From: Hellea sp.
Lineage (GTDB): Bacteria; Pseudomonadota; Alphaproteobacteria; Caulobacterales; Maricaulaceae
Direction: 5' to 3'
NCBI GenBank assembly: GCA_020627655.1
Contig: JAHDGM010000001.1
Span: 11,222-75,221 of the forward strand
Length of the DNA: 64,000 nucleotides
The first letter of the stretch is position 1, and every line of letters begins with the position of its first letter. Shown piece by piece: positions 1-64,000 of this stretch. Below the pieces are notes generated by a model. It saw nothing but the letters and a program-made list of their open reading frames with translations. It made no database searches and was not told the origin of the DNA. The position numbers and the translations under genes are program-made.

Positions 1-1
1 T

Positions 2-1210
2 AGCTGTACATCTAATCAATCATCTTTGAAGCTGAGCCAATCTCGCTACGTACCTTTGGGATCAAAAACTGAGCAGGGGCAGTCCTGGCAAATTCCGGTT
101 TGCGCCAAGTTTGGATATGGCGACCAAGCAGAAAAAGTTTGTACTTTGATGAAGTCAAATGAGGTCAGCCTAAAGGGTCCGCGTGAAAATAGCTGCGCCG
201 ATTATGTCAGCTTAAATGAGAACGGAGCAGGTTATTACCGATTTAGCCTGGACAGTCAGGGTTGGTCATCGCTTTTGAGCAATTTGGACTATCTAAATAC
301 GCGGGAAGTTTTGACCGTGCAGGACAGTCTGCTGGCCGCTTACCGCGCGGGTGAAGTTGATTCATCTGTTTATCTTGCTGGTGTAGAAGCTTTTGCAAAG
401 CATCCGGAATATGATATAGTGAGTAAAGCGGGCGATTTATTAGGCTGGATGGATAACCAAGTTCCGGCTGAATCGCGTGCTGATTTTCAGAGGTTTATCA
501 AAGATATTTACGGCGCAAGATTTAAAGCATCTGTGGGTCAGAATACGCGGGATGGTCAACTTTTAGCGCCGTCACTTTTAAACAGGCTGGTTTATTATGC
601 CGAAGATGCTGACATCATTTCTGAATATGGCCGCAAAGGCGCCGCTTATCTGGGACTGGACGGCTCAGCGGACAAAGATGCTGTCCCTAGCCAATTATTG
701 GGCAGCAGTTTGGCTGCTACTGTTATGACACGTGAAGAAGATGCTTTTCCGAAATTATTGGAGCTAGTGAAAACCGGATCGCCACTTGAACAGGGCGCAG
801 CCCTTGGCGTTTTAACGGACGTTAAAGATCCTACGCGCGCCAGGGAATTGCTGGAAAAAGTCCTGAATGATCCAAAAGGCATAACGGGCAGACAGAGCAC
901 CAATATTGTTTATGGTCTTCTTAGTCATCAAGACCATAACACAATGACCTGGGACTGGTTTAAAGACAATTTCGAAACCTTTGTGACCACGCGGGTTCCA
1001 GATGTTCGCCGAGGCGGCACTCCCGGTTATGGATTCTGGGCCTGCTCAGAAGAGGAAAAAGATGATGTCGAAAGCTTTTTTAAGGCTAATGCCAAGTTGA
1101 TTCCCGGATATGAACGCCGATTAGCTCAAACGGTTGAACGTATTGAGTTGTGCGCGGCTTTGAAGACGCAAAAATCCAAGGAAATGGTTGAGGCCCTAAG
1201 CAAACGCTAA
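2..1210 (+). CDS. M1-family aminopeptidase, C-terminal part (5' truncated by window edge)
   Basis: The reading frame is open from the first bases of the window to TAA at 1208-1210, so the gene starts outside. A TTG at 26 is available, but the frame continues upstream of it without a stop (ending in Ser-Ser just before the TTG), so I treat this as the tail of a longer protein. The segment QSRYVPLGS followed by a GYYRFSLD-like motif matches the junction into the C-terminal helical (ERAP1_C/DUF3358-like) domain of M1 zinc aminopeptidases, and the remaining roughly 330 residues are helix-rich. The catalytic HExxH and GAMEN motifs would lie to the left and cannot be seen. The predicted role is removal of N-terminal residues from peptides. 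The family call rests on this C-terminal pattern only. Confidence 0.72.
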   Translation, partial: SCTSNQSSLKLSQSRYVPLGSKTEQGQSWQIPVCAKFGYGDQAEKVCTLMKSNEVSLKGPRENSCADYVSLNENGAGYYRFSLDSQGWSSLLSNLDYLNTREVLTVQDSLLAAYRAGEVDSSVYLAGVEAFAKHPEYDIVSKAGDLLGWMDNQVPAESRADFQRFIKDIYGARFKASVGQNTRDGQLLAPSLLNRLVYYAEDADIISEYGRKGAAYLGLDGSADKDAVPSQLLGSSLAATVMTREEDAFPKLLELVKTGSPLEQGAALGVLTDVKDPTRARELLEKVLNDPKGITGRQSTNIVYGLLSHQDHNTMTWDWFKDNFETFVTTRVPDVRRGGTPGYGFWACSEEEKDDVESFFKANAKLIPGYERRLAQTVERIELCAALKTQKSKEMVEALSKR

Positions 1211-1211
1211 A

Positions 1212-1251
1212 TTGTCATAGAATGATAGCCAATCTGTCACAGAACTGTCAT
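1212..1251 (+). promoter_or_regulatory. PHO box (PhoB-type direct repeats)
   Basis: CTGTCAC at 1234-1240 and CTGTCAT at 1245-1251 are spaced exactly 11 bp apart. A further TTGTCAT at 1212-1218 is 22 bp (two units) upstream. This fits the alphaproteobacterial PHO box (CTGTCAT-N4-CTGTCAT). It lies 70-110 bp before the start of a PiT-like transporter gene. A perfect inverted repeat CAGAACT/AGTTCTG (1240-1260) overlaps its 3' end. Confidence 0.6.
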
Positions 1252-1321
1252 ATAGTTCTGCCATAGCGGCCCGAAATTATTAACCTATTTGCTTTGGCAA
1301 ATGACCTAATGGGCTGATGTT

Positions 1322-2638
1322 ATGTTTGACATTTCTTTATTTGCGATGCTTGGTTTCCTGTTTGCAGCTTATGCTGTGGTTGGAAATGATGCTTTGCAAA
1401 CTCTTGGCACCTTTATCAATTCAAATTCCAGACTTCACTGGTTTTGGTTGTTTTTGTTTGCCGCAATAATTCTTATTTTCACCTTTACTTATGGTTGGAT
1501 TATTAATGATGCCGACCCGTCCTGGGGCAGGCTGGCCAATACTAAAAAATATCCCGTCGTAGATATTCAGTGGTATCATACTTTGCCGCCTTTGGTGTTG
1601 GTCATTATAACCCGCTACGGTATCCCGGTTTCTACATCATTTATGGTTTTGACCGTGTTTGCGACATTGGGCGGGATGACATCCATGCTCAAAAAATCGC
1701 TTATCGGTTACGGTCTTGCTTTTGCTGTGGGCTTGATTCTCTATTTGATTTTATCCCGAACGCTTGAGAAATATTTCAAAGAAAATCCGCTGGATGCCAA
1801 AGCACCCTTTGGTTTGGCCACTATTATGGCCGTTTTGATTGCATTGATGGTTTACTTTGTACCGCCACTAATCAATCCTGAACTTAACTACACTGTTGCG
1901 ACCGTCGGTAAAATTGTTGGACTAGGTGTTCTTGTTGACGTTATCGCGTTCATCTGTGTTCAAAAGTTTGGCAAAGGCGTTTACTGGACGATCCTGCAAT
2001 GGGTGACTACAGGTTACTTATGGGGCGTTTGGCTTATTCAAGACTTCGCCAATATCTTTGTCTTTTTACCAAGAAAACTATCAGTCGTCGAAGGATTTGC
2101 AGGTCTTCTTGTGATTGTTCTGCTGCTTGGATATACTTTCTGGAATAAGGGCGGTCCGGTTCAAAAAATTCTGAGTTCCAAGACGGCGGTCACTGATATT
2201 CGCTCCGCTACTGTCATTGATTTTACCTACGCGTCATTGCTGTTCTTCTTCAAAGAAGTTTCCAATATTCCTATGTCCACGACATTTGTATTCTTGGGAT
2301 TAATTGCGGGCCGGGAATATGGTTTCACCCTAATGGATAAAGCCATGACCTTTACTAAGGCCACCAAACACTTTGTATCTGATGCTTCCAAAGCTTATCT
2401 GGGCTTGATGATCTCAATTAATATGGCCATCGGTCTACCACGATTGTCACAAGCAATGTCAGGTCAACAGGTGGATGCGATTTCCAAGGACTATCTTGTC
2501 TTTATGGTAATCGCCAACTTCCTGATCATCCCTATTGCCTGGTACTTCCAGAAACGTAAAAAGAAACGCCGTATGTATTTTGCGGGCGCGACGCTTATCA
2601 CCGCTGCCGTTTGTTTCTTTATGTTCATGCCGGGTTAG
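1322..2638 (+). CDS. PiT-like phosphate permease (integral membrane protein)
   Basis: This 438-residue polytopic inner-membrane protein has about ten hydrophobic segments. It shows the inverted-repeat hallmarks of the PiT family: GNDALQTLGTF near residues 21-31 resembles the GANDxANxxGT signature, and two PxST motifs occur, IPVSTSF near residue 100 and IPMSTTF near residue 318. The likely role is proton- or sodium-coupled uptake of inorganic phosphate. The upstream PHO box gives independent support that the gene answers to phosphate starvation. It is transcribed alone and converges on gltB. The match to PiT is distant, so another anion as substrate is possible. Confidence 0.62.
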   Translation: MFDISLFAMLGFLFAAYAVVGNDALQTLGTFINSNSRLHWFWLFLFAAIILIFTFTYGWIINDADPSWGRLANTKKYPVVDIQWYHTLPPLVLVIITRYGIPVSTSFMVLTVFATLGGMTSMLKKSLIGYGLAFAVGLILYLILSRTLEKYFKENPLDAKAPFGLATIMAVLIALMVYFVPPLINPELNYTVATVGKIVGLGVLVDVIAFICVQKFGKGVYWTILQWVTTGYLWGVWLIQDFANIFVFLPRKLSVVEGFAGLLVIVLLLGYTFWNKGGPVQKILSSKTAVTDIRSATVIDFTYASLLFFFKEVSNIPMSTTFVFLGLIAGREYGFTLMDKAMTFTKATKHFVSDASKAYLGLMISINMAIGLPRLSQAMSGQQVDAISKDYLVFMVIANFLIIPIAWYFQKRKKKRRMYFAGATLITAAVCFFMFMPG

Positions 2639-2674
2639 AGTTAGACACTTAAACTTACTAAATTTTTGCGGCGG

Positions 2675-5600
2675 TTATTCCGCCGCTTCTGATAAGGGCT
2701 GCTCGAGGCGCGTCAGCATTTCCTTAGGAACAATTTGCCAGAAATGTCCGCGCTCAAGTTCCCATTCCTTTACCAACTTCGCTGAGAATTCTGATCCGGT
2801 CATCATGGCATGAGTTTCGATCAGGGCTTTGCATTGTAATTCCCAATACTCGGTTTCAAAACGTTGCCAAACCACACTGTCAGGATTGACGGCTTTTTCA
2901 AAGCGTGCCTCAGGGTCGTAAACATAGGCCATGCCACCCGTCATTCCGGCGCCAAAATTATCACCAACTGCGCCGAGGATGACCACGGTCCCGCCTGTCA
3001 TATACTCACAGCCATTGGTTCCGCAGCCTTCAACAACGGCCCGGGCGCCTGAATTGCGAACTGCAAATCGTTCACCTGCCCGGCCGGCAGCCAGTAATAA
3101 TCCATCTGTCGCGCCGTAAAGGCATGTATTGCCGACGATAGCGGAAAGATGGGCGTTGATTTGAGCTCGGCCCTGCGGCGCGACTATAATTTCCGCGCCT
3201 GATAATCCCTTGCCGACATAATCATTGGCGTCCCCGTCCACGACCAACCGTAAGCCTTTAACGCCAAATGCGCCTAAAGATTGTCCGGCGGACCCTCTCA
3301 GGCGGATGGTCAGATGTCCGGCTGGAATGTCCTTGTTTCCGAATTTACGATAAATCTCTGAACTTGTCCGTGTGCCGACAGCTCGGTGAACATTTTGAAC
3401 CGTATAGGTCAGGGATGTTTTTTCTTGCCGGTTAAAGAACTGCGCAGCATCGCTGATGATCAGCGGATCCAGGCTGTCTGGAACTTCAATGCGCTCATGG
3501 CGCGTATCCAGAACAGGACGATTATCGACCTTGGCAAGAATAGGATTCAAATCCAAATCATCCAAATGTTCAGCGCCCCTGGAAACCTGGGCAAGCATAT
3601 CTGTCCGGCCAATAATGTCTTCCAATCGCTCTGCGCCGATTTCGGCAAGAACTTCACGGACCTCTTCGGCGATAAAACTCATCAGATTGATGACTTTTTC
3701 GGGCGTGCCTGTAAATTTCTCACGCAGGCGTGGGTCCTGAACACAGACACCTACAGGGCAGGTATTTGAATGGCATTGACGCACCATGATACAGCCCATG
3801 GCCACAAGGGATAATGTGCCGATACCGTATTCTTCAGCACCGAGCATGGCGGCAATAACGATATCCCTGCCGGTCTTCAGGCCTCCATCCGTGCGTAATG
3901 TTACCGCGTCCCGAAGATTATTCAGGGTCAATACCTGGTGAGCTTCGGAGAGGCCAAGCTCCCATGGCATGCCAGCATATTTAAGGGATGTATTTGGCGA
4001 TGCGCCCGTGCCGCCATTATGGCCAGCAATTAAAATGGTATCGGCTTTAGCCTTGGCCACGCCTGCGGCGATAGTGCCAACCCCTGTAGAGGCGACCAGT
4101 TTCACAGCGACGCGCGCATCTGGATTGATTTGTTTAAGATCATAAATAAGCTGCGCCAGATCCTCGATTGAATAGATATCATGATGGGGCGGCGGGCTGA
4201 TAAGTGTCACACCGGGTGTCGCATTTCTGAATTTGGCAATCATCTCGGTAACTTTAAATCCGGGTAATTGTCCGCCTTCGCCTGGCTTGGCGCCTTGAGC
4301 GACTTTGATTTCAATTTCGCGGCATTGATTCAGATATTCTGCTGTGACTCCGAAGCGCCCTGAAGCAATCTGTTTAACCGCTGAATTAGGATTATCCCCA
4401 TTGGGTAAAGGTTTATAGCGCGAGCGGTCTTCACCGCCTTCTCCGGACACTGATTTTGCCCCAATCCGGTTCATGGCGATATTCAGGGTTCCGTGCGCTT
4501 CAGGTGACAGGGCGCCGAGTGACATGCCTGGCGTGCAGAAACGGCGCCGGATTTCATTGACGCTTTGAACCTGTCGTAGCGGTATTGGATTGCCTGCCGG
4601 CGTTATATCCAGCAAATCTCGAATTTGAATAGGCGACTGATTGTTTATGCGTTCGGCATATTTTTTATAAAGCTCGTAATCCTCACGGGTAACGGCCTCC
4701 TGCAACATATGGATCATGTCAGCCGTATAAGCATGGCGTTCGCTTTTCGCGCGGACGCGGTAAAGCCCCCCGACGGGCAGGGTGATGATTGCAGGATTAA
4801 AAGCGCGCTCATGAACTTCCATAAGTTTCTTCTCAAGTCCGGCCAGGCCAATACCTGAAATACGGCTTGTCATTCCCGGAAAAAATTCCCCGACTAATGA
4901 ACGCGAGAGGCCAAGGGCTTCAAAGTTATTACCGCCGCGATAGGAGGAGATCACGGAAATGCCTAGCTTTGAGATAATTTTCAAAAGCCCGGCTTCAATG
5001 GCTTTTTTATATTGAACTGCCGCTTTATCTGCGTCCATATCCAGCAGGCCGCGCTCAACACGGTCACATAGACTATCCTGTGCCATATAGGCATTAATGG
5101 CTGTGGCGCCTGCGCCAATTAAAACGGCGAAGTAATGGGTGTCGAGACATTCGGCACTTTGTACTATGATCGAACATGATGAGCGCAGGCCTTTCCTAAC
5201 CAAATGGGCGTGCACGGCACCCACACATAGAATAATAGGCAAGCCAGGCCTTTCGGCAGATACGGCTTTATCGCTTAGAATAATGTTTTCATGTCCGTCT
5301 TTGACGGCCTGTTCAGCCTCGGCGCGAATACGGTCAAGCGCTTTTGAGAGTGTCCGCCCCGCGTGTTTGTCAGCCTTTGGTTTGTTAAATGTGCAGTCAA
5401 TAACTTTGGACTGTTTACCGAACATATCCATGAAACGGGATAGCATGCCATTGGTCATGACAGGACTATCCAGGATAAGCATTTCCTTGGTTTGAGTTTC
5501 GCCGTCCGAGAGGATGTTGCGTAGATTTCTAAATCTTGTTTTCAGTCCCATAACGCGGGTTTCCCGCAAGGGGTCAATGGGTGGATTAGTGACCTGTGAA

Positions 5601-7195
5601 AACTTTTGTCTGAAATAATGCGACAGAGGCCTGTAAATATCTGAAAGGACTGCTAGCGGCGTGTCATCTCCCATGGAGCCAATGGATTCTTTACCAGTCT
5701 CCGCCATAGGCGATAGGATCAGCTCCATGTCCTCAAGAGTCTGCCCACAGGCATATTGCCGCCGAATTAAATCTTCGCCTGAAAGGGATGGGGCTGGTTC
5801 AGCACCCGATAGTTTCTCGTCCAGATCAACAACCTTTTCCAACCATTTGGCATAGGGTCTCTCGCTGGCCATTTTGTCCAGAATTTCAGATGAATGATAG
5901 AACCTGCCTTCATCCAGATCCACAGCGATCAGGCGGCCGGGTTTAATGAACCCCTTTTTCTCTATTTTGGGTTCAGAAATCGGGCACATACCGGTCTCAC
6001 TGCCAACGGCCAGTATGCCGTCTGACGTAATGGCATAACGCATTGGACGCAGTCCGTTCCGATCCAGCCCGGCCATACACCAGCGGCCATCATAGGCTGC
6101 CAGAGCTGCAGGTCCGTCCCAGGGCTCCATGACGCCATTACAGTATTCGTAAAGTTTACGCCAGCTATCAGGCATGAGATCGCCGCGCTTGGAATAGGCT
6201 TCTGGCACAAGTAAGGTTTTGGCAAGCGGCGCAGAGCGTCCCGCGCGCACAAGAAGTTCAAATACGGCATCAAGGGCGGCAGAATCGGAGCTGCCTTTTT
6301 GGATAATGGGTTTGACGTCTTCGGCTCTATTGCCAAAAGCACTGCTTGCCATTTTAATTTCATGGTTTTTCATGAAATTTGTATTGGCTTTTACGGTATT
6401 AATTTCGCCGTTATGGGCCAGCATTCTAAAGGGCTGCGCGAGCCACCACTGCGGGAATGTATTGGTTGAGTAGCGCTGATGATAAATCGCGGCGCGGGAG
6501 ACAAAGCGGTCATCTTTCAGGTCTGGGTAAAAAGCATCAATGTCTTCAGCCAGGAACATGCCCTTATAAATAATTGTTTGAACTGACAAAGAGCAGACAT
6601 AGAAGCTTGGGATAGCGGCTGCGATAACCCGTTTCTCAATCCGGCGGCGAATAATATAAAGTTCACGCTCCAGCTTGTCGCCTTTACGGCCCCGGCTGTC
6701 TTTGAATAATACTTGCTCAATAGATGGACGTGTAGCCTGGGCTTTCTCGCCGATGACATCAATATTGATCGGAACCTGCCGCCAGCCATATATATAAAAA
6801 CCTTCACGTAGCAATTCTGACTCAACAATAGTTCGAGCTTCTTCCTGCGCTCCAAAATCTGTGCGAGGTAAGAAAATCATACCCACGGCGATTTTAGCGT
6901 TGCCGGATTTATGACCTGTGCGCTCGACTTGAGCTCTGAAAAATTCCTGAGCGATATCCAGCCTGATGCCTGCGCCGTCCCCGGTTTTCCCATCGGCGTC
7001 CACTGCGCCTCGGTGCCAGACATTTTTCAAGGCCTGAATAGACATCTCAACCACATCACGCCGGGGTGTTCCGTCGATACTGGCTACCAGACCGACCCCG
7101 CAGGCGTCATGCTCATCGGCGGGATCATAGGCCCCAGCCTCGATCAGCTTGTCGCGGCTGTTTTCGTAAGTTTCTTTCCAGTTAATGTTACTCAT
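2675..7195 (-). CDS. gltB: Glutamate synthase (NADPH), large subunit
   Basis: This 1506-residue subunit converts glutamine and 2-oxoglutarate to two glutamates using electrons passed from GltD. The N-terminal Ntn-type glutaminase domain would mature at Cys32 (CGVGLVASIDG), after a short propeptide. The central FMN-binding synthase domain contains GEGGEDRSRY and the 3Fe-4S cysteine pattern C-x5-C-x4-C in CIMVRQCHSNTC. The C-terminal beta-helix domain (gltB_C) has the Gly-rich GKGLSG repeats. Length is normal for bacterial GltB. ATG (7195) overlaps the TGA of gltD by four bases (ATGA), so translation is coupled. Its stop codon sits in the loop of a GC-rich hairpin (2668-2686). Confidence 0.97.
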   Translation of the reverse strand: MSNINWKETYENSRDKLIEAGAYDPADEHDACGVGLVASIDGTPRRDVVEMSIQALKNVWHRGAVDADGKTGDGAGIRLDIAQEFFRAQVERTGHKSGNAKIAVGMIFLPRTDFGAQEEARTIVESELLREGFYIYGWRQVPINIDVIGEKAQATRPSIEQVLFKDSRGRKGDKLERELYIIRRRIEKRVIAAAIPSFYVCSLSVQTIIYKGMFLAEDIDAFYPDLKDDRFVSRAAIYHQRYSTNTFPQWWLAQPFRMLAHNGEINTVKANTNFMKNHEIKMASSAFGNRAEDVKPIIQKGSSDSAALDAVFELLVRAGRSAPLAKTLLVPEAYSKRGDLMPDSWRKLYEYCNGVMEPWDGPAALAAYDGRWCMAGLDRNGLRPMRYAITSDGILAVGSETGMCPISEPKIEKKGFIKPGRLIAVDLDEGRFYHSSEILDKMASERPYAKWLEKVVDLDEKLSGAEPAPSLSGEDLIRRQYACGQTLEDMELILSPMAETGKESIGSMGDDTPLAVLSDIYRPLSHYFRQKFSQVTNPPIDPLRETRVMGLKTRFRNLRNILSDGETQTKEMLILDSPVMTNGMLSRFMDMFGKQSKVIDCTFNKPKADKHAGRTLSKALDRIRAEAEQAVKDGHENIILSDKAVSAERPGLPIILCVGAVHAHLVRKGLRSSCSIIVQSAECLDTHYFAVLIGAGATAINAYMAQDSLCDRVERGLLDMDADKAAVQYKKAIEAGLLKIISKLGISVISSYRGGNNFEALGLSRSLVGEFFPGMTSRISGIGLAGLEKKLMEVHERAFNPAIITLPVGGLYRVRAKSERHAYTADMIHMLQEAVTREDYELYKKYAERINNQSPIQIRDLLDITPAGNPIPLRQVQSVNEIRRRFCTPGMSLGALSPEAHGTLNIAMNRIGAKSVSGEGGEDRSRYKPLPNGDNPNSAVKQIASGRFGVTAEYLNQCREIEIKVAQGAKPGEGGQLPGFKVTEMIAKFRNATPGVTLISPPPHHDIYSIEDLAQLIYDLKQINPDARVAVKLVASTGVGTIAAGVAKAKADTILIAGHNGGTGASPNTSLKYAGMPWELGLSEAHQVLTLNNLRDAVTLRTDGGLKTGRDIVIAAMLGAEEYGIGTLSLVAMGCIMVRQCHSNTCPVGVCVQDPRLREKFTGTPEKVINLMSFIAEEVREVLAEIGAERLEDIIGRTDMLAQVSRGAEHLDDLDLNPILAKVDNRPVLDTRHERIEVPDSLDPLIISDAAQFFNRQEKTSLTYTVQNVHRAVGTRTSSEIYRKFGNKDIPAGHLTIRLRGSAGQSLGAFGVKGLRLVVDGDANDYVGKGLSGAEIIVAPQGRAQINAHLSAIVGNTCLYGATDGLLLAAGRAGERFAVRNSGARAVVEGCGTNGCEYMTGGTVVILGAVGDNFGAGMTGGMAYVYDPEARFEKAVNPDSVVWQRFETEYWELQCKALIETHAMMTGSEFSAKLVKEWELERGHFWQIVPKEMLTRLEQPLSEAAE

Positions 7196-8616
7196 TCTGC
7201 GGCCTCCAATTGCGCGGTTTCCTGAGCCAATAAATATTGATGCATGTGATCAGCGGCGTCGCGGCCTTCGCGAATTGCCCAGACAACCAGAGAAGCGCCG
7301 CGCACAATGTCGCCCGCAGCGTAAACGCCTTTGAGGTTTGTTTCGAAGGTGACAGGATTAGTTTTGATTGTGTCCCAGCGCGTTGTGGTCAGTTCCGGGG
7401 ATAATGTGTTCATGTCTTCAGGTGTGAAGCCAAGTGCTTTAATGACCAGATCAGCAGGAACATCAAATTCCGCGCCAGCTATGGGTTCAGGGCTTTGACG
7501 ACCTGAGGCGTCCTTGTGACCAAGGCGCATTTTATCAGCTTTTACAGCCGTGACGGATCCGTTTTCGTTGAGAATTGCTTTTGGAGAGGCCAGCCATTTA
7601 AACACCACGCCTTCTTCTTTGGCATTATATGTTTCGCGAGCCGAGCCGGGCATGTTGACTTCGTCGCGCCTGTAAAGACAGGTGACGGATTTAGCACCTT
7701 GGCGCACAGCTGTGCGTACACAGTCCATGGCTGTATCGCCGCCGCCAATAACAACCACATCCTGACCCTCGGCGGTTGGTGTTTCCACCGTATCGCCCAA
7801 GCCGCGTTTATTGCTATCGATCAGGTAGGACAGGGCAGGGCGTACATTATTCGCATCTGAACCCGGAGCTTTGAGATCACGAGCTTTATAAACGCCGGTC
7901 GCAATCAAAATCGCCGCGTGACGTTCGCGTAGCTTATCAAAACTGATATCAGTGCCGACATCGACGTTTAGCTCGAACTTGACGCCGCCATCCACAAGGC
8001 GTTTTGTACGGCGCTCAACAATGGATTTATCCAGTTTGAAATTTGGAATGCCGTATAGCAGGAGCCCGCCAGCACGGTCAGCGCGCTCATAGATAGTGAC
8101 TTGCCACCCTAATTCGCGCAGAGCTTCGGCGGCAGCTAGCCCGGCGGGGCCTGAACCAATAATGCCGACAGACAATTCCCGTTCAATGGGCGGGCTTATT
8201 GGCGCAACCCAGCCCTTATCCCAGGCTGTATCAGTCAAGAAGCGCTCTACGGATCCAATGGTGACAGTCCCGTGGCCGGATTGTTCAATGACACAACTGC
8301 CTTCGCATAGCCTGTCTTGTGGACATATACGTCCGCAGATTTCTGGCATGGAATTGGTTTCAGCTGAAATGGCATAGGCCTCCTTGAGGCGGCCTTCGGC
8401 GGTGAGACGTAACCAATCCGGTATGTTGTTTTGCAGGGGGCAGTGGTTTTGGCAAAAAGGCACGCCGCACTGGGAACAGCGAGAAGCCTGTTCCTTGGCT
8501 TTAGCGTCGATATAATCCCCGTAAATCTCGGCAAAATCTTCACGCCTAAGATCAGCGTCGCGTTTTTGCGGCATTTCGCGATCAGTCTCGACAAATTGTA
8601 ACATGCGCTCGGGCAT
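7192..8616 (-). CDS. gltD: Glutamate synthase (NADPH), small subunit
   Basis: This 474-residue FAD- and Fe-S-containing subunit takes electrons from NADPH and feeds GltB for ammonia assimilation. The N-terminus carries two Cys clusters for 4Fe-4S centres (CSQCGVPFCQNHC and CGRICPQDRLCEGSC), followed by the FAD GxGxxG motif in IIGSGPAGLAAAEAL and the NADPH-binding GGGDTAMDC segment. The C-terminal GDIVRGASLVVWAIREG is the usual FAD-binding end. It is the promoter-proximal gene of a gltD-gltB operon, a gene order reversed relative to Escherichia coli gltBD. Confidence 0.97.
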   Translation of the reverse strand: MPERMLQFVETDREMPQKRDADLRREDFAEIYGDYIDAKAKEQASRCSQCGVPFCQNHCPLQNNIPDWLRLTAEGRLKEAYAISAETNSMPEICGRICPQDRLCEGSCVIEQSGHGTVTIGSVERFLTDTAWDKGWVAPISPPIERELSVGIIGSGPAGLAAAEALRELGWQVTIYERADRAGGLLLYGIPNFKLDKSIVERRTKRLVDGGVKFELNVDVGTDISFDKLRERHAAILIATGVYKARDLKAPGSDANNVRPALSYLIDSNKRGLGDTVETPTAEGQDVVVIGGGDTAMDCVRTAVRQGAKSVTCLYRRDEVNMPGSARETYNAKEEGVVFKWLASPKAILNENGSVTAVKADKMRLGHKDASGRQSPEPIAGAEFDVPADLVIKALGFTPEDMNTLSPELTTTRWDTIKTNPVTFETNLKGVYAAGDIVRGASLVVWAIREGRDAADHMHQYLLAQETAQLEAAE

Positions 8617-9067
8617 GTGCGGCTCCTTAGTTGTGTTGGAATAGGCATTCTGGTCTACGTATTTCTTATCAGAAGGATAAAATGTTCGTCAAAAGGCATG
8701 AATCATCTAAAAAATCGCTATAAACAGGTTAAATGTTCTAATCTCGGCGCGAATACCTACTGAATTCACACTTCGTTTACGAGTCGTAGGGTTTTTCAGT
8801 GTCCAAAAAAAGAAGCCTGTGACATTTTGGCTGCGACAACTTGACTAAGTTAATTTGTATAAGTTTGTTTTAAGAATTCTAACATATTGATAATTAAAGA
8901 AAAAATATGTCCGTGTTGAAGTTGTATATGTGCGACATTTTGTCAAATATGTGCTTTTTTCATTAAATTGAACTAAAATAATCCCTAATTTGTCTTTTTT
9001 CGAGACATCTTAGACGTTTAAGGCTTTGCTAACCCTATAGTAATGCCTCCCGCTTAGATGATAAATT
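8617..9067. promoter_or_regulatory. 451-bp divergent intergenic region between gltD and uppP
   Basis: No gene is supported here. The stretch is AT-rich, with many short T and A runs, and must hold the leftward gltD promoter and the rightward uppP promoter. I could not assign -35/-10 pairs: TTGACT (8841) and TATAAG (8858) are only 11 bp apart. No sigma-54 -24/-12 element was found. Confidence 0.4.
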
Positions 9068-9883
9068 ATGTCTCTGCTTTACCTGATGTTACTGGCCATT
9101 ATTCAAGGCCTGACCGAGTTTCTACCAGTTTCAAGTTCTGCGCATTTGATATTGCCGGAGAAGATCTTTGAGTGGGGCAAGCAAGGCGTTCTTATTGACG
9201 TGATGGCGCATTTTGGATCACTTTTCGCGGTCCTTTTATATTTCCGTAAAGACGTGGCCGAAATTTTACGGGGCTTAATGGATTTACTGGCTCGGCGGTT
9301 GAACAAAAATTCCGCTTTAGCGCTCAACCTTATTATAGCTAGTCCTCCAGCCTTAGTCTTGGGCGCCATGATTGCCATGAACGGTTTTGATGAAATATTG
9401 CGTTCACCATTGATCATAGCGCTGACGTCAATATTTTTCGGAATTCTATTATGGTGGGCGGATAAGCATTTCGCGCGATCACGCACGGTGGATGAACTGA
9501 CCTGGAAGGGTGCTGTAAGTCTTGGGTTGGCGCAGTCACTGGCTTTGATCCCGGGAACCTCCCGTTCCGGAATTACAATGACGGCTGCACGTATGATGGA
9601 TATGACCCGGGTTGAGGCGGCGCGATTTTCAATGCTGATGAGCATACCCATAATAGGTGCTGGTGGGGCTTATGCTTTATTGAAACTGGCGAGCGCCGAT
9701 GAAGGCGCTAGCGCCGACTTAACGGCAGGATTGATTGTTGCCGGGTTATCATTTGTGTCTGCTTTTTTAGCGATTCATGTTTTTATGAAACTGGTAAGCC
9801 GGATCGGTATGTTCCCATTTATGGTCTATCGTGTGTTGCTAGGACTTGCGATTCTCGCCTGGCTCTTTATTGGCAATGGTTAA
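9068..9883 (+). CDS. uppP: Undecaprenyl-diphosphatase
   Basis: This 271-residue, eight-segment membrane protein dephosphorylates undecaprenyl pyrophosphate to recycle the lipid carrier for peptidoglycan and other surface polymers. Both signatures are present: GLTEFLPVSSSAHL near the N-terminus and PGTSRSGITMTAARMM in the middle. Length matches the BacA/UppP family. The stop overlaps the start of the next gene in TAATG, so the downstream serine hydrolase is probably translated with it. Overexpression of this family classically gives bacitracin resistance. Confidence 0.95.
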   Translation: MSLLYLMLLAIIQGLTEFLPVSSSAHLILPEKIFEWGKQGVLIDVMAHFGSLFAVLLYFRKDVAEILRGLMDLLARRLNKNSALALNLIIASPPALVLGAMIAMNGFDEILRSPLIIALTSIFFGILLWWADKHFARSRTVDELTWKGAVSLGLAQSLALIPGTSRSGITMTAARMMDMTRVEAARFSMLMSIPIIGAGGAYALLKLASADEGASADLTAGLIVAGLSFVSAFLAIHVFMKLVSRIGMFPFMVYRVLLGLAILAWLFIGNG

Positions 9884-11043
9884 TGAAGCGGGTTTTGGCA
9901 TATGGGCTCATTTGGGCCGTATTGATTTTTGGGGCAGAGTCTGCATCCACTAAAAGCATTGACCGCACAGTTTCCAAGAAAATCGATCTGGTCGAAGTAG
10001 ATCGGCGGATCAAAAAACTGATGGACAGACCGGGTATGGTTGGTCTTGCTGTCGCCATTGTAGAAGACGGCGAAGTCGTCATGACTAAAGGCTATGGCAC
10101 AGCGGTTGCCGGGCGGCATGACCCGGTAACCAAAGATACGGTTTTTCGCTGGGCCTCCTTATCCAAGGGTGTTGCTGCTGCGGCGCTTTTAAAATTATCG
10201 TCTGAGGGAAAAATAGGGCTTCAGTCACCGGTTGCCGAATATGCGCCCTCTCTGAAAATGCCTGACGCCAATTATGATGTTACCATTGAGGATATTTTAT
10301 CGCACCGGACAGGTATCACGTCCAATGCCTATGACAATTGGATCGAAGCAGGCAAGCCGGCCAAAATGGTTCGAGCGTCTTTGAACAAAACTGAGCGTCA
10401 ATGCGAACCTGGGGCGTGTTATACCTATCAGAACGTCGCCTTTGACTCCGTTGCTGAAGCCGCTGAAACCGTGACGGGACTACCCTATAAAGCTATCGTC
10501 AATGAGGCTGTTTTCGCGCCCCTTGAAATGACAACGGCCAGTCTGACCCTAGAGGGGCTGGAGCAATCAGCCCATTGGGCTCGCCCGCATGGCCGCTATG
10601 GTCAAGCCTTTGCCAATGTAAAGCCCACATATTATCGTCTGCCCGCTGCGGCAGGTGTTAATTCATCTATTGAAGATCTGGCGCGATGGATGAGCGCGCA
10701 AATGGATGAGACGTCAGTTCTCGGTAATGAAGTGCTCCAATCCATGCATACGCCCCGAATTGAAACGCCTTATGAAGACCGCAAAATGCGGCGGCATTAT
10801 CCTGTTCTGAAAGAGGCCCGTTACGGTCTTGGTTGGCGCATATATGATTATGACGGACGCAAAGTTATTGGTCACCGCGGCGCTGTACAAGGTTATCGGG
10901 CGAGCATTTTGTTTGACCCGGATATGAAAACAGGCGTGGCCGTTTTGTGGAATAGTAACTATTCTCGGCCGGCTGGCCTGCCGCTAGAAATTTTTGATCA
11001 AGTTTATGGCAAGCCCAAGCGCGATTGGATGCGCCTGCGGTAA
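9883..11043 (+). CDS. Serine hydrolase, class C beta-lactamase/penicillin-binding fold
   Basis: This 386-residue protein has an N-terminal signal peptide (hydrophobic to about residue 22). The active-site SxxK is S92-L-S-K95. A Tyr-x-Asn element occurs in YTYQNVAF near residues 175-180, and GHRGAVQGYR near residue 330 replaces the KTG box. This is the Beta-lactamase (PF00144) family, which includes D-aminopeptidases, esterases and AmpC-like proteins; the substrate cannot be told from sequence. It overlaps uppP by one base, suggesting a periplasmic job linked to cell-wall metabolism. I would not infer antibiotic resistance from this. Confidence 0.85.
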   Translation: MKRVLAYGLIWAVLIFGAESASTKSIDRTVSKKIDLVEVDRRIKKLMDRPGMVGLAVAIVEDGEVVMTKGYGTAVAGRHDPVTKDTVFRWASLSKGVAAAALLKLSSEGKIGLQSPVAEYAPSLKMPDANYDVTIEDILSHRTGITSNAYDNWIEAGKPAKMVRASLNKTERQCEPGACYTYQNVAFDSVAEAAETVTGLPYKAIVNEAVFAPLEMTTASLTLEGLEQSAHWARPHGRYGQAFANVKPTYYRLPAAAGVNSSIEDLARWMSAQMDETSVLGNEVLQSMHTPRIETPYEDRKMRRHYPVLKEARYGLGWRIYDYDGRKVIGHRGAVQGYRASILFDPDMKTGVAVLWNSNYSRPAGLPLEIFDQVYGKPKRDWMRLR

Positions 11044-11074
11044 CTACATAGAAAAAGCGTCTGAAAAGGCCTGA

Positions 11075-12499
11075 TCATAAAACGGGCCCGATTGTCGCGA
11101 TAATATTATTCCATATGCGTTTGGGTAAGGACCAGTTTTCAACTTGCTCCAATGTAACCTGATAGCAGGATGTAATATATTCCTGTTGTCGTTGTAATAT
11201 ATCATGTGTGAGGTTTTCGTCATGCAGCAAAATGTTGTTTTCGTAATTTAAATCGAAACTGCGTAAATCCATATTTGATGATCCGATTAATGTTACCTCC
11301 CCATCCATAGTTAAGGTTTTTGAGTGTAGTAAGCCGCCTTCAAACTCGTGAATTTTAACACCCGCGCGGAGCATTTCTCTGTAGTGGCTGCGGCTGGCGG
11401 CTCCAACAATCCAGCTGTCATTGCGGGCCGGGAAAATTATAGTCACTTCGACCCCCCTATATGCCGCTGCGCATATGGCCTCTAAAACAACTTCCCCCGG
11501 AACAAAATAGGGTGTTGATATAATTATATTTTCGCGCGCTTGTCCGATTAATGTGGCGAACATTTGCGGCGTTGCAGATGCTCTGACGGTCGGGCCGTCG
11601 CCCCAGACTTGTGCAGGAAAACCGCCTTTTACGCTTGTGGTATCGGTAATAAAGTTACTGATAACGTCATCTTGGTGTAACATCCAGTCCCCGGCAAAAA
11701 GGAGTTGGTTTTGAGCAACTACAGGTCCTTCAAAGCGAACCAATATATCGACCCATGGCGCAAATTTCGGTTTGACGCGAAACTCTGGATCAGCGCAATT
11801 CTGGCTGCCGCAATATGTGATCTTTCCGTCTATCACTGTGATTTTACGGTGGTTTCGTAAATCCAGACGGCTCGTAAGAATTACTTTAAAGATATTGTTG
11901 AACGGCAATGCAATAGCGGTCTTAACGCCGGCTTTTTTCATATCCTGCCAAAGCTGAGATTTAACCATGGTTCGTGAACCTAATCCGTCTGCCATGGCTC
12001 TGCAGTCAACACCACGCTGAGCAGCTCGAATGAGAGCTTGCGCAATATCGGTTCCGGTTTTGTCATCCAACCAAATGTAATACAATACATTCACTGATTG
12101 TTGGGCGTTATCGATATCCTTAAGAAGCCGGGCTCTCTGTGTCTCTGCGTCAGATAATAACTCGCCTTTATTGCCGAGGGTTGTCTGGAAGCCATTTATT
12201 GAACTGGCATAGCGAAACGCTGGGTAATAAGCAGGTGGTATAAAGTCAGTATTTTCTGACAAATTGAAGATACTCCCGCTGAGTTTGCGGATGTCCCCAT
12301 TAATACGGTCGGCTCGTTGATTGGCACCAATGCCGAGATTGACTTCTCCAAACAGAAAGTAAATTGCAACGCCCATGAAAGGTATGACCATTAAAACCAT
12401 AAACCAGGCGAGCCTGGATACGGGCTGAAGGTCATCCCGTGATAAAATGCGCAAAAGTGTCAGTGTGACGAAAATGTAGTGTAGAGCTATTAGGATCAT
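11075..12499 (-). CDS. cls: Cardiolipin synthase (phospholipase D superfamily)
   Basis: This 474-residue membrane enzyme condenses two phosphatidylglycerols into cardiolipin. Two N-terminal transmembrane segments (about residues 1-10 and 28-50, including a PLDc_N-type region) precede two HKD motifs: NHRKITVIDG with His217 and LHSKTLTMDG with His392. Each is followed by its Gly-Ser-x-Asn (GSQN and GSSN). It overlaps the upstream EEP-family gene by ATGA. This pairing of an EEP hydrolase with a Cls mirrors E. coli ybhP-clsB and suggests a shared role in membrane lipid remodelling. Confidence 0.93.
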   Translation of the reverse strand: MILIALHYIFVTLTLLRILSRDDLQPVSRLAWFMVLMVIPFMGVAIYFLFGEVNLGIGANQRADRINGDIRKLSGSIFNLSENTDFIPPAYYPAFRYASSINGFQTTLGNKGELLSDAETQRARLLKDIDNAQQSVNVLYYIWLDDKTGTDIAQALIRAAQRGVDCRAMADGLGSRTMVKSQLWQDMKKAGVKTAIALPFNNIFKVILTSRLDLRNHRKITVIDGKITYCGSQNCADPEFRVKPKFAPWVDILVRFEGPVVAQNQLLFAGDWMLHQDDVISNFITDTTSVKGGFPAQVWGDGPTVRASATPQMFATLIGQARENIIISTPYFVPGEVVLEAICAAAYRGVEVTIIFPARNDSWIVGAASRSHYREMLRAGVKIHEFEGGLLHSKTLTMDGEVTLIGSSNMDLRSFDLNYENNILLHDENLTHDILQRQQEYITSCYQVTLEQVENWSLPKRIWNNIIATIGPVL

Positions 12500-13212
12500 A
12501 GTTGTTCACTCAGATTAAAACGACTTTCCAGGACTATTGGTAAATGATCGGAGGCTTTGCGAGACAGGGGGGAAACATGTACATGTGATGAGGTGATTTG
12601 CAAATTCCCTCTGATCGCAAAATGATCTAAAGCCACTTTAGGCTTTAAGCTGTGAAAGCTTGGTCCTGGGGTTACTAACTCGTATTGTTTGCCTAAAGCC
12701 TGTTTTATGGTTTCAGGTCGCCATTCATTGAAGTCTCCTCCAATTACAACAGGTACGTTGCCCCAGTTGGCTTGAACATGGTTGTCAATAAATTGTAATT
12801 GTTTTGATCGCTGTTTTGAGGTGAGCCCCAAATGGACGCCGATGATGCTGATCTTACCCATCTCAGGAATGTTTACTATTGCCGCCACGGAGCCACGAGG
12901 TTCCAGATGGGGAACCTCAAGGCAATGTGTAGACTCTATGGAATAATGGCTTCGATATAAAATACTATTGCCATGCCATCCATGGCTGTTTGGGTTTTGA
13001 GCCAAGGGCGCAATTTTATAACCCAGTTGATGTAGTTGATGGATCGGTAAAACACCGGGACGTGGTTTAAGGCGTTTATCAGCTTCTTGTAAGATAATCA
13101 GATCGGCATTGATTTCGCTTAAAATCTTAACGATCCGCTCAGGTTTACGCTTCCAGTCAAGCCCGACAGCCTTGCGCATATTGTAACTGGCTATCCTTAG
13201 GGTGTCGGACAA
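12496..13212 (-). CDS. Endonuclease/exonuclease/phosphatase (EEP) family protein
   Basis: This 238-residue protein carries the EEP fold signatures: RIASYNMRK at the start, LQEAD (metal-binding Glu), GDFNEW in the middle, and SDHLPI at the C-terminus (catalytic His). No signal peptide is apparent, so it is probably cytosolic. The start used is TTG with a weak ribosome-binding site, so the true N-terminus may differ slightly. It is middle gene of a likely three-gene leftward operon (methyltransferase lipoprotein, EEP, cls). The substrate may be a phosphodiester in lipid or nucleic acid; the cls neighbour favours lipid. Confidence 0.8.
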   Translation of the reverse strand: MSDTLRIASYNMRKAVGLDWKRKPERIVKILSEINADLIILQEADKRLKPRPGVLPIHQLHQLGYKIAPLAQNPNSHGWHGNSILYRSHYSIESTHCLEVPHLEPRGSVAAIVNIPEMGKISIIGVHLGLTSKQRSKQLQFIDNHVQANWGNVPVVIGGDFNEWRPETIKQALGKQYELVTPGPSFHSLKPKVALDHFAIRGNLQITSSHVHVSPLSRKASDHLPIVLESRFNLSEQL

Positions 13213-13239
13213 GTTTAAACCGGGTTATCTAAAGCGGGA

Positions 13240-14169
13240 TCAGCTTTTTTTACGGAAGACCAAAGTCATACGATCAGACTCGCCTATAGCTTTCATTTTG
13301 GCTTGAAGCTCTTCATTGTCCCGGCTGGTACCCAAGGTCGGGGGCAGGCGCCAAACTTTATCGTCTGTTTCTGAACTGGCCATATCTTTTGGATTGCTGT
13401 TAATCGCGCTTGGGGTTTTAGCCAGTTCAAACCCATTGTCTTCCATAAATTTGATGACGAGGCTTTGTTTAAGATAGCCGTTATCACCATTAGCCCAGCC
13501 ATCATCCTGATCTTCGCTAGCGCGGTGCTGGACAATGCCGACGACCCCACTGGGTTTGAGAACATCGTGAATGTCCTTCAAGCTATCGGCCAGGTGAGCT
13601 TGATTAAAGCGGTTCAAATGATGTGCGGCGCGGATCAGCAAGACAGCATCCGCTGTGCCCTTTAAGTGTTCAGGCATTTCACCAATGGCAAAGGCGCTAA
13701 GTTGTGAGCCGTTTTCAATACCCCACCCCGACGAATCTTTAATCCAGGTGGCAGGCCAGCTTTTTCGTTTTTCCAAGAATTCTTCATTCACAAATCCGTC
13801 GAATTTGGCCCACATGTCCAAATCATAATCCATGCCGATTAATGTTCCTTCAGGGCCAAGATAAGGTATGAGTATTTTGGAATACCAGCCTCCGCCGGGT
13901 AGAGCTTCGACTACAGTCATGCCGGGCTGGATTCCGAAATATTCAAGTGTTGCCTGCGGGTTCCTGGCTTCAAAACGTGCCTTGGTTTCATCAGGTTGAG
14001 TATTAAGTACGGCCATAAGCGCGTCTTTATCGGAGCTGCTTAAAGTAGGCACTTGGGTTGCAGCGGTGGTTTTGACTGTCTTTACGACATCACTGTTTTT
14101 TGTTTCGGTCTTGGAACAGGCGCTTAGGGTCAGGGCTGTTACGCTTAGGGCGAGTAAAAATTTCTTCAT
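13240..14169 (-). CDS. Lipoprotein with class I SAM-methyltransferase-like domain
   Basis: This 309-residue protein begins with a lipoprotein signal peptide ending in LSAC (Cys18), so it is predicted to be exported and lipidated. The body has a Rossmann-type SAM motif, VVEALPGGGWYSKILIPYL near residue 90, then an acidic motif II-like LIGMDYDLDMW. It resembles COG4798 predicted methyltransferases, many of which have signal peptides. A SAM-dependent enzyme outside the cytoplasm is odd because SAM is cytosolic. It may use another ligand or have lost catalysis. It leads the operon with the EEP gene, 27 bp apart. Confidence 0.75.
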   Translation of the reverse strand: MKKFLLALSVTALTLSACSKTETKNSDVVKTVKTTAATQVPTLSSSDKDALMAVLNTQPDETKARFEARNPQATLEYFGIQPGMTVVEALPGGGWYSKILIPYLGPEGTLIGMDYDLDMWAKFDGFVNEEFLEKRKSWPATWIKDSSGWGIENGSQLSAFAIGEMPEHLKGTADAVLLIRAAHHLNRFNQAHLADSLKDIHDVLKPSGVVGIVQHRASEDQDDGWANGDNGYLKQSLVIKFMEDNGFELAKTPSAINSNPKDMASSETDDKVWRLPPTLGTSRDNEELQAKMKAIGESDRMTLVFRKKS

Positions 14170-14253
14170 GAATAGTCTCTCTTTGGGCCTTCAAATTTCG
14201 CCAGATTATTAACCTAAAAATGAGTGCCCGTATAGATGTCTTTTAATCGTTTA

Positions 14254-14282
14254 TTGACAAATAGATATCAAAGTGATATCAT
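14254..14282 (+). promoter_or_regulatory. Sigma-70 promoter with overlapping palindromic operator
   Basis: TTGACA (14254-14259), a 17-bp spacer and TATCAT (14277-14282) form a near-consensus promoter. The inverted repeat GATATCA-aag-TGATATC (14264-14280) covers the spacer and part of the -10. Its two GATATC cores are 11 bp apart. It drives the SPFH/RHH/DUF4177 cassette, and the ribbon-helix-helix protein encoded there is the obvious candidate repressor. Confidence 0.65.
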
Positions 14283-14308
14283 AATATATGTAAATTATGG
14301 AGAATGTG

Positions 14309-15181
14309 ATGAGTGATATTAGAGAAAGATCAGTTGGTTCTGTGAGCGGGATCCCTTTTTTAGCGGTGTTGTTGGGAATGTTGGGGTCTTCAATTTGGCT
14401 GTTTGTCACGGGTGTGGATGCCAAAGTGGGCTTTAAAGTATTTGGAGCCATTGTGTTGTTTTTGGCAACGATGCTGGGCTTTTCAGGGCTTTATAAGGTG
14501 GAGCCTAATCAATCGGCCGTTTTGTCTTTATTTGGTAAATATGTCGGGACGGTGCGGACGCCGGGCCTGCGATTCAACAACCCGTTTTTCTCAAAGAAGA
14601 AAGTATCATTGCGTGTTCGCAACTTTGAGAGCGGTAAGTTAAAGGTCAATGAACTGGATGGTTCGCCCATCGAGATTGCAGCTATTGTCGTTTGGGAAGT
14701 TTCTGACTCTGCCGAAGCCGTCTTCAATGTTGATAGCTATGAGAGTTTTGTGCAAATTCAGTCCGAAGCTGCTATACGCGCTATGGCGACCAGCTATCCA
14801 TATGATCAACATGAAGATGGACAGATTTCGCTACGCTCCCATCCGGCTGAAATTTCAGAGCGGCTAAAAGAAGAAATTCAAGATCGCTTGGCTCAGGCTG
14901 GGATTAATGTGATCGAAGCGCGAATTTCGCACCTCGCTTACTCACCGGAAATTGCTCAGGCTATGCTGCAGCGGCAGCAAGCAGGCGCCATTATCGCGGC
15001 ACGTCAAAAGATTGTTGAAGGTGCTGTCGGTATGGTCGAGCAGGCTTTAGAAGAGTTATCCCAGAAAGGTGTTGTAGAGCTGGACGAAGAACGTCGCGCG
15101 ACCATGGTCAGTAACTTGCTGGTTGTTCTGTGTTCGGATCGGGCCACACAGCCCGTGGTTAATACTGGTTCGCTTTACTAG
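14309..15181 (+). CDS. SPFH-domain (stomatin/prohibitin-like) membrane protein
   Basis: This 290-residue protein has two hydrophobic N-terminal segments (about residues 12-35 and 40-60) followed by an SPFH/Band 7 domain (GLYKVEPNQSAVLSLFGKYVG onward) and a helical end. Such proteins form oligomeric membrane scaffolds. I chose ATG 14309 because GGAG sits 7 nt before it; ATG 14297 lacks a ribosome-binding site. It is first in a four-gene cassette with an Arc-like DNA-binding protein and two DUF4177 proteins, a company unlike the usual protease-linked (HflKC, QmcA) SPFH genes. Function in the cassette is unknown. Confidence 0.85.
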   Translation: MSDIRERSVGSVSGIPFLAVLLGMLGSSIWLFVTGVDAKVGFKVFGAIVLFLATMLGFSGLYKVEPNQSAVLSLFGKYVGTVRTPGLRFNNPFFSKKKVSLRVRNFESGKLKVNELDGSPIEIAAIVVWEVSDSAEAVFNVDSYESFVQIQSEAAIRAMATSYPYDQHEDGQISLRSHPAEISERLKEEIQDRLAQAGINVIEARISHLAYSPEIAQAMLQRQQAGAIIAARQKIVEGAVGMVEQALEELSQKGVVELDEERRATMVSNLLVVLCSDRATQPVVNTGSLY

Positions 15182-15195
15182 CGTCCCGGGCAAGC

Positions 15196-15390
15196 ATGCC
15201 GGATAAGAAATCATATCCACTGAGGATCAACGCAGATGTCCTAAAGGCCATGAAGCGTTGGTCCGATGATGATCTGCGTTCTTTAAATGCACAGATAGAA
15301 TATGTGCTGCGTGATGCACTGCGGCGGCAAGGGCGCCTAAAGGAGCGTTCGGCAAAACCCATTGAAATCGATAAGCAAGAGGAGCGTTAA
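15196..15390 (+). CDS. Arc-like ribbon-helix-helix protein
   Basis: This 64-residue basic protein starts with a short strand (YPLRIN) followed by two predicted helices (ADVLKAMKRWSDDD and SLNAQIEYVLRDALRR), the MetJ/Arc ribbon-helix-helix pattern. RHH dimers bind inverted or tandem repeats, and a palindromic operator overlaps the promoter of this cassette, so autoregulation is likely. It lies 14 bp after the SPFH gene and abuts the next ATG without a gap. Antitoxins also use this fold, but no recognisable toxin is beside it. Confidence 0.78.
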   Translation: MPDKKSYPLRINADVLKAMKRWSDDDLRSLNAQIEYVLRDALRRQGRLKERSAKPIEIDKQEER

Positions 15391-15573
15391 ATGAGAGGGC
15401 GGGATTGGGAATACAAACTGGTTATATTAAAACCTGATGGTTTGGGGTTAAATACTGAGAAAAACGTTCAAACCTATCAGGATACATTAAATCAACTTGG
15501 TAAAATTGGCTGGGAATTAGTGGCCCTAAAGGACAGTGCTATGGGGTATCCCGTGGCCTATATGAAACGCTGA
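15391..15573 (+). CDS. DUF4177-like small protein, copy 1
   Basis: This 60-residue protein shows the DUF4177 pattern: WEYKLVIL near the N-terminus, a helix, and GKIGWELVALKD, then a short C-terminal strand ending YMKR. It starts immediately after the stop of the RHH gene (TAA-ATG), implying translational coupling. Its neighbour is a diverged paralogue with the same three landmarks. Molecular function of DUF4177 is not established. Confidence 0.7.
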   Translation: MRGRDWEYKLVILKPDGLGLNTEKNVQTYQDTLNQLGKIGWELVALKDSAMGYPVAYMKR

Positions 15574-15600
15574 TTATTATCCGGTTTGGAAAGGGAAGTT

Positions 15601-15786
15601 ATGTCTCGTAAGTGGCAGTATAAAGTCGCAACTATCAAGGTCAGTAGTTTTTCCAAGTTGGAGAAACGGGATCAACAACTCGAAGAGGCGCTCAACCGCT
15701 TTGCTCTGGAAGGGTGGGAATTGCTTTCCGTGACCCAGGCCTATGGCGCGCATCCCAGATTGTATATGCGTAAGCATTTAGGCTAG
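15601..15786 (+). CDS. DUF4177-like small protein, copy 2
   Basis: This 61-residue paralogue of the preceding protein has WQYKVATIK, a charged helix (EKRDQQLEEALNRFA) and EGWELLSVTQ followed by YMRK. I chose ATG 15601 because AAGGGAAG lies just before it; an in-frame TTG at 15586 is less likely. It closes the SPFH/RHH cassette and converges on the OmpR-type regulator. The two copies keep the same ends but differ in the middle, suggesting an old tandem duplication. Confidence 0.68.
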   Translation: MSRKWQYKVATIKVSSFSKLEKRDQQLEEALNRFALEGWELLSVTQAYGAHPRLYMRKHLG

Positions 15787-15790
15787 GTGC

Positions 15791-16759
15791 TTAATCCAAT
15801 TGCAGCATGTCTTTGACTTTGAGTTTTATGGCTTGTGCTGACGCTGGATCTTGCCATTTGGGTTCCCCATATTCCAGCAATGGAAAGATATCTATCCTCT
15901 GTCTTAATGCAGGGTCCTGAGCGTATATATCTTTGAGAACCAGATCCATTTTATCCGAGAGCCATTTTCGACTGGCGCGGCTGTAAACTAAAAATTCTGT
16001 GTCGGATTTATGGAAGTATTCCACTAATAATCTCAGTTGTGGGCGATCGCCGCTACCGTCTTCCTGCTTAAAGCCTGAATAGTGAATCACAATTAACTCA
16101 GGCTCGAATTGAGTCATGGCCTCATAACGGTTCCAGTTTGGAGAGATCAGCTCTTTTTGAGTTCGTATGGGCAGGTCAGCAAAAATATCACTTAAAATAT
16201 CTGCGTTTGTCCCGCCCTGCGCTGTTATCTGTTCATCGTAAATGCGGGCGGGATGAGCAGAGTCCATAATCATAACAAGAGGCGGCGTTATTGGTGAGGA
16301 CGCTGGGCGTTTGCCAAAATACATAAAAGCAGCGAGCGCGGCCAGCCCTGCGCCCATCAGGCCGATTAATGCCCTTTTTGACATCAAGTCAGATTTTGTC
16401 GTTCCTGTTGTGGCAACGGGGCTAACGGCATGGTTATCGGCAGAGCTCTCTTGGTCCGGAGTTTCAATATCGACTGTTAGCTTGTATCCGGTTTTGGGAA
16501 TGGTTTGAATATAGGCGTGTTGACTACGGCTATCACCAAGAGATTTGCGTAGTAAAGATATTGCGCGGGATAACCGTTCATCGCCGCCATAGCCCACGCC
16601 CCATACCTGATCAATCAGGTTTTCACGGGTGACGACCTCGCCAGCATTTTCGACCAGTATTGCGAGTACCTGCATGACTTTAGGCTCGACCGTATGATTG
16701 CCGGCAGGGCCATTTATCTCATGGGCCTTAAAATCGACTTGCGCTTGTCCGATTTGCAT
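15791..16759 (-). CDS. Membrane-anchored OmpR-type winged-helix regulator (CadC/ToxR-like)
   Basis: The N-terminal 95 residues form an OmpR/PhoB-type winged helix (GEVVTRENLIDQVWG, LSRAISLLRKSLGD, IQTIPKTGYKL). A linker, a single transmembrane helix (about residues 125-148) and a periplasmic domain of about 170 residues follow. This is the one-component ToxR/CadC layout, in which the outside domain senses and the cytoplasmic domain binds DNA. The periplasmic part (HPARIYDEQITAQGG, LIVIHYSG) is reminiscent of a hydrolase-like ligand domain, but I cannot name it. ATG 16759 fits the usual start of such domains; ATG 16780 is an alternative. Confidence 0.82.
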   Translation of the reverse strand: MQIGQAQVDFKAHEINGPAGNHTVEPKVMQVLAILVENAGEVVTRENLIDQVWGVGYGGDERLSRAISLLRKSLGDSRSQHAYIQTIPKTGYKLTVDIETPDQESSADNHAVSPVATTGTTKSDLMSKRALIGLMGAGLAALAAFMYFGKRPASSPITPPLVMIMDSAHPARIYDEQITAQGGTNADILSDIFADLPIRTQKELISPNWNRYEAMTQFEPELIVIHYSGFKQEDGSGDRPQLRLLVEYFHKSDTEFLVYSRASRKWLSDKMDLVLKDIYAQDPALRQRIDIFPLLEYGEPKWQDPASAQAIKLKVKDMLQLD

Positions 16760-16812
16760 ATTGGCTCTTGCTCCCCTCATAGCATAGGTATGTAGGGTGC
16801 ATTAATAGCAAG

Positions 16813-16853
16813 CCTAAGAAATACCTAAGAACTTCCTATAAGCTTCCACAGGA
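16813..16853 (+). repeat. Four direct repeats with 11-bp period
   Basis: CCTAAGAA starts at 16813 and 16824, CCTATAAG at 16835 and CCACAGGA at 16846, giving four units in exact 11-bp phase. This is the arrangement bound by OmpR/PhoB-type winged helices, and it lies upstream of a gene encoding such a protein. Confidence 0.5.
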
Positions 16854-16885
16854 CTTTTTGCGAGTCAAATTATAAGAGAGTTGTT

Positions 16886-16947
16886 GAAATTAGCTCGCCG
16901 ATAATTGTACGGGGCGTATAAGTGCAATAAAAGGCGGAGCTAATTTC
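16886..16947. repeat. Long-arm inverted repeat
   Basis: GAAATTAGCTC (16886-16896) is matched by its exact complement at 16937-16947, with a 40-bp centre. Three more bases (GCC/GGC) pair after a one-base bulge. No T-run follows on either strand, so it is not a standard terminator. It lies between the glycosyltransferase 3' end and the regulator promoter. Confidence 0.45.
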
Positions 16948-17038
16948 TGGGCAAATGCGGACGTGTTTGCGGTAAGAGTATAGGCTTGTTCCCCATATCC
17001 ATATATTGTTTATGCAACACGTCCGTCTCGTTTCAGAT

Positions 17039-18181
17039 TTATTTAATTACATTTTTAATAGTGCGAGATATTCGTCGTACTCCTTTTTTCAGGAGATGGT
17101 AGGGCGAGCTGGCTATTTTTGCGAGTCGTCTTATGCGCCTCCACCGTTTCCTTGCTACGGGTTCGTATTCAGGAGTTAAGAGTTCAAAAAAGGTCTGAGA
17201 GACGGCTTTCCAGCTATAATTTTGGGCGTGTTTGACAGGGATGTTGCGATCAATTTTCAGGCAGTCTATGCAGGCTTGTTTTAAATCCTCTGATACGATT
17301 CCCGAGCCGCTGCCGGGTATGATATCAATGGGGCCAGACACGGGATAACCCGCTACAGGAGTGCCGGTTGCCATGGCTTCTATGATGACCAGGCCGAATG
17401 TGTCTGTTCTGGATGGAAAAACAAATACATCGGCATCGGCGTAATAACGGGCCAGTTCATCGCCAAATTTTGCCCCTGTAAATACGGCGTCAGGATATTT
17501 CTTTTTGAGAGCCTCGAGTTGTGGGCCATCACCGACCACGACCTTGGAACCGGGTAAATCAAGCTTTAAAAAAGCTTCAATATTTTTCTCGACGGCCACC
17601 CGACCTATATTCACGAAGACAGGGCGGGGGAGACCTTCATAGACATCTTTGGGGGCGAATCTTTTATTCGGGCTGAACTGTTCGAGATCTACTCCTCGTG
17701 CCCAGGGCGCAAGATTGTGAAACCCGCGCGCCATTAAAAATTCAACCATGGATGGGGTGGTAACCATTACCCGCCCGCCACTATTGTGAAAGCTTCGAAC
17801 AAATTTATAGGGCAGGGATAAAGGAATAAAAGGAAAACGGGCTTTGATATATTCTGGAAACTTGGTGTGATAGCTGGTGGTAAACGGCATGCCCCATTTC
17901 AGGCAGAGACTGCGAGCGGCGAGTCCGATGGGGCCTTCTGTAGCGATGTGGACAGCTTCCGGGCCGAACTTGACGATCCGGCGCTCCACATCGGCTTTGG
18001 CAAAGGGTGCCAGACGTATATCCGGATAGGTGGGCAGCGGCATAGTCCAATACCCGTCTGACGGCGCGATGACTTCAACATTATGGCCATTATCACGCAG
18101 TTCTTTGACCGTACGGGACAAGGTTCGGACAACGCCGTTCATTTGTGGTTCCCACGCGTCGGTAACGAGTAAAATCTTCAA
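17039..18181 (-). CDS. GT4-family glycosyltransferase
   Basis: This 380-residue GT-B enzyme has an N-terminal acceptor domain beginning KILLVTDAWEPQMNGVVRTL, the form seen in MgtA/SqdX-like enzymes. The C-terminal donor domain has NIGRVAVEKNIEAFL and the E-x7-E motif region FPSRTDTFGLVIIEAMATGTPVAG. The C-terminus is strongly basic, fitting peripheral membrane attachment. It probably adds a hexose or mannose to a lipid acceptor (glycolipid synthesis). The gene is transcribed alone. Donor and acceptor cannot be read from the sequence. Confidence 0.85.
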   Translation of the reverse strand: MKILLVTDAWEPQMNGVVRTLSRTVKELRDNGHNVEVIAPSDGYWTMPLPTYPDIRLAPFAKADVERRIVKFGPEAVHIATEGPIGLAARSLCLKWGMPFTTSYHTKFPEYIKARFPFIPLSLPYKFVRSFHNSGGRVMVTTPSMVEFLMARGFHNLAPWARGVDLEQFSPNKRFAPKDVYEGLPRPVFVNIGRVAVEKNIEAFLKLDLPGSKVVVGDGPQLEALKKKYPDAVFTGAKFGDELARYYADADVFVFPSRTDTFGLVIIEAMATGTPVAGYPVSGPIDIIPGSGSGIVSEDLKQACIDCLKIDRNIPVKHAQNYSWKAVSQTFFELLTPEYEPVARKRWRRIRRLAKIASSPYHLLKKGVRRISRTIKNVIK

Positions 18182-18319
18182 CTTATACCTTTCAGTTGAG
18201 TGTATGGCCTGTCCGCCAGGATCGAAGTAAGCGATACGGTTGAGGTTTTAAATAAGATAGTTTGAATTTTCGACAATTGAATCGGTGGTTCAGAAAAAAT
18301 TCACAGAAAAATCTGGTAC

Positions 18320-18335
18320 TTAACACCTCGTTAAC
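18320..18335 (+). promoter_or_regulatory. CtrA-type box
   Basis: TTAA (18320), seven bases, then TTAAC (18331) match the full TTAA-N7-TTAAC consensus of the cell-cycle regulator CtrA without mismatch. It lies 21 bp upstream of the distal NrdR box. Confidence 0.5.
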
Positions 18336-18355
18336 AAAAAATTTCCTTTTTTAGC

Positions 18356-18402
18356 ACACTAAGTGTTGACGAAAGTGAGCAAATCAACACTATATATAGT
18401 CG
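18356..18402 (+). promoter_or_regulatory. Paired NrdR boxes upstream of nrdA
   Basis: The proximal box at 18387-18402 contains CTATATATAG, an excellent match to the NrdR consensus acaCwATATATwGtgt. A degenerate box at 18356-18371 (ACACTA...G) begins exactly 31 bp earlier, three helical turns, the standard NrdR spacing. Confidence 0.75.
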
Positions 18403-18515
18403 TTGACCTTCGGGGCTTCACTTTCATGAGATTAAAACCGATCACGGGCTTTACGGCACGAGAATCGTTTTTTGGGCAAAATTCGGGTCGGTAACGGCCT
18501 TAAGAGGGGAAAATT

Positions 18516-20450
18516 ATGTCAGAGCACAGCTTGCGAAACAACTTGGCTGAAGAAATGGTCACGGAGATGGATCATATAGAGGAAAGTCAAGATTCGAAAG
18601 TTGAGGTCTCTGATAGAGCCAAGAGAGCGGGTAAACCACAAGCTGTCAGAAGCCTGGAAATCGGTCATGTTGTACAGAATCGTGACCGTGACGAATTACT
18701 GACTGATTTTGGTAAGAAGACACTTGTTGATCGTTATTTATTACCTGAAGAATCCTATCAAGATATGTTTGCGCGCGTCGCAGAAGCTTATTGTGACGAT
18801 CTTGCGCACGCCCAGCGCCTCTATGATTATATGTCCAAGCTCTGGTTCATGCCGGCAACGCCTGTTTTGTCAAATGGCGGCGCGAACCGCGGCTTACCCA
18901 TTTCCTGTTTTTTGAATTCGGTCAATGACAGCCTTGATTCCATTGTCGACATTTGGAACGAGAATGTATGGCTGGCGTCTAATGGCGGCGGTATTGGAAC
19001 CTATTGGGGAAATGTCCGATCAATCGGTGAGAAAATCGGCAAGGCTGGTAAAACATCCGGAATCATTCCGTTCATCCGGGTTATGGACAGCCTGACACTT
19101 GCGATTTCTCAAGGGTCTTTACGCCGCGGATCAGCGGCTGTTTATCTGGATGTTCATCATCCGGAAATTGAAGAATTTCTGGAAATCCGTAAGCCTAGTG
19201 GAGACTTTAACCGTAAGTCCCTGAATCTACATCATGGCCTGAATATTAGTGATGAATTCATGATGGCTGTGCGTGATGGTAAGGAGTTCGGTCTGCGTTC
19301 ACCCAAGACAGACGAGGTTATCAAAACTATCGACGCCCGTTATTTGTGGCAGAAAATCATGGAAATGCGTCTCCAGACCGGCGAGCCATATCTGGTATTT
19401 TCCGATACAGTCAACGAAGCCCTGGCCAAACATCAGCGCGAGCAGGGGCTTCGGGTCAGACAGTCTAATCTTTGTTCTGAAATCATGCTTGCAACAGGCA
19501 AGGACAAGTTCGGTAAAGAACGCACTGCCGTTTGCTGCCTATCTTCGGTAAATGCCGAAAAATGGGAAGAGTGGAAAGACGAAGAAGGCTTCATCGAAGA
19601 CATTATGCGCTTTCTGGACAATGTTTTGGAGGATTTCATTCAGCGCGCGCCTGATGAAATGAACGATGCCAAATACTCAGCTATGCGTGAGCGGTCTGTC
19701 GGTCTGGGCCTTATGGGTTTCCATAGCCTGCTGCAAAGTAAAGACATTCCATTTGAAAGCGCTATGGCAAAATCTTTCAATAATAGAATTTTCCGTCATA
19801 TTCGACGCGGCGCTGACGCAGCATCTGTGGTGCTGGCTGAAGAGCGCGGAGCCTGTCCTGATGCGGCGGATATGGGTATCAAAGCTCGCTTTTCGCACAA
19901 ATTGGCTGTTGCGCCGACAGCGTCAATTTCGATTATCTGCGGAGGCACGTCAGCTGGCATCGAGCCGATCCCGGCTAATATTTATACGCATAAGACGCTT
20001 TCCGGATCTTTCACCGTTCGAAACAAGCACTTGGAGAATTTGCTCGAAGAAAAAGGCCTGAACACGCCGGAAGTCTGGGGCACTATTCTGGAACATGAAG
20101 GTTCCGTTCAGCATATGAGTGAACTTACCGATCAGGAAAAGTCCGTTTTTCGTACAGCTTTTGAAATTGATCAGCGCTGGGTCATTGAGCATGCTGCTGA
20201 CCGCTCGCCTTATATTTGTCAGGCCCAGTCCGTGAATATCTTTATTCCAGGTGATGTTGATAAGTGGGATTTGCATATGCTGCATTGGACAGCTTGGGAA
20301 AAGGGCGTGAAATCGCTTTATTATTGCCGTTCAAAATCTGTACAGCGTGCTGCTTTTGCGGGTATGGATGATAAGCCGGCCAATGATATGGAAAAAGCCA
20401 TGCAGGACGCTGCGCCCACTGACTATGAGGAATGCCTCGCCTGTCAGTAG
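18516..20450 (+). CDS. nrdA: Class I ribonucleoside-diphosphate reductase, alpha subunit
   Basis: This 644-residue subunit reduces ribonucleoside diphosphates with NrdB. The thiyl-radical motif is N318-x-C320-x-E322 (NLCSE). The redox pair is C131 (PISCFLN) with C340 (TAVCCLSS), and the flexible tail ends in CLAC (C640/C643). The N-terminal 60 residues are acidic and do not look like an ATP-cone, so overall activity regulation by dATP may be absent. nrdB is about 10 kb away rather than adjacent, but both have paired NrdR boxes. The start ATG 18516 follows AGAGGGGA. Confidence 0.95.
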   Translation: MSEHSLRNNLAEEMVTEMDHIEESQDSKVEVSDRAKRAGKPQAVRSLEIGHVVQNRDRDELLTDFGKKTLVDRYLLPEESYQDMFARVAEAYCDDLAHAQRLYDYMSKLWFMPATPVLSNGGANRGLPISCFLNSVNDSLDSIVDIWNENVWLASNGGGIGTYWGNVRSIGEKIGKAGKTSGIIPFIRVMDSLTLAISQGSLRRGSAAVYLDVHHPEIEEFLEIRKPSGDFNRKSLNLHHGLNISDEFMMAVRDGKEFGLRSPKTDEVIKTIDARYLWQKIMEMRLQTGEPYLVFSDTVNEALAKHQREQGLRVRQSNLCSEIMLATGKDKFGKERTAVCCLSSVNAEKWEEWKDEEGFIEDIMRFLDNVLEDFIQRAPDEMNDAKYSAMRERSVGLGLMGFHSLLQSKDIPFESAMAKSFNNRIFRHIRRGADAASVVLAEERGACPDAADMGIKARFSHKLAVAPTASISIICGGTSAGIEPIPANIYTHKTLSGSFTVRNKHLENLLEEKGLNTPEVWGTILEHEGSVQHMSELTDQEKSVFRTAFEIDQRWVIEHAADRSPYICQAQSVNIFIPGDVDKWDLHMLHWTAWEKGVKSLYYCRSKSVQRAAFAGMDDKPANDMEKAMQDAAPTDYEECLACQ

Positions 20451-20457
20451 TCCGGGG

Positions 20458-21063
20458 TTATGAATTTCGATTATAGGCGGTTATTAGTAGTCCGCATAAC
20501 CCGCCTATAATGACTCCATAGAAATGAGCATTAACGACTACGTCGCCGCCTGAAGCCGGTTGGGTGAAAGGGACAGGGCCTATTATTTGTTCATAGATGA
20601 TTTTTCCAGAAAGACCGATTATCATGATCGCGCTTTCCCATGGGAATAGTGACGGTTCTGTCTTCATTTCTTGTTGGAGGCCGGCAATTACAGCAGCGGC
20701 CATAAAACCATGCAATACGCCCGATAGGCCCACATAGGATTCTATATCTGTATCGAAAATTGTAAATCCAAAGCTGATCCCAAGACTGATAAACAAAAAC
20801 ATTATCAACCAAGTGGAGGCTTTAAATAGTTTTCCATATAAAATCCAAATCAGAATGAAACCGGATGCGTTCAGCAAAAGATGCCGCCATCCCAGATGCG
20901 TAAAATGTCCGCTGATAGCTCGCCAATACTCACTGTTTTGAAACCAGTCACCCTGATATTGGAAGAGGCTTCGCGCGTTAGGGTGATAAAGCTCAATGGC
21001 CGCGGCCAAGACTAAGATCAGTGCCGGAAATATCCAGAATTTATATGACCGAGTATTGTGCAT
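20458..21063 (-). CDS. rrtA: Rhombosortase (rhomboid-family intramembrane protease)
   Basis: This 201-residue membrane protein has about six transmembrane segments. Rhomboid catalytic features are GLSGVLHG (nucleophile Ser) and a His in NAHFYG near residue 180. Its short size and the N-terminal pattern HFTHLGWRHLLLNASG match rhombosortases (TIGR03902), which cleave GlyGly-CTERM anchors of exported proteins. Two genes upstream in the same direction lies a protein with exactly such a C-terminus, so the enzyme and its substrate are co-located. The 3' end encodes an inverted repeat (20470-20511). Confidence 0.87.
   Translation of the reverse strand: MHNTRSYKFWIFPALILVLAAAIELYHPNARSLFQYQGDWFQNSEYWRAISGHFTHLGWRHLLLNASGFILIWILYGKLFKASTWLIMFLFISLGISFGFTIFDTDIESYVGLSGVLHGFMAAAVIAGLQQEMKTEPSLFPWESAIMIIGLSGKIIYEQIIGPVPFTQPASGGDVVVNAHFYGVIIGGLCGLLITAYNRNS
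20470..20511. repeat. Inverted repeat at the nrdA/rrtA convergent ends
   Basis: ATTATAGGCGG (20470-20480) and its exact complement (20501-20511) frame a 20-base centre. The arms extend by TTAT/ATAA with one bulged base. It lies within the last codons of rrtA and about 20 bp after the nrdA stop. There is no T-run, so it may slow or process convergent transcripts rather than terminate them. Confidence 0.45.
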
Positions 21064-21083
21064 CTAGTCCATCGTCTATTGTT

Positions 21084-21119
21084 TGATCCAACAGGGCCAT
21101 GAGAGCGCCTGCTGGATCA
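21084..21119. repeat. Inverted repeat between lipoprotein gene and rrtA
   Basis: TGATCCAACAGG (21084-21095) pairs with CCTGCTGGATCA (21108-21119) with one wobble. Neither side has a clear T-run. On the leftward transcript it would form a hairpin ahead of rrtA that could lower its expression relative to the protease gene. Confidence 0.35.
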
Positions 21120-21127
21120 TAGGAGTT

Positions 21128-21577
21128 TTAAGGTGTCTTAGAAATTTCAGTATATATAATGGTATTATACTGACTGACATAATCGCGTAATTGCTGACGC
21201 AATTTCTTATGAGTAGCCCCATAAATTATGTCACCGCTGCCTTCTGCATAACGATAGGTCACATGGTCCTCAATAGATTCATATTGAGCCTTTGTGAGCC
21301 CTGGAAAACTTTTCCCACGACCTGAAAAGGCAATAAGTTCTAATTTACCATCGCTATCTTTTGCCTCAAGTGCAGCAGTAGCATCAGCAACGGGGTCCGC
21401 AGATTTTACCCATTGTAACTTATCGGCTATTTGTCTTTCCTTGTTACTCATAGGTAAATCTATGTCCTGAGATGATCGGTCTTGATTGTGAGCGTTATTG
21501 CTCGCCTGAACCTGCTGGCATCCCGTAGAGATGCCAGTCATTATTATTAAGCATAAGCTTGTGATCATAGACTTCAT
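21128..21577 (-). CDS. Small predicted lipoprotein of the protease operon
   Basis: This 149-residue protein has a signal peptide with a lipobox-like ISTGC (Cys20). The mature part is charged and holds no domain I recognise; the C-terminal half (KLRQQLRDYVSQYNTIIYTEI) is likely helical and strand-forming. It starts one base after the stop of the reprolysin-like protease and precedes rrtA, so it is very probably made with them. Possible jobs are a chaperone, inhibitor or export helper for the protease, but this is inference from position only. Confidence 0.65.
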   Translation of the reverse strand: MKSMITSLCLIIMTGISTGCQQVQASNNAHNQDRSSQDIDLPMSNKERQIADKLQWVKSADPVADATAALEAKDSDGKLELIAFSGRGKSFPGLTKAQYESIEDHVTYRYAEGSGDIIYGATHKKLRQQLRDYVSQYNTIIYTEISKTP

Positions 21578-21578
21578 T

Positions 21579-24422
21579 TTAAACGCTCCCAGTAACTACG
21601 GCTTGAGCTTGCTTTTTCCTAGCTCGCTTAATTCTGGCCGCTTTCATTGATCGTCCAAGATTTAAAAGCAACAGAGTGAACAAGCCAAAGCTACCGCCAC
21701 CAGATGAGGATCCTCCTGTGAAGGAAGCGCCACCTGCTCCGCCTCCAGAACCACCTGTTGATCCGCCGGTCGAGCCACCAGCCGAGCCGCCGCTACTACC
21801 ACTTGGCGCGCTTGTAGCTTTTACGTCAATCGTTACACTGGCCGTATCAGTTCCGCCTTTACCATCGCTAATGGTATAAGTGAACGTCTCTGACCCAGCG
21901 TAACCATAAGCAGGTTCATAGTTGATTGCGGTGCCTTTAATAGTCGCGTAACCGCCATTATTGGGTTCGCTCACAGCGGTGATGGTCAGGGTATCTCCAT
22001 CAGGGTCGCTGTCATTGGCTAGCACGTTCAAATCAGTGGCTGTGCTGTCCTGATCAACGGAATAGGTATCCGCCTTTGCGGTAGGTGCACTGTTTGTAGA
22101 TGTCGCGACCGCATTGACGGTAACCGATACTTTGGCAGTTGCAGTCCCGCCTTTGCCGTCACTAACAGCGTAGGTAAAACTTTCCACGCCGCTGAAACCG
22201 CTGGCTGGTTGATAATCAATACGGGTTCCGTTGACAGTTGCGGTGCCGCCATTGCTGATGTTTGTTATTTCAGTAATGGTCAATGTATCGCCATCAGCAT
22301 CAGAGTCATTATCCAGAACAGCAAAGCGTGTTACGCCGCTATCCTGCTGAACAGTAAAGCTGTCAGCATTAGCAATAGGCGCTGTGTTGACACTGCCTCC
22401 ACCGCCGCCGGAACCGCTAATAGTAATCGTGCCTTTGTTTACAGCAAAGAATGGCTGATTTGTGCACTTGATCCTTAGGCGTCCATTGGTTGTGGCATTA
22501 CCCGGAACGGTAATCTGCTCACTACCATCATTGGCCGCGCCGGATTTGAGCATGACGGAGAAATTCTGTCCGCCATCAGTGGACAAACCAATATCAACCT
22601 TTGCGCAGTTAATAGGCGCAGCTGTGGTATTGGCAACATCCCATGACACGGTCTGAACACTATTTTGCGCCCAGGAAACTGCCGCTGATGGTGCAGTGAC
22701 AGTAAACGGGCCCGCATCTGCACTTACAGTCAGTTTAAGACTATCTGTAGCAACGCCGCCTTTGCCGTCACGAACTGTAAAGCGGAAGTTCAAATCACGG
22801 GCCGTGGTTGGCAAAACTTCACCATAGGTCGATGAACCACTCAGTACATCTCCCAATTTCGGAAATACCCGACTAGGAGAAGCCGTAGGCGTGAAGGAGC
22901 GGAATAATGGGCGCTTACCATCATCCGTAAGGCTGGCTTTACTGGTGGTCGTAGGACCTAGATCATATTGCTCCCAAGCATAAGTCAGGTTGTCGCCTGC
23001 ATTACTATCTGTAGCAGTGCCCGTTAGAATAAATGGTGTTGATTTAGGGATAGCGCCATCGCTACCTGCATTTGGTACAGGGACAGCGTTGTTCAGGCTT
23101 TTTGCGACCCCGCAACTACCACCCGTACTGCTATTAGCAATGAAACCGCTGATTTCAGCAATAGAGTGCGTATGGAAATACACATCACTTTGGGACTGGA
23201 GGTTTTCATCGTCACATAAGCTGGCATATGCCATTATAGTAGATCCACTACCGGGTTCATAGGCGGCCGTATCACTACGATTACCGCTACAGCCACCGGC
23301 TGAACCGTTGAACGTATGGTCAGCGTGAAATTGGTGTCCAATTTCATGGGCGACATAGTCAATGAAAAACGGATCGTTTATGGGACTGTCACTGCCTGTA
23401 ACACCCTCAGCTTTAGCATCGCCACAAACAACGCCGAAGCCAGCTAACCCGCCGCCGCCCGTGCTGAAAACATGGCCGATATCATAATTAGCAACGCCAA
23501 TTTTTGCGTTGATATCTTTGCCAACTTCCTCGATCAGGCTATCCGCACTATTATCTGTAAATGGGTCGGAACTGGCATCGGTGTAAACAATGTCAGAATT
23601 ATTAGCCACGAGTTCAAGCTTAATAGCGACATCTCTTTCATAGACCTGATTGACACGATTAATACCGGTTACAATAGCAGCCATAGCTTTTTCTTTGGTT
23701 CCGCCATGAAAGGCTGTGAACTCTCCAGTGGCCGCAACGGCAAGACGGTATGTTCGCAGCTCCGTCCCGAAAGAAACATCCGGTTTTTGAGCGCGGTTAT
23801 AAGCAGCTTTATCAAAGCGGGTCATATTGCCTGCCGCTTTGGCTTTGCTCTCACGTTCATGGAAGCCGCAGTTAAAGGCAGGTTTGTTTTTGCCGCCCAT
23901 TTCAGATGTGTAATCGCCCTTGTAATAGGATTGGTAATTATCTCCTACAGGATCAATGAAGATAGTTTCTCCATTTTGAGATAGCATTCCGTGGAAGCCG
24001 TCAGGGGTGAGATCCAGACGTCCTGTATTATCGGGATTGTTGATGTCCACAACTCTATAGGTTTTTATGTCAGGATATTGCCGGGCCAGGCTAGGAGCCA
24101 TAACCGGAGAGCTGAACACTCTGTATTTGGCTAATTGTCCATTGGGCAGAGGCAGCTCAACAATAGCGCTGGAATTACCCAGTGCTTCATCGGGTGCCTG
24201 ATTTAATAGATATTCAAGCTCGGTTTTATCAAGCTGTAAATGCCGTCCACGCGTAACCGAGGGTGTTTGTGTCTTTAAGGATTGGGGCGCAGTTTTCTTT
24301 GCTTTTGCCGCATTAATATCCTGCCAGATTTCAGCATTTGCTTGCATACTAAAACCCAGTCCGACGGCCAGAAATGTTGAAACTAACAATCTGTTTCGAA
24401 ATGTATTTGTGTTGTTTATCAT
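21579..24422 (-). CDS. Secreted reprolysin-like metalloprotease with GlyGly-CTERM anchor
   Basis: This 947-residue exported zinc protease has a signal peptide (to about residue 30), a propeptide region and a metzincin catalytic domain. The zinc site HEIGHQFHADH starts near residue 359, followed by a Met-turn (STIMAYAS). Beyond it lie a beta-rich domain and two cadherin/Big-like repeats (about residues 670-865), each containing DxDGDTLTIT and FTYxxSDGKGG. The C-terminus is a Gly/Ser-rich linker, SGGGSFGLFTLLLL, then a basic tail: the GlyGly-CTERM tripartite signal cut by rhombosortase. rrtA lies two genes downstream. An ECF-type promoter lies 30 bp upstream. Confidence 0.9.
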   Translation of the reverse strand: MINNTNTFRNRLLVSTFLAVGLGFSMQANAEIWQDINAAKAKKTAPQSLKTQTPSVTRGRHLQLDKTELEYLLNQAPDEALGNSSAIVELPLPNGQLAKYRVFSSPVMAPSLARQYPDIKTYRVVDINNPDNTGRLDLTPDGFHGMLSQNGETIFIDPVGDNYQSYYKGDYTSEMGGKNKPAFNCGFHERESKAKAAGNMTRFDKAAYNRAQKPDVSFGTELRTYRLAVAATGEFTAFHGGTKEKAMAAIVTGINRVNQVYERDVAIKLELVANNSDIVYTDASSDPFTDNSADSLIEEVGKDINAKIGVANYDIGHVFSTGGGGLAGFGVVCGDAKAEGVTGSDSPINDPFFIDYVAHEIGHQFHADHTFNGSAGGCSGNRSDTAAYEPGSGSTIMAYASLCDDENLQSQSDVYFHTHSIAEISGFIANSSTGGSCGVAKSLNNAVPVPNAGSDGAIPKSTPFILTGTATDSNAGDNLTYAWEQYDLGPTTTSKASLTDDGKRPLFRSFTPTASPSRVFPKLGDVLSGSSTYGEVLPTTARDLNFRFTVRDGKGGVATDSLKLTVSADAGPFTVTAPSAAVSWAQNSVQTVSWDVANTTAAPINCAKVDIGLSTDGGQNFSVMLKSGAANDGSEQITVPGNATTNGRLRIKCTNQPFFAVNKGTITISGSGGGGGSVNTAPIANADSFTVQQDSGVTRFAVLDNDSDADGDTLTITEITNISNGGTATVNGTRIDYQPASGFSGVESFTYAVSDGKGGTATAKVSVTVNAVATSTNSAPTAKADTYSVDQDSTATDLNVLANDSDPDGDTLTITAVSEPNNGGYATIKGTAINYEPAYGYAGSETFTYTISDGKGGTDTASVTIDVKATSAPSGSSGGSAGGSTGGSTGGSGGGAGGASFTGGSSSGGGSFGLFTLLLLNLGRSMKAARIKRARKKQAQAVVTGSV

Positions 24423-24451
24423 CGGGTCTTCTCCTTTGCTGATACTAAGAA

Positions 24452-24477
24452 GACGGATGAAGGGCCGACTTTATTCC
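24452..24477 (-). promoter_or_regulatory. ECF-type promoter of the metalloprotease-rrtA operon
   Basis: On the minus strand GGAATA (24477-24472), exactly 16 bases, then CGTC (24455-24452), 30 bases before the start codon. The same element precedes the sigma gene and the HExxH peptidase gene. Confidence 0.65.
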
Positions 24478-24500
24478 ATTTTATTTTAAAAAAATTCGAC

Positions 24501-24528
24501 AAAGAAAAAACGGGCTAGAAGCCCGTTT
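24501..24528 (-). terminator. Intrinsic terminator of the HExxH peptidase gene
   Basis: An eight-base-pair stem AAACGGGC/GCCCGTTT (24508-24515 with 24521-24528) with a five-base loop is followed on the minus strand by a T-rich run (TTTCTTT). It lies 15 bp after the stop of the gene at 24543-25322. Confidence 0.8.
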
Positions 24529-24542
24529 CATTTGTTTGAATA

Positions 24543-25322
24543 TTAGCCCGTTTGATAACGGTCCCTGATTTTCATGAGTTCAGGAAAGTCATATAAATAT
24601 CTGACTTTTTGTTCTGCCAGGCTATGCCCGTCAGGCTTAGGTTCCATGACAAAAATGGCAAAGGTTTCGGCAAAATCTTCAGCCAGGTTTGTTGCTGCAT
24701 ATTCGGAAACGAAAGCTGAAGGGGCTTTGTTATAAGGGTTGAACACAGCATCTTGTTTGAAACGCCCTTGCCAGAACTTTTGATAAAAAGGATAGAGGTA
24801 AGAGCTGGCTTTGAGACAGCCTTCATCCATTTCCAGGGTTGTGCACTTATCATCAGATGTTTCCAGCTGATCGTCATTTAGGCTCAAAACATGGGCGACC
24901 TCATGAATAGCTGTTTGTTTGAGATCTGTTCTGTCCCCTTCATGGGCGTCTACATCCACAACAATCTCCCAGCGGGCGCCATCTTCAGAAATCGGGCCGG
25001 CAAATGCTGAACCGTCATTGGTCTCGGCCAGGACTACGCGAGCAAGATATTTATCGGATATATGCGTTGGAATAACTTTTCTGATCATTTCAACGGTAAG
25101 TTTGTCGTCCGAAGTTTTAATATCGGCTGAACTTACCGGCACAAACTCTTTGCCTTTAGCGACATTAAACTCATGTCTAACAAAGCCTAGTTCGGTATCG
25201 TAAAAACCATAATCCTCATAATCATCCCAAGTAGGAATCGCAGCGCTGACATCCGACAGGGCGAATCCGGCTCCGACAAGCATGGCGGAGAACAAAGATA
25301 TTTTTAAAGCTGATTTTTGCAT
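24543..25322 (-). CDS. Secreted HExxH zinc metallopeptidase, family unassigned
   Basis: This 259-residue protein has a signal peptide (to about residue 27, ending VSAA). The motif H140-E-V-A-H144 is followed about 70 residues later by EDFAETFAIFV, whose Glu is a plausible third zinc ligand in a gluzincin arrangement. The pair C-x8-C (CTTLEMDEGC) may form a disulfide. I chose ATG 25322 because AGGAG lies six bases before it; ATG 25328 directly abuts the Shine-Dalgarno sequence. It follows the anti-sigma gene but has its own ECF-type promoter. It may be a protease released under envelope stress; the substrate is unknown. Confidence 0.75.
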   Translation of the reverse strand: MQKSALKISLFSAMLVGAGFALSDVSAAIPTWDDYEDYGFYDTELGFVRHEFNVAKGKEFVPVSSADIKTSDDKLTVEMIRKVIPTHISDKYLARVVLAETNDGSAFAGPISEDGARWEIVVDVDAHEGDRTDLKQTAIHEVAHVLSLNDDQLETSDDKCTTLEMDEGCLKASSYLYPFYQKFWQGRFKQDAVFNPYNKAPSAFVSEYAATNLAEDFAETFAIFVMEPKPDGHSLAEQKVRYLYDFPELMKIRDRYQTG

Positions 25323-25354
25323 GATCATCTCCTTTTTGATGTTTACATGTTGGA

Positions 25355-25380
25355 GACGATTGAGGCGGCAAATTTATTCC
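25355..25380 (-). promoter_or_regulatory. ECF-type promoter of the HExxH peptidase gene
   Basis: On the minus strand GGAATA (25380-25375), exactly 16 bases, then CGTC (25358-25355), 33 bases before ATG 25322. The -35 element directly abuts the stop codon of the anti-sigma gene. Confidence 0.65.
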
Positions 25381-25381
25381 G

Positions 25382-26101
25382 TTATTTTTGCCATTTTTTT
25401 TGAATTAAGGCTTTTTCCTGCTCTGTCGATAAAACGTCATCCTTCATAAGGCTATCGACAAGACTGTCAAAAGCTTCTGAAGATTCGGCGCTTGCTGTCG
25501 CATAGCCGCCGGATGTCCCATTCTGGGGGGCGTGTGATTGAGATATGACGGTCCAGCCTTGCCGGCTTCCGCAGGCCAGTCCGCGGGATGTCGGGCTTGT
25601 GAATTCCCGGCAGTAATTCCCATCAGATGATTTGAAAGACAATAAAGGGGTTAGCCCGTCCCGACTTTCCCCGCTAGGAAGTGACGATAAAGCTGCGTAG
25701 AGCTTACTGTCTGGGTTAACTGGGCCCGTTGCAATCATATCAATGGTCGAGGATTTATTTGAGACAAATGTCTGTGATGCGAAAAACCCTATCATTAAAG
25801 ACGCGGCAATTGCCGTTGGAAACTGCCATAGATTACGTTTGTTTTTGTGGTCGGAAAAGCTGACAATATTAGTTGGCTGTTCGTCGGGTTTTTCATCCAG
25901 CATTGCCAGAATGGATGCAGGGATTGGCGCGTCAGTTACAGGGGCAAATGTTTCTTTAAGTCGTTCATCGACCGCTGTTAATGCTTCGAGCCTTGCCAAA
26001 AGCTGTGGATCGACCTCGATTGCTTTTTCTATGGCGTTCATATCCGCCTCGGACAGTTCGCCGTCTAAAAAAGCTGATAATTGTTCGTCTGTATATTTCA
26101 T
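25382..26101 (-). CDS. Transmembrane anti-sigma factor
   Basis: This 239-residue protein begins with the anti-sigma N-terminal pattern TDEQLSAFLDGELSEADMNAIE, followed by a helix-rich cytoplasmic part. The HxxxCxxC zinc motif is not present. One transmembrane helix (about residues 93-112) leads to a periplasmic domain with two cysteines (GNYCREF and LACGSRQG), which could form a redox-sensitive disulfide. It starts 12 bp after the sigma gene, the classical sigma/anti-sigma order. Degradation or unfolding of the outside domain would release the sigma factor to the three matching promoters. Confidence 0.88.
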   Translation of the reverse strand: MKYTDEQLSAFLDGELSEADMNAIEKAIEVDPQLLARLEALTAVDERLKETFAPVTDAPIPASILAMLDEKPDEQPTNIVSFSDHKNKRNLWQFPTAIAASLMIGFFASQTFVSNKSSTIDMIATGPVNPDSKLYAALSSLPSGESRDGLTPLLSFKSSDGNYCREFTSPTSRGLACGSRQGWTVISQSHAPQNGTSGGYATASAESSEAFDSLVDSLMKDDVLSTEQEKALIQKKWQK

Positions 26102-26113
26102 ATCTGTTATCTT

Positions 26114-26602
26114 TTATGACCCTAATAAGTCTTTGAGATCAAACTGTGCTGAGAGTTCTTTTCGCGCTCTAGCAACACGGCTCATTATCGTGCCTATGGG
26201 CACTTCCAAGGCTTCGGATGCTTCTGCATATGTAAAGCCCTCAATAGCGACCAGTGCGAGAGCCTCGCGTTGGTTATCCGGTAAGGCTTGTAAGGCTTTC
26301 CCAACTTGCGATACTGCAATTTTTTCCAGCGCTGTTGCGACACCGTCTTCACTGTGGCGGTTGCTGTCCTCGCTTTGTTCATCAGGAGCGCGCCGTATTT
26401 TACGATATCGTGTTTCATCTATCCACGCATTGCGGCACACTCGAAAGGCCCATTTTCCGATATGTGCCCCTTCAGGCACGCCGCGCTTTAGGATGCGTTC
26501 GACGGTTGTTTGCAGTAAATCATCCGCATCGGCTGCTGAGCCGGTGAGCGATAATGCAAACCGCCGTAAATTCGGCAAGAGGCTGATTAACTCTTCTCTC
26601 AA
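26114..26602 (-). CDS. ECF RNA polymerase sigma factor
   Basis: This 162-residue group IV sigma factor has region 2 (LPNLRRFALSLTGSAADADDLLQTTVERIL, WAFRVCRNAWID) and region 4 with its helix-turn-helix (FTYAEASEALEVPIGTIMSRVARAR). The start is unusual: the best ribosome-binding site serves an ATG at 26615 that is followed by AGA and TAA. The sigma frame then opens at TTG 26602, four bases after that stop. The gene is preceded by an ECF-type promoter of the same form as two protease promoters, implying autoregulation. It is divergent from the subtilase. Confidence 0.92.
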   Translation of the reverse strand: MREELISLLPNLRRFALSLTGSAADADDLLQTTVERILKRGVPEGAHIGKWAFRVCRNAWIDETRYRKIRRAPDEQSEDSNRHSEDGVATALEKIAVSQVGKALQALPDNQREALALVAIEGFTYAEASEALEVPIGTIMSRVARARKELSAQFDLKDLLGS

Positions 26603-26606
26603 GACT

Positions 26607-26615
26607 TTATCTCAT
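26607..26615 (-). CDS. Two-codon minigene ATG-AGA-TAA before the sigma gene
   Basis: AAGGGAG, four bases, then ATG-AGA-TAA, then four bases to the TTG start of the ECF sigma gene. The TTG itself has no ribosome-binding site at normal distance, so initiation at the minigene followed by restart is plausible. TGAGA is repeated either side of this stretch, so a 13-bp insertion into an original ATG-AGA-GAA start is an alternative. Confidence 0.4.
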   Translation of the reverse strand: MR

Positions 26616-26641
26616 AAAACTCCCTTCTGTTTTACCTTATT

Positions 26642-26667
26642 GACGAATAAGCGCCATAGATTATTCC
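26642..26667 (-). promoter_or_regulatory. ECF-type promoter of the sigma/anti-sigma operon
   Basis: On the minus strand GGAATA (26667-26662), exactly 16 bases, then CGTC (26645-26642), 40 bases before the sigma start. It is identical in both hexamer/tetramer and spacing to the other two elements. Confidence 0.65.
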
Positions 26668-26684
26668 ATAGCTAGGAATGTTTT

Positions 26685-27965
26685 TTGAGTTTTATGTTTG
26701 CTTGCTTACAAATTCGTCTTTTGCTTAGGGCATTTGCAATCCTTATTTTCGGTTTGCTCAGTGTACAACCTTGTGCATGGGCGCAGGACTATGAAGACGA
26801 ATTTCCAGATGAAATCGACTGGGAATTTATCGACATGCTGGACGCATTGGACGGTGTTAATGAAGCGGATATTCTGGACGACTTTGATATTGAGCTGGAC
26901 AAAAACGGCCTTGAAGCCGCTCTGAATGAGTGGATTATTATTGCTGATCCGGGTGAATTTGGAGCTATTCGTTCCATTGGAATGACAATTGATCGTATTG
27001 AGCCCCTAGAAGGCCTCGGCCTTGCAGTGGCAAGGGTACAGACACAGGGTAATTTATCTCTGGATCAAACTCAGGCAGCCATTTCAGCCGTTGCGCCAAG
27101 TGCCGAGATTGATCTTAATCATATTTACAGACCAAGTCGGAGCAAAAGCAGCCGACGAAAAGGATTGGCTCCAAAAACTCTGCTTAAACTTCCATCAGGT
27201 TTTACAGGGAAAGGACAAAAGATCGGCGTTATCGATACCGCTGTAAACTTGAACCACCCTGTGTTTGAAGCCGCAAATATTCACACGGCAGATTTTGTAG
27301 AACGTAAGCTTGAACGGCCGCGGGACCACGGCACAGCTGTCCTGTCAATTTTAGCAGGGCAGTCACAAGACTATGCTGGCTTGTTACCTGATGCTGAATA
27401 TTATGCGGCTTCTGTGTTTTTTAAAACAAAGGATGGAGGGCGCACGGCGACTACGGATAGCCTTGTCAAAGCAATCAGCTGGATGAAGGAGAAGAATGTT
27501 TCCGTGATCAATATGAGCCTAACAGGGCCTCCGAACCGGGTTTTAAAGCGAGCGATAGACGCGGCGGTTACTAGAAACACTGTGGTTATTGCCGCCGTTG
27601 GTAATGAGGGGCCTAATGCTCCGCCTCTATATCCGGCTGCTTATACGGATGTGATTGGGGTAACCGCGGTGTCGGATAGTAAAAAAGTTTACCGCCTTGC
27701 AGGCAGGGGAGATCACGTCGATTTTTCTGCGCCGGGGGTTAAGTTGCGTCATGCTGCAAAATCCAAAGCCTATAAGACGTCGTCAGGTACTTCGATGGCG
27801 GCGCCCTTCGTGACAGCTGTTATAGTTTCAAGCGCTGCGACGGATAATATTTTTTCTGATGGTTTTATTGATAAGCTTAAATCAATGGCTGAAGATTTAG
27901 GGGCTGTTGGTTTTGATCCGGTTTATGGTCATGGATTGATCAAGACAAATTCTTCATCGGGATAA
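26685..27965 (+). CDS. Exported subtilisin-family (S8) serine protease
   Basis: This 426-residue protein has a signal peptide ending AWAQ near residue 33, an acidic segment (DYEDEFPDEIDWEF), a pro-domain to about residue 150, and the catalytic triad D184 (VIDTAV), H215 (RDHGTAV) and S370 (SGTSMAAP). The oxyanion Asn lies in AAVGNEG. The start is TTG with AGGA eight bases before; ATG 26694 is an alternative. It is divergent from the sigma operon, but I find no GGAATA-N16-CGTC on its strand, so it may not belong to that regulon. The acidic segment after the signal peptide is unusual. Confidence 0.88.
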   Translation: MSFMFACLQIRLLLRAFAILIFGLLSVQPCAWAQDYEDEFPDEIDWEFIDMLDALDGVNEADILDDFDIELDKNGLEAALNEWIIIADPGEFGAIRSIGMTIDRIEPLEGLGLAVARVQTQGNLSLDQTQAAISAVAPSAEIDLNHIYRPSRSKSSRRKGLAPKTLLKLPSGFTGKGQKIGVIDTAVNLNHPVFEAANIHTADFVERKLERPRDHGTAVLSILAGQSQDYAGLLPDAEYYAASVFFKTKDGGRTATTDSLVKAISWMKEKNVSVINMSLTGPPNRVLKRAIDAAVTRNTVVIAAVGNEGPNAPPLYPAAYTDVIGVTAVSDSKKVYRLAGRGDHVDFSAPGVKLRHAAKSKAYKTSSGTSMAAPFVTAVIVSSAATDNIFSDGFIDKLKSMAEDLGAVGFDPVYGHGLIKTNSSSG

Positions 27966-27967
27966 CT

Positions 27968-28882
27968 CTAAAAAACATTTCCCACTCTAAGGCTCAGAAC
28001 TGTTTTCTTGTAATCTACAAGGCTCAAATTTGAATTATAATCCCGATATTTCAGGTCTAGCTCTAGATAAGCATTAGAGTGGATCGGAGTTTTCCACGAT
28101 GCGCCATAGGTGAAACGGTCATCTGAGCGTTCGTCATTAATGACAAAGTTGATCGCTTTATAATCTCGGCTTTCATATTTTGCCGATAATTTTAGAGTTG
28201 TATCTTCTTTCCAAACGGGAAAACGGTGGACATATTCGGCCTGTAATCTATGTTTATTATAGGCGAGTTGCTGCTCAAAGGCACCGACATCTTCATAACG
28301 ATAACCAACAATAAAAAATTGTCGTGAGCCGTTTAAAAAATGATAGCCGTCAATACCAAATCCATGAGTATCGCCATCTCGTTCAGGTCGCTCATCATAC
28401 TTTCTGTCACTGAATGTATAGTTGGCCCTGAGAAAGTTTTTACGACCAAAATAACGGCTTACATAGGGCGATATTTGCTTTGCTGTGATGTATTCAGAGC
28501 CGTCAATTGACGCCTGTAGGTAGCGTCCAGTTACGCCTAATTTTGTTCGTCCGAATGTATGAGCTAGATCAAGGGTTCCTAAATGGTAATGTTGGTCAAA
28601 TTGGGAAAACTCATCATAATCCTTTGTAGAGAAGACATAACTGGCTTTTGCCGTTAAATCATCATTGAAATCATGTTTGGCTGTTCCTTTAGCGCGGAAA
28701 AGAAATGCAATATCATCAAGGCCGGATGCAAAATCGATATCACTGATGGTTACATTGCTATCATGTTCAGCTCCCAAGCTGACATCCAGACTGAAGTCAC
28801 TGGCTTGTGCGTAGGCAGTATTTGTAAGGCCGACTACCATAGCGGCTATACTAATCACGCGTCTGTGAGCTATCCAAAACAT
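27968..28882 (-). CDS. Outer-membrane beta-barrel protein
   Basis: This 304-residue protein has a signal peptide cleaved after AYAQ near residue 26. The rest is alternating strands rich in Tyr, Asp, Arg and Phe (for example HYHLGTLDLAHTF and YLELDLKYRDYNS), and it ends in Phe, the outer-membrane assembly signal. The early AEHDSNV resembles the barrel of DUF560/surface-lipoprotein-assembly-modifier proteins, though the family is uncertain. It converges on the subtilase gene with two bases between, so both may lack a terminator there. It could be an export or surface partner for the nearby proteases. Confidence 0.7.
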   Translation of the reverse strand: MFWIAHRRVISIAAMVVGLTNTAYAQASDFSLDVSLGAEHDSNVTISDIDFASGLDDIAFLFRAKGTAKHDFNDDLTAKASYVFSTKDYDEFSQFDQHYHLGTLDLAHTFGRTKLGVTGRYLQASIDGSEYITAKQISPYVSRYFGRKNFLRANYTFSDRKYDERPERDGDTHGFGIDGYHFLNGSRQFFIVGYRYEDVGAFEQQLAYNKHRLQAEYVHRFPVWKEDTTLKLSAKYESRDYKAINFVINDERSDDRFTYGASWKTPIHSNAYLELDLKYRDYNSNLSLVDYKKTVLSLRVGNVF

Positions 28883-29032
28883 AGGTCGAATTTGCTTGAT
28901 TTTATAGTTTAATCAAGTGCTTTCGGTTACTGTTTGCACGATGTCGTTTATGACAGGTTTTAACGAATGTTGAACTAATGCAACCGTGAGTATCGCTTAA
29001 GTTGTTATTTTTGGTAAAATCATGTGAAATTG

Positions 29033-29048
29033 TGTGATTTGGATCACA
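29033..29048 (+). promoter_or_regulatory. CRP/FNR-family operator
   Basis: TGTGA-N6-TCACA is an exact match to the CRP palindrome, extended to seven-base arms (GTGTGAT/ATCACAC). It lies in the 298-bp divergent region between the outer-membrane barrel gene and the exported protein gene; no gene is seen in that region. Confidence 0.55.
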
Positions 29049-29201
29049 CTCAAAATGATTTACTCAGGTTAGACCATCTTAATCTTGTGTTAATCATAAA
29101 ACCTATTTATTCCTCATATGAGTAAATTTGGCGACATTTTTACCAATGTGTGCTATACCCTTAGGGGAATGGGCTGATGAATGAGGAGAGAAGCGCCTGA
29201 A

Positions 29202-29984
29202 ATGTGGACTACAGGTCATCATATGCTTGTAAAACAAAAAGCTTTGCACTTACGCCGGGCTGTTTTGTCATGCATGACGATCTTGGCGGTTACAGGTGCG
29301 AGTTCGACGGCCCAAGCGCAAATAAATGACGATAAAATCGGTGAGCCGGAGACTTTTAAACTTGAATTGCCCCAAGAAACATCCGCAAAAGACTTTATTG
29401 GTCTAAGTTCCTCCTTAAAAGGATTGTCGGACACGGCTATTGATTTACCGCTTGAGAGCGTGGGATCCAATTTATTTGATCTCGATGTGACGAATATTGG
29501 CTGTATGACCGGCGAAGAAGGGTGTTTGACCCGCGAGGATCGACTAGATATGCGGTATTCCAAGTCTTTGACGACCTCTATTGATACATTGGTTGATATT
29601 GAGCTGACGCCGCGTGCCTCAATGCGTTTTGACGATGGAGCCTCCAGCGCGCTTGTTGGCGCACTTGTTCGCATTGGGGATGATTTGAAGGACAATGAAG
29701 AGTTCAAGTCCAATACCTGGTATATGTTTGCCGGCGCTGACGCCGAAGCCGTGACGTATTCACCGAACAGTCTTGGCCGGGTCACCGAAGGAAACTTCCA
29801 TTTACAAGACCGGATTATCGTAGGGGATGCCCAGGCGGGTGTTGGCTACAGGATCGGCGATAGTGCTGATATTTCTCTGGGTTATTTCCGCCGTGAAGTC
29901 ACATCTTTTGGCAATGAAACCAATATGGAAAGCTCTACCTTTTCTGAAGATGCGGCCGCTCTATCGTTTACCTGGCGCCGCTAA
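29202..29984 (+). CDS. Exported protein of unknown function, probable outer-membrane fold
   Basis: The mature protein follows a signal peptide ending in TAQAQ. ATG 29202, 29223 or 29181 could start it; 29223 gives the most typical signal peptide. The body of about 230 residues includes a Cys pair in IGCMTGEEGCLT and a C-terminal half of alternating strands (AQAGVGYRIGDSADISLGYFRRE) ending AALSFTWRR. That looks like part of a small beta-barrel or a periplasmic beta-sandwich. I do not recognise the family. A perfect CRP-type palindrome lies 155-190 bp upstream. nrdB follows with separate control. Confidence 0.6.
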   Translation: MWTTGHHMLVKQKALHLRRAVLSCMTILAVTGASSTAQAQINDDKIGEPETFKLELPQETSAKDFIGLSSSLKGLSDTAIDLPLESVGSNLFDLDVTNIGCMTGEEGCLTREDRLDMRYSKSLTTSIDTLVDIELTPRASMRFDDGASSALVGALVRIGDDLKDNEEFKSNTWYMFAGADAEAVTYSPNSLGRVTEGNFHLQDRIIVGDAQAGVGYRIGDSADISLGYFRREVTSFGNETNMESSTFSEDAAALSFTWRR

Positions 29985-30052
29985 CCCATTTTTTGATCGC
30001 GAAGCCACAGGCTTTATCAACAATATTCCCTTTCGGTCTGATTTTTTTGTGG

Positions 30053-30099
30053 GCACTATATATTGGTGACTTGGCAAATCACTTATCAATATATAGTGA
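30053..30099 (+). promoter_or_regulatory. Paired NrdR boxes upstream of nrdB
   Basis: Box 1 at 30053-30068 contains CTATATATTG and box 2 at 30084-30099 contains CAATATATAG. Both match CwATATATwG exactly, and their starts are 31 bp apart (three helical turns). The second box ends 28 bp before the nrdB start codon. Confidence 0.85.
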
Positions 30100-30127
30100 G
30101 TAACTAAATGATTCATTAGAGGGTATT

Positions 30128-31171
30128 ATGGGACAGCAAGGCGAATTTGAGCGGGCTTCATCAGGTTTATTGGTGCCGTCCCATAGTTATAAGCCGTTTC
30201 GTTATCCATGGGCCTATGATTTTTGGAAAAAACAACAACAAGTCCACTGGATGCCAGAAGAAGTGCCGCTCGGTGAAGACTGTAAGGATTGGGCCACCAA
30301 TCTAACGGAGAATGAAAAGAATTTGCTGACCCAGATTTTCCGGTTCTTTACTCAGTCAGATGTTGAAGTAAACGACAATTATATGGAGCGTTATGCCCGC
30401 GTGTTTAAGCCGACCGAAGTGAAAATGATGCTATCGGCTTTCTCCAATATGGAGACTATACACATTGCCGCCTATGCGCTTTTGCTGGAAACCATTGGTA
30501 TGCCGGACAGTGAATTTTCTGCATTTATGGATTATCAGGCCATGGCAGATAAGCACAATTATATGCAGGAATTTGGCGTCGAAACAGACGCAGATATAGC
30601 GCGCACAGTTGCTATGTTTGGCGCGTTTACTGAAGGGCTGCAGCTCTTTGCGTCATTTGCCATGTTGATGAACTTCCCGCGCCTGAATAAAATGAAAGGC
30701 ATGGGGCAGATCGTGACCTGGTCTATCCGGGATGAAAGCCTGCACTGCGAGGGCATGATCAAGCTTTATCATACGTTTGCTAAGGAAACCGGCTGCGTCA
30801 CCAAGGCGGTGGCCGATGATATTGTGGATTGCTGCAAAACTGTTGTCGGTCTTGAAGACAAGTTCATCGATCTGGCTTTTGAGCTTGGGCCTGTCGAGGG
30901 CATGACCAGTGAAGATATCAAGCAATATATCCGCTATATAGCCGATTGGCGTCTTGGACAGTTGGGGCTTCCAAAAGTCTATGGGATAGAACATCATCCT
31001 TTGCCGTGGCTTACGGAAATTCTAAATGGTGTTGAGCACGCCAACTTCTTTGAAGCCCGCGCTACTGAGTATTCCAAAGGTGCAACGCAAGGGAATTGGC
31101 ATGGCGATGAAGGCGTTTGGGAAAAGTTTGAGAGTTTGCAGGCCAAGAAACTGGCTGACAATCCGGCTTAG
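30128..31171 (+). CDS. nrdB: Class I ribonucleoside-diphosphate reductase, beta subunit
   Basis: This 347-residue ferritin-like subunit holds the di-metal site and tyrosyl radical needed by NrdA. The ligands D78, E109, H112, E169, E203 and H206 align with E. coli D84, E115, H118, E204, E238 and H241. The radical Tyr is Y116 (E. coli Y122), so this is a Tyr-radical rather than a Phe-type enzyme. No ATP-cone is fused. Start ATG follows AGAGGG. It stands apart from nrdA, with the protease island between, and is likely co-transcribed with the tyrosine phosphatase 17 bp downstream. Confidence 0.96.
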   Translation: MGQQGEFERASSGLLVPSHSYKPFRYPWAYDFWKKQQQVHWMPEEVPLGEDCKDWATNLTENEKNLLTQIFRFFTQSDVEVNDNYMERYARVFKPTEVKMMLSAFSNMETIHIAAYALLLETIGMPDSEFSAFMDYQAMADKHNYMQEFGVETDADIARTVAMFGAFTEGLQLFASFAMLMNFPRLNKMKGMGQIVTWSIRDESLHCEGMIKLYHTFAKETGCVTKAVADDIVDCCKTVVGLEDKFIDLAFELGPVEGMTSEDIKQYIRYIADWRLGQLGLPKVYGIEHHPLPWLTEILNGVEHANFFEARATEYSKGATQGNWHGDEGVWEKFESLQAKKLADNPA

Positions 31172-31188
31172 GGTCAAGCGGCGCACAT

Positions 31189-31965
31189 ATGCCCCGTATC
31201 GTTCCGTTAGAATCTGTTCGTAATTTTCGTGATTTTGGCGGATACAAAACCGCCAATGGCCAGACTGTGCAAACGGACAAGCTATACCGTTCAGCGCATT
31301 TTTCTGACGTTAATCAGGCGGATCATTCGTTTTTGGCCGGTCTCGATTTGGGGCTTTTGGTTGATTTAAGACATGCGCCGGAACGTAGGCGACAACCAAA
31401 CAATATTTCCGGTATTCCTATAGACATATTAGAATACCCAAAGGCTCCAGATGCTCAGGAACGACTATACGCTCCGCATGAAATGTTCTTGAAAGAACAA
31501 CTTGAAGGCCCTGAAGATTCACGGAACTATATGCTCAGTTCTTATGCGGCGCGAGTATCGGATAAAGGCTTTGTGTCTATGTTTAGCGATACTTTAAAAT
31601 ATATGGCCAGTGAGGGGAGGCCGCTTGTTATTCACTGCGCGGCAGGCAAAGATAGAACTGGAACACTTGGCGCTATTATTCTGAAAACTCTGGGCGTGTC
31701 ACATGATGATATCATGCATGACTATATGTTGACGATGAAGGCTGTCGACGTCGAGAGCTTTTTAGAACCGGCTTCAAAAATGATGTCGAAAAGTTTTGAG
31801 CGTAGAATTACGCCAGACGCTTTAAGGCCTATGTTTGGTGTGGAACCGGACTATCTGGAAGCCTCATTGTCTCACATGGGAAATTTTGATGACTATTTGA
31901 CAAAAAAGCTCGGCATTGATGATGCCGAGCGCGAAAATATTCTGAATAATTATCTGAGCAAATAA
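31189..31965 (+). CDS. Tyrosine/serine protein phosphatase (PF13350 type)
   Basis: This 258-residue protein has the Cys-based phosphatase loop HCAAGKDRTG with catalytic Cys150, and an N-terminal RNFRDFGGYKTANGQ typical of the bacterial Y_phosphatase3 family. The general acid probably lies in the preceding segment. No signal peptide is seen. These enzymes act on phosphotyrosine or phosphoinositide-like substrates; the target here is unknown. It lies 17 bp after nrdB. Its 3' end contains, on the opposite strand, the terminator of the converging TadE operon. Confidence 0.85.
   Translation: MPRIVPLESVRNFRDFGGYKTANGQTVQTDKLYRSAHFSDVNQADHSFLAGLDLGLLVDLRHAPERRRQPNNISGIPIDILEYPKAPDAQERLYAPHEMFLKEQLEGPEDSRNYMLSSYAARVSDKGFVSMFSDTLKYMASEGRPLVIHCAAGKDRTGTLGAIILKTLGVSHDDIMHDYMLTMKAVDVESFLEPASKMMSKSFERRITPDALRPMFGVEPDYLEASLSHMGNFDDYLTKKLGIDDAERENILNNYLSK
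31902..31930 (-). terminator. Intrinsic terminator for the leftward TadE operon, inside the phosphatase gene
   Basis: A perfect nine-base-pair stem GCTCGGCAT/ATGCCGAGC (31908-31916 with 31922-31930) with a five-base loop is followed on the minus strand by TTTTTT (31907-31902). It lies about 40 bp after the TadE-like stop but within the last codons of the convergent phosphatase gene. Confidence 0.72.
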
Positions 31966-31969
31966 TTGA

Positions 31970-32617
31970 TTAGCTACAGGTCACACTCAAGTTTTTACTT
32001 GCTGAACACTTGAATGCGTTTTTCCCGTCTTCGTCAAAAGGTATGGTCACAGATTGACGAGGCTTGAGAAGAAATGTTTCATTCAAAGTTACATTTTTCA
32101 TGAACATAAGCGTGACGGGCTCATAGGCATAATTGATGCGAGCGACCATAATACCGGACTGGTCGTTCAGCATTTGATCTGAAAGCCCACTGGCATCATA
32201 ATCAGCGGGGCCACCGGCAGAAATGGGTGGTCCAAGAATAGCATAGCCCACGCGCGTAATGGTGCCATCGGTATCCTTTTGGAAGCTATTGAGTTCGATC
32301 GTTACTTTTTGAGCAGATACTGTGTCATATGTTACGCCTAGCACAGCGAGAGTCGCTGTCATCACGTCTGCCATTTCATCAGTGTTTATGGTAGCTACTT
32401 GAGTTGCGAGGTCTCCCGCGACACTTGTCGCATGGGCTACCTGGCGGTCAGCTGTGATACCCAGAGCAATTTCACTCATGCCAAAATATAAGGCGAGCAT
32501 AAAAGGTGCTATGAGGGCAAATTCAATGGCAGCAACACCTTCTTCATTCTTACTGAGAGCATGGGTAAAGGGTAGTTGACGTTTCAGGTTTTTCAGCATG
32601 GTCTTACGCGATATCAT
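31970..32617 (-). CDS. TadE-like pilus assembly pseudopilin
   Basis: This protein of about 215 residues has the TadE signature EEGVAAIEFALIAPFMLALYF: a Gly-x-x-Ala-x-Glu-Phe segment that a prepilin peptidase can cut, followed by a single transmembrane helix. The remainder is a periplasmic domain with two C-terminal Cys. I chose ATG 32617 because it overlaps the previous stop as ATGA and has AGGA at good distance; ATG 32626 would overlap more. It is the second gene of the divergent leftward part of the Tad locus, and is probably a minor pseudopilin of the Flp pilus. Confidence 0.82.
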   Translation of the reverse strand: MISRKTMLKNLKRQLPFTHALSKNEEGVAAIEFALIAPFMLALYFGMSEIALGITADRQVAHATSVAGDLATQVATINTDEMADVMTATLAVLGVTYDTVSAQKVTIELNSFQKDTDGTITRVGYAILGPPISAGGPADYDASGLSDQMLNDQSGIMVARINYAYEPVTLMFMKNVTLNETFLLKPRQSVTIPFDEDGKNAFKCSASKNLSVTCS

Positions 32618-33192
32618 GATGCACATCCTGTGTCAGGGAAGGGTTCGTTGCGAAAAGCGGTTGCAGCCGTCAGAACACGCTTATTACTGGGTTGATTGGA
32701 TAGTCGTGTCCATTTTCCCGGTAAAGAAAGCTGATGGTAATATTGTGCTCGTGCGACAACAACATCGCGAGCACCTGACTGATCATAAACGTCAGGATTA
32801 ACCTGAGGGGTCGGGTAGGGCTTGCCTGTATCCGGATCAATCATGCCTGGAGTTGGTTCCAGGAGCCCGGGAACGAAGCGTCCAGTGTCGGACGTTACAA
32901 CATCAATACGTAAGTTTGCGCAGTCTCCGAGGGTAGCCATGTTATTGCAAACGGCTTTTTTAAATTGTTCTGCCCCGCCGCACTTCGCTTGAAATTCCCC
33001 AGTTCGAACATCTCGAGCGGCTTCATTCATAGCGTGTGTCAAAGTCGAGCTAATGAAAAAAACAATGGCCAATTCAATGATCGAGAATAATATGGTCATG
33101 AATGGAATTGCTAGAATCGCAAATTCAATAGCCGTCGCCCCTTCGCGATTACTTTTATATTTAGTAAAATTACGTCGTATGTTCCGCAACAT
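32614..33192 (-). CDS. TadE/TadF-like pilus assembly pseudopilin
   Basis: This 192-residue protein starts with a basic segment, then EGATAIEFAILAIPFMTILFS (prepilin-like cleavage and transmembrane helix). A periplasmic domain follows with Cys residues at CGG, VCNN, GDCAN and a terminal CAS, which may form disulfides. It is translationally coupled to the next TadE-like gene. The two pseudopilins together fit TadE plus TadF, minor components needed for Flp pilus formation. Confidence 0.82.
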   Translation of the reverse strand: MLRNIRRNFTKYKSNREGATAIEFAILAIPFMTILFSIIELAIVFFISSTLTHAMNEAARDVRTGEFQAKCGGAEQFKKAVCNNMATLGDCANLRIDVVTSDTGRFVPGLLEPTPGMIDPDTGKPYPTPQVNPDVYDQSGARDVVVARAQYYHQLSLPGKWTRLSNQPSNKRVLTAATAFRNEPFPDTGCAS

Positions 33193-33294
33193 ATATAACC
33201 CTGCACCATAATATGAACGGTAGGGTTTAGAGAAAACTGATTTATTTTCTCGTAAGAAACTTAGTTAAAATTTACTGAATTCTTTAAAAGGTGA

Positions 33295-33855
33295 TCACTC
33301 AGGGAATGGTAAATCTGGAATTTCTTGGTCTTCTGGCCCGAAAGCATCAGAGGTTGAATTTGCATTCGATAACCCAATTACACCTGGTGGTAAATTTCCA
33401 CCGGCAGAGATTGTGGTTGTCTGTATATTCTCTTCCTTAGATGTAAAATTACCAATGAATTTTTTTGAATCACCTAAAACTGGCGCTGGTAAGCAATAGG
33501 GGCTACAATGATAACTGGCTCGATCCGCGCCTGCATATAGACGTACATTGCCTGGACTATTTGATGAAGTGACTTGAATATCTGCGTTCATGATAGTTTG
33601 TCCCAGCGTATTCATGATGATCAGGTTGGTTTTTCCGTATCCACGACCAATGACAAAAATAGTATCACTGCTATGAACTGAAACATCTGCAATTTGTGGG
33701 TTACCTATAATAACAGCTGCTGCAGGTTCGCTGAGACGCACAATTTCTGTTTTGTTGAGCTCAACATTATAGGCATTGTTACCAGCATGTGCTGTTATTG
33801 CCATCAAACATGCCGCGCTTGATAAAGTCAGGCGAAAATATTTCATTACAGACAT
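33295..33855 (-). CDS. Periplasmic protein with secretin N-terminal (Pil_N-type) domain only
   Basis: This protein of about 186 residues has a signal peptide ending AHAG. A domain follows with VELNKTEIVRLSEPAAAVIIGNP and VIGRGYGKTNLIIMN, the T2SS-T3SS_pil_N domain found at the start of CpaC/RcpA secretins. The secretin barrel itself is missing, and the last 70 residues are Cys- and Pro-containing low-complexity sequence. I chose ATG 33855 because GGAAGGG lies six bases before it. It probably docks with the outer-membrane CpaC ring. It is the first of three leftward Tad genes, divergent from flp. Confidence 0.75.
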   Translation of the reverse strand: MSVMKYFRLTLSSAACLMAITAHAGNNAYNVELNKTEIVRLSEPAAAVIIGNPQIADVSVHSSDTIFVIGRGYGKTNLIIMNTLGQTIMNADIQVTSSNSPGNVRLYAGADRASYHCSPYCLPAPVLGDSKKFIGNFTSKEENIQTTTISAGGNLPPGVIGLSNANSTSDAFGPEDQEIPDLPFPE

Positions 33856-34182
33856 AGCGATCCCTTCCAGCTCTCGCGTCGTTTCTATATGTTTAGTGAA
33901 TGAAGCGTTTACAAATGGTTGATGGCTATGCATTTCTAAGCGCTTAGCTGGCCTGAAAGTGACATTATATTATATAGGTTACAGAAAAGGGCTCATTTTC
34001 GCCATATTCGTGAACTATAAGGGCCATGTAACATCGCTCGTCTTATCTATTGGAAATAAATGGTTTTTTTACCATAAGCTTTAAAGGGATCGTAATATCC
34101 CCCCCGTATAAAACGCATAACAGGGATTGGCCCTGTGGGGTCTTAATCCTCATAAACAAAACGCATACGTGGGAGTATTGTT
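33856..34182. promoter_or_regulatory. Divergent control region and flp leader
   Basis: No gene is seen. Toward flp it contains ATGGT-T6-ACCAT (34060-34075), GGGAT-N6-ATCCC (34086-34101) and a hairpin ACAGGG/CCCTGT (34120-34136). The hairpin is flanked by two copies of AAAACGCATA (34110-34119 and 34158-34167). These probably control synthesis of the abundant pilin. Confidence 0.45.
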
Positions 34183-34365
34183 ATGCAAAATTTAGTTTCT
34201 CGTTATATTAAAGACGAATCTGGTGCGACTGCTATCGAATATGGTCTGATCGCTGCTTTGATCGGTGTCGCTATCATCGTTGGTGCCCGTACTGTTGGTA
34301 CTAGCATCAACCAGAAGTTTTTGACGGTAGCTGCTGAAGTTGATAAGGCTGGTGTAACACCATAA
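34183..34365 (+). CDS. flp: Flp/PilA-type major pilin
   Basis: This 60-residue pilin is the main subunit of the Flp (Tad) pilus. After a short leader (to about residue 14, ESG) the mature protein begins ATAIEYGLIAALIGVAII, the Flp motif with Glu and Tyr at positions 4-5 after cleavage by CpaA, followed by a hydrophobic helix. It has its own leader region and is followed by a strong terminator, so the pilin can be made in excess of the assembly machinery encoded downstream. Confidence 0.95.
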   Translation: MQNLVSRYIKDESGATAIEYGLIAALIGVAIIVGARTVGTSINQKFLTVAAEVDKAGVTP

Positions 34366-34385
34366 GTCTTCATTAATGAAGTTAA

Positions 34386-34413
34386 AGTCGCTCTTCGGAG
34401 CGGCTTTTTTTTT
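34386..34413 (+). terminator. Intrinsic terminator after flp
   Basis: The stem AGTCGCTC/GAGCGGCT with a TTCG tetraloop (34386-34405) is followed by a run of nine T. It separates flp from cpaA. Confidence 0.9.
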
Positions 34414-34494
34414 GCCCGAAAATAAGTTGGCAACCGGATATTAACCCTGATCCGGTAATCAGACTGCAATAATCATCACAAAAAGGGTTTTGCC

Positions 34495-35004
34495 GTGTTG
34501 TTAGGGTTCATAATTTTTGCAATTTTCATATTTGGCATGATGACAGCCGCTTATCGTGACGCTCTGACTATGACGATCCCAAATTGGGTTAGTGTCATGA
34601 TTTTACTTGGGTTTTTCGTTGTCATTCCTTTTGTGTGGACGGGCTGGGCTGCCTTTGGAACCCATATTGCAGTGGGAGTCAGTGTTTTTCTATTTGGTTT
34701 CGTATTATTTGCGTGTGGCTGGCTCGGCGGCGGCGATGCCAAGTTAATGGCAGCGACATCCTTTTGGTGGCAATGGCCCGATCTATTGCTTTACGTGACT
34801 TATACAACCCTAGCGGGCGGTGTTATTGCGATATTCATCCTGTGGGGCCGAAAATTTGTCCCGGCACAAATTTTAAGTGCGGATTGGCTATATCGTCTGG
34901 TGAAAGACGAAACGCGCATGCCATATGGCCTGGCTTTAGCTTTTGGGGCCATGGTAACGCTCCCGCAAAGTGAAATTTTTAAGGCAGCAGTGACTTTAAG
35001 CTAA
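34495..35004 (+). CDS. cpaA: Prepilin peptidase of the Tad system
   Basis: This 169-residue A24-type aspartyl peptidase in the inner membrane cuts leader peptides of Flp and the pseudopilins. The two catalytic aspartates are visible in AAYRDALTMTIPN (near residue 22) and GGGDAKLM (near residue 82), each at a membrane boundary. It is short, without the methyltransferase domain of PilD, as is usual for CpaA/TadV. The start is GTG with AAGGG eight bases before. Confidence 0.93.
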   Translation: MLLGFIIFAIFIFGMMTAAYRDALTMTIPNWVSVMILLGFFVVIPFVWTGWAAFGTHIAVGVSVFLFGFVLFACGWLGGGDAKLMAATSFWWQWPDLLLYVTYTTLAGGVIAIFILWGRKFVPAQILSADWLYRLVKDETRMPYGLALAFGAMVTLPQSEIFKAAVTLS

Positions 35005-35040
35005 TCTGTTAACTATTTCTTTGCCGAAGATTCCTAAAAA

Positions 35041-35055
35041 TTAACCATGCTTTAT
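35041..35055 (+). promoter_or_regulatory. Possible CtrA box before cpaB
   Basis: TTAACCATGCTTTAT is TTAA-N7-TTAT, one mismatch from the CtrA consensus. It also contains the half-site TTAACCAT. It lies 53 bp upstream of cpaB. Confidence 0.3.
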
Positions 35056-35107
35056 CGAATTGGCTCGTACAAGTCGAATATGAGGGCACAAAGGGAAGAG
35101 TTTAACA

Positions 35108-35938
35108 ATGGATAGAAGACGTCTTATCTTACTGGTGGCCATGATTTTATTGGTGCCTTTAATATTCTTTCAGCTGAAAAAGCTTGGAACACCCAAACCG
35201 GTCGCAGCTCCTGTGCAGGTCCAGCAACCGGTTGTAGAGACTGTAACAACGAAATGGGTGCTTGTAGCCAAAGACGATATCAAGTTCGGAACACGCCTCA
35301 CACCAGAAAGCTTTGACTGGAAAGAGTGGCCAGAGGAATTATTGTCTCCCGAATATACAATAAGGGCCAATAATCAGCAGGCCATGGAAAACCTAGCTGG
35401 CGGTGTAGCCCGAAGCGAAATTTACGCCAATGAACCCATCACAGAACGCAAAATTGTGATGCCTGGCACGAAAGGCGTCATGGCCGCCTTATTAAGGCCT
35501 GGTATGCGGGCTGTGACCACGCGTATTTCAGTGGATACTGCGGCAGGTGGATTTATTCAGCCAGGAGATCACGTCGATATTATTTTAACGTCTGCGATTA
35601 CAGGTCTCGGGGCAACGGGTGGCGGTGGCAAGCGCTTCTCTGCTGAAACCATTTTCGAAAATGTCCGCGTATTGGCAATTGACCAGACATTTAGCACAGA
35701 TTCTGGAACAGGCGCATCAGTTATCGGGTCGACAGCAACGTTTGAAATGAATCAATTTGACGCTGAAATGCTACAGCAATCTGTGGCGCAGGGGGATTTG
35801 AGCCTTACTTTACGGCCTATGGGCCGCGCGAGTGCCCCTGGAAAAAGCCAGGCGAGTGTTAAGCGTAAGGGCGGAGCGACTTCCATGACTATTTATCGCA
35901 ATGGGCAGCCGACCCAGGTTGCGATTCGAGGACAATAA
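35108..35938 (+). CDS. cpaB: Flp pilus assembly protein CpaB (RcpC)
   Basis: This 276-residue protein has one N-terminal membrane segment (LILLVAMILLVPLIFFQL) and a SAF domain (WVLVAKDDIKFGTRLTPESF) as in CpaB/RcpC. A middle domain contains AVTTRISVDTAAGGFIQPGDHVDIILTS. It acts in the periplasm with the CpaC secretin, where it is thought to gate or modify pilin passage. It begins the rightward assembly operon cpaB-tadC, in which genes are 1-17 bp apart. Confidence 0.92.
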   Translation: MDRRRLILLVAMILLVPLIFFQLKKLGTPKPVAAPVQVQQPVVETVTTKWVLVAKDDIKFGTRLTPESFDWKEWPEELLSPEYTIRANNQQAMENLAGGVARSEIYANEPITERKIVMPGTKGVMAALLRPGMRAVTTRISVDTAAGGFIQPGDHVDIILTSAITGLGATGGGGKRFSAETIFENVRVLAIDQTFSTDSGTGASVIGSTATFEMNQFDAEMLQQSVAQGDLSLTLRPMGRASAPGKSQASVKRKGGATSMTIYRNGQPTQVAIRGQ

Positions 35939-35939
35939 G

Positions 35940-37406
35940 ATGACGACACGCAAGATCAGAAAGATTGGTCTGAAAGCAGGAGCTTTCATCTCTGCGCTCG
36001 CTTTAATGAGCGCGGGCGCACAGGCTGGTAATCGTTCCTACTCATATATCCAATCACAAGCGAGCGATGCGGTCTCCATACAATCGCCAGGGCAAAGTGC
36101 CGTAAGCAAATCAATCGTTCTACCCTTTAGCAAATCAACTGTGGTTGAACTGCCGGTACCTATGATGGATGTTATTGTTTCCAATCCAGACATTGTTGAG
36201 GCGATGGTTCACACCGCCAATCGGACGGTTTTGATAGGTAAACAAACCGGTCAGACAAATGTCTATTTCTACGGCAATAATGGGCAAGAAATATTATCGT
36301 TGGAAATTCGAGTTGAGCGGGACATTAATGGTCTTAAGTCATTGATTTCACAGCATGCTTCTGATTCAAACGTCGAAGTTCAAGCGGTTAATAACAACCT
36401 GCTTCTAACGGGCCGAGTTGCTAATGCTGCTACGGCCGACAAAATTGCCGCCATCGCTACTATGTGGCTGGATGAAAACACGAATGGTGTTAAAGGCGAA
36501 GTTGTCAATCTTATGAGTGTTGACGGCAAGGATCAGGTCCTGCTGAAAGTTCGTATGGTGGAAATGCAGCGTAGTGTTTCCAAGCAAATCGGTATTAACT
36601 TAACGGCTCTAGGTAATTTAGGCGATTCTACACTATCTCTTTTAAGTGCCAATGCACTAGAGACCGGTGCGGGTCTATCGGGTAATTTCAGTTGGAATAT
36701 GGGCGGCGCGCTGGATCGCTTGACAGGATCATTCGATGCTCTTGAACGCGTAGGCCTTATTCGGACTCTGGCTGAACCAACCTTGGCCGCGATTTCCGGT
36801 GAAACGGCTAACTTTCTGGTGGGCGGTGAATTTCCGCTCCTGACAAATGTTTTCATTGATGATCAAGGACGCATACAGCGTGAATTTGAGTTTAAACCTT
36901 ATGGGGTTTCACTGGGCTTCACACCTGTCGTGTTAAGTGAAGGACGGATTTCACTGAATATTTCAACTGAAGTATCAGAACCGACCACTGAAGGGTCATT
37001 TGAAACAGGCGGTGTGTCATCTGATATTCTTGGCTTACGTGTTCGACGGGCCAATACAGTTGTAGAATTGCCAGCTGGCGGAAGCCTAGTCATTGCGGGT
37101 CTCATCCGTGAAGAAGCGCGTCAATCTCTGGACGGAACACCAGGTTTAAAAGATATTCCGGGTATTGGGGCGGCTTTTAGAAGTCGAGATGATCTTACAA
37201 CCCAGACCGAGTTGGTTGTTATAGTGACCCCTTATTTGGTTGATCCGACACACCCGGATAATTTGCAGACACCTCTTGATAACTTTGTGACAGCTAATGA
37301 CGCTGATGCGCTTCTGATGGGGCGGTTGAACAAAGTGTACGGGGAAAATGCCAAGAAATTGGGTGATAAAGCTTTAGATGGCCCGTTTGGGCATGTGGTC
37401 GATTAG
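35940..37406 (+). CDS. cpaC: Outer-membrane secretin of the Flp pilus
   Basis: This protein of about 488 residues has a signal peptide ending AQAG, a Pil_N domain (IVLPFSKSTVVELPVPMMDV), a BON-like domain (LLLTGRVANAATADKIAAIA) and the C-terminal secretin domain. The secretin domain contains GSLVIAGLIREEARQSLDGTPGLKDIPG, the typical secretin signature. It forms the outer-membrane channel for the pilus. ATG 35940 was chosen because GAGGA precedes it and a clear signal peptide follows; upstream in-frame codons lie inside cpaB. Confidence 0.95.
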   Translation: MTTRKIRKIGLKAGAFISALALMSAGAQAGNRSYSYIQSQASDAVSIQSPGQSAVSKSIVLPFSKSTVVELPVPMMDVIVSNPDIVEAMVHTANRTVLIGKQTGQTNVYFYGNNGQEILSLEIRVERDINGLKSLISQHASDSNVEVQAVNNNLLLTGRVANAATADKIAAIATMWLDENTNGVKGEVVNLMSVDGKDQVLLKVRMVEMQRSVSKQIGINLTALGNLGDSTLSLLSANALETGAGLSGNFSWNMGGALDRLTGSFDALERVGLIRTLAEPTLAAISGETANFLVGGEFPLLTNVFIDDQGRIQREFEFKPYGVSLGFTPVVLSEGRISLNISTEVSEPTTEGSFETGGVSSDILGLRVRRANTVVELPAGGSLVIAGLIREEARQSLDGTPGLKDIPGIGAAFRSRDDLTTQTELVVIVTPYLVDPTHPDNLQTPLDNFVTANDADALLMGRLNKVYGENAKKLGDKALDGPFGHVVD

Positions 37407-37423
37407 GCTCGGGCGAGGATATT

Positions 37424-38095
37424 ATGACAGATAATGCAATAACTCTAAAACTTCTTGTAGCAGCCGGCTTTACTGCGCTGAGTTTGACAGCATGCTCTAT
37501 TCCTACGGAAAGTGATGGCCCATTATATAAAAAGCACCCAATTCAAATTGCCGAATCAGTAGAACGGTTGGAACTTTATTCACGTCCCGATGGCATGAGC
37601 CTGTCTGCTCGCGATCAGGACGCCGTCGCGCAATTTTTATCAGCTTATGGCCGATATGGGGATGGGCCGCTTTATATGAACGTGCCAAACCGCCGAACTG
37701 CTGGTACAGATCAAACGCGTGCCATGGTGCAGTCGATCATGTCAGGTATCGGCTTATCGGGCGCGCCTATGCAAGAGGGCCAATATCAGGTCATGCACAA
37801 TGTAGCTGCGCCGATCGTAATTTCTTATCGTCGGTTAAAGACACTTCCAAAAGATTGCAGCCTGAATGAAGGCCTGCATTATACCTATAACAATCAGACC
37901 TATAGAAATTTTGGATGCAGTGCCTCGGCCAATCTCGCAGCGATGATTGATGACCCACGTCAGCTTTTACAACCTTATGATATGTCTCCGCCGAATATGC
38001 GTCGACGGATGACGATATACGATAAATATATTAACGGAACAAATCCTGCGTCAGCACACCCGGCACGCCAGGAAATATCATCATCGGATAAATAA
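37424..38095 (+). CDS. cpaD: Pilus assembly lipoprotein CpaD (RcpB-like)
   Basis: This 223-residue protein has a signal peptide with a lipobox LTAC (Cys24), so it is a lipoprotein. The later motif DCSLNEGLHYTYNNQTYRNFGCSASANLAAMIDDPRQLL is the conserved core of CpaD (Pilus_CpaD family). It helps place or stabilise the CpaC secretin in the outer membrane. Gene order and spacing match the Caulobacter cpa operon. Confidence 0.92.
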   Translation: MTDNAITLKLLVAAGFTALSLTACSIPTESDGPLYKKHPIQIAESVERLELYSRPDGMSLSARDQDAVAQFLSAYGRYGDGPLYMNVPNRRTAGTDQTRAMVQSIMSGIGLSGAPMQEGQYQVMHNVAAPIVISYRRLKTLPKDCSLNEGLHYTYNNQTYRNFGCSASANLAAMIDDPRQLLQPYDMSPPNMRRRMTIYDKYINGTNPASAHPARQEISSSDK

Positions 38096-38111
38096 GCAGG
38101 CAGTAAGCATA

Positions 38112-39701
38112 ATGACTCAAAATCCTCAACATTCGATACCGCCAGCGCCTCAGACTGTACCTGTACCGCAGCCAACACCAATGGCGCATCCGCAGGCCGT
38201 TCCGGTACCGCAGGCGATGCCATCTCCATATGGACAGCCGGCAGCCGCACCGGTCTCGCCTTATCAGGCTGCGCCAATGCCGGGAGCGATGCCAGCGCCG
38301 CCAGCGCCAAATATGGCACCGCCGCCCATGCCAGCCATGGCGCCTCAAGGCGTACCGCATGCGCCAGCTATGCCAGTAGCTCATCAAGCGCCGAGCATCG
38401 CCATGCCGGAACCGGATGCTTTTGGCGAAGGCGGCGAAGTTGCTCTGCCAAACATTTCCATTCAGGCCTTTTGTGAAAGGACTGAGACAGCAAACGCTAT
38501 TCACGAAATGTCACGCGATTGGCGTATGAAGCGAACAAACCTGAAAATATTTATGGGCGGGCTTCCTGCGGCTTTAGATTATTATCACAAAGAAAGTACG
38601 CCGGCTCTTATATTGATTGAATCAGGTATGCGGGGCCCAGAATTATTTGCTCAGCTTAATCAACTGGCTTCGGTTTGTGATGAAGGTACGCAGCTGATTA
38701 TGATTGGTGCAACAAACGATATTAAGCTTTATCGACAGCTCTTAGATAGCGGCGTAAGCGATTATGTTGTTCCTCCCTTTCATCCATTGAGCATGATTAG
38801 GACAATTTCAGAGCATTTCTCTGATCCGGAAAAACCATTCGTTGGCAGGACATCGGCGTTCTTTGGCGCTAAAGGCGGTGTGGGGTCTTCTACGATTGCT
38901 CACAATATAGCCTGGTGTTTGGCCGAAAATATTAAGCAGGAAACCTCTTTGGTCGATTTAGATTCTTCGTGGGGTACTACGGGTTTGGATTTTGCCTATG
39001 ACGCGACCCAGGGCCTTGAAGAGGCATTGTCACAGCCCGAACGATTGGATGATACTTTGCTGGATCGCATTATGTTGCGCCACACGGCGAAGTTGTCAAT
39101 TCTACCAGCGGCTGGCAGCTTGAATAATGATCCGATCATGAATGCTGAAGCATACCAAACAGTGGTAAACGGCGTGCGAAAGATCAGCCCGCTGACTATC
39201 CTTGATATGCCGCACTTCTGGTGTGAATGGACGCGGAATATTTTAACCTCTGCTGATGACGTAGTCATCACAGCCACATGTGATCTGGCAAATCTACGGA
39301 ATTCCAAAAATCTGATAGATTTCTTAAAGGCAGAACGTCCAAATGACTCAGCGCCTATTTTGATTTTAAATAAAGTAGGCCGTTCGAAAAGTCATGAAAT
39401 AACAGTCAAGGATTTTGCCGCTGCGGTTGGCATGGAACCAGCACTAGTCATTGGTTTTGATCCGGATGGATTTTTTGAAGCTGCTAATGATGGGAAGATG
39501 CTAACAGATATCAAATCGGCGGCTTCTACGGTCAATGGGTTAAATTATGTGGCAAGCCGTTTGAAAACAGGTGTTTTTGGAGAAGCGCCTAATTTGAATT
39601 CAAAACGCAAAGGTTTAGGTCGCGGAAAGAAGAAATCTGCCGCGGCCGAAAGCGGAAAAAAATCTTCGCTTTTCTCTAAATTAGGCAAAAGAAAGTCATA
39701 G
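38112..39701 (+). CDS. cpaE: Pilus polar localisation ATPase CpaE/TadZ
   Basis: This 529-residue protein starts with a Pro/Ala/Met-rich region of about 115 residues, followed by a receiver-like (atypical) domain and a ParA/MinD-type ATPase domain. The P-loop near residues 254-260 is KGGVGSST instead of KGGVGKT, a deviation common in TadZ proteins. The C-terminal tail is Lys-rich (KRKGLGRGKKK). TadZ positions the pilus machine at the pole. The extended proline-rich N-terminus is longer than usual and may bind a polar partner. Confidence 0.93.
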   Translation: MTQNPQHSIPPAPQTVPVPQPTPMAHPQAVPVPQAMPSPYGQPAAAPVSPYQAAPMPGAMPAPPAPNMAPPPMPAMAPQGVPHAPAMPVAHQAPSIAMPEPDAFGEGGEVALPNISIQAFCERTETANAIHEMSRDWRMKRTNLKIFMGGLPAALDYYHKESTPALILIESGMRGPELFAQLNQLASVCDEGTQLIMIGATNDIKLYRQLLDSGVSDYVVPPFHPLSMIRTISEHFSDPEKPFVGRTSAFFGAKGGVGSSTIAHNIAWCLAENIKQETSLVDLDSSWGTTGLDFAYDATQGLEEALSQPERLDDTLLDRIMLRHTAKLSILPAAGSLNNDPIMNAEAYQTVVNGVRKISPLTILDMPHFWCEWTRNILTSADDVVITATCDLANLRNSKNLIDFLKAERPNDSAPILILNKVGRSKSHEITVKDFAAAVGMEPALVIGFDPDGFFEAANDGKMLTDIKSAASTVNGLNYVASRLKTGVFGEAPNLNSKRKGLGRGKKKSAAAESGKKSSLFSKLGKRKS

Positions 39702-39704
39702 TGA

Positions 39705-41099
39705 ATGTTTGGGAAAAAACAGGCTAACACCGCGACAATAACTGCGCCGGTAAAATCTGAAACCGCGCCTAAACCCGAAAACCTGCCTAAACCGCAGGTT
39801 CAAAGTTCCTCAAGCACTGATCGTTCTGAGGAATATTATGAAACCAAGGCGACGATCTTCAATGCGTTGTTTGAAACCATTGATGTATCGGCATTGGCAG
39901 GCATGCAGCCTGATCGCGCGCGCGATGAAATCCGGACCATTGTTGATGAGATCATTGCGATCAGAAATGTTCGCCTATCTGTCGCTGAACAAACGCAGCT
40001 TATTCGGGAAATCTGTGACGACATTCTCGGTTATGGTCCATTAGAACCTTTATTAGCGCGGGATGATATTGCTGATATTATGGTCAATGGCGCTAAACAT
40101 GTTTTCATCGAAGCCAATGGTAAGATGCAGAAGACCAATATCCGTTTTAGAGATAATCAGCAATTAATGAATATCTGTCAGCGGATCGTGTCTCAAGTGG
40201 GCCGCCGTGTTGATGAAGCCAGTCCGATTTGTGATGCGCGTCTCTTGGATGGTTCTCGGGTGAATGTGATTGCGCCGCCCCTGTCTATCGATGGTCCTGC
40301 GCTGACAATTCGTAAGTTTAAGAAGGATAAGCTTAAGCTTGAGGATCTAGTCAATTTCAAATCAATTTCGCCTGCCGGTGCTAAAGTTTTGCAAATCATC
40401 GGCGCATGCCAGTGTAACGTGGTGATTTCCGGTGGTACGGGTTCCGGTAAAACAACTTTGCTGAACTGTTTGACCGGATTTATTCACCCTGATGAGCGCA
40501 TTATTACCTGCGAAGACGCGGCTGAATTGCAATTACAACAACCTCATGTTGTTCGTCTTGAAACCCGCCCGCCTAACCTGGAAGGTAAGGGTAAGATCAC
40601 CATGGCCGATCTGGTTAAAAACTGCCTTCGTATGCGTCCAGAACGTATCATTGTGGGTGAGGTTCGCGGACCAGAAGCTTTTGATTTATTGCAAGCCATG
40701 AATACAGGCCATGATGGTTCTATGGGCACACTGCACGCTAACTCACCGCGGGAGGCTCTGTCACGTTTGGAATCAATGATCACAATGGGAGGATTCAGTC
40801 TCCCAGCGAAAACAATACGCGAGATGATTGTTGGGTCCGTGGACGTAATTGTTCAGGCAGCGCGTTTGCGCGATGGTTCTCGCCGGATCACAAAAATCAC
40901 TGAAGTGATCGGAATGGAAGGCGATGTAATCGTAACCCAGGATCTGGTTGTATATGAAATGGACGGCGAAGACGCCAATGGTAATATCATTGGCGAGCAC
41001 AAGTCTACGGGTATCGCAAGACCGGCATTTTGGGATCGTGCACGTTATTTCAACCTGGAAAAGGAACTCGCTGAAGCGCTTGACGCGGCGGGTGGCTAG
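39705..41099 (+). CDS. cpaF: Pilus assembly/retraction ATPase CpaF (TadA)
   Basis: This 464-residue secretion ATPase of the VirB11/GspE superfamily has Walker [12 protein letters not shown] near residue 242, an Asp box/Walker B region ([28 protein letters not shown]) and a His box ([18 protein letters not shown]). It forms a cytoplasmic hexamer powering pilus extension and retraction with TadB and TadC. The N-terminal 60 residues are Pro/Ser/Lys-rich and variable. The start is three bases after the cpaE stop. Confidence 0.96.
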
Positions 41100-41101
41100 T
41101 T

Positions 41102-42100
41102 ATGGATCAGAGTACTCTTATAGCACTCGGCGGATCTATACTTTTCGTTGTTTTAGCCTATTTTTTACTGGCAGGTGAAACCAACACGGCGGGAAAACGC
41201 GCCCGTTCGATCGGCTTAAGTGGTGGTGGTAATACGGAAAATGAAAGAACCGGCTTACTAAGCTTCCTTAAACCAGAAGACACTAGTCAGCGGCGTAAAC
41301 AGATTGAAGATTCTTTATCAAAACTGGAAAGTGACCAGAAAGCGAAAAAGAAACAACGAAAATCTCTAAAGGCGAAACTGGAACAAGCGGATTGGAAGAC
41401 AAGTCCGGGGCGTTTCTCCGCAATATCGATTATCATTGGTGTGATTGTAGGGTTCTTAGCGCTAATGGTTTCTAAAAATCCATTGATCTCAGCTGGTGTT
41501 GCTTTTGTTGTCGGCTTTGGTCTGCCGCGGTGGTTTTTAAATTTTGTCATCGGGCGGCGGCAAAAAAAATTCACATCTAACTTTGCTGACGCCATGGATA
41601 TTATTGTCCGAGGCGTCAGAACAGGTTTGCCGCTAGGTGACTGTCTGAAAATTATCGCCCATGAAAGTCCTGAGCCACTGGCAGGGGAATTTCGCCGTGT
41701 TGTCGAAGGTGAAGCCGTAGGTGTTCCGCTCGAAACTTGTTTGGAACGGATGTATGAACGTATGCCTGTGCCAGAAGTAAACTTTTTTTCAACAGTTCTG
41801 AATATCCAGAGAACAACCGGGGGTAATCTTGGTGAATCTTTGGGCAATTTATCAAAAGTTTTAAGAGGTCGGAAGCTGCTGCGTGAGAAGATTAAAGCTT
41901 TATCTGCAGAAGCTAAAATGTCGGCAATTATTATTGGATGTTTGCCAATTGTGGTCATGGTAATCGTAACGATAGCCTCGCCGGAATATATGAGCGATCT
42001 ATATTATACCGAACGCGGCCGGAAGAATATGGTCATTGGAGCGGTCATGATGGTCATGGGGACTCTGGTGATGAAGAAAATGATTAATTTCAAGATTTAG
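41102..42100 (+). CDS. tadB: Tad inner-membrane platform protein TadB
   Basis: This 332-residue member of the T2SSF family has an N-terminal membrane helix, a very charged linker (KAKKKQRKSLKAK), two helices, then a T2SSF domain (GDCLKIIAHESPEPLAGEFRRVVEGEAVGVPL, FFSTVLNIQRTTGGNLGESL), and C-terminal membrane segments. It forms the inner-membrane platform with TadC, turned by CpaF. It starts two bases after cpaF. Confidence 0.94.
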   Translation: MDQSTLIALGGSILFVVLAYFLLAGETNTAGKRARSIGLSGGGNTENERTGLLSFLKPEDTSQRRKQIEDSLSKLESDQKAKKKQRKSLKAKLEQADWKTSPGRFSAISIIIGVIVGFLALMVSKNPLISAGVAFVVGFGLPRWFLNFVIGRRQKKFTSNFADAMDIIVRGVRTGLPLGDCLKIIAHESPEPLAGEFRRVVEGEAVGVPLETCLERMYERMPVPEVNFFSTVLNIQRTTGGNLGESLGNLSKVLRGRKLLREKIKALSAEAKMSAIIIGCLPIVVMVIVTIASPEYMSDLYYTERGRKNMVIGAVMMVMGTLVMKKMINFKI

Positions 42101-42104
42101 AGTT

Positions 42105-43061
42105 ATGGATACCGAATACTTATTTTATCAAAATATAGGTTACGCCGTCATCACATTGATGGTTGTAATTACGGCCTATAGTTTGCTCGCGCCTTTGCTT
42201 GAAGGCGATAAAATGAAAAAACGCATGGAATCTGTTTCGACAGCCCGTGATGCCATGAAGGAAAAACGCTTATCCCAATTAAATGCTGAAACCAGCCTGC
42301 GTACAAACGCTAAAGGCGGTGTTAAGAAAATGGTTGATGGTCTCAGCCTTGAGAGGCTCTTAGAGGCGTCAGATCTCAAAGATAAAATGGCTCAGGCGGG
42401 ATTACGTGGCCAGCGTCCTATATATATGTTCTATTTCTTCCGTTTTGTTGTGCCAATTATTCTTGGTATCGTTGGCTCTATTGCACTCTTTGGGTTGAAT
42501 ATAATGGGCTACACATTTTCACAAAACCTGTTGGCTGTGACTGTGATGGTTGTTGGCGGTTATTACCTGCCGGGTGTATATATCAAGAATGTGGCGACTA
42601 AACGGGCCGCTAAAATTGCTCCAATATTTCCAGACGCTCTGGATTTGTTATTGATCTGCGTAGAATCCGGTATGTCGGTCGAACTGGCATTCGGGCGCGT
42701 TTCTCAAGAAATGGCAGAAAATTCTGTTGAGCTTGCCGAGGAGTTCTCTCTTACAACAGCAGAACTCTCTTACCTTCAGAGTCGCCGTCAGGCATTTGAA
42801 AACTTATCCCGCCGTAACAACAATGCAGGTATTAAGTCTGTATCGACGGCTCTCGTTCAGTCTGAGCGATATGGTACGCCGCTTGGCGACACTTTAAGAA
42901 CGCTTGCCAATGAAAATCGTCAGATGCGCGTTATGGCGGCTGAGAAAAAAGCGGCGGCACTTCCGGCAAAGTTGACCGTTCCAATGATCTTATTCTTCCT
43001 GCCAGTTCTGTTTATCGTTATCTTGACTCCAGCCGCAATGCGCCTAGGAACGGCTCTATAA
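42105..43061 (+). CDS. tadC: Tad inner-membrane platform protein TadC
   Basis: This 318-residue T2SSF-family partner of TadB has DALDLLLICVESGMSVELAFGRVSQEMA and LVQSERYGTPLGDTLRTLANENRQMR, with helices at both ends and a terminal LFIVILTPAAMRLG. It is last in the rightward assembly operon and is followed by a strong terminator that also serves the convergent TadD gene. Confidence 0.94.
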   Translation: MDTEYLFYQNIGYAVITLMVVITAYSLLAPLLEGDKMKKRMESVSTARDAMKEKRLSQLNAETSLRTNAKGGVKKMVDGLSLERLLEASDLKDKMAQAGLRGQRPIYMFYFFRFVVPIILGIVGSIALFGLNIMGYTFSQNLLAVTVMVVGGYYLPGVYIKNVATKRAAKIAPIFPDALDLLLICVESGMSVELAFGRVSQEMAENSVELAEEFSLTTAELSYLQSRRQAFENLSRRNNNAGIKSVSTALVQSERYGTPLGDTLRTLANENRQMRVMAAEKKAAALPAKLTVPMILFFLPVLFIVILTPAAMRLGTAL

Positions 43062-43092
43062 AAAAGCGAAGAGTTAAATTAATTAAGTTGTA

Positions 43093-43124
43093 AAAAAAAG
43101 CCGCCTTGTTGGGGCGGCTTTTTT
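43093..43124. terminator. Bidirectional terminator between tadC and tadD
   Basis: The stem GCCGCC/GGCGGC with a seven-base loop is bordered by A8 on the left and T6 on the right, so it can end transcripts from both directions. Confidence 0.9.
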
Positions 43125-43164
43125 GTAAGTGTTTTCTCAACCTCTAGATTTGTCCGGAAGGCTT

Positions 43165-44319
43165 TTAGCGCCGCCGCGCTGCGCCGCGCCGGGCTTGCTC
43201 TTGAACCGGATATGGGGCTGGCCGTATTTGCGCTGCGTATGGGTTAGGATAACCGCCCGGGGCTGTTTGATGTTGTTGTGTCTGGCTGGGCACTGGTTGT
43301 TGAGGCGCTCTTGGACGAGATGCTACGCTGGCTTGTTTATGTTGTACAGAGTTTGCAATCCTGTCGAGTATGTTTCCGGATGGAGCTGGCTGGTTTTGTC
43401 CGTTATAGGGAATGACCATTTTACTCTGGCTAGATCCCGATGCAACTGACCTGGCCATTGCAGATGCGGACGTTGGTTGACCAGCTTGCTGACCAATAAC
43501 TGTTCGGCTTGCGCGGTGTCCGAAAGTTGCCGCCGGCGCCTGAGACGCTTGGGCGGGCTGCCTATACTGAGCTTGTGCTGGGGCAGTGGGCGCGGACCTC
43601 GGAGCGGCCATGCCCATTTGCGTAGCGGGTTTGCCTTGCAGCTGCATAATCATATTGAGATTTTGTTTAATGCCGTCACCGGCCTCTGGATGACTGGCCG
43701 CACGGCGAAGCCACTGTTCTGCTGTAGCGGCATCACCGGCGAGTGCAAAACTCAAACCCATATTGGCCATGATATTAGGATCATGGGGGGTGATTTGAAG
43801 GGCTCGACTGTAATGTCTCCGAGCCAAATCATATTGCTCACTCTGATCTAGAGCAGCGCCTTTGAGTGACCATAGACGGGCATATCCGGGCGCGGTCCTA
43901 AGGGCACTATCCAGAGGTTTTATGGCTTCTGATCCGCGTTCCAGTGCTATAAGGGCGGCTGCATGTTCCGCTATGAGATAAGGGTCGTTAGGATACATGG
44001 CGCGCGTTGTTTGGGTAACTTCATAGGCTTTGCTTGGGTTACCCATTTTGCGGACAGCCGATGCCAGCTTAACTGCTGATTCCAGGTCTGCCGGATTAAG
44101 CTGATATTCCCGTGACCAGAACGCGGCTTGCGCCAGCGCATCTTGTGTTTCGATATTGGTCCGCATTTGACGGGTTGCGGGTTGGTATTTTGACGGCGTC
44201 AGATTAGAGACCATCTCTTTTTCCTGCTCAGAGTAATTCCCTGCAATGGAGCAGGCAGATAACATTAAAAATGAACTGCCAATCAGGGCCAGTGCCAATT
44301 TTCTTGTTGTCATAGTCAT
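43165..44319 (-). CDS. tadD: TadD-like TPR lipoprotein
   Basis: This 384-residue protein has a lipoprotein signal (LSAC, Cys23) and about five TPR-type repeats between residues 65 and 230 (for example ARLWSLKGAALDQSEQYDLARRHYSRAL and PNIMANMGLSFALAGDAATAEQWL). The C-terminal 150 residues are Ala/Gln/Pro low-complexity ending in Arg-rich sequence. TadD is the pilotin-like lipoprotein that helps assemble the Flp secretin. It is convergent with tadC rather than in the operon. Confidence 0.88.
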   Translation of the reverse strand: MTMTTRKLALALIGSSFLMLSACSIAGNYSEQEKEMVSNLTPSKYQPATRQMRTNIETQDALAQAAFWSREYQLNPADLESAVKLASAVRKMGNPSKAYEVTQTTRAMYPNDPYLIAEHAAALIALERGSEAIKPLDSALRTAPGYARLWSLKGAALDQSEQYDLARRHYSRALQITPHDPNIMANMGLSFALAGDAATAEQWLRRAASHPEAGDGIKQNLNMIMQLQGKPATQMGMAAPRSAPTAPAQAQYRQPAQASQAPAATFGHRASRTVIGQQAGQPTSASAMARSVASGSSQSKMVIPYNGQNQPAPSGNILDRIANSVQHKQASVASRPRAPQQPVPSQTQQHQTAPGGYPNPYAAQIRPAPYPVQEQARRGAARRR

Positions 44320-44421
44320 ATCCTGAGCCGGTTAGTAAGGTTATTCGGTTGCGCGAAGCGCTGAATTCGTTAACAAACGTAAACAAATGCGGTTAACGAG
44401 ACGTTACTATTTGAGGCCTGT

Positions 44422-45825
44422 ATGCGCGCGATATTCAGAAAAACACAGCAAACCCGTGAAGGCGAGGCGCCTATCCCGATCTGGGTTTGCAGGCCTGATG
44501 ATGTTGATGGAGTTCTGGCAGGTTTAGGGCCGCTGCAACGCAGTTTTGCAAAAACGAAAAAGTTTTTGGGGGAGGCTGGGCAGCGTGTTGAATTACCCTC
44601 AGATGATGGGAGTATTAGCGGGGTTCTGGCTGGTGTTGGCGCGAATATGCAGGATGAACTTGGTCCTATACAGACGGGCCGGTTATCGTCTGCGCTAAGA
44701 GAAGGGGTTTATACATTAGAGCATATTCCGTCCGATTGGGATGGAGACTTAGCTGCAATTGGATGGGGTTTGGGTGCCTATAAATTTGATGGTTATCTGA
44801 AAGAACAGAAAAACTTCCCGGTCTTAGTATTGTATGGATATGACAATGCAGAAGAGATAGAAAATATCGTTGAAGCCATTCATCTGGGTCGTGATCTGAT
44901 AAATACACCGCCGAATGATATGGGGCCGGAAGCCCTGGAAGCAGCAGCCCGAATGATGGGCGAAGAATATGGAGCGAAGATTTCGGTTATCCGCGGGAAA
45001 GAACTGCTGGATCAGAACTATCCCATGATCCATGCCGTTGGCCGCGCAGCACATGAAGAGCCCCGTTTGGTCGAGCTTGAATGGGGCAATCCCGAGCATC
45101 CACGCCTGGCAATTTGCGGCAAGGGCATCACATTTGATACCGGCGGTGTAAACATTAAATCGGCCAGTAGTGCCAGATTGATGAAAAAGGATATGGGCGG
45201 CGCTGCACATGCCATAGCTCTGGCGAAAATGATCATGGCGGGTCAGCTGAAAGTTCGCCTGCACATGTTACTCGCGATCGCTGAAAATTCGGTCTCAGCA
45301 GGCGCTTATCGACCAGGCGATATCTTACAGTCACGCGCGGGCAAGACAGTTGAAATTGATAATACGGATGCTGAAGGACGGCTCGTCCTAGGCGACGCTT
45401 TGACCAAGGCCAGCGAGGACGACCCTGTCTTGATGATTGATTTTGCGACTTTAACCGGTGCGGCTCGTGTGGCCCTTGGCCCGACTTTGCCGCCCTTTTT
45501 TACAAATCATGCGGCAGCTGTAGAACCTGTATTGAAATACACCAACGAAGTTTATGACCCTGTCTGGCATATGCCCTTATGGGCACCTTATATGCGACTG
45601 CTAAAGTCACCAATTGCAGATATGAAAAATGCAGGCGGAGGGTTTGCAGGTTGTATCACTGCAGCGCTTTTCCTGGAGCAGTTCGTTATGGATAAACCAT
45701 GGATGCATTTTGACGTCTATGGCTGGAATCCGACTGCGCTTCCTGGGCATCCCGCAGGCGGTGAAATGTTCGCGTTACGCGGATTATATCAATGGATAAA
45801 AAGCGGTGGTCTTAACCAGCTTTAA
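44422..45825 (+). CDS. M17 leucyl aminopeptidase family protein
   Basis: This 467-residue cytosolic zinc/manganese aminopeptidase shows the M17 signature NTDAEGRLVLGDAL near residue 315, and KDMGGAAHAIALA with the catalytic Lys before it. The N-terminal domain is diverged from PepA and closer to the PepB-like group in alphaproteobacteria. Its 3' end overlaps the converging acyltransferase gene by 14 bp. The likely role is peptide breakdown and recycling. Confidence 0.92.
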   Translation: MRAIFRKTQQTREGEAPIPIWVCRPDDVDGVLAGLGPLQRSFAKTKKFLGEAGQRVELPSDDGSISGVLAGVGANMQDELGPIQTGRLSSALREGVYTLEHIPSDWDGDLAAIGWGLGAYKFDGYLKEQKNFPVLVLYGYDNAEEIENIVEAIHLGRDLINTPPNDMGPEALEAAARMMGEEYGAKISVIRGKELLDQNYPMIHAVGRAAHEEPRLVELEWGNPEHPRLAICGKGITFDTGGVNIKSASSARLMKKDMGGAAHAIALAKMIMAGQLKVRLHMLLAIAENSVSAGAYRPGDILQSRAGKTVEIDNTDAEGRLVLGDALTKASEDDPVLMIDFATLTGAARVALGPTLPPFFTNHAAAVEPVLKYTNEVYDPVWHMPLWAPYMRLLKSPIADMKNAGGGFAGCITAALFLEQFVMDKPWMHFDVYGWNPTALPGHPAGGEMFALRGLYQWIKSGGLNQL

Positions 45826-46900
45826 GCTGTGGCGTTGGCTCAATTAGTCTTTTTGTCCAATCATAGCTACGCGCACTGACGAGTTTATGTGCACCCGATG
45901 ACAGTATGAGTGTAACCGGTAGAGAGAGCGCGATAAGCTGCCATGATGTAATTTCAGGCAGGGCCAAAAGAAGCATCTGTGAAACCGGCCAATTCAGAAG
46001 ATAAATAGCCAGTGCCAATGCTGGCCAGTTATTTAGCATTTTCATCTGATCAGTTTTTAAAGAGAGAATTGTAAAAGCCATCCAGCTCCAGGCGCAGGTT
46101 AAAAGAATTTCAATGACGGGGCTCCACTGCAGGAAGCTAAACCAGATCACAGCTGTCGCAAAAAAGGCGATTGTAATGGCCATATTAGTACGAACAGACT
46201 TTGGGAGTTTGTCACGCCAAGCAAAGACGCTCATACCGGCTAGAAAAGGCCATCCCAGTCTTGCCGCTAACATAAGATTGTCAGGAACATCACCGCCATT
46301 AACGTAATAATACTGCATAGTGAAATGACAAAATATGGCACTCAGTGTAATGAAAAGGGTAAGTCTTTTGTTTTTGAAAAACCCAAAGAAGTGCCCAAGA
46401 CTGGCTGCGATATGTGCAATCAAGCCCCACTTTAAGGTCCAAATGGCTCCCTGTATCAGGCACATATATTTGGCATCGTCCAATAAGCCGGGTAGAGGTT
46501 CACCGGGACGTAGGCAGCTGACTGTGCCTAGAAAATACACACCGAGTTTTTTCACCGTATCCCCCAGAGAATCTGAGCTGACACCGAAAAGTGGGTAAAT
46601 AACTAAAACTGAAATAAGGGTTACAAACGCCAATAAGGGTAGATTACGTCCTGCGCGGGAGATCAGATATTTTTTGATTGAACCATGTCGGTTCAGACTC
46701 CGCATGGCCATAATGCCGGAAATAAAAAATAAAAGCGAAATACCGATCCAGCTGGGATCATAGCCTAAATGGGCCAGCTTTTCGGTTTCCCCGGGGCCAA
46801 TAGGCATAGTCGAAGCATACCCTAACGCAATCATCAAAACGATGAATATCCGCACAGCGTTAAGTTTGTGCAGATTGAAATCTGTCGTTTTTTCAGTCAT
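45812..46900 (-). CDS. Acyltransferase-3 (OafA-like) membrane protein
   Basis: This protein of about 362 residues has around ten transmembrane segments. The N-terminal NAVRIFIVLMIALGYA occupies the place of the acyltransferase-3 opening (RxxALxxVxxxH), and WIGISLLFFISGIMAMRSLNRHGSIKKYLISRAGRNLP is the FFVLSGFLxxxS..FxxRRxxRIxP region of the family. The catalytic His is not obvious, so activity is uncertain. Such proteins O-acylate cell-surface sugars. ATG 46900 fits the usual start; upstream in-frame TTG 46951 would add 17 atypical residues. Confidence 0.7.
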   Translation of the reverse strand: MTEKTTDFNLHKLNAVRIFIVLMIALGYASTMPIGPGETEKLAHLGYDPSWIGISLLFFISGIMAMRSLNRHGSIKKYLISRAGRNLPLLAFVTLISVLVIYPLFGVSSDSLGDTVKKLGVYFLGTVSCLRPGEPLPGLLDDAKYMCLIQGAIWTLKWGLIAHIAASLGHFFGFFKNKRLTLFITLSAIFCHFTMQYYYVNGGDVPDNLMLAARLGWPFLAGMSVFAWRDKLPKSVRTNMAITIAFFATAVIWFSFLQWSPVIEILLTCAWSWMAFTILSLKTDQMKMLNNWPALALAIYLLNWPVSQMLLLALPEITSWQLIALSLPVTLILSSGAHKLVSARSYDWTKRLIEPTPQLKAG

Positions 46901-47103
46901 TTTTGCTACACAGTACCCGTAAAAGTGGTGTTGATGCATATATTGCGCCAAAAAAGTTTAAAATGTGTTGGAAAATACTGAATCTTTTGAATCGCTTAGG
47001 CGAAAGTAAAGGGTCCTTCTTAATATCCGCCTTGACCGGAGAATCTCTCTTATGCGATTCTGTTTATTCAGTCAGTGATTTGCATCATAATAAGAGGGGA
47101 TTT

Positions 47104-47475
47104 ATGTCGCGACGTGTCGTGCCGGTAAAGTTTAATCGCCGTGATGCTTTATCATTATGGCATGATGTTACCATGACCAGCGTGCTTGAAACCGGACCTG
47201 ATTTATCCTCGCGCCAACAAGCCCTTATGATGACCGTATATCTGGAAACAGGGCCTCACACGGTACGTTCTTTGGCGGCCAAACTAAATGTCACTAAAGC
47301 CGTTATAACGCGGGCTATTGATAGCCTAGAGTCGCAGAGATTTGTTCGGAGATGCCCCGACCCCAAGGATAAGCGATCAGTTATCATTGAGCGAACAGGA
47401 CGGGGTTCAAATTATCTGAGCGATTTTGCCGAACGCATTCGTGGACACTTGATCAATGGATCACAAGTCGCCTAA
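47104..47475 (+). CDS. MarR-type winged-helix regulator
   Basis: This 123-residue protein has a winged helix with HTVRSLAAKLNVTKAVITRAIDSLESQRFVRRCPDPKDKRSVIIERTGRG, the MarR recognition helix plus the D-x-R wing motif. ATG 47104 was chosen because GAGGGGA sits just before it; longer frames lack a ribosome-binding site. It precedes an NlpC/P60 peptidase by 8 bp, so the regulator and the wall hydrolase are probably co-transcribed. The ligand is unknown. Confidence 0.85.
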   Translation: MSRRVVPVKFNRRDALSLWHDVTMTSVLETGPDLSSRQQALMMTVYLETGPHTVRSLAAKLNVTKAVITRAIDSLESQRFVRRCPDPKDKRSVIIERTGRGSNYLSDFAERIRGHLINGSQVA

Positions 47476-47483
47476 TCTAGGGC

Positions 47484-48314
47484 ATGCGTAGACGCGACCC
47501 CAGAAATTTTATCGACATAGCCAAGTGGCCGTTACTGGAAACACTTATTGTAGATGTTCCTTCGACTTTTACCCGGTCCAAGCCGCGCCCGAGTGCATCA
47601 GCCGGAACGCAGCTCATTTATGGGCAGCGGTTCAATGTTCATCGCCGTGGACGCGGCTGGGTTTGGGGGCAATCTGTCTATAACCTGCCCGGAGCAGAAT
47701 ATTCCGGCTATGTGGGCTGGGTAAGGGGGGCTCATCTCGGCGGCCTTCAAAAGGCACCAGAATTTAAAGTGACCGTTTTATCAGCGCCTGTGTTTAAAGC
47801 GAGCTCTATCAAAAGCCCGGTATTAATGTATCTGCCTCTAGGTGCTCAGCTAACAGGACAGGCTAGTGAGGGCTTTCTTGAATTGGCAAATGGTTTTGTG
47901 GACTTAAAACATACCGACCCGGTTAATGCTCAATCGCGGGCCAAAGACTGGGTGGCGATTGCTGAATCTATGATCGGACAGCCTTATATATGGGGTGGCG
48001 TGAGCAGTCATGGCCTGGATTGCACCGGACTGGTGCAAACGTCTCTGCGTATGTTTGGCCTGGACGCGCCGCGGGATTCTGATCAACAGGCAGGCCTTGG
48101 CGAAGCCGTTCCAATCACATCAGGGCTTTTAGGTTTAAAACGCGGGGATCTTGTTTTTTGGCAAGGGCATGTTGGGATTATGATGTCGCCAACGCGGCTT
48201 TTACACGCCAATGCTTTTCATATGATTGTTGCGACCGAGCCGCTTAAAACGGCTGCGACGCGCATTGTTAAAAGCGCCGGTCCTATAACGGCAATCCGGC
48301 GGCTGAACTTTTAA
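47484..48314 (+). CDS. NlpC/P60 (C40) cell-wall peptidase
   Basis: This 276-residue protein has two SH3-like segments (about residues 15-150) followed by an NlpC/P60 domain. The catalytic residues are Cys180 (LDCTGLVQ), His229 (GHVGIM) and His241 (LHANAF). This layout matches YkfC/Dipeptidyl-peptidase VI-like enzymes that cut gamma-D-Glu-diamino acid bonds in peptidoglycan peptides. No clear signal peptide is visible, consistent with a cytosolic recycling enzyme. It overlaps the 3' end of the convergent PQQ dehydrogenase by four bases. Confidence 0.9.
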   Translation: MRRRDPRNFIDIAKWPLLETLIVDVPSTFTRSKPRPSASAGTQLIYGQRFNVHRRGRGWVWGQSVYNLPGAEYSGYVGWVRGAHLGGLQKAPEFKVTVLSAPVFKASSIKSPVLMYLPLGAQLTGQASEGFLELANGFVDLKHTDPVNAQSRAKDWVAIAESMIGQPYIWGGVSSHGLDCTGLVQTSLRMFGLDAPRDSDQQAGLGEAVPITSGLLGLKRGDLVFWQGHVGIMMSPTRLLHANAFHMIVATEPLKTAATRIVKSAGPITAIRRLNF

Positions 48315-50431
48315 TCATCAATCGTATTATAGAATGTTTGATCGCGACCTTTTCTGGCTTCCGATATGACATAGGCGCGAATGGCTTCGACTGTATCCGT
48401 GTCATAAACATCAGAAAATTTGGGCATTCCGTTTTCGGCGAGCATACCGTCGCGGACAACTTCCTGCCAAAGATCAGGGTCTCGCGTAATGCCTGAATAT
48501 TGAAGATTCGGGACAAGGCCTGAAGCAAAGGCGTGGTCGCCGTGACAGACGACGCAGCTATTAGCATAAGCTTGGTGTCCCTTAGTCAGGGCTTCTGCGC
48601 TGATATCAACTGGATCCGGGAGATCAAACTCCGGAATATGTTCAGCTTCTGGCGCAGGGAGCTGACTATCCGCGCCTAATTTAAACACCAGAACACGCCC
48701 TGAGTTAAAGTCACTCCCTGAGGGCATTACGCCGCCATATCCCAAGACATATGATCCGCCATAGCCTGAGGCCACAGCAACATATTGCTCTTCATCAAGT
48801 TCGTAAGTAACCGGCGCAGCGACAATGCCGGATTGAGAAAAGAACTTCCAAAGCTGATCGCCGGTCTTGGCGTTATAAGCGGCAAAATGCGCGTCACCGG
48901 TGCCTTGAAAAACCAGATTACCAGCGGTTGATAATATACCGCCATTCCACGGGCCGTTATGTTCAAAACTCCAGGCAGCTTCTTGTTTGACAGGGTCCCA
49001 GGCGAGCAGGCGGCCTTTGACCATGGATTTCAGAGCTTTAAATGTTGCTCTGTCAGATGGTAGTAGGGCGATGGTAAAATCTGTACCAGTGTTCCAAGTG
49101 CCTGGTATATGTTTATAGTCAGCGCGATTGCCGTAAACCCAGGGGGCTTCTTGGGCTGGTATATAAACAAGACCTGTGTCGGGGCTAAAAGACATTGGAT
49201 GCCAGTTATGAGCCCCGAGCGGCCCCGGTAATTGCAGATATGGTTCTTTGTCATAATAACGCGCGGCTTCTATCTCAACAGGGCGTCCTGTTTCCTGATC
49301 AATATGTGTGGCCCAATTAACATCGACAAAATTCTTAGCGGAAATGAATTTCCCGCTTTCGCGGTCGATCACATAAAAGAACCCGTTTTTAGGTGCCTGC
49401 ATGATGACTTTGCGTGTTTCGCCATTGATTTCCAGGTCCGCGAGGATCAGATGCTGCGTCGCTGTATAATCCCAGGTTTCACCGGGTGTGGTCTGATAGT
49501 GCCAGACATATTCGCCCGTATCAGGGCGGACTGCGACCATGGAGGATAAAAATAGATTATCGCCGCCCTCTGGGCTGCGAATGGATTGGTTCCAAGGCGA
49601 GCCATTGCCGACGCCAAAATATAAAAGGTCAAGATCGGGATCATAAGCCATAGCGTCCCAGGCTGTTCCGCCGCCGCCCGCTGTCCACCATTCCCCGTTC
49701 CAGGTCTCGGCTGCCATGGCCATTGTGTCATTTTCAAAACCATCTTCGGGATTACCGGGCACCGTATAGAAGCGCCAATCCATATGACCTGTCTTTGCAT
49801 CATAGGCGCTGATATAGCCGCGTACGCCCAGTTCAGCTCCGCCATTGCCGATAATGACCTTGCCTTTAATAACGCGCGGCGCTCCGGTGATTGTGTAGGG
49901 TTTGGATTTGTCGATTGTCAGCTTTTCCCAAATGACACTGCCCGTCTTAGCGTTCAGGGCGACAAGGCGGCCATCAATAGTTGCCGTAAATACTTTGTCG
50001 CCCCAGATGGCGACGCCCCGATTAACAAGGTCGCAACAGGCATTACTGGCTTGAACCATGTCAATCTCGGGTTCGTATGACCAGAGTTCTTCGCCGGTTC
50101 GCGCATCCAGCGCATAAACCACGTTAAAGGTCGATGTCACATACATGATGCCGTTATTGATAATAGGCGTAGCCTCAATACCGCGGCTGGAGTTCAGATC
50201 AAAAGACCAGGCAAGTCCTAATTGGCTGACATTGTCGGTGTTTACTTGGGTAAGCGGAGAATGGCGCTGCTCATCATAAGTGCGTCCATAAGACAGCCAC
50301 CCATCATTACTGGCCTCTATTATTTGCTCCGCGCCGATGGTCGCGCTAGGGCTTGATTTTACAGTTTCGCTTTTTTTACAAGCCGTGAAAGCCAGAGCTG
50401 AAGCCGCTGCCACTACTAACCATTTACGCAT
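48311..50431 (-). CDS. PQQ-dependent quinohemoprotein alcohol dehydrogenase
   Basis: This 706-residue exported enzyme has a Cys-containing signal region (AFTACKK, possible lipobox), a PQQ beta-propeller with Trp-docking repeats, and the vicinal Cys pair NACCDLVNRG typical of PQQ alcohol dehydrogenases. AHNWHPMSF is present, and a C-terminal cytochrome c domain has CVVCHGDH. It oxidises alcohols in the periplasm and passes electrons to cytochromes. Start ATG 50431 has GGGGAG before it. It is last in an operon with HupE, PPIase and DUF3604 proteins. Confidence 0.92.
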   Translation of the reverse strand: MRKWLVVAAASALAFTACKKSETVKSSPSATIGAEQIIEASNDGWLSYGRTYDEQRHSPLTQVNTDNVSQLGLAWSFDLNSSRGIEATPIINNGIMYVTSTFNVVYALDARTGEELWSYEPEIDMVQASNACCDLVNRGVAIWGDKVFTATIDGRLVALNAKTGSVIWEKLTIDKSKPYTITGAPRVIKGKVIIGNGGAELGVRGYISAYDAKTGHMDWRFYTVPGNPEDGFENDTMAMAAETWNGEWWTAGGGGTAWDAMAYDPDLDLLYFGVGNGSPWNQSIRSPEGGDNLFLSSMVAVRPDTGEYVWHYQTTPGETWDYTATQHLILADLEINGETRKVIMQAPKNGFFYVIDRESGKFISAKNFVDVNWATHIDQETGRPVEIEAARYYDKEPYLQLPGPLGAHNWHPMSFSPDTGLVYIPAQEAPWVYGNRADYKHIPGTWNTGTDFTIALLPSDRATFKALKSMVKGRLLAWDPVKQEAAWSFEHNGPWNGGILSTAGNLVFQGTGDAHFAAYNAKTGDQLWKFFSQSGIVAAPVTYELDEEQYVAVASGYGGSYVLGYGGVMPSGSDFNSGRVLVFKLGADSQLPAPEAEHIPEFDLPDPVDISAEALTKGHQAYANSCVVCHGDHAFASGLVPNLQYSGITRDPDLWQEVVRDGMLAENGMPKFSDVYDTDTVEAIRAYVISEARKGRDQTFYNTIDD

Positions 50432-50466
50432 GGTTTCTCCCCTAAATATCTTATCCCCTTAACATA

Positions 50467-51456
50467 TCATGCGATATAATCTTTGAGTCGGTCTATCACC
50501 CAGAACATGGCCACCGTTCCGATAGCATAGGTCATGACGACTTCGAGTTTTCTGCCTGCATTGAAAGACATTTTACCTAATAGGGCAAGTAAAATGACAA
50601 ATAGGCCAATGATCAGGAACTGCCCGAGTTCAACGCCCACATTAAATAATAACAGGGCAAGAAGTTCTGTGCCTTTGGGAAGGCCGATATCTGACAGTGC
50701 CGAAGCAAATCCGCAGCCATGAATAAGTCCGATTAAAAATCCGATCACATAAGGCCGCTCTGTGGCCAGGCTTTTATGGCCTTTACGTTTTCGCATAATC
50801 TCGACGGCCAGCAGGACAATACTTAAAGCAATCAGGATTTCCACTGGCCGCGTTGGGATATTTAACAGGCCAAAAGCTGCAAGCCCTAGTGTTAAGCTGT
50901 GCGCGAGCGTAAATGATGTTGCGACTCCAATAATTTGTCGGCGACTCACCAGTAAAACCAGGCCGATGACGAATAATAAATGATCCCAGCCAAATAGAAT
51001 GTGGTCCACGCCAATGCGTAAATATTGTGATGTTTTGGCACCGGAGCTTTCAGAAAGTTCAAAACTAATCCGGTCAGGCTTTAAAAGCTCGCGTTTAATC
51101 TCCCCCGATGAATAATTAATTTCCACAAAGACATCCGTCAAAGTGCGCTCTAGGCCTTCTATGATGATTTGGCCAGAGATGAGATCGCAAGCTAGATTAT
51201 ACCGCTCGGAAATTGTGCCGGATCCAAATGTGCTTTGCGGTGTTCCACTTTTACAGGCGTCGGGAAATACGGGTTTTAACTTCAACCGCTTGCCCGACAA
51301 AACGGGCTGTTTCCAGACCACGTCATAGCTTTGCTCCGCGGTTTGCGTAACCTTTAAAAATGCAGGCCTGACTTCGTGGGCGGCGCTATCATTGGGAAAT
51401 AGAAGCCACAACAAAACCGCCATAGCTGCAATTTGTAAAATCCGCGGCAGCTTCAC
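50467..51456 (-). CDS. HupE/UreJ-type membrane protein
   Basis: This 329-residue protein has a signal peptide ending DSAAHEVRP, a periplasmic beta-rich domain of about 130 residues and then seven transmembrane segments. It carries the HupE_UreJ_2 motifs GVDHILFGWDHLLFVIGL and GLIHGCGFASAL. His and Asp in these resemble metal-binding positions of nickel/cobalt-type permeases. Start GTG 51456 overlaps the PPIase stop (GTGA). HupE proteins of this form often neighbour PPIase and DUF3604 genes; the metal, if any, is unknown. Confidence 0.85.
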   Translation of the reverse strand: MKLPRILQIAAMAVLLWLLFPNDSAAHEVRPAFLKVTQTAEQSYDVVWKQPVLSGKRLKLKPVFPDACKSGTPQSTFGSGTISERYNLACDLISGQIIIEGLERTLTDVFVEINYSSGEIKRELLKPDRISFELSESSGAKTSQYLRIGVDHILFGWDHLLFVIGLVLLVSRRQIIGVATSFTLAHSLTLGLAAFGLLNIPTRPVEILIALSIVLLAVEIMRKRKGHKSLATERPYVIGFLIGLIHGCGFASALSDIGLPKGTELLALLLFNVGVELGQFLIIGLFVILLALLGKMSFNAGRKLEVVMTYAIGTVAMFWVIDRLKDYIA

Positions 51457-52280
51457 GGGGCAATATCCTCTACATCAACTTTGTATTTTTTGAGTAGAGC
51501 TTCGAGCCGTTTCTGATTTTCCGCGCGCGCCGTTTCTTCTTGCCAAGTTGCAGCAACGTCGCTTCGAACATCTTCGAACCGGGCAGGTGTTGCAGGCACG
51601 GTTTCGTTCAGACGAATAATATGGAGGCCAAAGGCGCTTTCTATGGGGCCTTGCCAGTCAGAACTAGCCGGTAACGCGAATAATTTTTCAGCAAAGTTTT
51701 GTCCGAATTTTCGGCTGATATCCGTTTGCGCCGAAGCGGTATAAGTTTTTTGCTCGATAAACGGATCACCTAAGGATTGCCATGTCTCATCACTGACCTG
51801 TGTCATGATGGCGTCCGCGCTTTTATATACATCATCATGCTGAGCCGGGCTTAGATAAATATGGGAAAAGCCGCGTTTTGCAGGCCTATCAAACCGGGCC
51901 TTTCGACTATCAAACCACGCCTTTAGCTCTGCGTCAGAAGGCAAAGCCGGGGGCGCGTTGTCCTGAACCATAAAGCGCATTTTTTGCGCCAGTCGCCGTC
52001 TTATAATGGTATCATTTTCATCAAGGCCCAGACGCTGGGCCTCTCGCATCAGGGCCTGTTCCTCAATATGGGCAAATAATAGGCCTTGTATATCTTCATC
52101 GGTTGGTTGGCGCTGATTTTCCGTTGCGAAAATAGACGCCTGACGCTGAATTTCGGCGGCGCTTACATGAATGGTGTAATCGGCCTTTGTGATATGTCTT
52201 TGCCATATGTCATGGGCCAGAAACAATCCCGCGCCCAAAAGGATGAAGTGAACCAGTGGTTCTCGCAGCCAGTTTTTCAT
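51453..52280 (-). CDS. Parvulin-type peptidyl-prolyl cis-trans isomerase
   Basis: This 275-residue protein has one N-terminal membrane helix (FILLGAGLFLAHDIW), a SurA/PrsA-like helical domain with QRQPTDEDIQGLLFAHIEEQALMREAQRLG, and a parvulin region (GFSHIYLSPAQHDD, FGLHIIRLNE). It probably helps fold exported proteins, perhaps the neighbouring HupE or DUF3604 products. It lies nine bases after the DUF3604 gene and overlaps the HupE start. Confidence 0.85.
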   Translation of the reverse strand: MKNWLREPLVHFILLGAGLFLAHDIWQRHITKADYTIHVSAAEIQRQASIFATENQRQPTDEDIQGLLFAHIEEQALMREAQRLGLDENDTIIRRRLAQKMRFMVQDNAPPALPSDAELKAWFDSRKARFDRPAKRGFSHIYLSPAQHDDVYKSADAIMTQVSDETWQSLGDPFIEQKTYTASAQTDISRKFGQNFAEKLFALPASSDWQGPIESAFGLHIIRLNETVPATPARFEDVRSDVAATWQEETARAENQKRLEALLKKYKVDVEDIAP

Positions 52281-52289
52281 AGGGTTGTT

Positions 52290-54200
52290 TTATTGCGCGT
52301 TATACCAGATCGGCGATGTATAGGCCCGTTCCTGCAAGGTCGGCTTCACTTTCGGCGTCGGTGGTGTTCCTGCTCTCAGAGCATCCCATGTTGACCAGCG
52401 GCAAGTTGGATTTTCCAGAACCCGGACATAATAGGCGGCAGATTGTGAGCCATCAAAATCAGGGTCAGTCCAGAGTGTTTTTAGCTCCGGATCACCTTTG
52501 TCCTGAGAAATTGAACAATCGCTCAAATCAACACGGGCGCCATTATCCGGACATCGATGAGTCGATGGATCGGGCAAACCACCATCAGAACAGGCAATAT
52601 CATAAAGCTTTTCTTTTGGAGCGCCGTCTTCCTGCCAGACTTTGATAACCTGCAAGCGCTGTAGTGGTGCGCTTAGGGAATCTCTCGCGGCCCATACAAT
52701 GAAAGATGGTGCTTTGCTGCTGGCGCTCAGATCGCCGCCCATTGGGACGCCGCCTGTATAGGCTTTGCTGATCAAATCAGCGTCATTGATGATATCCGCG
52801 TCGTAATTATAACCTGCGAACATACGGACTTTTATCCGGGGCCCAGTGGTTGCATAAGTTTCTTTGCGCCGCATGCCGCCAAATATAGCCTCCCTTGTGT
52901 TTTCAGGTGCCCAGACAGCTGCTAATCCAGATGCGCCCCAGTAAGGGAACCAATAGGTTGCGTGATCAGGCAGTTCCACACCTTCCCAGCTCTTCTTGCC
53001 GTCCGGTGGGATAGAGCCGCGCGTTTCCGGGGTGGCGTCCAGGATGCCGACTTTGGACCAGTAATCTTTTTCATCAAATGCGCCGCCGGCCACATGGGAA
53101 TCAGAGGCTCCAATCAGGCCGAACTTATAGGGATTGCTTCCCACATCAGCTTCAATGGCCAGACCGCGGCCTAAAGCTTCTCGAATATAGCTGCCATTGA
53201 TTTTAGATTTGACGGTTGAGCTGAGCAGATATTCATAAATTTCAAAATCCGCCCATTCATCATTAGGTGATAAAGCCGGATGTGTTTCTGATGTGCCTTT
53301 GACCTGTGTCATTTCTACAATAGGCTCGTTGCGCAGTCTTTGCTCAGCATAGGCTTTGGTCATTGGATTGCCGTCAAAGGTTTTCAGGTCAAACATTTCC
53401 CCGTCTGAAACGTTGGAATTATGCGGAATTGCAATTGAGTCGTTTCCGGCTGCTCTTTGGGTATCCATCCAGTCCCATAGATCTTCCGGGTTGACCGAGT
53501 CGAGTGTGGCAAAGAGCCGGTCTGGAGCGCTATCTTCAAAAATCACATTACGGTGCAGATTTCCGCCAATGAAGTCATTGCCGCCATGCTTTCCCTGAGT
53601 CACTGCCGTATATTCATATCCGGCAAAAGTTGTCAGCTTGCCGGGTTCATAATGTTTATCTGCTGTGGCCACGGCGTTTTGCCAAGTCGAGTCGATAAGT
53701 TCCCGGTCATATATTTCCGGATAGGGTTTCCCGCTGCGGATTGAACCGCCCATTTTCCCAAAAGCGGCTGTAACCACTTCCGTGTCAGTTCCAAACATGC
53801 CCTGGGCTAGCTCTACTTTGGATAAAGGGCTGTCTGGATCGTTCATGGCTGGAAGGATGCCCATATAAGCGCCGTGGTCGGTGGTCGCGACAAAATCCAA
53901 AGGGTCCCCCCAGATTTTGATGTCATATCCGGCTGGGTGACGCACAGTTTCCCCCTTGGCAAAGCGGTACACATCATCAGGCGTACTGCGGACATTAAAA
54001 ATATAGGCATCAAAAGAGTTTTTTGTATGAACGTGAAGTTCACCAAAATAGGCGTTCATGGGAAGGTTTTCGGCTGAGCTTTGGGCCGTTACCTGAGATG
54101 TTTTTTCCGGCGCTGTTTCAGAGCTATTAGTTTTATTATCCCCGTTTGAGCAGGCTGCAATAGTTAGAGCCATGAAACTGGCTGTCAAAAATCTTTGCAT
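52290..54200 (-). CDS. DUF3604 lipoprotein (PHP-like putative metal hydrolase)
   Basis: This protein of about 636 residues has a lipoprotein signal (LTIAACSNG). The DUF3604 core follows: YFGELHVHTKNSFDAY, FVATTDHGAYMG, IPHNSNVSDG and IGASDSHVAG, whose His and Asp residues are arranged as in PHP-type phosphoesterases. The C-terminal part includes WVWA-like ARDSLSAPLQRLQVIKVW. Substrate is unknown. ATG 54200 was chosen with GGGG six bases before it. It leads a leftward operon with PPIase, HupE and PQQ dehydrogenase genes. Confidence 0.88.
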   Translation of the reverse strand: MQRFLTASFMALTIAACSNGDNKTNSSETAPEKTSQVTAQSSAENLPMNAYFGELHVHTKNSFDAYIFNVRSTPDDVYRFAKGETVRHPAGYDIKIWGDPLDFVATTDHGAYMGILPAMNDPDSPLSKVELAQGMFGTDTEVVTAAFGKMGGSIRSGKPYPEIYDRELIDSTWQNAVATADKHYEPGKLTTFAGYEYTAVTQGKHGGNDFIGGNLHRNVIFEDSAPDRLFATLDSVNPEDLWDWMDTQRAAGNDSIAIPHNSNVSDGEMFDLKTFDGNPMTKAYAEQRLRNEPIVEMTQVKGTSETHPALSPNDEWADFEIYEYLLSSTVKSKINGSYIREALGRGLAIEADVGSNPYKFGLIGASDSHVAGGAFDEKDYWSKVGILDATPETRGSIPPDGKKSWEGVELPDHATYWFPYWGASGLAAVWAPENTREAIFGGMRRKETYATTGPRIKVRMFAGYNYDADIINDADLISKAYTGGVPMGGDLSASSKAPSFIVWAARDSLSAPLQRLQVIKVWQEDGAPKEKLYDIACSDGGLPDPSTHRCPDNGARVDLSDCSISQDKGDPELKTLWTDPDFDGSQSAAYYVRVLENPTCRWSTWDALRAGTPPTPKVKPTLQERAYTSPIWYNAQ

Positions 54201-54284
54201 GTTAATCCCCATATGTTTTTCGATAGAGTAAGGTTCTAACACAGCGAGTGCAATATATTTCTAATTCCAAATGCTACCTGCTTA

Positions 54285-54313
54285 TTGACATTATTAAATA
54301 ATCCATGTATCCA
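54285..54313 (+). promoter_or_regulatory. Promoter for a possibly leaderless arsR mRNA
   Basis: TTGACA (54285-54290), a 17-bp spacer and TATCCA (54308-54313) would place the start of transcription at about 54320, the A of ATG 54320. No ribosome-binding site precedes that ATG, in keeping with a leaderless message. Confidence 0.4.
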
Positions 54314-54319
54314 TGGAAT

Positions 54320-54646
54320 ATGAAACAATATGCTGCTATCAAATCTCTCTCTGCAATGGCTCATTCCGGGCGTTTGTCGCTCTTGCGCTTACTCATACAG
54401 GCGGGGGATGTTGGTATAGGTTCTGGTGATCTTGCCAAAAGAGCCAAGATTGGGGCGACGACAGCGTCAGCGCAGTTATTGGTTCTTTCTAATGCAGGCC
54501 TAGTCCGGTCAGAGCGCGAGGGTCGGCGGATCACATATTTCGCTAATTATAAAATGCTGGGCAGGCTTATGGCCTTTTTGCTCCATGACTGTTGCGCTAA
54601 TCGGCAGGAAATATGTTGCGTACTTAATCAAGAAAAAGCGGCGTGA
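54320..54646 (+). CDS. ArsR-family regulator with C-terminal double-Cys cluster
   Basis: This protein of about 108 residues has an ArsR winged helix (SAMAHSGRLSLLRLLIQAG, GDLAKRAKIGATTASAQLLVLSNAGLV, REGRRITYFANYKML). The C-terminus holds CC-x6-CC (DCCANRQEICC), a likely thiolate site for a metal or metalloid. The usual ELCVC motif in the recognition region is absent, so sensing would be at the C-terminal site. It overlaps the next gene by four bases (GTGA). ATG 54305 is an alternative start. Confidence 0.82.
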   Translation: MKQYAAIKSLSAMAHSGRLSLLRLLIQAGDVGIGSGDLAKRAKIGATTASAQLLVLSNAGLVRSEREGRRITYFANYKMLGRLMAFLLHDCCANRQEICCVLNQEKAA

Positions 54647-55851
54647 GTACCGAAATGAATATGCTGCAGTTAAATCGTGAGTGTGATTGCTTTCCCATAG
54701 CGCGCTCGCAAGTGGATAAGGCGGTCTTGAGTCTGACAGACAATAAGCAGATGAAGTATTTATTGTCAGACCGCGCCCATTATTTCGCCTCGACTCCGGT
54801 CTTTCTCTCGCGCCAAACCATTAATGCCATGACAGAGCAAATATCGGACATAGAGCGCACACTTAAAACGCCTGAATTTCAGTCGGCAATTTTCGACCAC
54901 TCAGCGTTAGCTGCTTTTGCGCCTGCTCGCTCTACGCAAGGCGCATTTATGGGTTATGATTTTCACATAACTGAGGATGGCCCTAAGCTGATAGAAATTA
55001 ACTCCAATGCTGGCGGTGCGTTCATCGTCAACGCCATACGTAAAGCCATTGACCAGCCATATGGTGAAACAGAACAGGCCATTGCTGATATGTTCCAAAA
55101 GGAATGGAATTTGTCAGGACGAAGTGGCGAGCTGAAGACGATCGCTATTGTCGATGAAACACCCAATGATCAGTTCCATTATCCGGACATGTTATTGGCG
55201 GCCAGTTTGCTGGAACGTCATGGCCTGAATGTAATAATTACTGACCGAAAAGAATTGCGCTATGAGAAATCCGGTCTTTATGTGGGTGAAACCAAAATCG
55301 ATCTAATTTACAATCGGCTTACAGATTTTGAATTATCCGCCGCTCATTTATCTGACCTTAAACAGGCCTGGCTGGATGAGGCCGTTGTGGTAACCCCTGA
55401 TCCGCGTCATCACGCACTCCATGCAGATAAACGCAACCTGATTAAACTGTCTCAGATATTGCCCGCCATTCCGCAGACTTTAGAGCTTAATGCCAATACG
55501 GCCGATCAATTATGGGCCGCTCGTAAAGATTATTATTTCAAGCCTTTTGCGGGCTTTGGCAGCCGTGCCGTTTATCGGGGGAGCAAACTGACTCATTCGA
55601 AATGGGCCGAAATTTCCAAAGGCGGTTATATTGCTCAGAAACTGGTTAAGCCGCCTTTGCGTTTATTAGGTGGCGGACAGGCAGAACTGAAATTCGATGT
55701 CCGGGTTTATACATATGCGGGTAAGCCGCTGTTAATGGCGGCACGTGTCTATCAGGGGCAGGTGACCAACCTGCGAACAGAAGGTGGAGGCCTTGCCCCA
55801 ATTATAGAAATTGCCGACCCAATCACAACATGCAGTCGGGCCAGCGACTGA
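54643..55851 (+). CDS. ATP-grasp ligase with permuted motif order
   Basis: This 402-residue protein has ATP-grasp features in an unusual order. The metal-binding E118-I-N-S-N (KLIEINSNAGGA) comes first; the nucleotide part with IDLIYNRLTDFEL, ADK263 and YYFK300PFAGFGSRAVY, then VYTYAGKPLLMAARVYQG and GGG, follows. In standard enzymes the EiN motif is last, so this fits a circularly permuted ATP-grasp. The reaction would be an ATP-dependent amide or peptide ligation; substrates are unknown. Translational coupling to a Cys-rich ArsR protein suggests a metal- or thiol-related role, which is inference. Confidence 0.72.
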   Translation: MSTEMNMLQLNRECDCFPIARSQVDKAVLSLTDNKQMKYLLSDRAHYFASTPVFLSRQTINAMTEQISDIERTLKTPEFQSAIFDHSALAAFAPARSTQGAFMGYDFHITEDGPKLIEINSNAGGAFIVNAIRKAIDQPYGETEQAIADMFQKEWNLSGRSGELKTIAIVDETPNDQFHYPDMLLAASLLERHGLNVIITDRKELRYEKSGLYVGETKIDLIYNRLTDFELSAAHLSDLKQAWLDEAVVVTPDPRHHALHADKRNLIKLSQILPAIPQTLELNANTADQLWAARKDYYFKPFAGFGSRAVYRGSKLTHSKWAEISKGGYIAQKLVKPPLRLLGGGQAELKFDVRVYTYAGKPLLMAARVYQGQVTNLRTEGGGLAPIIEIADPITTCSRASD

Positions 55852-55919
55852 AACGGGGCACAACCTTGCACGAAGTGAACATCCTTTGAGGTTTTCATGC
55901 CCAGTGATATCCGTTAGGG

Positions 55920-55945
55920 CTGACTTCTAGATTTCAAGAGGTCAG
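55920..55945 (+). promoter_or_regulatory. Hairpin covering the gabD ribosome-binding site
   Basis: A nine-base-pair stem (CTGACTTCT with AGAGGTCAG, one G-U pair) with an eight-base loop includes the Shine-Dalgarno AAGAGG. It ends two bases before ATG 55948. Confidence 0.4.
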
Positions 55946-55947
55946 TC

Positions 55948-57405
55948 ATGTCCGAGCTTAAACTCAGTGATCCGAAGCTTTTTCGCACGGCGTCTTATGT
56001 AAACGGGGTGTGGCTCTCTGAGGCGGACCAATATTTTGAAGTTGCAAATCCGGCGGACCAAAGTGAAGTAGCCAAAGTGGCTTATCACGGGGCGAAGGCT
56101 GCAGAAGCGGCTGTGAAAGCTGCGCAAGATGCATTGCCGCAATGGCGGGCTAAAACAGCGCAGGAACGGTCAGTCTTGCTTCGGCGTTGGCGCGACCTAT
56201 TGATGGAACATCAAGAGGATCTGGCCCGGATATTAACAGCCGAGCAGGGCAAACCGCTCAAAGAATCTCGCGGCGAAATTGCCTATGGTGCCAATTATAT
56301 GGAGTGGTTCGCCGAAGAGGCCAAACGGGTTTACGGCGATACGATTTCTGCGCCCACAAATGACAAGCGGGTCGTCGTTATTAAACAGGCTGTCGGCGTT
56401 GTTGCCTGTATCACCCCGTGGAATTTTCCTTCGGCTATGCTGGCCCGTAAACTGGCGCCTGCATTGGCCGCAGGATGTACGGCGGTTTGCAAGCCTGCCA
56501 ATGAAACCCCGCTATCCGCTTTTGCCTTGGCCGAACTGGCCGAGCGCGCAGGCATTCCAAAAGGCGTCATCAATATTGTCTGCGGCGATACACCGGCTAT
56601 TGGCAAGGTATTCACAAAACATCCGGATATCAAAAAGCTGACATTCACCGGTTCAACCCGCGTGGGCAAAATGTTGATGGAACAATGCGCCTCAACCGTG
56701 AAGCGCACCTCTATGGAGCTTGGTGGAAACGCCCCGTTTATTGTGTTTGAAGATGCGGATTTAGATGCCGCAGTTGAGGGCGCTATGGCCAGTAAATATA
56801 GAAATGCGGGGCAGACCTGCGTTTGTGCCAACCGTATTTTTGTTCAGTCATCTGTTCTGGAAGAATTTGCGGAAAAATTTGCTCGGGCGGCAGCTGGGTT
56901 GACGGTTGGACCCGGCACATCTGATGACGTTGATATTGGGCCTATGATTCATGAAAAAGCGCTTACGGATGTGGCCGAAAAACTAGGTGAAGCAGTGGAA
57001 AAAGGCGCTGAAATAATATTAGGCGGCGATAGAAACGAGCTGGGTTCTTGTTTTTTCAACCCGACGATTATCTCGGGTGTTCGGGACGATATGCGCCTCT
57101 TTCGCGAAGAAATTTTTGGCCCCGTTGCGCCTTTGATTTCTTTTGAGACAGAAGCCGAAGTTATCCGCATGGCCAATGATACGGAATATGGATTGGCGGC
57201 ATATTTTTATTCCCGCGATATCGGCCGGGTCTGGAGAGTGTCTGAGGCACTGGATTATGGCATGGTGGGCGTAAATACCGGCGCAATGACAAATGTGGCT
57301 GCCCCATTTGGCGGGGTTAAACAATCCGGGCAGGGCCGGGAAGGTTCCAAATACGGGCTAGATGATTATATGGAGATGAAATATCTCTGTATGGGCGGGA
57401 TATAA
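55948..57405 (+). CDS. gabD: NAD(P)-dependent succinate-semialdehyde dehydrogenase
   Basis: This 485-residue aldehyde dehydrogenase oxidises succinic semialdehyde to succinate, closing the GABA shunt. The proton-accepting Glu257 (MELGGNAPF) and nucleophile Cys291 (GQTCVCANR, the GabD-type motif) are present, and [13 protein letters not shown] and FTGSTRVGK form the cofactor and oxyanion region. Length and motifs fit GabD closely. It stands alone with a hairpin at its ribosome-binding site; no gabT is seen in the window. Confidence 0.92.
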
Positions 57406-57485
57406 TTCTCGAATTTATGAAATTGGTTTAACAGCCTATCAAGTTTTCTACCTTAAAACGGCCTTGTCTTTGAGGGAGAGCAGGG

Positions 57486-58283
57486 GTGTTACGAAAAATT
57501 TCTTATCTGGGCCTGATCATTAATTGGAAGAGCCTGGTAATTGCAGCGGTTGCAGTGCTGGCTACATGGCTGTCGATCCGGTTTAATATTAAAGCGGACT
57601 TTCCGTTGACGATCATTTCCACGGCTGTGATTTTCCCGATCGTTTTCTCCATTGGGCATGCCTATAAACGCCGCGAAGTTACGCTGGATGATTATGGTAC
57701 TATCAAAGCGCATGGCCGGGCTATATATTTTGCGGCCCGTGACTGGCTGCCGGAACATTCTGATGACCGTCTGGATCATGTTAAACGGGTTCTGACAGAT
57801 CTACTGACGGGCTGTCGGGATATGTTCAAGGGCGCACCTTCGGAAATGGCGGAAAATGAAAAGCAGGTTTACGCAGCTTTTTCTGAACTCTCTGCATTTG
57901 TCAAACGCATGCGGAGCGAAGGTCTACCGGGCGGGGAATGTTCGCGGTGTAATCAATATATTTCAAAAATGATTGTGTCCTTTGAGCATGCCAAACATGT
58001 TTATCAGTACAGAACGCCGCGTACTCTTAGGGCTTTTAGTGATTTTTTCATTGTCACTTTGCCGATTATTTACGGGCCCTATTTTGCCCATGAGGCGACA
58101 GAGTACCATCCGTTGCTGGCTTTTATTATGCCGTTATTATTCGCTATCATTCTCGTGGGACTGGACAACATCCAAATCCATCTGGAGGATCCATTTGATC
58201 AGATCGGCCCTGATGATGTGAGTATTAACGCGGAAAAGTTCGTGGAACTGCTGAGCGCAGGGGAAGAACGCGCCATGGCGTAA
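57486..58283 (+). CDS. Bestrophin-like membrane protein
   Basis: This 265-residue protein has about four transmembrane segments (residues 14-30, 38-56 and two after residue 185). LEDPFDQIGPDDVSIN near the C-terminus is the hallmark of bestrophin/RFP-TM family anion channels. The start is GTG with AGCAGGG before it. An internal CSRC pair (ECSRCNQY) is present. Bacterial members form pentameric ion channels; selectivity here is unknown. It is followed by a converging frameshifted gene. Confidence 0.75.
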   Translation: MLRKISYLGLIINWKSLVIAAVAVLATWLSIRFNIKADFPLTIISTAVIFPIVFSIGHAYKRREVTLDDYGTIKAHGRAIYFAARDWLPEHSDDRLDHVKRVLTDLLTGCRDMFKGAPSEMAENEKQVYAAFSELSAFVKRMRSEGLPGGECSRCNQYISKMIVSFEHAKHVYQYRTPRTLRAFSDFFIVTLPIIYGPYFAHEATEYHPLLAFIMPLLFAIILVGLDNIQIHLEDPFDQIGPDDVSINAEKFVELLSAGEERAMA

Positions 58284-58289
58284 TGTCTA

Positions 58290-59634
58290 TCAAGACAGAT
58301 TTTTTGCAATATGATCGCTCAAAAATTCTGCCATTTCCGGCGTGAAATAATTACAATGGATCAGGCTTTTATTGAGATCGCCGTGGCCCAGAATATCAAG
58401 CAATGATCCATCGCCTGCGGCCAGGCGCTGCATGATCTCGGTCCTGTTATTTTGTAAGGACTGATCCGATCTGGTTTTAACAGCTTTTAAAACAGGCGCA
58501 ATTTCAGCGTTGTTTTCCGTAATATCCGTTACGAATTTTTCGGGAACATTTGGGCTGTAGGAAACGTCGAGCCGGGCATAATCATCTTCGCCCACGCTGG
58601 ACTTACGCAGAATCGAATTTATGGGCTTGCTGATGAGCCAGCCCAGCGGCTTGTGAAAAAGCTTTTGAATGATAAATCCGATCAAAAGAACCAATCCAAC
58701 CAGTGTCAGGCCCAGACCGATCAACTCAGCCCCAAAGGGGAGGATCTGCGCCCATAAAAGTTCAGGATCATGATTAAGGCGAAAATGCCGTAATAGCTGA
58801 TAACCTTTGCGTAGTGCCAGTGCGACAAAGACGATTAAAAGCCCGGCGCTGACAAAGCGGAAAAAGGTTTTAAAAATACTGACGGGGAAGGCAATTTGGG
58901 CGTTGGCGCTCAGCATGGCGATGGCTTCATCATCCGTGCGCCGGATATTGAACATTTTAAACAGCGAACCATTGCGGGCGTAAAAGTCTGTATTGGGCAG
59001 CATTTTCTTAAGCGGCCACAGGATAAGCCAAAATGTAGCAAGCGCTGCCATAATGACGGCGCTGGGAAATGCTAGATATTGATTAAACTGCTCCACCGCT
59101 GCGTTCAGCTTTGGGCTGGCGCTCACTTCCAGAAACGGTACGCCATATAAAATGTAAAGCCCGTGCCCAAGGCCGATCAGTGCGGCGATAATGTAAATGG
59201 CTAACAGGAATATAAAGTTCGAGCTTACCGATTGTGCAAAGCGCTCCGCCCGGACTTTGTTTATGAATAAACGGCGTCCCGAATGTGTAAAGCCAGACAT
59301 CATTATCAATGGGCCGTTTTCTAAGGCCCTCCAGCGCCACGTTTCCGCCGTGGCTATGGGCCAGAATGACCAGCTTGTCTGTGGGCGCGAACTTCTCGGA
59401 TTTTAAAAACTTCCAGAACTTTTTACCGGCCTTTTGCCGATCCGATTCAAGATTGTTGCCGCTCCACGTATATTCATGCCAGTTTTTGATATTGAGACCA
59501 CGCTTCAGATCTGCTGCAAAGTTTGAAGCCTCAGCGTAAAATTCCTGATCAGCTTTTCTGGCGTCCAGATAGTCCCGTCCGGCAAAGGTGCCGTGGACGG
59601 TGATTATATGGAGATTATTATCAGCCTCGCTCAT
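58290..59634 (-). pseudogene. Alpha/beta-hydrolase with membrane domain, frameshifted
   Basis: Two overlapping minus-strand frames make one protein. The first (59634 leftward) encodes HIITVHGTFAGRDYLDA and the nucleophile elbow LAHSHGG, then WLYTFGTPFI. From about 59255-59272 the sensible sequence moves to the +1 frame (NKVRAERFAQSVSSNF), with several transmembrane helices and a cytoplasmic end, stopping at 58290. The first frame then runs on as nonsense to 59083. No slippery heptamer is obvious, so a mutation or sequencing error is likelier than programmed frameshifting. An intact relative would be a membrane-tethered lipase-like hydrolase. Confidence 0.7.
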
Positions 59635-59697
59635 GGCACCTGAATAGAAATATTTCGGCAGCACGCAATAGATAAAACACAGCCATGCTATTTGACC

Positions 59698-60873
59698 TTA
59701 TGCATCTGCGCCGTAAATCCAGTCAAAGCGGCGCTTGATTAGGCCAGGCGTTAACCGTCCGCCCAGCCACATGGGCAGATAAGATAATTTGCCTATGCCG
59801 GCTGCCCGGTGGAAGGTTTTCATGTTCAGCCGCGATATATATTGCACCCGCGAACATCTTTGATAGCGGGCAGCCTGATAGGTCTTAAGAGCTTGGGGTG
59901 AGGGCTCATCTGTGTTTGAAATTTCCCGAGAAATCTCTCTGGCAAGCACAAAGCTGTCTTCTATGGCCATGGCGGCGCCTTGGGCCATGAAAGGGAGCAT
60001 GGCATGGGCGCTGTCTCCTAATAGGGCAACCCGGCCATCGGTCCACTCACATAAAGGCGCGCGGTCAAATAATGCCCAGCGATATAGATCATCCGACGCA
60101 ACATGATTTATCAGGTTTGAAATGACGGGATGCCAGTCTGCAAAGTCGGCTTTCAGGGCCTTTAGCTCGCCCGGCTCCGTCCAGCTTTCCTTTTGCCAGT
60201 CACCGCGTTCAACCACGCCGACGAAATTTGTCAACTCTCCACCGCGCAGGCGGTATGTGACGGCATGGCGCTGATCGCCCATCCAGACGGTAGCATTCGG
60301 GGCAGGCGCGAGATCTCCTAAAAGCTTTGTTGGCACTGTCGCTCGCCAAGCTACATTTCCGGTAAATTCCGGCGCGTCCGGGCCAATCATTTGCTCCCGT
60401 ATTTTGGAATGAATGCCGTCGGCACCAATTAAATAATCGCCTTTAAAACTGCGCCCATCAGACAGATGTAATGCGGCTTTAAGTCCTTGCGCGTAGCCAG
60501 TGACTTCTGCATCTAAATGCAGTTTGAAAGATCGGTGTTCAGTCGCAGCGGCCTGTAGAATTTCAATCAGGTCTGCCCGGTGAATGTGAACATAAGGCGC
60601 GTCCCATGACTGCGCCGGTATAGAAAATAATACACGTCCGCTTTGACCCATACGGGTTTCCAGGCGCTCGGGCAGAAATCCGGCTTGCTGAATTTTTTGA
60701 CCCAGTCCTAAGGATTGAAACACGCGCATGGCATTGGGCGAAATTTGTATACCCGCCCCGACTTCGGCTATGGCCGGACTGCGTTCGAAAACCTCGACGT
60801 CCATTTCGCGGCGCAGGCAGCAGAGAGCCGCTGTGAGCCCGCCAATACCTCCGCCTGCAATTAAAACTTTCAT
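59698..60873 (-). CDS. FAD-dependent monooxygenase (salicylate/3-hydroxybenzoate hydroxylase type)
   Basis: This 391-residue flavoprotein of PHBH/UbiH class has FAD motifs LIAGGGIGGLTAALC at the start, the DG motif YLIGADGIHSKIRE, and GDSAHAMLPFMAQGAAMAIEDSFVLA. It would hydroxylate an aromatic ring using NAD(P)H and O2. It is monocistronic and not beside ring-cleavage genes, so the substrate is unclear; ubiquinone-type ring substrates are possible but the sequence is closer to salicylate hydroxylases. Confidence 0.85.
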   Translation of the reverse strand: MKVLIAGGGIGGLTAALCCLRREMDVEVFERSPAIAEVGAGIQISPNAMRVFQSLGLGQKIQQAGFLPERLETRMGQSGRVLFSIPAQSWDAPYVHIHRADLIEILQAAATEHRSFKLHLDAEVTGYAQGLKAALHLSDGRSFKGDYLIGADGIHSKIREQMIGPDAPEFTGNVAWRATVPTKLLGDLAPAPNATVWMGDQRHAVTYRLRGGELTNFVGVVERGDWQKESWTEPGELKALKADFADWHPVISNLINHVASDDLYRWALFDRAPLCEWTDGRVALLGDSAHAMLPFMAQGAAMAIEDSFVLAREISREISNTDEPSPQALKTYQAARYQRCSRVQYISRLNMKTFHRAAGIGKLSYLPMWLGGRLTPGLIKRRFDWIYGADA

Positions 60874-61018
60874 AAGGCGTCATAGACCGGGTTATTATCT
60901 TCGCAAACTCATAAATATAAATTTGGACTGTTCATCAGGTTTACATACTGTCTAAAAATGTTGAAGGTTGGAGAAGTGAGGCTTATCTATAGGTTCTAAC
61001 TTTGAAAAAGAGATACTC

Positions 61019-61804
61019 ATGAAAATCCCTCATCTGGCTGTTTTACTATTGGCGAGCGCCTCAATAATTTCTGGCTGTGTTTCATCTGAACCTTCATCTG
61101 AAGATAGAACCGCTACAGCATCCAGTTTTGAGCAGTGCGCAGCTTTAGGCGGGGATGTTATGGAAAGTGATCCCATGCAGTGCGCCATAGGAGGTGAAGT
61201 GTTTGTTGATGAAACTCTTCTTGTAACCATATTGAAGACAAAAGCAGAAAAAGACGGTTATTCGCTGACAGTTCAGGATATGGCAGGAAAAACCTATGAG
61301 TCTGTTGTTTCCATTGCAAATCTTGGCCCGGATTCCACCTTTGATTTTGACCATATTAAGGTTGGGAACCAGCTAAGGCTAAAAGGAGAATTTTGGGATA
61401 TGGGGGGAGTCCCGCAAATCACGGCTTCTTATGCTGAATATGTGAAACGTCATGATGTATCTCCGCCGCCAAGCTGTCCCATAATGGATACAAAAGATCT
61501 CAATTTGTGGATTAATGCAGAGCCCAACCCTGACGGCCCGACTTTGATTGCTATTTTTAAAGGCACAGCGCCAACACCGGGTTATGGATTTAAGGGCAGG
61601 ATATCAAAAATTTTGAAAAGTGATCCGCCATCATATGTTATTGATATAGCCGCTATTCCGCCCGCCGGAATAGTCGCACAGGTTCTGACGCCAACTGAAG
61701 TCCGGTTGGATATTCCAGTTCAGAGCTCGGAGGCAAGATCCGTGACATTAACCTGTGCGGGGCAGACCCTGTTTACAGTCGATAAAGTCACAACTGCCTG
61801 GTAA
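61019..61804 (+). CDS. Lipoprotein of unknown function
   Basis: This 261-residue protein has a signal peptide with lipobox ISGC (Cys20). The mature part opens with EQCAALGGDVMESDPMQCAIGGEVF, a short Cys-bounded segment seen in many periplasmic lipoproteins. Two beta-rich halves follow (VTILKTKAEKDGYSLTVQD and IDIAAIPPAGIVAQVL). The C-terminal half has two more Cys (SCPIM and LTCAG), so disulfides are possible. I do not recognise a wider family. It stands alone, 35 bp before a DUF1428 gene. Confidence 0.65.
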   Translation: MKIPHLAVLLLASASIISGCVSSEPSSEDRTATASSFEQCAALGGDVMESDPMQCAIGGEVFVDETLLVTILKTKAEKDGYSLTVQDMAGKTYESVVSIANLGPDSTFDFDHIKVGNQLRLKGEFWDMGGVPQITASYAEYVKRHDVSPPPSCPIMDTKDLNLWINAEPNPDGPTLIAIFKGTAPTPGYGFKGRISKILKSDPPSYVIDIAAIPPAGIVAQVLTPTEVRLDIPVQSSEARSVTLTCAGQTLFTVDKVTTAW

Positions 61805-61839
61805 GGTAATCAGGTCGACTTCAGTATAGGAGGCAGCCT

Positions 61840-62190
61840 ATGGCTTACATTGATGGTTATGCTTATGCGGTCGCAGAGGCCGATAAAGAGGCGTTTATAG
61901 AATTTGCGCTTGTGTCTGCTAAATTTTTTAAAAAACATGGCGCATTGCGCGTGGTCGAAGCGTGGGGCGATGAAGTCCCGGATGGCGATACCACATCCTT
62001 CCCCATGGCGGTTAAGCGCAAAGAGGGCGAAGCCGTTTTGTTCTCATGGGTGGAGTGGCCGGACAAAGCGACGCGCGACGCCTCTTTCGAAAAAGTTATG
62101 AAAGATATGGAAGCGCTCGGCATGACCGAACTGCCATTTGACGGCAAGCGCATGATTTATGGCGGCTTTGTACCCGTGGTGGATGAGTAA
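61840..62190 (+). CDS. DUF1428 family protein
   Basis: This 116-residue protein has the DUF1428 pattern: MAYIDGYAYAV, FFKKHGALRVVEAWGDEVPDG, FSWVEWPDKATRDASFEKVMKD and the terminal MIYGGFVPVVD. It belongs to the dimeric alpha-beta barrel (EthD/YciI-like) group of small enzymes or binding proteins, with no known reaction. The ribosome-binding site AGGAGG is strong. Position close after the lipoprotein allows co-transcription. Confidence 0.9.
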   Translation: MAYIDGYAYAVAEADKEAFIEFALVSAKFFKKHGALRVVEAWGDEVPDGDTTSFPMAVKRKEGEAVLFSWVEWPDKATRDASFEKVMKDMEALGMTELPFDGKRMIYGGFVPVVDE

Positions 62191-62358
62191 GCCTTGTTAG
62201 CAAAATTAATTTAACGAACCAATCCAAAGACTGTTCGCTGTTACTCCGCTGTTACGCGGGCTTTCATTTACGCAATAATTTACCGGATATCTGCGCCGTT
62301 TTGGCTTGAAACGGTTAAATTCTCCCGTTAACCCAAATAAGCGGAGATTATAAAGACT

Positions 62359-64000
62359 ATGAAGCCTACCGATACGTCCAACCCGGATTATTTTCATAAA
62401 GTTGTTGATTGTCAGTGGGCCTGTCCCGCCCATACGCCTGTTCCGGCCTATATTAGATTGATCGCCCAAGGGCGTTATTCTGATGCCTATATGCTGAACC
62501 GGGAAAGCAATGTCTTTCCGGGGGTTTTGGGCCGGGTCTGTGACAGACCGTGCGAGCCTGCCTGTCGCCGCGGCCGGGTTGATGAGGAACCTGTCGCTAT
62601 CTGCCGCCTCAAGCGCGTGGCCGCAGACCACCGTGATGACATTACGGATCGCCTGCCGAAAAAACCTGCCAAGACTAATGGCAAAAAGATTGCGCTTATA
62701 GGTGCAGGCCCTGCCAGTTTTACAGTGGCTAATGATCTCGCGCCTCTGGGTTATGAATGCACAATATTTGAAAAGTTCGATAAGCCGGGCGGTCTGATGC
62801 GCACAAATATTCCGGCTTTTCGTCTGCCCGAAGAAGTCCTGATGGACGAAATCGGCTATATTCTGGATATGGGTGTTGATCTGAAACTCGGCACGCCCGT
62901 TAATTCCATGAAAGAGCTTTTAAAAGAGGGCTATGACGCGGTGTTTGTTGGAACCGGCGCGCCCAAGGGTAAAAACCTGATGCTGCCGGGTCGCGAGGAA
63001 GCCGATGCCAATATCCATATCGGGATTGAATGGCTGGAAGGCGTCGCCTTTGAGCATATCGACAATATCGGCAAGGAGGTTCTGATTATCGGTGTCGGCA
63101 ATACGGCTATGGATTGCTGCCGCACGAGCCTTCGCCTTGGCGCGACAGACGTCAAAGTCATGGCCCGTAAACCCCGCGCCTTTTTCAAAGCCTCCCCGTG
63201 GGAGCTTGAAGACGCCGAAGAGGAAAATGTTGAAATCCTGACCAATCATTCCCCCAAAGCCTTTGTCCATAAAGACGGCAAGCTTACGGGTATGCTCTTT
63301 GATCTGATGGAATATGACATTGACGAAGCGGGCAAGATCACAGGTCAGCGCAGCATAGGTGAGAAAACCATTCCCTGTACGGATGTAATTCTGGCCATCG
63401 GACAGAATAATGCCTTTCCGTGGATCGAAGAAGATGCGGGCATTGAGTTTGATAAATGGGACGTGCCTGTTGTTGATAAAGTCACATTTGAGAGCAGCCA
63501 AAAAGGTGTGTTCTTTGGCGGCGACGCGGCCTTTGGCCCGCTTAATATTATCTGGGCCGTTGAGCATGGTCATCAAGCCGCCATCTCCATCCATAAATAT
63601 TGTCAGGGCGAGAGCCTGACCGAGCGGCGTCCGGATAAGCTGACACTTGAGCCTACCAAAATGGGTATGTTTGAGTGGCGCTATTCCAATGCTTTTGATG
63701 ATAGTGATCGCCGCAAAATGGATCATGTGGCTTTGACCAAGCGCTTTGCAGATTTGGGCACTGAGGTAGAGCTGGGCTACACGCCGGAAAAAATCGCCAC
63801 CGAAGTTCAGCGCTGCCTGAACTGTGATATTCAAACCGTGTTCGACGCACCTAAATGCACCGAATGCGACGCCTGTATTGATGTCTGCCCGGTAGAGTGT
63901 CTATCCATCGAGCCAACCGCCGGAGAGCCGGCTTTGCGCGAAGCTATTAATTCCCATAACCCCGATCAGGCATTGTTTGTCTCGGGCGATCTGCCGCTGA
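62359..64000 (+). CDS. GltD-like FAD/Fe-S oxidoreductase (truncated at right edge)
   Basis: The frame runs 547 codons to the window end without a stop. The N-terminus has Cys motifs (DCQWACPAH, CDRPCEPACRRG, a Fe-S domain as in GltD), then FAD motif ALIGAGPASFTVAND and NADP motif IIGVGNTAMDCC. A C-terminal 4Fe-4S ferredoxin motif CTECDACIDVCPVEC follows CLNC. It is a GltD paralogue with an added ferredoxin domain. Such proteins often sit before 2-oxoacid:ferredoxin oxidoreductase genes, which would lie outside the window. It probably moves electrons between NAD(P)H and ferredoxin or that enzyme. Confidence 0.88.
   Translation, partial: MKPTDTSNPDYFHKVVDCQWACPAHTPVPAYIRLIAQGRYSDAYMLNRESNVFPGVLGRVCDRPCEPACRRGRVDEEPVAICRLKRVAADHRDDITDRLPKKPAKTNGKKIALIGAGPASFTVANDLAPLGYECTIFEKFDKPGGLMRTNIPAFRLPEEVLMDEIGYILDMGVDLKLGTPVNSMKELLKEGYDAVFVGTGAPKGKNLMLPGREEADANIHIGIEWLEGVAFEHIDNIGKEVLIIGVGNTAMDCCRTSLRLGATDVKVMARKPRAFFKASPWELEDAEEENVEILTNHSPKAFVHKDGKLTGMLFDLMEYDIDEAGKITGQRSIGEKTIPCTDVILAIGQNNAFPWIEEDAGIEFDKWDVPVVDKVTFESSQKGVFFGGDAAFGPLNIIWAVEHGHQAAISIHKYCQGESLTERRPDKLTLEPTKMGMFEWRYSNAFDDSDRRKMDHVALTKRFADLGTEVELGYTPEKIATEVQRCLNCDIQTVFDAPKCTECDACIDVCPVECLSIEPTAGEPALREAINSHNPDQALFVSGDLPL

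What the first reader, a model, noticed from the sequence alone, without database searches (positions are those of the whole stretch)
21579..26667. ECF regulon: three identical GGAATA-N16-CGTC elements
On the minus strand, GGAATA, exactly 16 bases, then CGTC occurs 40 bp before the ECF sigma gene (26667-26642), 33 bp before an HExxH peptidase gene (25380-25355) and 30 bp before the reprolysin-like protease operon (24477-24452). Identity in both halves and in spacing is what an ECF sigma factor needs. The inferred circuit: envelope signal, anti-sigma inactivation, sigma release, and production of two exported metalloproteases plus rhombosortase, with positive feedback.
Basis: partly seen in the sequence, partly recalled or inferred. 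Interest (0 to 1): 0.8.

Follow-up and report, generated by a model that had tools for sequence, protein, structure and literature searches.

The report
Sigma-factor switch controlling surface proteases
Three identical promoter signals tie a bacterial stress-type switch gene to itself and to two neighbouring gene sets for exported proteases and a protein-sorting enzyme; the switch is of a known kind (ECF26), but its link to this protease-sorting cargo was not found described.

Summary
GGAATA-N16-CGTC occurs three times in the window (0.06 expected), each 26-40 bases before a start codon. It is very probably a real promoter set. In two relatives (67-77% sigma identity) all three promoters recur, one in front of a protease operon that has moved. 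The motif precedes 31 of 52 homologous sigma genes from alpha- and gammaproteobacteria, but 0 of 14 control ECF genes. GGAAT/CGTC is also the published, mapped consensus of ECF26 sigma factors (S. meliloti RpoE4, Starkeya SigE). The locus matches the S. meliloti rpoE6 locus: sigma, anti-sigma, divergent S8 protease. The regulon looks purely local: allowing one mismatch, the genome holds 60 matches against 60 for the reversed control. The cargo is lineage-specific. An HExxH peptidase-like gene was found only with this sigma. The reprolysin/lipoprotein/rhombosortase cassette also occurs in relatives without the close sigma, and there lacks the promoter. I found no paper linking rhombosortase to an ECF sigma factor. 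Signal, transcription starts and actual control are untested.

The parts
26642..26667 (-). ECF-type promoter 1 (GGAATA-N16-CGTC) before the sigma gene: autoregulation
   Evidence: conserved in L038 and L058 and before 31/52 homologous sigma genes
26607..26624 (-). Leader: Shine-Dalgarno GGGAG (26624-26620) and two-codon mini-ORF ATG-AGA-TAA (26615-26607), 4 nt before the sigma TTG start
   Evidence: same architecture in L038 and L058 with a different second codon
26114..26602 (-). ECF sigma factor, 162 aa, TTG start (ECF26/RpoE6-like)
   Evidence: Pfam sigma70 r2 and r4; 43% identity to S. meliloti RpoE6; tree
25382..26101 (-). Anti-sigma factor: cytoplasmic N-domain, one apparent membrane span, periplasmic domain with two invariant cysteines
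   Evidence: RseA_N and zf-HC2 below cut-off; 25% identity to EcfR6; both Cys present in 14/14 aligned anti-sigmas
25355..25380 (-). ECF-type promoter 2, -35 box begins 1 nt after the anti-sigma stop codon
   Evidence: conserved in L038 and L058
24543..25328 (-). Exported HExxH zinc peptidase-like protein, 261 aa (likely start ATG 25322)
   Evidence: HEVAH and the LAEDFA stretch invariant in 3 homologues; weak zincin hits below cut-off; in only 2 of 99 genomes searched, G000 and G003
24507..24529 (-). Intrinsic terminator-like hairpin closing the HExxH unit
24452..24477 (-). ECF-type promoter 3 before the reprolysin operon
   Evidence: conserved in L038 (CGTC) and L058 (CGTT)
21579..24422 (-). 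Reprolysin-like (M12B) metalloprotease with Ig/cadherin repeats and C-terminal Gly-rich / hydrophobic / basic tail (GlyGly-CTERM-like, about 21579-21790)
   Evidence: Pfam Reprolysin_4 4.8e-34; TIGR03501 sub-threshold hit at 21663-21701, the only one in the genome
21128..21577 (-). 149-aa predicted lipoprotein (lipobox STGC), no Pfam family
   Evidence: travels with the reprolysin in G003, G028, G040, G049
20458..21063 (-). Rhombosortase
   Evidence: TIGR03902 143 bits, cut-off 84
26685..27965 (+). Divergent S8 subtilase, conserved core partner; no ECF motif of its own here
   Evidence: Pfam Peptidase_S8 1.7e-32; divergent S8 beside many homologous sigmas, including S. meliloti rpoE6
27968..28882 (-). 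14-stranded outer-membrane beta-barrel, conserved core partner in this sub-clade
   Evidence: AlphaFold mean pLDDT 89; Foldseek best matches CymA and OmpG

Best explanation
This is a small, self-contained ECF26-type (RpoE6-like) regulon. The sigma factor is held by the membrane anti-sigma factor encoded just downstream. When an extracytoplasmic signal releases it, the sigma factor directs RNA polymerase to three adjacent promoters with GGAATA at -35, N16, and CGTC at -10. These drive (1) sigma plus anti-sigma (feedback), (2) an exported HExxH peptidase-like protein, and (3) an operon of a reprolysin-like surface metalloprotease, a lipoprotein and a rhombosortase that probably processes the protease's GlyGly-CTERM-like tail. 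Shown by sequence: the promoters, their conservation, the lack of further pre-start copies in the genome, gene order and domain content. Inferred: sigma dependence, anti-sigma action, the processing step. Unknown: the signal. The two invariant periplasmic cysteines of the anti-sigma factor suggest a redox or sulfur-related cue, and the adjacent S8 protease may act in signalling; both are guesses.
For: Three exact sites against 0.06 expected. All three promoters recur in L038; in L058 two are exact and the third, before a relocated reprolysin operon, is GGAATA-N16-CGTT. 31 of 52 homologous sigma genes carry GGAATA-N14-17-CGTY within 200 bp upstream, against 0 of 14 control ECF genes. A matrix from foreign loci picks out only these three. 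The published mapped ECF26 consensus is -35 GGAAT / -10 CGTC; the S. meliloti rpoE4 promoter reads GGAATA-N16-CGTC; RpoE6 activates its divergent serine protease (PMC6180224, PMC6527743). Same layout as rpoE6/ecfR6/S8. Three relatives (G028, G040, G049) carry the reprolysin and lipoprotein genes without the close sigma orthologue and show no GGAATA promoter before them. The HExxH gene was found only with this sigma.
Against: No transcription or start-site data. L038 and L058 are close relatives, so part of the conservation is shared descent. About 40% of the homologous sigma genes lack the strict motif. The GlyGly-CTERM model scores below its cut-off. The anti-sigma Pfam hits are sub-threshold. 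The tree fork joining the window clade with RpoE6 has moderate support, 89/92.
Confidence: 0.87

Rival explanations
1. The elements are promoters, but read mainly by another ECF factor of the genome, such as the general stress sigma EcfG (consensus GGAAC...CGTT), so that the local sigma is only one target.
For: ECF15 and ECF26 promoters resemble each other, and RpoE6 and RpoE2 regulons overlap in S. meliloti (PMC6180224).
Against: The three sites are GGAATA/CGTC, not GGAAC/CGTT. No other pre-start copies were found in the genome, unlike a general stress regulon. The motif tracks this sigma clade (31/52) and is absent upstream of 14 other ECF genes.
Confidence: 0.08
2. Partial regulon: promoters 1 and 2 are ECF-dependent, but the reprolysin/rhombosortase operon is expressed mainly from another promoter, the ECF site being a minor input.
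For: The cassette exists in relatives without the close sigma or the motif, so it can be expressed otherwise.
Against: The third promoter is kept in both close relatives, including the relocated operon in L058, and a terminator-like hairpin isolates it from upstream read-through.
Confidence: 0.12
3. Chance or repeat-derived similarity without function.
For: Allowing one mismatch, the genome shows no excess over the reversed control pattern (60 against 60).
Against: Exact sites are clustered at three consecutive pre-start positions; spacers differ while boxes are conserved within and between genomes.
Confidence: 0.01

Closest known systems
ECF26 group, Sinorhizobium meliloti RpoE6 (SMa0143) / EcfR6 / serine protease SMa0142
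   Same: Sigma and anti-sigma in tandem, divergent S8 protease, GGAATA-type promoters, strongest targets near the sigma gene; 43%, 25% and 36% protein identity to sigma, anti-sigma and S8.
   Different: RpoE6 targets (glyoxylase-family gene, the S8 protease, hypothetical genes) differ and number about 40; promoters there have mostly N15 and CGTT, here N16 and CGTC; here S8 has no motif, and a 14-strand barrel is part of the core; separate clade in the tree.
ECF26 RpoE4 / SigE sulfite-oxidation regulons (S. meliloti, Starkeya novella)
   Same: Same promoter class: -35 GGAAT, -10 CGTC; rpoE4 promoter is GGAATA-N16-CGTC; small regulon, anti-sigma encoded beside the sigma (PMC6180224, PMC6527743, PMC3511301).
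   Different: Cargo there is sulfite dehydrogenase; here exported proteases and rhombosortase.
Dedicated GlyGly-CTERM / rhombosortase pairs (Haft and Varghese, PMC3237569)
   Same: A single putative target gene lies close to rhombosortase, as in most single-target genomes.
   Different: A lipoprotein gene lies between them, and the operon is under an ECF promoter; no paper in the library holds both 'rhombosortase' and 'ECF sigma'.

Membership tests
ECF26 sigma factors (RpoE6-like) | Two-domain ECF sigma (regions 2 and 4) | tested here: met
   Pfam Sigma70_r2, r4, r4_2 above cut-off
ECF26 sigma factors (RpoE6-like) | Groups with a reference ECF26 member apart from other ECF groups | tested here: inconclusive
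   Falls on the RpoE6 side, away from the control ECFs, at 89/92, in a separate clade of 12 rows at 100/98; no ECF26 model and no RpoE1/3/4 sequences were on hand
ECF26 sigma factors (RpoE6-like) | Target promoters -35 GGAAT(A), -10 CGT(C) | tested here: met
   consensus from PMC6527743 and PMC6180224
ECF26 sigma factors (RpoE6-like) | Downstream anti-sigma with N-terminal domain, membrane span and periplasmic C-terminal domain | tested here: met
   Alignment with EcfR6 shows the same layout; the span was judged by eye
ECF26 sigma factors (RpoE6-like) | Divergent serine protease gene (RpoE6 subtype) | tested here: met
Rhombosortase (TIGR03902) | Curated model score over cut-off | tested here: met
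   143.1 bits, cut-off 84
GlyGly-CTERM protein (TIGR03501) | Tripartite C-terminus over curated cut-off | tested here: inconclusive
   Gly-rich / hydrophobic / basic tail is visible, but 10.5 bits against a cut-off of 15.5
Surface lipoprotein assembly modulator (SlipAM) for the barrel 27968-28882 | Slam barrel with its N-terminal TPR domain | tested here: not met
   SlipAM hit 31.9 bits over cut-off 22, but the 304-aa protein is a signal region plus a 14-strand barrel with no room for a TPR domain; best folds are CymA and OmpG
ECF regulon | Transcription of targets depends on the sigma | not testable with these tools
   Needs RNA data

The most novel reading that the evidence does not exclude
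An ECF26-like sub-clade shared by alpha- and gammaproteobacteria is a portable switch (barrel, S8 protease, sigma, anti-sigma with a periplasmic cysteine pair) whose cargo is exchanged between lineages while the promoter is kept. In this lineage it captured a rhombosortase-processed surface protease system, making protein sorting to the cell surface inducible; barrel and S8 protease may form the sensor.
Probability: 0.35. Interest if true: 0.6.

Novelty: new variant of a known kind. Interest (0 to 1): 0.42.

Why it matters
It gives a compact, testable case in which a dedicated surface-sorting protease (rhombosortase) and its target would be induced on demand by one ECF sigma factor. It also extends ECF26-type regulation from sulfite oxidation and unknown roles to exported proteolysis. 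Comparison across relatives shows how a regulon core stays fixed while its cargo changes, with promoter gain or loss visible at the sequence level.

Tried and rejected
A wider regulon: exact and extended searches gave nothing at pre-start positions beyond the three sites, and the one-mismatch search showed no excess over control (its hits were not placed relative to genes one by one). An ECF site for the divergent S8 gene here: none, though S. meliloti and several relatives have one. Filing the barrel as Slam: rejected, no TPR domain and a porin-like fold. Fold of the HExxH protein: model too poor (pLDDT 54), matches not significant, so only 'zincin-like' by motif. G040's cassette has a GGAAC...CGTT element about 170 bp upstream, possibly an EcfG site or chance; not pursued. 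The search for papers holding both 'rhombosortase' and 'ECF sigma' found none; three papers hold 'rhombosortase' and 'sigma factor', each with only one or two mentions of either; they were not read.
Full report
CHECK OF THE OBSERVATION. The pattern GGAATA-N16-CGTC occurs three times in the window, all on the minus strand and at the given coordinates; dinucleotide shuffles give 0.06 on average and never three. The sites lie before the TTG-started ECF sigma gene (26602-26114), before the 261-aa HExxH gene (ORF from 25328, more likely start ATG 25322, which follows AAGGAG at a normal distance), and before the reprolysin-like gene (24422). In the whole genome (2.59 Mb, 89 contigs) the pattern occurs seven times. 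The other four lie inside ORFs or antisense to one, none ahead of a start. A form allowing N15/N16 total spacing and CGTY gave seven further sites, again none at a pre-start position. With one mismatch allowed there are 60 matches against 60 for the reversed pattern; these were not individually placed relative to genes. So the motif marks a local, not a dispersed, regulon.

WHAT THE GENES ARE. The sigma has only regions 2 and 4. The next gene looks like a membrane anti-sigma: weak RseA_N and zf-HC2 matches, one hydrophobic span, and a periplasmic part. The third is an exported HExxH protein with weak zincin similarity. The fourth is a 947-aa reprolysin-like protease with Ig/cadherin repeats and a Gly-rich, hydrophobic, basic C-terminus. 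The fifth is a 149-aa predicted lipoprotein. The sixth is a rhombosortase at 143 bits against a cut-off of 84. The GlyGly-CTERM model finds exactly one candidate in the genome, this protease's tail, at 10.5 bits, below its cut-off of 15.5. That fits a dedicated pair, which is a known arrangement (PMC3237569). Divergent from the sigma is an S8 subtilase, followed by a 14-strand outer-membrane barrel. A terminator-like hairpin lies between the HExxH gene and the third promoter.

PHYLOGENETIC FOOTPRINT. In L038 (a MAG labelled Rhizobiaceae, sigma 77% identical) all three promoters are present, each exactly GGAATA-N16-CGTC. In L058 (same genus, sigma 67%) the first two are exact. The reprolysin-lipoprotein-rhombosortase operon has moved to the far side of the S8 and barrel genes, yet is still preceded by GGAATA-N16-CGTT, and the barrel gene now follows rhombosortase on the same strand. 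Alignments show the -35 GGAATAA and the -10 CGT(C) fully kept while spacers vary. In a wider set, 31 of 52 homologous sigma genes (alphaproteobacteria, Haliea, Pseudidiomarina) have GGAATA-N14-17-CGTY within 200 bp upstream, against 0 of 14 more distant ECF genes. A simple count gives about 0.0015 expected per 200 bp. A weight matrix made only from other loci and from the published rpoE4 promoter separates the three window sites (27.7-30.6 bits) from everything else in the window (13.9 and below).

NATURAL CONTROLS. The HExxH gene occurs in 2 of 99 genomes searched, the window's own and G003, the only two with a sigma orthologue above 60% identity over its full length, plus L038. The reprolysin and lipoprotein genes also occur in G028, G040 and G049, none of which carries a close orthologue of this sigma; there no GGAATA promoter stands before them. 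In G004 and G006 rhombosortase sits beside other Gly-tail proteins, again without the motif. So cassette and sigma module are separable, and the promoter goes with the sigma. In other lineages the same sigma family has the motif before other genes: acidic or repeat-rich secreted proteins beside the barrel (L060, L039, L042), S8 itself (L118, L119, L067), and in G053 a PiT-like permease and a porin-like lipoprotein, judged by eye.

COMPARISON WITH KNOWN SYSTEMS. [quoted passage not shown] meliloti RpoE4 and Starkeya SigE (PMC6527743). The rpoE4 promoter reads GGAATA-N16-CGTC (PMC6180224). The same paper states that divergence of rpoE6 from a serine protease gene is widely conserved in ECF26, and that this protease is an RpoE6 target. 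The S. meliloti rpoE6 locus has the same layout, with 43% (sigma), 25% (anti-sigma) and 36% (S8) identity to the window. In the tree the window sigma sits in a well-supported clade of 12 (100/98) with Haliea and Pseudidiomarina sequences, next to the RpoE6-containing clade and away from the control ECFs with moderate support. I therefore call it ECF26/RpoE6-like. Formal group assignment was not possible without the published model.

MECHANISM. Best supported: sigma released from its anti-sigma reads three promoters, giving feedback plus two exported-protease units. The regulon map is supported by conservation; sigma dependence is inferred. For the signal there is only a hint: the anti-sigma periplasmic domain has two cysteines kept in 14 of 14 sequences, S. 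meliloti EcfR6 included. Given that ECF26 members RpoE1 and RpoE4 respond to sulfite-generating compounds (PMC3511301), a redox or sulfur cue is a reasonable first test, no more. RpoE6 was reported in preliminary data not to be induced by these compounds (PMC3511301), which weakens that guess.

NOVELTY. The sigma type, promoter type and S8-divergent layout are known. New, as far as the held library shows, are the cargo (two exported metalloprotease-like proteins and a rhombosortase) and the barrel-linked sub-clade. No paper holds both 'rhombosortase' and 'ECF sigma'.

Noticed in passing
window 26624-26600 (-): A two-codon mini-ORF (ATG-AGA-TAA) with a good Shine-Dalgarno lies 4 nt before the TTG start of the sigma gene. 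L038 (ATG-AGT-TAG) and L058 (ATG-GAT-TAG) keep the layout and spacing with a different second codon, suggesting translational coupling or a minimal leader ORF.
   Followed up: partly
window 25382-26101 (-): Two cysteines in the periplasmic part of the anti-sigma (CREF...AC) are invariant in 14 aligned homologues, including S. meliloti EcfR6: a possible disulfide sensor.
   Followed up: partly
L060 13400-14158; L061 6022-6930; L039 4720-5481; L042 4961-5467: Beside the barrel gene in other lineages stands a repeat-rich secreted protein; in L060, L039 and L042 it has a GGAATA-N16-CGTY promoter and in L061 a closely similar site one base shorter. Barrel and repeat protein may be a transport pair.
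   Followed up: no
L040 and L044 9494-9469 (-), L046 1334-1309 (-): In Haliea relatives a GGAATA-N16-CGTC promoter points at a stretch of about 160-250 bp downstream of the anti-sigma gene with no convincing ORF and an apparent hairpin near its end: a possible ECF-driven small RNA.
   Followed up: no
L059 620-705: In G053 two divergent GGAATA-N16-CGTC promoters face a porin-like lipoprotein gene and a PiT-like permease gene (by eye), suggesting phosphate-related cargo for the same sigma clade.
   Followed up: no
L107, L108, L124-L134 compared with window, L038, L058-L060, L118-L119: Promoter spacing differs by branch: N15 with CGTT in the RpoE6 branch and many other alphaproteobacterial homologues, mostly N16 in the window's clade.
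   Followed up: partly
L058 4036-9140: In G003 the reprolysin operon lies on the other side of the S8 and barrel genes, with the barrel gene directly downstream of rhombosortase, so the barrel may be co-transcribed with the cassette there.
   Followed up: no
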